Shown: piece after piece, positions 1 to 14,656 of the stretch
Layout: each line of letters starts with the position of its first letter
How positions within the stretch are numbered: position 1 is the first letter of the stretch
Assembly (NCBI GenBank): GCA_031275035.1
Contig: JAISPH010000146.1
Span: forward strand, 1-14,656
Origin: Treponema sp.
Lineage (GTDB): Bacteria; Spirochaetota; Spirochaetia; Treponematales; Breznakiellaceae
Direction: 5' to 3'
Length of the DNA: 14,656 nucleotides
Made by a program: the position numbers and the translations under genes
Notes under the pieces: model-generated
What the model was told of the DNA's origin: nothing
The model's database searches: none
Seen by the model: only the letters and a program-made list of their open reading frames with translations

Positions 1-33
1 TTACGAGGTTCGTTCTGTAAGGAAGTTATTAAC

Positions 34-125
34 GTGGGGTCTACTACCATTTTTTTGTTGGCGTTGCCAACTCTAACCGCCCTAAAGCTCGCACACGAAA
101 GTGTGCAGAGGGTATTAGACCCCAC
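34..125. repeat. Long inverted repeat enclosing two hairpins
   Basis: The arms 34-48 and 111-125 pair at 14 of 15 positions; the outer ten pairs (gtggggtcta with tagaccccac) are perfect. Inside lie a 6-bp hairpin with a 3-nt loop (57-62 with 66-71) and a second 6-bp hairpin closed by a GAAA tetraloop (91-96 with 101-106), extended by ctc/gag (88-90 with 108-110) around one bulged A. The fold resembles a three-way junction RNA, but I match it to no riboswitch family, and there is no T-tract to make it a terminator. The stretch is visibly less GC-rich than the genes beside it. It lies upstream of the best argA promoter, so it would not be in that transcript. It could be a small structured RNA, a dispersed palindromic element or the end of a mobile element. 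Confidence 0.55.
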
Positions 126-159
126 TGCGAATAAAGGGATTGTAAAACCGGCCGCCGTA

Positions 160-188
160 TTGTCCTCGGTTCCTTCCCGTATTACAAT
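160..188 (+). promoter_or_regulatory. Candidate promoter of argA giving a leaderless mRNA
   Basis: TTGTCC (160-165) and TACAAT (183-188) match the -35 and -10 consensus at four and five of six positions, with the optimal 17-nt spacer. A start six to seven nucleotides after the -10 box would fall at about 194-195, on the argA ATG. No Shine-Dalgarno sequence lies between the -10 box and the ATG, which agrees with a leaderless message. Confidence 0.5.
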
Positions 189-193
189 AGGCC

Positions 194-1522
194 ATGGATA
201 AATCCTGGTCCCAGGTGGATCTGATACGGGAAGCTTTTCACTACCAGAGCCGTTTTGCGGGCTCCACCATGGTTTTTAAGATCGATTTTCCCGTTACCGA
301 AGATCCGGGCTTTCCCTATCTGATGAAGGATCTGGCCCTGCTGGCCCAGACAGGATTCCGGGTAGTTATTGTCCCCGGGGCCAAGGAATGGATCGATTCG
401 GTGCTTCGGGAATACGGCATCGTTTCGGGCTACGCGGGCAGCATCAGGATTACCACCGAAGCGGCGATCCCCTTTGTGGAGATGGCCGCCTTCCATGTGG
501 CCACCCGGTTTATGACGGGGCTGGCGGCAAGCCGGGTGGATGCGGTGATCGGCAACTTTGTCCGGGCCCAGGGGCTGGGGATACTTAACGGCGCCGACAT
601 GGCCCATACGGGAACGGTCAAGAAGATCCTCTCCGAACCGGTACGGCGGGCCCTGGAAAACGGCATGGTTCCCATCCTGCCCTGCATAGGCTGGAGCGCC
701 TCGGGCAAACCCTACAATGTCCCCAGCGACGAGATCGCCCTGGCGGCCTCGGCGGCCCTGGGGGCGGTCAAGCTGTTCATTCTCTCCCTGGAAAACCGGA
801 TCAGCGCCGGGGCTTATGTCCTTCCCGATACGATCAGCCGGGACGAGCAGGGCCGCATCAGCCGACTGAGCATTCAGGAAGCGGGGGCTATCCTGGAAAA
901 AAACTGGAAGGAAAACGACAAGGGCCTTGACGAGATCAGCCTGGCCCTCAAGGCTGCCAGAACCGGGGTGGAGCGGGTACAGCTGGTTGACGCCCGGGAA
1001 GAGGGGGCGGTACTCCGGGAACTCTTCTCCAACCTGGGGTCGGGAACCATGATCTACAGCGACGAATACGAAGCTATCCGCCCCCTCAAGACCGGGGACA
1101 TTCCCGATGTACTCCGGCTGATGGAGCCCCTGATGCATCAAGGCGTCCTGGTCCGGCGTAGCGCCGGGGATATTCAGGAAAAAAAGGCTGACTATGCGGT
1201 CTTTGCCATTGACGGATCTATCCATGCCTCAGGGGCCCTCCACGACTGGGGGGAGGACCAGGGCGAAATTGCCGCGGTATCCACCGATCCCGCCTATGCG
1301 GATCTGGGTCTGGGACGGCGCATTGTCCGTTACCTCATCGACCGGGCCGGGAAGCAGGGACTCCGCCGAGTCTTTGTTCTGACCACCCGGACCCAGGACT
1401 GGTTTGAACTGCTGGGCTTTAAGGAAGTTTCCGTAGAAAGCCTCCCGGAAAAGAAGCGCCTCCTCTACGACCGGAACCGGAACAGCAAGATCTTTGCCCT
1501 GGATATAGGTTCCCGGCAATGA
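194..1522 (+). CDS. argA: N-acetylglutamate synthase (amino-acid N-acetyltransferase)
   Basis: Predicted to transfer acetyl from acetyl-CoA to glutamate, the first step of arginine synthesis, in the cytoplasm. The 442-residue length equals that of classical bacterial ArgA. Residues 25-265 form an amino-acid-kinase-like domain with family landmarks: a VVIVPGAKEWI strand-turn near 57-67, AVIGNFVRAQGLGILNGADMAHTG at 118-140 (IGNF and GxDxxHTG are typical), and YNVPSDE near 174-180. Residues 285-430 form a GNAT acetyltransferase domain: LGSGTMIYSD (281-290), MEPLMHQGVLVRR (310-322), the acetyl-CoA loop LGLGRR (371-376) and VFVLTTRTQDWFELLGF (393-409). The ATG at 194 has no Shine-Dalgarno, so the start rests on length, domain fit and the promoter just upstream. 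It heads a same-strand run; recO starts 22 nt after its stop. A role in acetylornithine chemistry is less likely, because the joined kinase and GNAT domains are specific to this synthase. Confidence 0.88.
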   Translation: MDKSWSQVDLIREAFHYQSRFAGSTMVFKIDFPVTEDPGFPYLMKDLALLAQTGFRVVIVPGAKEWIDSVLREYGIVSGYAGSIRITTEAAIPFVEMAAFHVATRFMTGLAASRVDAVIGNFVRAQGLGILNGADMAHTGTVKKILSEPVRRALENGMVPILPCIGWSASGKPYNVPSDEIALAASAALGAVKLFILSLENRISAGAYVLPDTISRDEQGRISRLSIQEAGAILEKNWKENDKGLDEISLALKAARTGVERVQLVDAREEGAVLRELFSNLGSGTMIYSDEYEAIRPLKTGDIPDVLRLMEPLMHQGVLVRRSAGDIQEKKADYAVFAIDGSIHASGALHDWGEDQGEIAAVSTDPAYADLGLGRRIVRYLIDRAGKQGLRRVFVLTTRTQDWFELLGFKEVSVESLPEKKRLLYDRNRNSKIFALDIGSRQ

Positions 1523-1544
1523 ACCCTCCGGGGCGGAGCTAGTC

Positions 1545-2429
1545 ATGTCCCGCAGTTTTACCTATACCGCTTTGATCCTCAGGGTGCGCCCCTCGGGGGA
1601 GTCCAACCGGGAAGCCTGGTTCCTTACCGCCGAAGAGGGTATACTCCGGGCTACGATTTTTGGAGGACCCAAAAGCCGGCTCCGGGCCCATGCGGCTCCT
1701 TATCATCAGGGACAGATCTGGATCTACCATGATCCGGTCCGGGATTCCCGGAAACTTGTCGATTTTGATGTCCGCCTGTGGAGGCCGGGCCTCCGGGAAC
1801 TCTACGAGCGGACCATGAGCGCCGGAGCTGTGGCCGAGACTATCCTGGCGGGATACGGCGGCGGCGGAAACTGGGAGGCCGCCCTTGCCATGGCGGAGAA
1901 AACCCTGGACGCCCTGGAGACGGCGGACGGTGAAAGCTGCGTCAGGATACTTATCCACTTTTTATGGAACTGGGCGGAACTTCTGGGACAGCGGCCGGAA
2001 CTGAACCGTTGCGCCTCCTGCGGGAATTCTCCCGGCGGCGGTGAAGAATATAAAGCTTGTGAAGAGGGGGGAGATGCCCTATTATGGTACTCACCGCAGG
2101 AGGGGACTTTGTTCTGCTCTTCCTGTGCGGGAAACTGCGTTACAAACAGTGCGGGAAACTGCGTTACAAATAGTGCGGGGAATTTCGCTGCAAAGGGCGG
2201 GAAAGACCACGCCGCCGGTAACAGAGAGGCGGAAGATCCCCGCCGGAGGCCGGGGCTTCTGCCCGTGGGTCCCGGTACCAGGCGCTGGCTCAACGCCGCT
2301 GGGAACCTGGACCCGGCCCTGTTGACCCGGTACACCCTGGACAGGACCGCCGGGAATGAGGCAAAGGCCTTGGTCATGGCGATACTCGCAGGGGCCTTCG
2401 GCAGGCGGCTTGCAAGCTGGGATTTTTAG
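1545..2429 (+). CDS. recO: DNA repair protein RecO with an internal repeat insertion
   Basis: RecO helps load RecA onto SSB-coated single-stranded DNA in the RecFOR pathway and anneals strands. An OB-fold-like N-terminus occupies roughly residues 5-80 (TALILRVRPSGESNREAWFLTAEEGIL...GPKSRL), followed by a helical region. A four-cysteine zinc site reads CASC (156-159) and CSSC (191-194). At 294 residues it is longer than the roughly 240-250 usual for the family. The excess sits directly after the second cysteine pair, where AGNCVTNS occurs twice, then AGNFAAKG, and AAGN recurs at 223 and 251. The C-terminal helix region (240-294) looks normal. A GGAG at 1535-1538 lies 6 nt before the ATG. The stop codon overlaps the Shine-Dalgarno of the next gene, so translation is probably coupled. 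Confidence 0.85.
   Translation: MSRSFTYTALILRVRPSGESNREAWFLTAEEGILRATIFGGPKSRLRAHAAPYHQGQIWIYHDPVRDSRKLVDFDVRLWRPGLRELYERTMSAGAVAETILAGYGGGGNWEAALAMAEKTLDALETADGESCVRILIHFLWNWAELLGQRPELNRCASCGNSPGGGEEYKACEEGGDALLWYSPQEGTLFCSSCAGNCVTNSAGNCVTNSAGNFAAKGGKDHAAGNREAEDPRRRPGLLPVGPGTRRWLNAAGNLDPALLTRYTLDRTAGNEAKALVMAILAGAFGRRLASWDF
2126..2197 (+). repeat. 24-bp tandem repeat (three units) inside recO
   Basis: Units span 2126-2149, 2150-2173 and 2174-2197. The first two differ at one base; the third has diverged. Each unit encodes eight residues (AGNCVTNS, AGNCVTNS, AGNFAAKG), so copy-number changes keep the frame. The array begins right after the second zinc-binding cysteine pair of RecO. Confidence 0.85.
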
Positions 2430-2438
2430 GAGAAGGAT

Positions 2439-3743
2439 ATGCGGGCGGTAGACATCATCATGGCGAAGCGTTCAGGAAAGGAACTTTCCCGGGAGGAGCT
2501 CCAATTTCTTATCGGCGGCTACACGGCGGGGGAAATCCCCGATTACCAAATCTCCGCCTGGGCCATGGCGGTATTTTTCCAGGGGATGAGCCCCGCCGAA
2601 ACCGCGGCGCTTACCGAGGTGATGCTCAAGTCCGGTTCTTCCATCGACCTTTCGGGTATTGCCGGCCCCTTTGTAGATAAACATTCCACCGGCGGCGTGG
2701 GGGATAAAACCAGCCTCATCCTGGCTCCGCTAATCGCATCCCTGGGAATCCGGGACCCCATGATGTCCGGCCGGGCTCTGGGCCACACCGGCGGCACCCT
2801 GGACAAACTTGAGGCCATTCCCGGTTACCGTACCAATCTGAGCGCGGAGGAATTCCGCAGGATCGTCGCCAGGGACGGCTTTGCGATGACGGGCCAGACC
2901 AGGGACATTGTCCCCGCGGACCGGCTTCTCTATGCCCTCCGGGATGTAACCGCTACGGTGGAATCCATTCCCCTCATCACCGCAAGCATACTTTCCAAGA
3001 AAGCCGCCGAAGGAGCGGAGGCCCTGGTCTTTGACGTAAAATTCGGATCCGGCGCCTTTATGAAGGATGCGGCGGACGGCGAAAGGCTTGCCCGGTCCCT
3101 GGTGGATACGGGAACCGCCATGGGTATGCGTATATGCGCCCTGCTGACGGATATGAACGAACCCCTGGGCAATATGGTGGGGAACTTTCTGGAGGTGGAG
3201 GAAAGCCTCGACTGCCTGGAGGGAAAGGGCCCGGCGGATCTGATGGAGGTAACCCTGGCCCTGGCCGCCCGGATGGCGGTTCTTGGGGGAAAGGCTGCGG
3301 ATGCGGAGGCAGGCCGCCGGCTCTGCGAAGAAGCCCTGGCCTCGGGAAAACCCCGGGAACTCTTTCTGGCAAATATAAGCAGCCAGGGGGGAGACGTAAA
3401 GCGTTTTCTCGAACTTCGCGGTTCCTGGAGGAGTCCCGTAAGCGGAGAGGTCCGGGCGGAACAATCCGGTTGTATCGCCCGGATCGATGCATGGAAGGTG
3501 GGCCATGCGGGGACGATGCTGGGGGTAGGGCGGAACCGTACCGAAGATGCGGTAAGTCCCACAGCGGGGGTGCGGTTCCACAAAAAGGGAGGCGCCCGGG
3601 TTAAACCGGGGGACCTGATCATGACCGTCTGGGCCAGGGATGAGGCGGGCCTCAAAGAAAGCCTTCCCCAGCTTGCGGCGGCGGTGGAATACGCCCCCGC
3701 CGCTCCGGGGCCCCGGCAACTGATACTTAAAGAAATTGTATAG
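2439..3743 (+). CDS. deoA: Thymidine/pyrimidine-nucleoside phosphorylase
   Basis: Splits pyrimidine (deoxy)nucleosides with phosphate, giving the free base and (deoxy)ribose-1-phosphate, for salvage and catabolism. The family signature is intact: VDKHSTGGVGDKTSL (79-93), the phosphate-binding region, and MMSGRALGHTGGTLDKLE (108-125). The active-site stretch YALRDVTATVESIPLITASILSKK contains the expected R, S and K. Length 434 matches B. subtilis Pdp (433), to which it aligns from the first residue. At position 108, where I recall Pdp-type enzymes having lysine and E. coli thymidine phosphorylase methionine, this protein has methionine. That favours thymidine/deoxyuridine over uridine, and is why I use deoA rather than pdp. 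A strong Shine-Dalgarno (AGGAGAAGG) overlaps the recO stop, and recJ follows 23 nt downstream. Confidence 0.9.
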   Translation: MRAVDIIMAKRSGKELSREELQFLIGGYTAGEIPDYQISAWAMAVFFQGMSPAETAALTEVMLKSGSSIDLSGIAGPFVDKHSTGGVGDKTSLILAPLIASLGIRDPMMSGRALGHTGGTLDKLEAIPGYRTNLSAEEFRRIVARDGFAMTGQTRDIVPADRLLYALRDVTATVESIPLITASILSKKAAEGAEALVFDVKFGSGAFMKDAADGERLARSLVDTGTAMGMRICALLTDMNEPLGNMVGNFLEVEESLDCLEGKGPADLMEVTLALAARMAVLGGKAADAEAGRRLCEEALASGKPRELFLANISSQGGDVKRFLELRGSWRSPVSGEVRAEQSGCIARIDAWKVGHAGTMLGVGRNRTEDAVSPTAGVRFHKKGGARVKPGDLIMTVWARDEAGLKESLPQLAAAVEYAPAAPGPRQLILKEIV

Positions 3744-3766
3744 CCGCTTGCTGTAAAGGGTTGCAC

Positions 3767-5884
3767 ATGGATTGGGAAAAGAAAGACATAGCCCCGGAAC
3801 TGGTTAAAAATCTGGCCGCCAGGTACGGCTGCGATCTCCTGACCGCCTCGATTTTGGCGCGGCGGGGCGTTATCGAAGGGGAGGACATCCTCTACTATCT
3901 TGAAAACGATCCCCGGCATCTCAGAAACCCCTTCGATCTTCCCAATATGGAAGATGCGGTGGATCGCATCCTCGCCGCCAAAGAAGAGGGAGAAAAGGTG
4001 CTGGTCTTCGGGGACAGGGATGTGGACGGCATCACCAGCGCCTCGATGCTTACCAGCTTCCTTGCCCGTAACGGGATGGACGTTTCCTGGCGTATCCCCA
4101 CGGGGAATGAACCCTACGGCCTCTCCCTCAAGGCGGTGGAGGAATTTGCCGGCAGCGACGGAACCCTGATTATCACCGTGGACTGCGGCATCTCCAATGC
4201 CGCCGAAATCGCCAGGGCCTCGGAACTGGGCATCGACGTGGTGGTAACGGATCACCATACCCCGCCGGAAAAGCTCCCCGGCGCCCTGGCGCTGGTAAAC
4301 CCAAAGCTTCCGGGCTCCCGCTACCCCTTTCAGCATCTGGCCGGCTGCGGGGTCGCCTACAAACTGACAGCGGCCCTGCGCTTTGCCCTGAAGAGCGGAA
4401 TCTACGGCCAGCCCATCTGCCTCCTCAACATCCAGCCCGCCAACGACGCGTATATCATCGAGATCGCAAAGATGCGGAACCTCTCGGTCATCGACAAGCT
4501 CAGTGAAACGGTGATACCGGGCATGCTGGGCATAGGCGGGACCCGGCTTCCCGCCTTTCTTGAGGGTCAGCACATTGTAAGCTGGGACGCCCCCCTGCAG
4601 CGGAAGATGCTGGCGAAAATTTTCGGCGGCGGTTTTGAGATGCAGATGCTGGACCTTGCCCCGGAAATTGGGAAGGAGATAAAACAGACCGAGGGAAAGA
4701 GCCTCCTGAGGATACGGGAACTTTCCAAAATAGCCCGGTACGCCTCCTCCGCCCCGGGAGAGCTGGAAGTGTTCATCAATCTCTTTACCTCCTTTATTCA
4801 GCGGAAAGAAAAATTCTTTACCGACGAGGACATGACGGATCTCCAGCTTGCCGCCCTGGGAACCATCGCCGATATTATGCCCCTGAGGGACGAAAACCGC
4901 ATCATCGTCCGCTACGGCCTGGCCTCCCTTATCGCCAAACCCCGGCCCGGCCTTTCGGACCTGCTCTTCAAACTGGACCTGGCGGGAAAGCAGATTGGAA
5001 CCAGGGAGATCGCCTGGCAGCTCAGCCCGGTAATCAACGCCGCAGGCCGCATGGGAGACCCCGGCAAGGCGGTGCAGCTTCTTCTCTCTGCGGACCCGGA
5101 GGAACGGAACCGGCTGGCCGGGGAGATCCTCCTTATGAACGAAGAACGGAAAAAGCTGGTCAATGAAACCTGGGCCAGGGTGGAGCCCCAGGCCGCGGAG
5201 AGCCTGAAAACATACGGCGGCAAACTGGTGATGGTCTCCGGCGAAGAGATCTGCCGGGGCATCACGGGGCTGATTGCAAGCCGCCTTGGGGACCGGTTCC
5301 GGGTACCCTCGGCGGTGATCTCCTTCGGCGAAGACTGCGCCACCGGATCCCTCCGTTCCTCCAGGGGTTATAACATCCTGGCCGTTCTGGACCAGTGCGG
5401 GGATCTGTTCATCGATAAGGGGGGACATCCTTATGCGGCAGGTTTCAGCATGGACAAGGCCAACTGGGACGAGTTCCGGGAACGGCTTAAATTCACCGCG
5501 GAAACCATAGAACTGGGTCCCGACGAAGAGGCGGTCAGGGTGGATGCGGAACTTCCCCAGTCCTACCTTACCCCGGAGATCTTCAAAATTGTGGACCTCT
5601 TTGAACCCTACGGCCATGAAAACAACCCCCTTATCTTTCTGGCCCGGGGAATCAGGATCCTGGACATCAGCCTTATGGGAAAGCCCGATCCGGTTCATGT
5701 AAAACTGACCCTGGATGCGGGAAAGTATAAGTGGCCCGCGGTCTACTGGCGGGCGGTGGAGAAGGTAAAGCGGGACTTCGACATAAACGACAGGGTGGAT
5801 GCAGTCTTTACCCTCTGCCGGGACTGGTTCAACGGCATCGAGACCCCCCAGATCGTCGTTACCGATTTAAGGCGGAGCGCCTGA
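3767..5884 (+). CDS. recJ: Single-strand-specific 5'-3' exonuclease RecJ with an embedded DnaQ-like domain
   Basis: RecJ degrades single-stranded DNA 5' to 3' in recombination and mismatch repair, using two metal ions held by DHH-family motifs. All appear intact in this 705-residue protein: motif I GDRDVDGITS (82-91; the usual DYD is DRD, acids kept), TVDCGISN (137-144), TDHHTP (161-166), LGTIADIMPL with D369, SPVINAAGRM (420-429), and the DHHA1 end GGHPYAAGFS (552-561), followed by an OB-fold-like tail to 705. The odd part is an insertion at about 205-345, between motif III and D369, that reads as a degenerate DEDD exonuclease fold: IIEIAKMRNLSVIDKLSETVIPG (230-252), VSWDAPLQRKML (271-282), MLDLAPEI (294-301). 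A TTG at 3761 is also in frame, but AAAGGG at 3755-3760 is correctly spaced for the ATG at 3767. The stop overlaps the next ATG by one base. Confidence 0.93.
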   Translation: MDWEKKDIAPELVKNLAARYGCDLLTASILARRGVIEGEDILYYLENDPRHLRNPFDLPNMEDAVDRILAAKEEGEKVLVFGDRDVDGITSASMLTSFLARNGMDVSWRIPTGNEPYGLSLKAVEEFAGSDGTLIITVDCGISNAAEIARASELGIDVVVTDHHTPPEKLPGALALVNPKLPGSRYPFQHLAGCGVAYKLTAALRFALKSGIYGQPICLLNIQPANDAYIIEIAKMRNLSVIDKLSETVIPGMLGIGGTRLPAFLEGQHIVSWDAPLQRKMLAKIFGGGFEMQMLDLAPEIGKEIKQTEGKSLLRIRELSKIARYASSAPGELEVFINLFTSFIQRKEKFFTDEDMTDLQLAALGTIADIMPLRDENRIIVRYGLASLIAKPRPGLSDLLFKLDLAGKQIGTREIAWQLSPVINAAGRMGDPGKAVQLLLSADPEERNRLAGEILLMNEERKKLVNETWARVEPQAAESLKTYGGKLVMVSGEEICRGITGLIASRLGDRFRVPSAVISFGEDCATGSLRSSRGYNILAVLDQCGDLFIDKGGHPYAAGFSMDKANWDEFRERLKFTAETIELGPDEEAVRVDAELPQSYLTPEIFKIVDLFEPYGHENNPLIFLARGIRILDISLMGKPDPVHVKLTLDAGKYKWPAVYWRAVEKVKRDFDINDRVDAVFTLCRDWFNGIETPQIVVTDLRRSA

Positions 5885-6933
5885 TGTCCCCTCCAAAACC
5901 GTTTCTTGCGGCGCTGGCGCTCTTCTTCCTGGCCGGCGGCGCTTCCCCGCTGTACTCCCGGCCCGCCGGGGACAGGCCGGATACGCCGCCGACGGTACAA
6001 CCGGCGGCGGAATCCGCGGAACCGGCGGAGCTCCGGGAGCTTCCGCCGCCGGAAATCAGAACCCCCCTGGCGGTCCTGCCCGAAGGCCCCCGGCCCGGGG
6101 AGCCCCTTACCGTGGGCTACCATGTCCCGGATACGGCGGCAAATACCGGCCTCCGGGCAAGCCTTATCGGCGCCCAGGGCCGGCGCCTGTCCCGGTCCTC
6201 CTTCTTCGACATCCCCGGAGACGCCGGCGGGCCGAAGATCAAGGCGGCAATACTGGCGGTTCCTTCCACCGCGGCCCCCGGCGCCGCCCTGGTCCGGGTG
6301 GAAAACGCCTCCGGCCAAGCGCTGGCGGAATTGTCCCTTGTCATCGCGGACAGGAACTTCGCGGCGGAGGAGATTCCCCTGAACCAGGCCAATACCAATC
6401 TCCGTACCGTGCCGGACCCCCGGAAAACCGCGGAATCCGAGTACCTGACGGCCATACTCTACCGTACCGGAAACGACATTCATACCCTGGGCCCCTTTGT
6501 CCCGCCGGTTATGTCCGCCAGAAGGACCAGCTTCTTTGGGGATCGCCGGGTTTACCGTTATGCCGACGGCTCCTCGGGCACTTCAATCCACGCCGGGGTT
6601 GACTACGGGGTTCCCACGGGAACCGCCGTAACGGCCTGCGCCGACGGCCGGGTGGTTCTGGCCCGGCCCCGGATTGTAACGGGAAATTCCGTGGTTCTGG
6701 AACATCTTCCCGGGGTTTATTCCATCTACTATCATCTGGACAAAATCCTTGTCGAGGAGGGCGCTTTTATAAACGCCGGGGCCGTCCTGGGGGAGTCGGG
6801 GTCCACCGGCCTGGCCACAGGTCCCCATCTCCACTGGGAAATCCGGGTCGCCGGGGAGAACGCCGATCCCGACGCCTTTACGGCCCGGCCCGTCCTTGAC
6901 AAAGAAGCGCTTCTGCGTAAAATGAGTGAATAG
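5884..6933 (+). CDS. Exported M23 (LytM-type) zinc peptidase
   Basis: Predicted peptidoglycan endopeptidase or cell-division-type LytM protein acting in the periplasm. A signal peptide is evident at residues 1-27 (hydrophobic FLAALALFFLAGGA, then small residues). A proline- and alanine-rich linker (28-60) and a beta-rich, Ig-like stretch (60-155) precede the catalytic domain (about 215-335). Zinc ligands fit H236 and D240 (HAGVD) and H317 of HLH (315-317). H284 (YYHLD) and H315 fit the catalytic histidines of LytM, so the enzyme looks active. The open frame extends upstream inside recJ, but the ATG at 5884 overlaps the recJ stop, follows a GGCGGAG ribosome site and begins the signal peptide, so it is clearly the start. 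There are no coiled coils of the EnvC type. Its exact cell-wall substrate cannot be read from sequence. Confidence 0.9.
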   Translation: MSPPKPFLAALALFFLAGGASPLYSRPAGDRPDTPPTVQPAAESAEPAELRELPPPEIRTPLAVLPEGPRPGEPLTVGYHVPDTAANTGLRASLIGAQGRRLSRSSFFDIPGDAGGPKIKAAILAVPSTAAPGAALVRVENASGQALAELSLVIADRNFAAEEIPLNQANTNLRTVPDPRKTAESEYLTAILYRTGNDIHTLGPFVPPVMSARRTSFFGDRRVYRYADGSSGTSIHAGVDYGVPTGTAVTACADGRVVLARPRIVTGNSVVLEHLPGVYSIYYHLDKILVEEGAFINAGAVLGESGSTGLATGPHLHWEIRVAGENADPDAFTARPVLDKEALLRKMSE

Positions 6934-6970
6934 CCGGAAACCCGGCGCCGCCGTATCTTGACCGTGAGGA

Positions 6971-6977
6971 AAGGAGG
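6971..6977 (+). promoter_or_regulatory. Strong Shine-Dalgarno deciding the rpsU TTG start
   Basis: AAGGAGG is fully complementary to the 16S rRNA 3' end and is 8 nt from the TTG at 6986. This rules out the GTG at 6977, whose first base is the last base of this motif. Confidence 0.8.
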
Positions 6978-6985
6978 TGATTTAT

Positions 6986-7189
6986 TTGGCGCATATCGTC
7001 GTAGATGATAATGAGATGCTTGAAAAAGCCATCAAACGCTTTAAACGTATGGTGGAAAAGGAAGGCATCATTCGGGAATACAAAAAACGGGAATACTACG
7101 AAAAACCCTCCACCATCCTTAACCGGAAGAAAAAGGCTATTCAAAGAAAACTCCTTAAAAAATCCCGGAAGGGCAAGGCCGATTATTAG
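6986..7189 (+). CDS. rpsU: 30S ribosomal protein S21 (TTG start)
   Basis: S21 is a small basic protein of the 30S subunit platform, near the anti-Shine-Dalgarno end of 16S rRNA, and helps initiation. The 67-residue product begins (M)[20 protein letters not shown] and contains [13 protein letters not shown], the typical S21 core, with a lysine/arginine-rich tail. An upstream in-frame GTG (6977) would add three residues, but it lies inside the ribosome-binding site itself. The TTG at 6986 sits 8 nt after a perfect AAGGAGG (6971-6977) and gives the family N-terminus. The rare start codon with a very strong Shine-Dalgarno may set the expression level. It follows the M23 gene by 52 nt and is followed by the folded spacer and terminator at 7190-7360. 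Confidence 0.95.
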
Positions 7190-7191
7190 AG

Positions 7192-7298
7192 TTGTCCGGA
7201 AACTTCAGTTTCCGCCGAACCCAAGGTTCGCCAAATTCCGCTTAAAAAGGACCTGCGCCGGACTTTAGTCCGAGAGAACCAACCGGGTTCCCGGACAA
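7192..7298 (+). other. Multi-hairpin spacer element between rpsU and pyrE
   Basis: TTGTCCGG (7192-7199) pairs perfectly with CCGGACAA (7291-7298), closing a region with three small hairpins: GGAAAC/GTTTCC (7198-7203 with 7208-7213, loop ttca), CGAACC/GGTTCG (7216-7221 with 7225-7230, loop caa) and CGGAC/GTCCG (7259-7263 with 7268-7272, loop ttta). The first hairpin shares two bases with the closing stem. GGGTTCC at 7285-7291 could instead pair with GGAACCC at 7310-7316, so alternative folds exist upstream of the terminator. It may be an mRNA-stabilising 3' end for rpsU, part of a pyrE leader, or a nested palindromic repeat. I recognise no known RNA family. Confidence 0.5.
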
Positions 7299-7307
7299 GC
7301 CCATTAA

Positions 7308-7359
7308 CCGGAACCCCCGCCGCGGGTTCCGGGGTCCCGTTCCGCGGGGCCCTTTTTTT
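7308..7359 (+). terminator. Intrinsic terminator after rpsU, ahead of pyrE
   Basis: An 8-bp stem gggtcccg (7332-7339) with cggggccc (7345-7352), containing one G-T pair and a 5-nt loop, is followed by seven T residues (7353-7359). A second perfect 9-bp stem, CCGGAACCC (7308-7316) with GGGTTCCGG (7324-7332), abuts it and shares one base. This should end rpsU transcription. Given competing pairings upstream, conditional attenuation of pyrE is possible. Confidence 0.85.
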
Positions 7360-7418
7360 GTCCCTCATGCCGGAACAGGGGACTAGCGGCCGGGCGGGCT
7401 ATTGATTAAGCTGTTACC

Positions 7419-8006
7419 ATGAAGGATGCTGTTACCCTCTTAAAAGAATCCGAAGCCATGCTGGAAGGACATTTTCTCCTCTCCTCGGGCCGGCATTCGG
7501 ACCGGTACTTCCAGTGCGCCCGGCTCTTTCAATTTCCCGCCCGGGCCGAAGAAGCCCTGGCCCCGGTGGCGGAACGGATCCGGGCCGATATGGCCGCGGG
7601 GAAGCTGGCCCTCGATGCGGTGGCGGGACCCGCCCTGGGGGGCATCATCGCCGCCTACGAGCTGGGCCGCCAGCTGGGGCTTCCCGCCTTTTTTACCGAA
7701 CGGGACGAGGCCGGGGCCATGTCCCTGCGCCGGGGCTTCAGGGCGGAACCGGGCCAGCGCATCCTCATCGCCGAGGATGTGGTTACCACGGGGAAATCCT
7801 CCGGGGAAAGCGCCCGGCTTCTGGAAGCCCTGGGGGCGAAAATCGCCGCCTTGGCCTGCGTGGTGGACCGCCGGGCCCCGGGGCTTGCCCTTCCCTGGCC
7901 CGTCTATGCCGCCGCCGCCGTGGAGGCGGGAAACTGGGAAGCCGGGGACTGCGAACTGTGCAGGCAGGGGCTGCCCGCGGTTAAACCGGGCTCCCGCAAA
8001 TTGTAA
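7419..8006 (+). CDS. pyrE: Orotate phosphoribosyltransferase (Thermus-type PyrE)
   Basis: Joins orotate to PRPP to make orotidine 5'-monophosphate in pyrimidine synthesis. The PRPP-binding motif RILIAEDVVTTGKSSGE (114-130) is intact. The catalytic loop region reads FFTERDEAGAMSLRRGF (91-107), and the C-terminus is CELCRQG...VKPGSR. The ERxxxxMxLRRGF loop and the CxxC...VKPGSR ending are characteristic of the Thermus-like subgroup rather than the E. coli type. The 195-residue length is normal for it. No good Shine-Dalgarno precedes the ATG at 7419, but the N-terminus fits the family (LEGHFLLSSGRHSDRYFQCA). It is the first gene after the terminator at 7332-7359 and is followed 29 nt later by a membrane protein gene, probably co-transcribed. 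Confidence 0.93.
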   Translation: MKDAVTLLKESEAMLEGHFLLSSGRHSDRYFQCARLFQFPARAEEALAPVAERIRADMAAGKLALDAVAGPALGGIIAAYELGRQLGLPAFFTERDEAGAMSLRRGFRAEPGQRILIAEDVVTTGKSSGESARLLEALGAKIAALACVVDRRAPGLALPWPVYAAAAVEAGNWEAGDCELCRQGLPAVKPGSRKL

Positions 8007-8035
8007 GGGCCCCGGCACGGAGTTTCATACCCTTT

Positions 8036-8608
8036 ATGACATTTATAACCGGACAGATCATTCCTTTTTTTACCGCCGCCCCTCCCCTGGAACTGCTCTT
8101 AATCCTGATTTCAAAGGCAGTGGAAGTCAGCCTGGGAACCCTGAGGCAGATTCTCATCAACAAGGGATACCGCAGACAGGGGACCATTCTCTCCTTTTTT
8201 GAGATCATCCTCTGGACCTTTGTCGCCTCCCGGGTAATCACCGGCATAGCGGCGGCCCCCGTCAAGGGCGTCGTGTACAGCATCGGCTTTTCCCTGGGGG
8301 TCTACCTTGGCTCCAGAATCGAAAACCACATCGCCCTGGGACGGGTGCTGATCCAGACCATCATCTCCCGGGAAAACAGCGAAGCCATGACCGCGGTCCT
8401 GCGGGCAAAGGGTTATGCCGTAACCACCCTGGAAGCCAAAGGCAGGGACTCGGACAAACAGGTGCTGATGATCTTCGCCAACCGGAAGGGCAAGGAGGAT
8501 ATTATCAAGGAAATTCACCGCAGCGACGGAACCGCCATGATCATCACCAACGACATCTCCACCCTCCACGGGGGCTACATCTCCGCCGCCCGGGGACTGG
8601 TAAAATAG
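8036..8608 (+). CDS. DUF5698/DUF2179 membrane protein (UPF0316, YebE-like)
   Basis: A 190-residue membrane protein of the UPF0316 type; B. subtilis YebE is the comparison I recall. Three hydrophobic segments lie at about 6-27, 51-71 and 74-94. The family feature LRQILINKGYRRQG follows the first, and GFSLGVYLGSRIENHIALG (84-102) ends the membrane part. A soluble DUF2179 domain follows (about 110-182), ending TLHGGYISAARG. The function of the family is not established; DUF2179 is a small alpha/beta domain found on several membrane proteins of unknown role. The Shine-Dalgarno is weak (GGAG about 12 nt before the ATG). The stop is directly adjacent to the GTG of the following pseudouridine synthase, which suggests translational coupling. 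Confidence 0.88.
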   Translation: MTFITGQIIPFFTAAPPLELLLILISKAVEVSLGTLRQILINKGYRRQGTILSFFEIILWTFVASRVITGIAAAPVKGVVYSIGFSLGVYLGSRIENHIALGRVLIQTIISRENSEAMTAVLRAKGYAVTTLEAKGRDSDKQVLMIFANRKGKEDIIKEIHRSDGTAMIITNDISTLHGGYISAARGLVK

Positions 8609-9367
8609 GTGAAAACCCTCCCCTTTAGCATTATCTACAAAGACCGCCGTATCCTGGCGGTAAACAAGGCGCCGGGCCTTGCCGTGGGGGCCGGCCGGTG
8701 GGACGATTCCATGGAACGGCTCGACAGGCTCCTTGCCGCCCGCTGCCCCGGCATACTGACGGTACACCGCATCGACCCGGATACCTCGGGGCTGGTGATC
8801 TTCGCCAGGGACGCGGAAACCCACCGGGCGCTTTCCGCCGCCTTTGAGTCCCGGCAGGTAAAGAAGCAGTATACCGCCGTGGTACACGGCCGGCCCCTCT
8901 GGACCGAAACCGAATGCAGCCTTCCCCTGGTTCCCGACGGGGACAAACAGCACCGGACCATCGTGGACAAATACCGGGGGAAAGCTTCCCTCACCCGGTT
9001 CAGGCTCCTCTTCAGCGCGGGCAGTTACAGCGTCCTTGCGGTCTTTCCCGAAACCGGCCGGACCCACCAGATACGGGTACACTGCGCAAGCCTGGGCCAT
9101 CCGGTGGTCTGCGATCCCCTCTACTCCGCCGGGGGCCGGGACGGCCCCGGCGGAATCTTCCTCTCGTCCTTTAAGAAGGGCTGGCGGGGCGATCCCCTGG
9201 TGGAAAAACCCCTCCTCGACCGGCTGGGGCTCCATGCGGCCCGGCTGGAACTGCCCCCCTGCGGCGGGGCCGGAAGCCTGGTCCTGGAAGCGCTCCTGCC
9301 CAAGGACATGAAGGCCCTGATCAAGCAGATGGAAAAATGGGGAGACAGAATCGCGCAGGGGACCTAA
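8609..9367 (+). CDS. RluA-family RNA pseudouridine synthase
   Basis: Converts specific uridines in rRNA or tRNA to pseudouridine. The catalytic motif HRIDPDTSGLVIFARD (53-68) carries the nucleophilic aspartate D56. The second family motif PETGRTHQIRVHCASLGHPVVCDPLY is present near 146-171. There is no N-terminal S4 domain: the protein begins directly with SIIYKDRRILAVNKAPGLAV, the start of the catalytic domain, and the 252-residue length suits RluA-type enzymes lacking S4. The target uridine cannot be inferred from sequence. The start is GTG, immediately after the TAG of the upstream gene, with no obvious Shine-Dalgarno, so reinitiation is likely. A terminator-like hairpin lies 18 nt downstream. 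Confidence 0.9.
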   Translation: MKTLPFSIIYKDRRILAVNKAPGLAVGAGRWDDSMERLDRLLAARCPGILTVHRIDPDTSGLVIFARDAETHRALSAAFESRQVKKQYTAVVHGRPLWTETECSLPLVPDGDKQHRTIVDKYRGKASLTRFRLLFSAGSYSVLAVFPETGRTHQIRVHCASLGHPVVCDPLYSAGGRDGPGGIFLSSFKKGWRGDPLVEKPLLDRLGLHAARLELPPCGGAGSLVLEALLPKDMKALIKQMEKWGDRIAQGT

Positions 9368-9385
9368 TCTTTTCCCGGACCATTT

Positions 9386-9410
9386 CGCCGATTATTTCGG
9401 CGGGGCTTTT
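9386..9410 (+). terminator. Probable weak terminator of the pyrE run
   Basis: CGCCGA (9386-9391) pairs with TCGGCG (9397-9402) around a 5-nt loop, followed by GGGC and four T residues. It is the only such hairpin after the pseudouridine synthase gene. The short T run and GC spacer make it modest. Confidence 0.45.
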
Positions 9411-9432
9411 GTGGGCCGCCTCCGCCCGGTTG

Positions 9433-9534
9433 AGGTATGGATTCATGGGCGTTGCCGCGCCCGCGGCATACGTCCCTCCGGGCCGTTTGCCGATAGGTAT
9501 GGATTCATGGGCGCTGCCGCGCCCGCGGCATACG
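9433..9534. repeat. Pair of 40-bp direct repeats, each with a GC palindrome
   Basis: Positions 9433-9472 and 9495-9534 are identical except for one base (t to c at the twentieth position). Each holds TGCCGCG-cc-CGCGGCA, a perfect 7-bp hairpin. They are 62 bp apart start to start, in a noncoding spacer between convergent transcription units. The arrangement resembles REP-type extragenic palindromic sequences. The rest of the 9368-9625 spacer is GC-rich, with short runs such as cccctggtatgagggg, and has no credible gene. Confidence 0.85.
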
Positions 9535-9625
9535 GTCCCCGGCGCGGGTTCCGGCCTGCGGGCTTTGGCCCCCGGTATAAGGGCCGCCCCTGGTATGAGG
9601 GGCTTCCTGCTTGAGGCGCGGCGTT

Positions 9626-10669
9626 TTACAGCGTCCCCGTAATGACGATCCGCTTGTGGCCGCCGCCATATACGGCCGGATTTCCATTGGCGCTGGTATC
9701 CGCCAGGACGCCCCAGACGGAGGTATAATTGCCTACCGCTCCTGCGGGTACATGGATGGTCAACGTACCGGAGCCGGTACTGTTAAACACACCTGTACCC
9801 AAACCCGGCGGAGAGGCCGGGAGGTTCAGCGCGGTCAGGGTGCTGCAGCCGCTGAAGGCAGAATCGCCGATAGCGACGGCCCGGGGGAGGTTTACCGTGG
9901 TAAGGGCGTCGCAGTTGTAGAAAGCCTGGTCGCTGATAGTTTCCGCCCGGGGGAGGTCTACCGTGGAAAGGGCGTCGCAGTAGAGGAAGGCGTAGTTGCC
10001 GATGTCAAGCGCCGACGGAAGGCTCACCGCCGCCAAAGAACTACAGCCGGCGAAAGCCTGATCGCCGATAGTTTCCGCCCGGGGGAGGTTTACCGTGGAG
10101 AGGGCGGCGCAGCTGTAGAAGGCAAATGAGCCGATAGTTTCCGCCCGGGGAAAGTTTACCGTGGTAAGGGCGGGACAGTCCCGGATGGAATGATCGCCGG
10201 CGGCGGTTACGTTGGCGCCGCCGACGCTTTCCAGGGCGGTAAAGTGCGAAAAGGCTGAATCCGGGGAAGAGCCGGGTACGACGCTGGCGGCCGTATTGGG
10301 AAGGACCAGGGATACGATTTTGTCTTTGCCGGTACTGTTTATTCTGTCGGGGTCGAAGGCCGTACCGGCCATGGTACAGGCGGAAAGGTCCAGGGCGACG
10401 TTCCTGCCCGCCTCGTCTATGGCGGTCAGGAGATCCGTCCAGCCGTTGCCGCCGGTATCCGGCAGGTAAAGGGCCGCCTTGAGGAGAACGGGATCGCCGG
10501 GGGCGGTGGAAAGATAGTCGATAATGGCCTCAATGCTGGTCAGCCCGGGGGACGCTTCATCCTCGTCCAGGGGAGAGGCAAGGCTCTTCATCCAGGGATT
10601 TCCACAGCCTCCCAGGACCAACCCGGCAAGAACCGGCAGCGCCAGGAGGGCAAGAACAGATTTCTTCAT
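9626..10669 (-). CDS. Lipoprotein with BspA-like leucine-rich repeats (LRR_5)
   Basis: Predicted envelope or surface lipoprotein; BspA-like repeats often mediate adhesion, but the ligand here is unknown. An N-terminal signal (MKKSVLALLALPVLAGLVLGGC) ends in the spirochete-style lipobox LGGC with lipidated C22. An unremarkable region (about 40-140) precedes repeats of 22 residues with the form L-x-x-V-x-LPRAETIGDQAFxxC, from about 164 to 284 (anchor prolines at 174, 196, 218, 240, 262 and 284). The C-terminal beta-rich tail begins TLTIHVPAGAVGNY. A Shine-Dalgarno (AAAGGCGGA) lies 4 nt before the ATG. The gene starts 12 nt after the small exported beta-barrel-like gene, so the two form an operon. 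Such proteins come in large families in related treponemes. Confidence 0.88.
   Translation of the reverse strand: MKKSVLALLALPVLAGLVLGGCGNPWMKSLASPLDEDEASPGLTSIEAIIDYLSTAPGDPVLLKAALYLPDTGGNGWTDLLTAIDEAGRNVALDLSACTMAGTAFDPDRINSTGKDKIVSLVLPNTAASVVPGSSPDSAFSHFTALESVGGANVTAAGDHSIRDCPALTTVNFPRAETIGSFAFYSCAALSTVNLPRAETIGDQAFAGCSSLAAVSLPSALDIGNYAFLYCDALSTVDLPRAETISDQAFYNCDALTTVNLPRAVAIGDSAFSGCSTLTALNLPASPPGLGTGVFNSTGSGTLTIHVPAGAVGNYTSVWGVLADTSANGNPAVYGGGHKRIVITGTL
9815..10180 (-). repeat. 66-bp coding repeats of the LRR lipoprotein
   Basis: About five 66-bp units encode 22-residue repeats. On the plus strand the block gatagtttccgcccggg recurs at 9935, 10067 and 10133, that is, at multiples of 66. 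The near-identity of some units suggests recent duplication or conversion, and the period keeps the frame. Confidence 0.8.
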
Positions 10670-10681
10670 CGTTTCCGCCTT

Positions 10682-11182
10682 TCAGAGCCGGAACCCGGCG
10701 GACGCGCCGGCCCCGGCGATATAGGGATACCCCGCCCGCAGGTAGGGTTCGACAAACCAGTGTCTGCCCAGAAGAAAACGCCAGCCCGCGGAGAGGCCCG
10801 CCGACACCCCGCCCGCCCCGGCGGGAAGGCTGAAGCCGCCACCCCGGGAAAAGAGGCTGGAACCGCCGTCGAGCTGGATAAAAAACCCGGCGCCGCCCCG
10901 GGGAGGAATGTAAAAACGGAGGAATACGGCCATTTCCAGGGTATTGAGCTCTCCGGTATCGGCAAACCAGGCCGCCTTGAGGCCGATGGCCCCTGCATTG
11001 TAGCCATAGGCGGCGATAAGGCCCCCGCCGAAGGCTGCGCTCTTGACGCTGAAGAGGGCGGTTTCCGCCAGGGGGCCGAAAAAAAATGTTTCCCCGCCGC
11101 CGGACTGCGCCCCGGCGGGAAGGGCCAGGACAAAACAGAGCGCCAGGACAAAAAGGAAGGGCGGGGGCTTAACGGCGTGCAT
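10682..11182 (-). CDS. Small exported beta-barrel-like protein, unknown function
   Basis: A 166-residue protein that I do not recognise as a named family. A signal peptide covers residues 1-25 (PPPFLFVLALCFVLALPAGAQS, cleavage probably after GAQ or GAQS). The mature part is glycine-rich with alternating hydrophobic and polar residues and aromatic ends (FGGGLIAAYGYNAGAIGLKAAWF, LEMAVFLRFYIPP, FFIQLDGGSSLF, VSAGLSAGWRFLLGRHWFVEPYLRAGYPY), ending AGASAGFRL. This pattern fits a small outer-membrane beta-barrel, with a terminal strand like those in other treponemal envelope proteins. The ATG at 11182 lacks a strong Shine-Dalgarno, but the next codons begin the signal peptide. It is the first gene of a two-gene unit with the leucine-rich-repeat lipoprotein, 12 nt downstream, so both probably sit in the outer envelope. 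Confidence 0.72.
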   Translation of the reverse strand: MHAVKPPPFLFVLALCFVLALPAGAQSGGGETFFFGPLAETALFSVKSAAFGGGLIAAYGYNAGAIGLKAAWFADTGELNTLEMAVFLRFYIPPRGGAGFFIQLDGGSSLFSRGGGFSLPAGAGGVSAGLSAGWRFLLGRHWFVEPYLRAGYPYIAGAGASAGFRL

Positions 11183-11290
11183 CGCAGGTTCCCGCTGGAA
11201 ACAAGCCCCGGGGGGACTTGCCGCGATGCGCTCCGCCTCTGCGGATAAAAAGCCTGGACCGGGCTGAAACGGCGCGCCACATCATACTGT

Positions 11291-11319
11291 AGTATCCCCT
11301 CTTCGGGGAGATTCGTAAA
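11291..11319 (-). promoter_or_regulatory. Tentative promoter for the barrel/LRR pair
   Basis: Reading the minus strand, TTTACG (11319-11314) and GATACT (11296-11291) match the -35 and -10 boxes at four of six positions each, with a 17-nt spacer. The spacer holds a small TCCCC/GGGGA hairpin that could be an operator or chance. Transcription would start near 11285, leaving a leader of about 100 nt. Confidence 0.25.
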
Positions 11320-11325
11320 GGGATG

Positions 11326-11372
11326 AAAACCGCAAAACGGCGGCGCAGTCAATTTGCGGCGGGGTTTTGCGG
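11326..11372 (-). terminator. Possible terminator after the Rsm22-like gene
   Basis: A perfect 9-bp inverted repeat (CCGCAAAAC at 11330-11338, GTTTTGCGG at 11364-11372) is followed on the minus strand by four T residues (11329-11326). The 25-nt interior has a further CGCA/TGCG pairing. The large loop and short T run make it weak, but it lies just where the minus-strand unit from ferritin should end. Confidence 0.4.
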
Positions 11373-11393
11373 GAAACGCGGGCCTCCGCATTT

Positions 11394-12719
11394 TTAGGGC
11401 AGCTCCAGCAGCAGGGCCCCGCTTTTGGAGTCCCGCCTTTCCCCGGCGGGCAGGGGCAGTTCCAGCAGCGTCCCCGAATGAAGCCCCCCTGGCATGGAAG
11501 CCGACGGCACGGAGGCCGCCGGTACGGACACCACCAGGACAAGCCCTTCGGCGGAACAGCCGTACCTGCCCAGTCTTTGCTTTTGCCCCGGCATGGAGGC
11601 TGACGGCATGGAAGCCGATGGCAGGGATGCCGCCGGCACGGACGCCGGTATGGGAAAGGGATCGGAGATGATCCGCACCGCCAGGCTCCGGCGGACCGCG
11701 GAAACCGCCGGCATGGAGGCCGCCGGCACGGATGCCGCCGCTCCGGCGTCTTCCCCCCTGCTGGCGCCCCCGGAGCGGGGACCCGCCAGCAGAAAACTGA
11801 GGACGGCCCGTTCCTTGGGGATTCCCGCGGCGGCGGAAAGCCGGTGAAGGTTCTTGGGCGCATCGCCGGTTTCAAAGGCGAAATGGCACCACTTTGCCCT
11901 GCCCCGTCCCCTGCCGGGATTTCCCGGCAGGGGGCAGTTTCCGCCGTGGAGACAGGGCGCAAGGGGCGGCCTGCCCCGGTCAAGCAGCGCGGACCGGAGG
12001 GCGGCGATGAACGCCCCGGACCGGGGCAGGCCCGGCTCCACAACCAGGATGGAGCCCTCCTCCCGGCAGAGGGCGGCGAGCCGGACGGCGGCCCGCTCCC
12101 CCTCCCCGGAAACGGTACGGACCTCGTTAAACATATTAACCGCCGTAACCAGCTTTGCCCTGCCGCCGGAAAGGGGGGCATCCCATGCGCTCCGTATGGT
12201 CTTAATCGTCCACCGCCCTGCCCCGCCGCCGGCATGGACGGCTCCGCCGGAATTTACGGATGCTGACGGCATGGACGCCGCCGGCACGGATGCCGCCTCT
12301 GCGGAAAGTCCGCCCAAGGCCAGGGCTTCGAAGATCCTCTTCCCCGCCTCCAGAACGGCGCCGGTCCGGTCAACGCAGCGGAACTCAAGCCTGAGCCCCC
12401 GCAGCTCAGGCCGGGCTGTCCACAGAGCGATGGGCAGGGTCAGGGGGCCGGAGCCAAGATCGATTATCCCGTCCCCCTCCGCCAGGGACAGGTCCCAGCC
12501 GGGGGAGGAAAAAAGCCGGCAGAGGCGGTAAACATTCCAGGGAAGAAAATAGTGAAGATAGGCGGAGAGCAGGCCGGGCCTGCCCAGATAACCCCCGTCC
12601 CGCTCACTCCGGCCGCTGGTAAGTAGCCGGGAAAGCTCCGCCACATCCGCCTCAAGCCGGGAACGGAAACGCCGGGGTACGGGGAAGATCCTGTCCACCA
12701 GGGGGATAAGGCCTTCCAT
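11394..12719 (-). CDS. Rsm22-type small-subunit rRNA methyltransferase-like protein with repeat insertions
   Basis: Resembles Rsm22/METTL17, SAM-methyltransferase-fold proteins linked to small-ribosomal-subunit assembly. In this 441-residue protein the SAM motif is GIIDLGSGPLTLPIA (84-98), followed by the acidic strand end CVD (115-117) and VNMFNEVR (194-201). The family cysteine motif reads APCLHGGNCPL (254-264) and WCHF (277-280); with C388 (LGRYGC) it gives four cysteines (256, 262, 278, 388) that fit the reported 4Fe-4S site. Four blocks of an S-[VM]-P-[AS]-A pentapeptide repeat interrupt the protein, at about 143-154, 328-338, 359-377 and 397-410. Removing them restores a continuous family-like sequence such as DPFPIPGQKQRLGRYGC. 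The open frame reaches back to a TTG at 12788, but ATG 12719 begins the conserved part, so I prefer it. A GGAG lies 11 nt before it. Ferritin ends 80 nt upstream on the same strand. Confidence 0.72.
   Translation of the reverse strand: MEGLIPLVDRIFPVPRRFRSRLEADVAELSRLLTSGRSERDGGYLGRPGLLSAYLHYFLPWNVYRLCRLFSSPGWDLSLAEGDGIIDLGSGPLTLPIALWTARPELRGLRLEFRCVDRTGAVLEAGKRIFEALALGGLSAEAASVPAASMPSASVNSGGAVHAGGGAGRWTIKTIRSAWDAPLSGGRAKLVTAVNMFNEVRTVSGEGERAAVRLAALCREEGSILVVEPGLPRSGAFIAALRSALLDRGRPPLAPCLHGGNCPLPGNPGRGRGRAKWCHFAFETGDAPKNLHRLSAAAGIPKERAVLSFLLAGPRSGGASRGEDAGAAASVPAASMPAVSAVRRSLAVRIISDPFPIPASVPAASLPSASMPSASMPGQKQRLGRYGCSAEGLVLVVSVPAASVPSASMPGGLHSGTLLELPLPAGERRDSKSGALLLELP
11492..11530 (-). repeat. 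SVPAA repeat block A in the Rsm22-like gene
   Basis: Encodes SVPAASVPSASMP. It is built from 15-bp units of plus-strand form ggcatggaagccgac. It interrupts what would otherwise read LVLVVGGLHSGTLLELP near the C-terminus. Confidence 0.8.
11590..11654 (-). repeat. SVPAA repeat block B (longest) in the Rsm22-like gene
   Basis: Encodes ASVPAASLPSASMPSASMP, about four 15-bp units. It splits DPFPIP from GQKQRLGRYGC, just before the likely fourth cluster cysteine. Confidence 0.8.
11707..11739 (-). repeat. SVPAA repeat block C in the Rsm22-like gene
   Basis: Encodes ASVPAASMPA, about two units, in the loop between the cysteine-motif domain and the RRSLAVRIIS strand. Confidence 0.75.
12256..12297 (-). 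repeat. SVPAA repeat block D in the Rsm22-like gene
   Basis: Encodes ASVPAASMPSASV inside the methyltransferase fold, between the CVDRTGAVLEAGKRIFEAL helix and the next strand (WTIKTI). It shares almost the same bases as block C although it lies more than 500 bp away. Confidence 0.78.
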
Positions 12720-12799
12720 GATACTGCGGGCTCCGGCCCCCAGGGGCGGGAAGAGGGGCGCGCCGGAGGAAGCGCGGGGTCCGGGCAAGAAAGCGCCGG

Positions 12800-13318
12800 C
12801 TATGCGGACCCGCCCCCGGAGGAGCCGGTATAGGTTCTGGCGGCCAGTTCGGAATCAAGGTGGAAGAGCAGCGACGGACTATCCCCCATCAGGTTTATTC
12901 TGGCGACAATCTCGTCAACGCTTTTCTCTTCCTCTATTTGTTCATTCACATACCACAGAATAAAGTTATAGGTGGCATGATCCTTTTCCTCCACAGCCAG
13001 GGAGGCGATATTGTTGATCCGCGCCGTTACTCCCCGCTCATGGGCCAAAACTTTTTCAAACACATCCTTTATTCCGGCAAAGGACACGGGCGGCGCCTTT
13101 ATATCCGCAAAAACAGGAAAGGCCCCCCGCTCAAGGATATGCTGATACAGGCGGACGGCATGGGCCATTTCTTCCCGGGCCTGGACAAAGAGCCAGTTGG
13201 CAATACCCTTGCAGCCCTCCCGGTCCGCATAGGCGGACATTCCCAGGTAAAGATAGGCCGAATAATATTCCGCGTTTACCTGATCGCTTAAAGCCTTCGT
13301 CAGCGTTTCACTTAACAT
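12800..13318 (-). CDS. ftnA: Bacterial non-haem ferritin
   Basis: Stores iron as a 24-subunit shell in the cytoplasm, oxidising Fe(II) at a di-iron ferroxidase centre. The expected residues are all present in this 172-residue protein: E17 and Y24 (NAEYYSAYLYL), E50 and H53 (REEMAH), E94 (HERG), Q127 and E130 (NEQIEEE). Length and helix pattern match FtnA. The tail (GSSGGGSA) is short and flexible. It has no haem-binding methionine context of bacterioferritin, so that alternative is unlikely. AAGGAG lies 6 nt upstream of the ATG. A terminator separates it from the FeoB-associated gene upstream, so it probably has its own promoter in 13319-13370, where I see no convincing boxes. The Rsm22-like gene follows downstream on the same strand. 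Confidence 0.95.
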   Translation of the reverse strand: MLSETLTKALSDQVNAEYYSAYLYLGMSAYADREGCKGIANWLFVQAREEMAHAVRLYQHILERGAFPVFADIKAPPVSFAGIKDVFEKVLAHERGVTARINNIASLAVEEKDHATYNFILWYVNEQIEEEKSVDEIVARINLMGDSPSLLFHLDSELAARTYTGSSGGGSA

Positions 13319-13365
13319 GTTTCACTCCTTAAAATGAGAATCCCGGTACAGAGAAAAAACCGGAT

Positions 13366-13402
13366 CGAAAAAGAACGCCCCCTCAGCGCCGGAGGGCGTT
13401 TA
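13366..13402 (-). terminator. Intrinsic terminator after the FeoB-associated gene
   Basis: On the minus strand AACGCCC-tc pairs with ga-ggGGGCGTT around a GC-rich loop, then CTTTTTC follows. The stem begins within the TAA stop codon of the Cys-rich peptide gene. This is a strong rho-independent signal upstream of ferritin. Confidence 0.8.
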
Positions 13403-13546
13403 CGGACATTTTAAACATCCCGTACAGCCGCATCCGGTTTTCCTGTTCCTGATACGGTTGACTATACGGTACACCATAAAGGCCAGGGCGGCCACAATAA
13501 GAACCCCCGCCATGATGCTGCCGGTGTCCACCTGAATCAATTCCAT
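13400..13546 (-). CDS. Short Cys-rich membrane protein, FeoB-associated type
   Basis: A 48-residue gene easily missed by size cut-offs. It reads: a short polar N-terminus (MELIQVDTGS), one hydrophobic segment (about 11-25, MAGVLIVAALAFMVY), a basic stretch (RIVNRIRNRK, 27-36) and a cysteine cluster GCGCTGCLKCP with Cys at 39, 41, 44 and 47. This membrane segment, basic hinge and Cys-rich tail is the layout of FeoB-associated Cys-rich membrane proteins, usually encoded beside the ferrous iron transporter; their role is thought to be metal handling but is unproven. No feoB is in the window; ferritin lies downstream and a flavin lipoprotein upstream. The Shine-Dalgarno is weak (TAAG), and a candidate promoter would place the transcript start only a few bases before the ATG. 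The stop lies within a terminator stem. Confidence 0.72.
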   Translation of the reverse strand: MELIQVDTGSIMAGVLIVAALAFMVYRIVNRIRNRKTGCGCTGCLKCP

Positions 13547-13556
13547 ATCAGCTTAA

Positions 13557-13585
13557 AATTTAATTCGAAAGACCTTAAAAGTAAA
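13557..13585 (-). promoter_or_regulatory. Candidate promoter of the Cys-rich membrane gene
   Basis: On the minus strand TTTACT (13585-13580) and TAAATT (13562-13557) match the boxes at four of six positions each, with a 17-nt spacer. The start point would be near 13550, leaving almost no leader before the ATG at 13546. The surrounding 13547-13600 is the most AT-rich stretch of this region. A weak GCCG/CGGC hairpin after the flavin lipoprotein stop may end the upstream unit. Confidence 0.4.
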
Positions 13586-13615
13586 GAGAAGCCTTTTCAA
13601 AATGCCGGAACGGCG

Positions 13616-14035
13616 CTATTCCCTGGCGGTCTCCAGGGCATTTTCCACCGCCTCGGTAAATTGATTATAGGCGATGGTCGCCCCGCTGACCGTATCTATA
13701 TCTTTCAGCCGCTGCTTTTCCGTTAAATCCCTGGCGTACTGGTCCATGGCCCGGACCGCAAGCTGGGCCTTGTCGTAATAGTCCTGGCTGGAAATTTCCC
13801 CGTTTACCTTGCCGTAGTCTTTGCCTTTGACGGTTCCGTCCTTCTGCCGGGTGATAAACCGGCAGTCCGTGATCCGCGCCCCCGCAATGGTGATCGTTAC
13901 TTCCCCCCAGGCGCCGGTATCGTCGGCGCCGCTCTTTCCCGAGTAGACGCCGTCCCTGTAACTCCGTTCCCCGCAGCCCGCAAGCAGCGCCGTCAATAAA
14001 ACGCCGCAGAACAAAAACCAAAAGCCCCTGCTCAT
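13616..14035 (-). CDS. FMN-binding domain lipoprotein
   Basis: Predicted extracytoplasmic flavoprotein anchored by lipid. The signal peptide ends in the lipobox LLAGC (C21). The 139-residue protein then holds one FMN_bind domain: YRDGVYSGKSG (26-36), WGEVTITIAGARITDCRF (43-60) and DTVSGATIAYNQFTEAVENAL (114-134). The SGAT motif (117-120) is the site where ApbE-type transferases link FMN to the threonine, here T120. Such domains move electrons outside the membrane; beside an ABC ATPase, a FeoB-type peptide and ferritin, a ferric-reductase-like role in iron uptake is a reasonable inference, not proven. A good Shine-Dalgarno (GGAAGGA) precedes the ATG. The ABC ATPase stop is 18 nt upstream, so they are one operon. 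Confidence 0.87.
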   Translation of the reverse strand: MSRGFWFLFCGVLLTALLAGCGERSYRDGVYSGKSGADDTGAWGEVTITIAGARITDCRFITRQKDGTVKGKDYGKVNGEISSQDYYDKAQLAVRAMDQYARDLTEKQRLKDIDTVSGATIAYNQFTEAVENALETARE

Positions 14036-14053
14036 ATTCCTTCCGCCTCCGCC

Positions 14054-14656
14054 CTATCCGGTAATCTTCGCTATCCTGCCGTGTTCCAGCACCACCGTCC
14101 GTTCCGCATCCTCCGCCACCTCCGGGTCATGGGTTACCACGATAATGGTGCTGCCCTCGGCATGGAGCTTCTTGAATATGTCGATGACGATCTGTTCGTT
14201 GGCCTCGTCCAGGTTTCCCGTGGGTTCGTCCGCCAGAATCAGCATGGGATAGTTGATAAGGGCCCGGGCTATGCAGACCCGCTGCTGCTCCCCGCCGGAA
14301 AGCTGGCTGGGAAGGTGCTTGGCCCGGGAGGCAAGGCCCACCCGTTCCAGGGCCTCCATGGCTTCCTTTTCGTCGGGCATACTGTGGTAGTACTGGGCCA
14401 CCATGACATTTTCCAGGGCGGTCAGGTAGTTTACCAGGTGGAACTGCTGGAAGATAAGGCCGATCTTGTCACGCCTGATGGTGGTAAGGTTCCGCCCGCT
14501 CTCCCGGGAAATATTAACGCCGTCCAGGATCACCTCTCCCGCGGAGGGCTTATCCATACAGCCGATAATGTTCATCATGGTGGTCTTCCCGGACCCGGAG
14601 GGCCCCATAATGGCAAGCCATTCCCCCTGCTTCACCGTCAAATTAATATCCCGCAA
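14054..14656 (-). CDS. ABC transporter ATP-binding protein, MacB/LolD type (5' end cut by window)
   Basis: The ATPase subunit of an ABC transporter of the MacB/LolD/FtsE class, which partners with FtsX/MacB-like permeases. The visible 200 residues contain Walker A GPSGSGKT, a Q-loop (IFQQF), the signature LSGGEQQR, Walker [13 protein letters not shown] and the H-loop VTHD. The protein reads up to the window edge ([13 protein letters not shown] is probably preceded by about 20 more residues), so the TTG at the edge is unlikely to be the true start. Short soluble ATPases of this class export lipoproteins or peptides, but also occur with FMN-binding lipoproteins and P19/FTR1-type iron uptake genes. 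The flavin lipoprotein 18 nt downstream points to the latter. Permease genes would be expected just outside the window. Confidence 0.93.

Follow-up and report, generated by a model that had tools for sequence, protein, structure and literature searches.

The bacterial RecJs with solved structures (D. radiodurans, 5f55; T. thermophilus, 2zxo; S. aureus, 8y30) carry no insert, unlike the RecJ described here. Cdc45 and archaeal GAN, also of the RecJ family, are likewise DHH-family proteins with a large insertion; Cdc45 differs in having an inactive DHH nuclease and a different type of insertion, whereas the present RecJ keeps its DHH nuclease residues and has lost those of the insert. The available sections of one structural report place the large insertions of CDC45 between the DHH domain and the C-lobe, and describe a C-terminal SSB-binding domain in D. 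radiodurans RecJ (PMC4846377). Known DEDDh exonuclease domains are found in a polymerase, in a helicase or standing alone, as the PolC exo domain, Pol III epsilon (DnaQ), the S. aureus DinG exo domain and RNase T; the domain considered here resembles them in the fold of its predicted model, but it sits inside RecJ, lacks the DEDD acids and the His, and has no Pfam match. Prior knowledge covers RecJ, DEDDh exonucleases, DinG fusions and Cdc45 insertions. Regarding spirochaetes, Borrelia burgdorferi tolerates disruption of its recJ, which lowers mouse infectivity at day 21; vlsE switching shows no clear dependence on the gene, and the insert goes unmentioned in the portions of that report available (PMC2779866); a structural-modelling survey of the syphilis spirochaete names RecJ, in its accessible parts without comment on an insert (PMC5956850). 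No description of a DEDDh exonuclease inside the RecJ core, intact or acid-less, was found in the open-access literature searched; database users may have seen the architecture, since it is visible in precomputed Pfam domain lists.

The window, that is, the whole stretch of DNA analysed from a termite-gut-type Treponema sp. (14,656 nucleotides), contains the following features:

1545 to 2429, plus strand: recO (context), upstream of recJ on the same strand; Pfam RecO_N and RecO_C
2439 to 3743, plus strand: pyrimidine-nucleoside phosphorylase gene, deoA-like (context), directly upstream of recJ; Pfam
3767 to 5884, plus strand: recJ, 705 aa, DHH and DHHA1 nuclease core with OB domain; TIGR00644, Pfam DHH, DHHA1 and RecJ_OB
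4382 to 4834, plus strand: putative embedded pseudo-exonuclease domain, RecJ residues about 206-356
4427 to 4435, plus strand: former motif ExoI, N221-I-Q223 replacing D-x-E, in the hhalign register with Brevinematales 'DIE'
4583 to 4600, plus strand: former motif ExoII, W273-D274-A-P-L-Q278 replacing H-N-x-x-x-D, at the end of strand 269-272 and the start of helix 275-286 by secondary structure
4745 to 4762, plus strand: former motif ExoIII, the catalytic His replaced by S327 and the last Asp by E332, where helix 332-348 begins

Translation of recJ was read from the ATG at 3767 to 5884, the TTG at 3761, where the listed ORF starts, being a possible alternative. The protein matches TIGR00644 over its full length (E 1.7e-158; 528.3 bits against a cut-off of 396.9) and Pfam finds DHH, DHHA1 and RecJ_OB. 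Together with the presence of the catalytic motifs (D83, D85, D139, the DHH formed by D162, H163 and H164, and D369), all of them invariant in 164/164 aligned RecJ rows of the clade, this match identifies it as a bacterial RecJ. A full-length VIA-align search returned RecJ-family, related DHH-family phosphodiesterase/nanoRNase and Cdc45 structures. The chain ends after the OB domain, in contrast with D. radiodurans RecJ and its SSB-binding C-terminus. As for the genomic context, recO lies upstream of recJ in 38 of the 62 related loci with room for it, and the deoA-like gene in 39 of 66.

Some further features of the window were recorded in passing. The RecO frame contains repeats (AGNCVTNSAGNCVTNSAGN) at 2127-2183, adjoining zinc-finger-like cysteines, and the gene upstream of recO (194-1522) combines amino-acid-kinase and GNAT acetyltransferase domains in an argA-like layout. 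On the minus strand, a predicted lipoprotein-like ORF (9626-10669) carries regular repeats, which we take to resemble BspA-type leucine-rich repeats, and a predicted protein (11394-12788) holds at least four copies of an S-V-P-A-A-S-M-P-like stretch.

Extra residues between the DHH motif and D369 had been proposed in a first-pass annotation, whose residue numbers (DHH 162-164, N221, Q223, Q278 and D369) are right when M1 is set at 3767. Their presence is confirmed by comparison with PDB sequences, to which the window RecJ aligns as two blocks separated by a gap (in a query numbering equal to M1 numbering plus one): 5f54 covers 60-204 and 357-642, 8y30 covers 21-205 and 362-703, and 1ir6 covers 60-206 and 360-625. 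About 150 residues between these blocks have no counterpart in the PDB RecJs, and the stretch compared at the insertion site comprises 14-23 residues in five outgroup RecJs from plasmid records versus 156 in the window.

None of the Pfam and NCBIfam models matches the window insert, its profile found no match among PDB sequences, and PF00929 (RNase_T) matched 0 of the nine treponeme-type inserts scanned (set A1), one of which gave a TruB-C_2 match at E 0.15. As such sequence matches alone left the exonuclease reading undecided, it was settled by structure and by intermediate sequences. In the VIA-align search with the insert-only predicted model, 49 of the 50 rows shown are, going by title and family, DEDD-type exonucleases or exonuclease domains, and the remaining one is titled ESRP1 RNaseH; by this predicted model, the insert has the RNase H-like DnaQ fold of the DEDD superfamily. 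A treponeme-type profile built from 164 related inserts was compared by hhalign with exonuclease profiles, scoring 28.7 (E 5e-4, probability 30%) against 101 non-RecJ DEDDh domains, mostly PolC-type, and 33.2 (E 9e-5, probability 59%) against 17 Brevinematales inserts. Controls for these two sets reached, respectively, 12.4 and 12.6 with one reversed template each and 23.9 and 22.0 as the best of 100 column shuffles each, and five RecJ core segments scored 12-18. A second set of intact inserts (L243, L254, L256) matched the treponeme inserts with P 90 and E 1.4e-6, values to which the insert edge may contribute. Inserts of RecJs here called Borrelia-like, a label inferred from the tree, matched the treponeme ones with P 99.4 and gave no direct signal against real exonucleases in profile comparison.

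These comparisons also bear on whether an unrelated RNase H-like or other alpha/beta domain might have entered treponeme RecJ independently of the Brevinematales exonuclease, as would fit the weak direct profile similarity between the two kinds of insert and the integrases, EndoV and RuvX that Foldseek additionally lists. Considering that (i) the insertion site is the same in treponeme and Brevinematales RecJs, (ii) the VIA-align rows shown are DEDD-type nucleases and not integrases, and (iii) the profile scores lie above all shuffles, with the bridging intact inserts at the E-value just given, such an independent origin appears highly improbable. A DnaQ-like (DEDD) fold, as the first-pass annotation had claimed, is thus supported by the insert-only model, by profile similarity above the reversed and shuffled controls and by other spirochaetes having intact DEDDh domains at this position in RecJ.

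Positions formerly catalytic were located by reference to S. aureus DinG, for which the accessible text of PMC12345164 places D-x-E at the end of strand 1, a D where the helix following strand 4 begins, H and D where the last helix begins, and another His where strand 4 ends. The matching window positions are N221, Q223, Q278, S327 and E332, with W273 at the end of strand 4. Alignment by hhalign with the Brevinematales profile backs the N221/Q223 register and is shifted at motif II, where Q278 is assigned from the strand and helix boundaries and the W273-to-Q278 spacing. In the 164-row alignment of the clade (153 distinct sequences, some genomes having been reached twice; L007 and L065 were left out as too short, and L136 gave no RecJ), column N221 contains N 118, H 26 and D 3; column Q223, R 119, E 11 and Q 9; column Q278, Q 120, E 20 and H 9; and column E332, E 154 and D 5. 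D274 is Asp in 154/164 rows, and the position of the former general-base His (S327 in the window) is mostly D, E, S or G. The commonest set at the four former acid positions is N-R-Q-E (93 of 164 rows), and D, E, D and D never occur together (0/164). Counting distinct rows gives the same picture (N 108, R 109, Q 110 and E 143 of 153).

Accordingly, the window insert presents neither a match to the DEDDh family model (PF00929) nor the DEDDh catalytic residues D-x-E, D and H-x4-D. The replacements of D by N221, E by Q223 and D by Q278, as first annotated, reflect a loss of metal ligands extending to all aligned clade rows. The wider statement that the acids are replaced stands for these three, but not for the fourth, which is kept as Glu (E332); similarly, the E to Q swap describes the window, but not most rows, where that position is Arg. 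On these residues, the window insert would be catalytically dead. An insert still cutting through an altered metal site (for example H-E-E-E, or E332 with others), which would make treponeme RecJ two-headed, is given some room by the Glu prevailing at E332, by the purifying selection on the insert (see below) and by nine rows with Glu at three of the four positions (L113, L114, L119, L120, L121, L123, L128, L157 and L163), whose H-E-E-E sets constitute possible altered metal sites. Nonetheless, in the window and most relatives the general-base position has no His and the other three acid positions are occupied by N, by Q or R, and by Q, and DEDDh enzymes bind two metals through acids, as the accessible part of the S. 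aureus DinG report describes (PMC12345164); persistent cutting is therefore held to be very unlikely.

RecJs with an intact exonuclease at the same site were found in other spirochaetes, starting from RecJs of 30 genomes, nearly all without a treponeme-type match. Among these, L214, L221 and L222 show DIETTG...GHN...FD...H-x4-D at the same RecJ site, and L213, which is the same protein as L256, has an intact insert as well. A protein search with the insert of L222 (Brevinematales) returned 483 proteins, and its best 120 included 19 RecJs: P0121-P0138, of which the three named are all Brevinematales, head the list, and P0190 follows further down, the others being mostly PolC-type exonucleases; the L222 insert is 37-47% identical to the non-RecJ proteins listed, again mostly PolC-type. 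The phylum was then scanned with three intact inserts and 30 returned loci were read, which yielded 16 genomes with intact-type RecJs, all exonuclease motifs being present in 15 of the 16 loci and the 16th locus being cut off. Hence, copies keeping the acids, for which the first-pass annotation had suggested looking, were read in 15 genomes. The motifs are also present in the 19 listed RecJ proteins; L252 has GQN for GHN, and the short frame read for L254 (638 aa) has no RecJ motif I. PF00929 matches the L222 insert at E 1.2e-33, the L214 insert at E 5e-37 and P0190 at E 3e-42, Pfam placing the domain within RecJ for L222 and P0190, and L214 being scanned as insert. By this match and their catalytic residues, the Brevinematales-type inserts are DEDDh exonuclease domains, and RecJs carrying them may be able to shorten single strands at both ends.

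Genome G037, the 17th, figures only in the scan list; its RecJ (L211) has no insert and groups with outgroup RecJs, being regarded as a foreign gene or contamination. Also listed for this genome is a 722-aa frame that weakly matches RecJ and contains an RNase_T-like stretch. Separately, L216 and L217 (genomes G026 and G013) have inserts of 187 and 189 residues that keep a D-x-E-like start, VLDYEID.

The history of the insert was approached with a RecJ core tree excluding it (57 rows, 562 columns; L211, which has no insert, L224, L228 and the duplicate L213 omitted, and treponeme rows thinned from 34 to 12). P0190 branches first (96/80) and L243/L254/L256 next (94/89), the Brevinematales-type clade lying further in. 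The intact state requires three changes on this tree, of which the starred branches force at least two; intact rows formed one clade in 0 of 200 bootstrap trees, and a constraint holding them together was rejected (AU p 0.007). FastTree supports these deep forks weakly, composition differs in many rows and several branches are long. The simplest reading of the tree would be one insertion followed by two or more losses. It is not claimed that every spirochaete insert at this RecJ site is an eroded exonuclease. Profile comparison detected no sequence relation for the shorter inserts of L218/L219/L227, L223/L228, L230/L231 and L232-L234, and a weak or partial one for those of L212/L215/L220, L216/L217 (P 3.7 against Brevinematales inserts, weak and spanning 156 columns), L225 and L226/L229.

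As for the spread of the treponeme-type insert, a protein search with the insert region returned 415 proteins, the best 120 of which span 516-740 aa and, where an organism is named, belong to Treponema, Breznakiella, Spirochaetaceae or Spirochaetia; the same titles cover all 80 loci kept from a genome scan that found 120 relatives. Across Spirochaetota, a RecJ match was found in 382 of 392 genomes and a treponeme-type insert match (E 0.01) in 174, one of which (G183, E 0.0076, locus L136) is not RecJ.

Mean pairwise identity is 0.45 for the insert, similar to the second half of the core (0.46) and the OB domain (0.47), and 0.61 for the DHH region. For the window and L001, which form the closest pair, dN/dS amounts to 0.026/0.412 in the insert as against 0.053/0.334 in the core. 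Of four more distant pairs, for which dS approaches or exceeds 1, three have the lower ratio in the insert and one has roughly equal ratios. The insert is therefore under purifying selection and not decaying freely. A passive spacer or lid, kept for RecJ folding or stability and binding nothing, would agree with the shorter, diverged inserts retained at the same site in other lineages and with the faster divergence of insert than core in distant treponeme pairs (identity 0.28 versus 0.36 at DHH identities of 0.4-0.5). This explanation is nevertheless regarded as unlikely, given the stronger constraint on the insert in the closest pair and the fact that R260, W273, D274, E318 and Y325 are among the residues invariant across 132 near relatives.

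The preferred explanation, which we consider probable, is that a DEDDh domain entered RecJ once, lost its acids in the window lineage and was kept as a binding module. A PolC-related 3'-5' exonuclease domain would have entered the RecJ loop between the DHH region and motif IV early in spirochaetes. In Brevinematales and two other deep-branching lines both active sites look intact, and in the window lineage (Treponema/Breznakiella type, common to Borrelia-like RecJs) the changes would have been D to N, E to R or Q, D to Q and D to E, RecJ's own active site being unchanged. With its metal ligands replaced, the insert should no longer cut, and it would most likely bind the phosphates of ssDNA, or a repair partner, next to the RecJ nuclease, much as the first-pass annotation had suggested in proposing a pseudo-enzyme for binding DNA or a partner. 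The Arg that most relatives have instead of the metal-binding Glu would suit metal-free phosphate binding, and a partner-binding role is plausible because the window RecJ lacks a C-terminal SSB-binding domain of the D. radiodurans type.

A bolder extension of this history concerns proofreading. The deep-branching RecJ would have been a two-headed nuclease (5'-3' DHH and 3'-5' DEDDh), possibly serving as the DnaQ-type proofreading or 3'-end exonuclease of the cell, until a separate DnaQ took over and the RecJ copy decayed into a binding pseudo-enzyme. The intact insert may have such a function since no other RNase_T domain was found in most of the genomes concerned: of the 15 in which an intact insert was verified, 12 have just one PF00929 match (E 0.001), seen at the RecJ place in nine (G016, G018, G041, G049, G070, G077, G083, G103 and G108) and presumably there in G030, G093 and G123, while G029, G040 and G098 have two matches each, and G018 has an extra weak one (E 0.005) with a stop inside. 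A take-over fits this pattern when set against the PF00929 domain present in 171 of the 174 genomes matching the treponeme-type insert, where it is taken as separate from RecJ because none of the nine inserts scanned matches PF00929. The reading is weakened, however, by G013 and G026, which have neither a PF00929 match at E 0.001 nor an intact insert, by the 99 of 392 genomes with no PF00929 match at all, by five Borrelia-like genomes with only a weak match, in a long frame elsewhere, and by the twelve single-match genomes coming from two clades only (11 and 1). We thus regard it as quite unlikely. The idea that the weak RNase_T matches of Borrelia-like genomes lie in RecJ was dropped, the five examined lying in frames of 923-932 aa elsewhere, probably PolA.

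The RecJs compared form an ordered series within one family, from insert-free RecJ in the outgroups, through an intact second nuclease in Brevinematales and others, to a conserved copy without catalytic residues in Treponema and Borrelia-like RecJs, and this series allows the change from enzyme domain to binding module to be tested directly. It also predicts bidirectional single-strand exonucleases in one polypeptide. For the RecJ of this spirochaete clade, the enzyme of E. coli or Deinococcus alone is an inadequate model.
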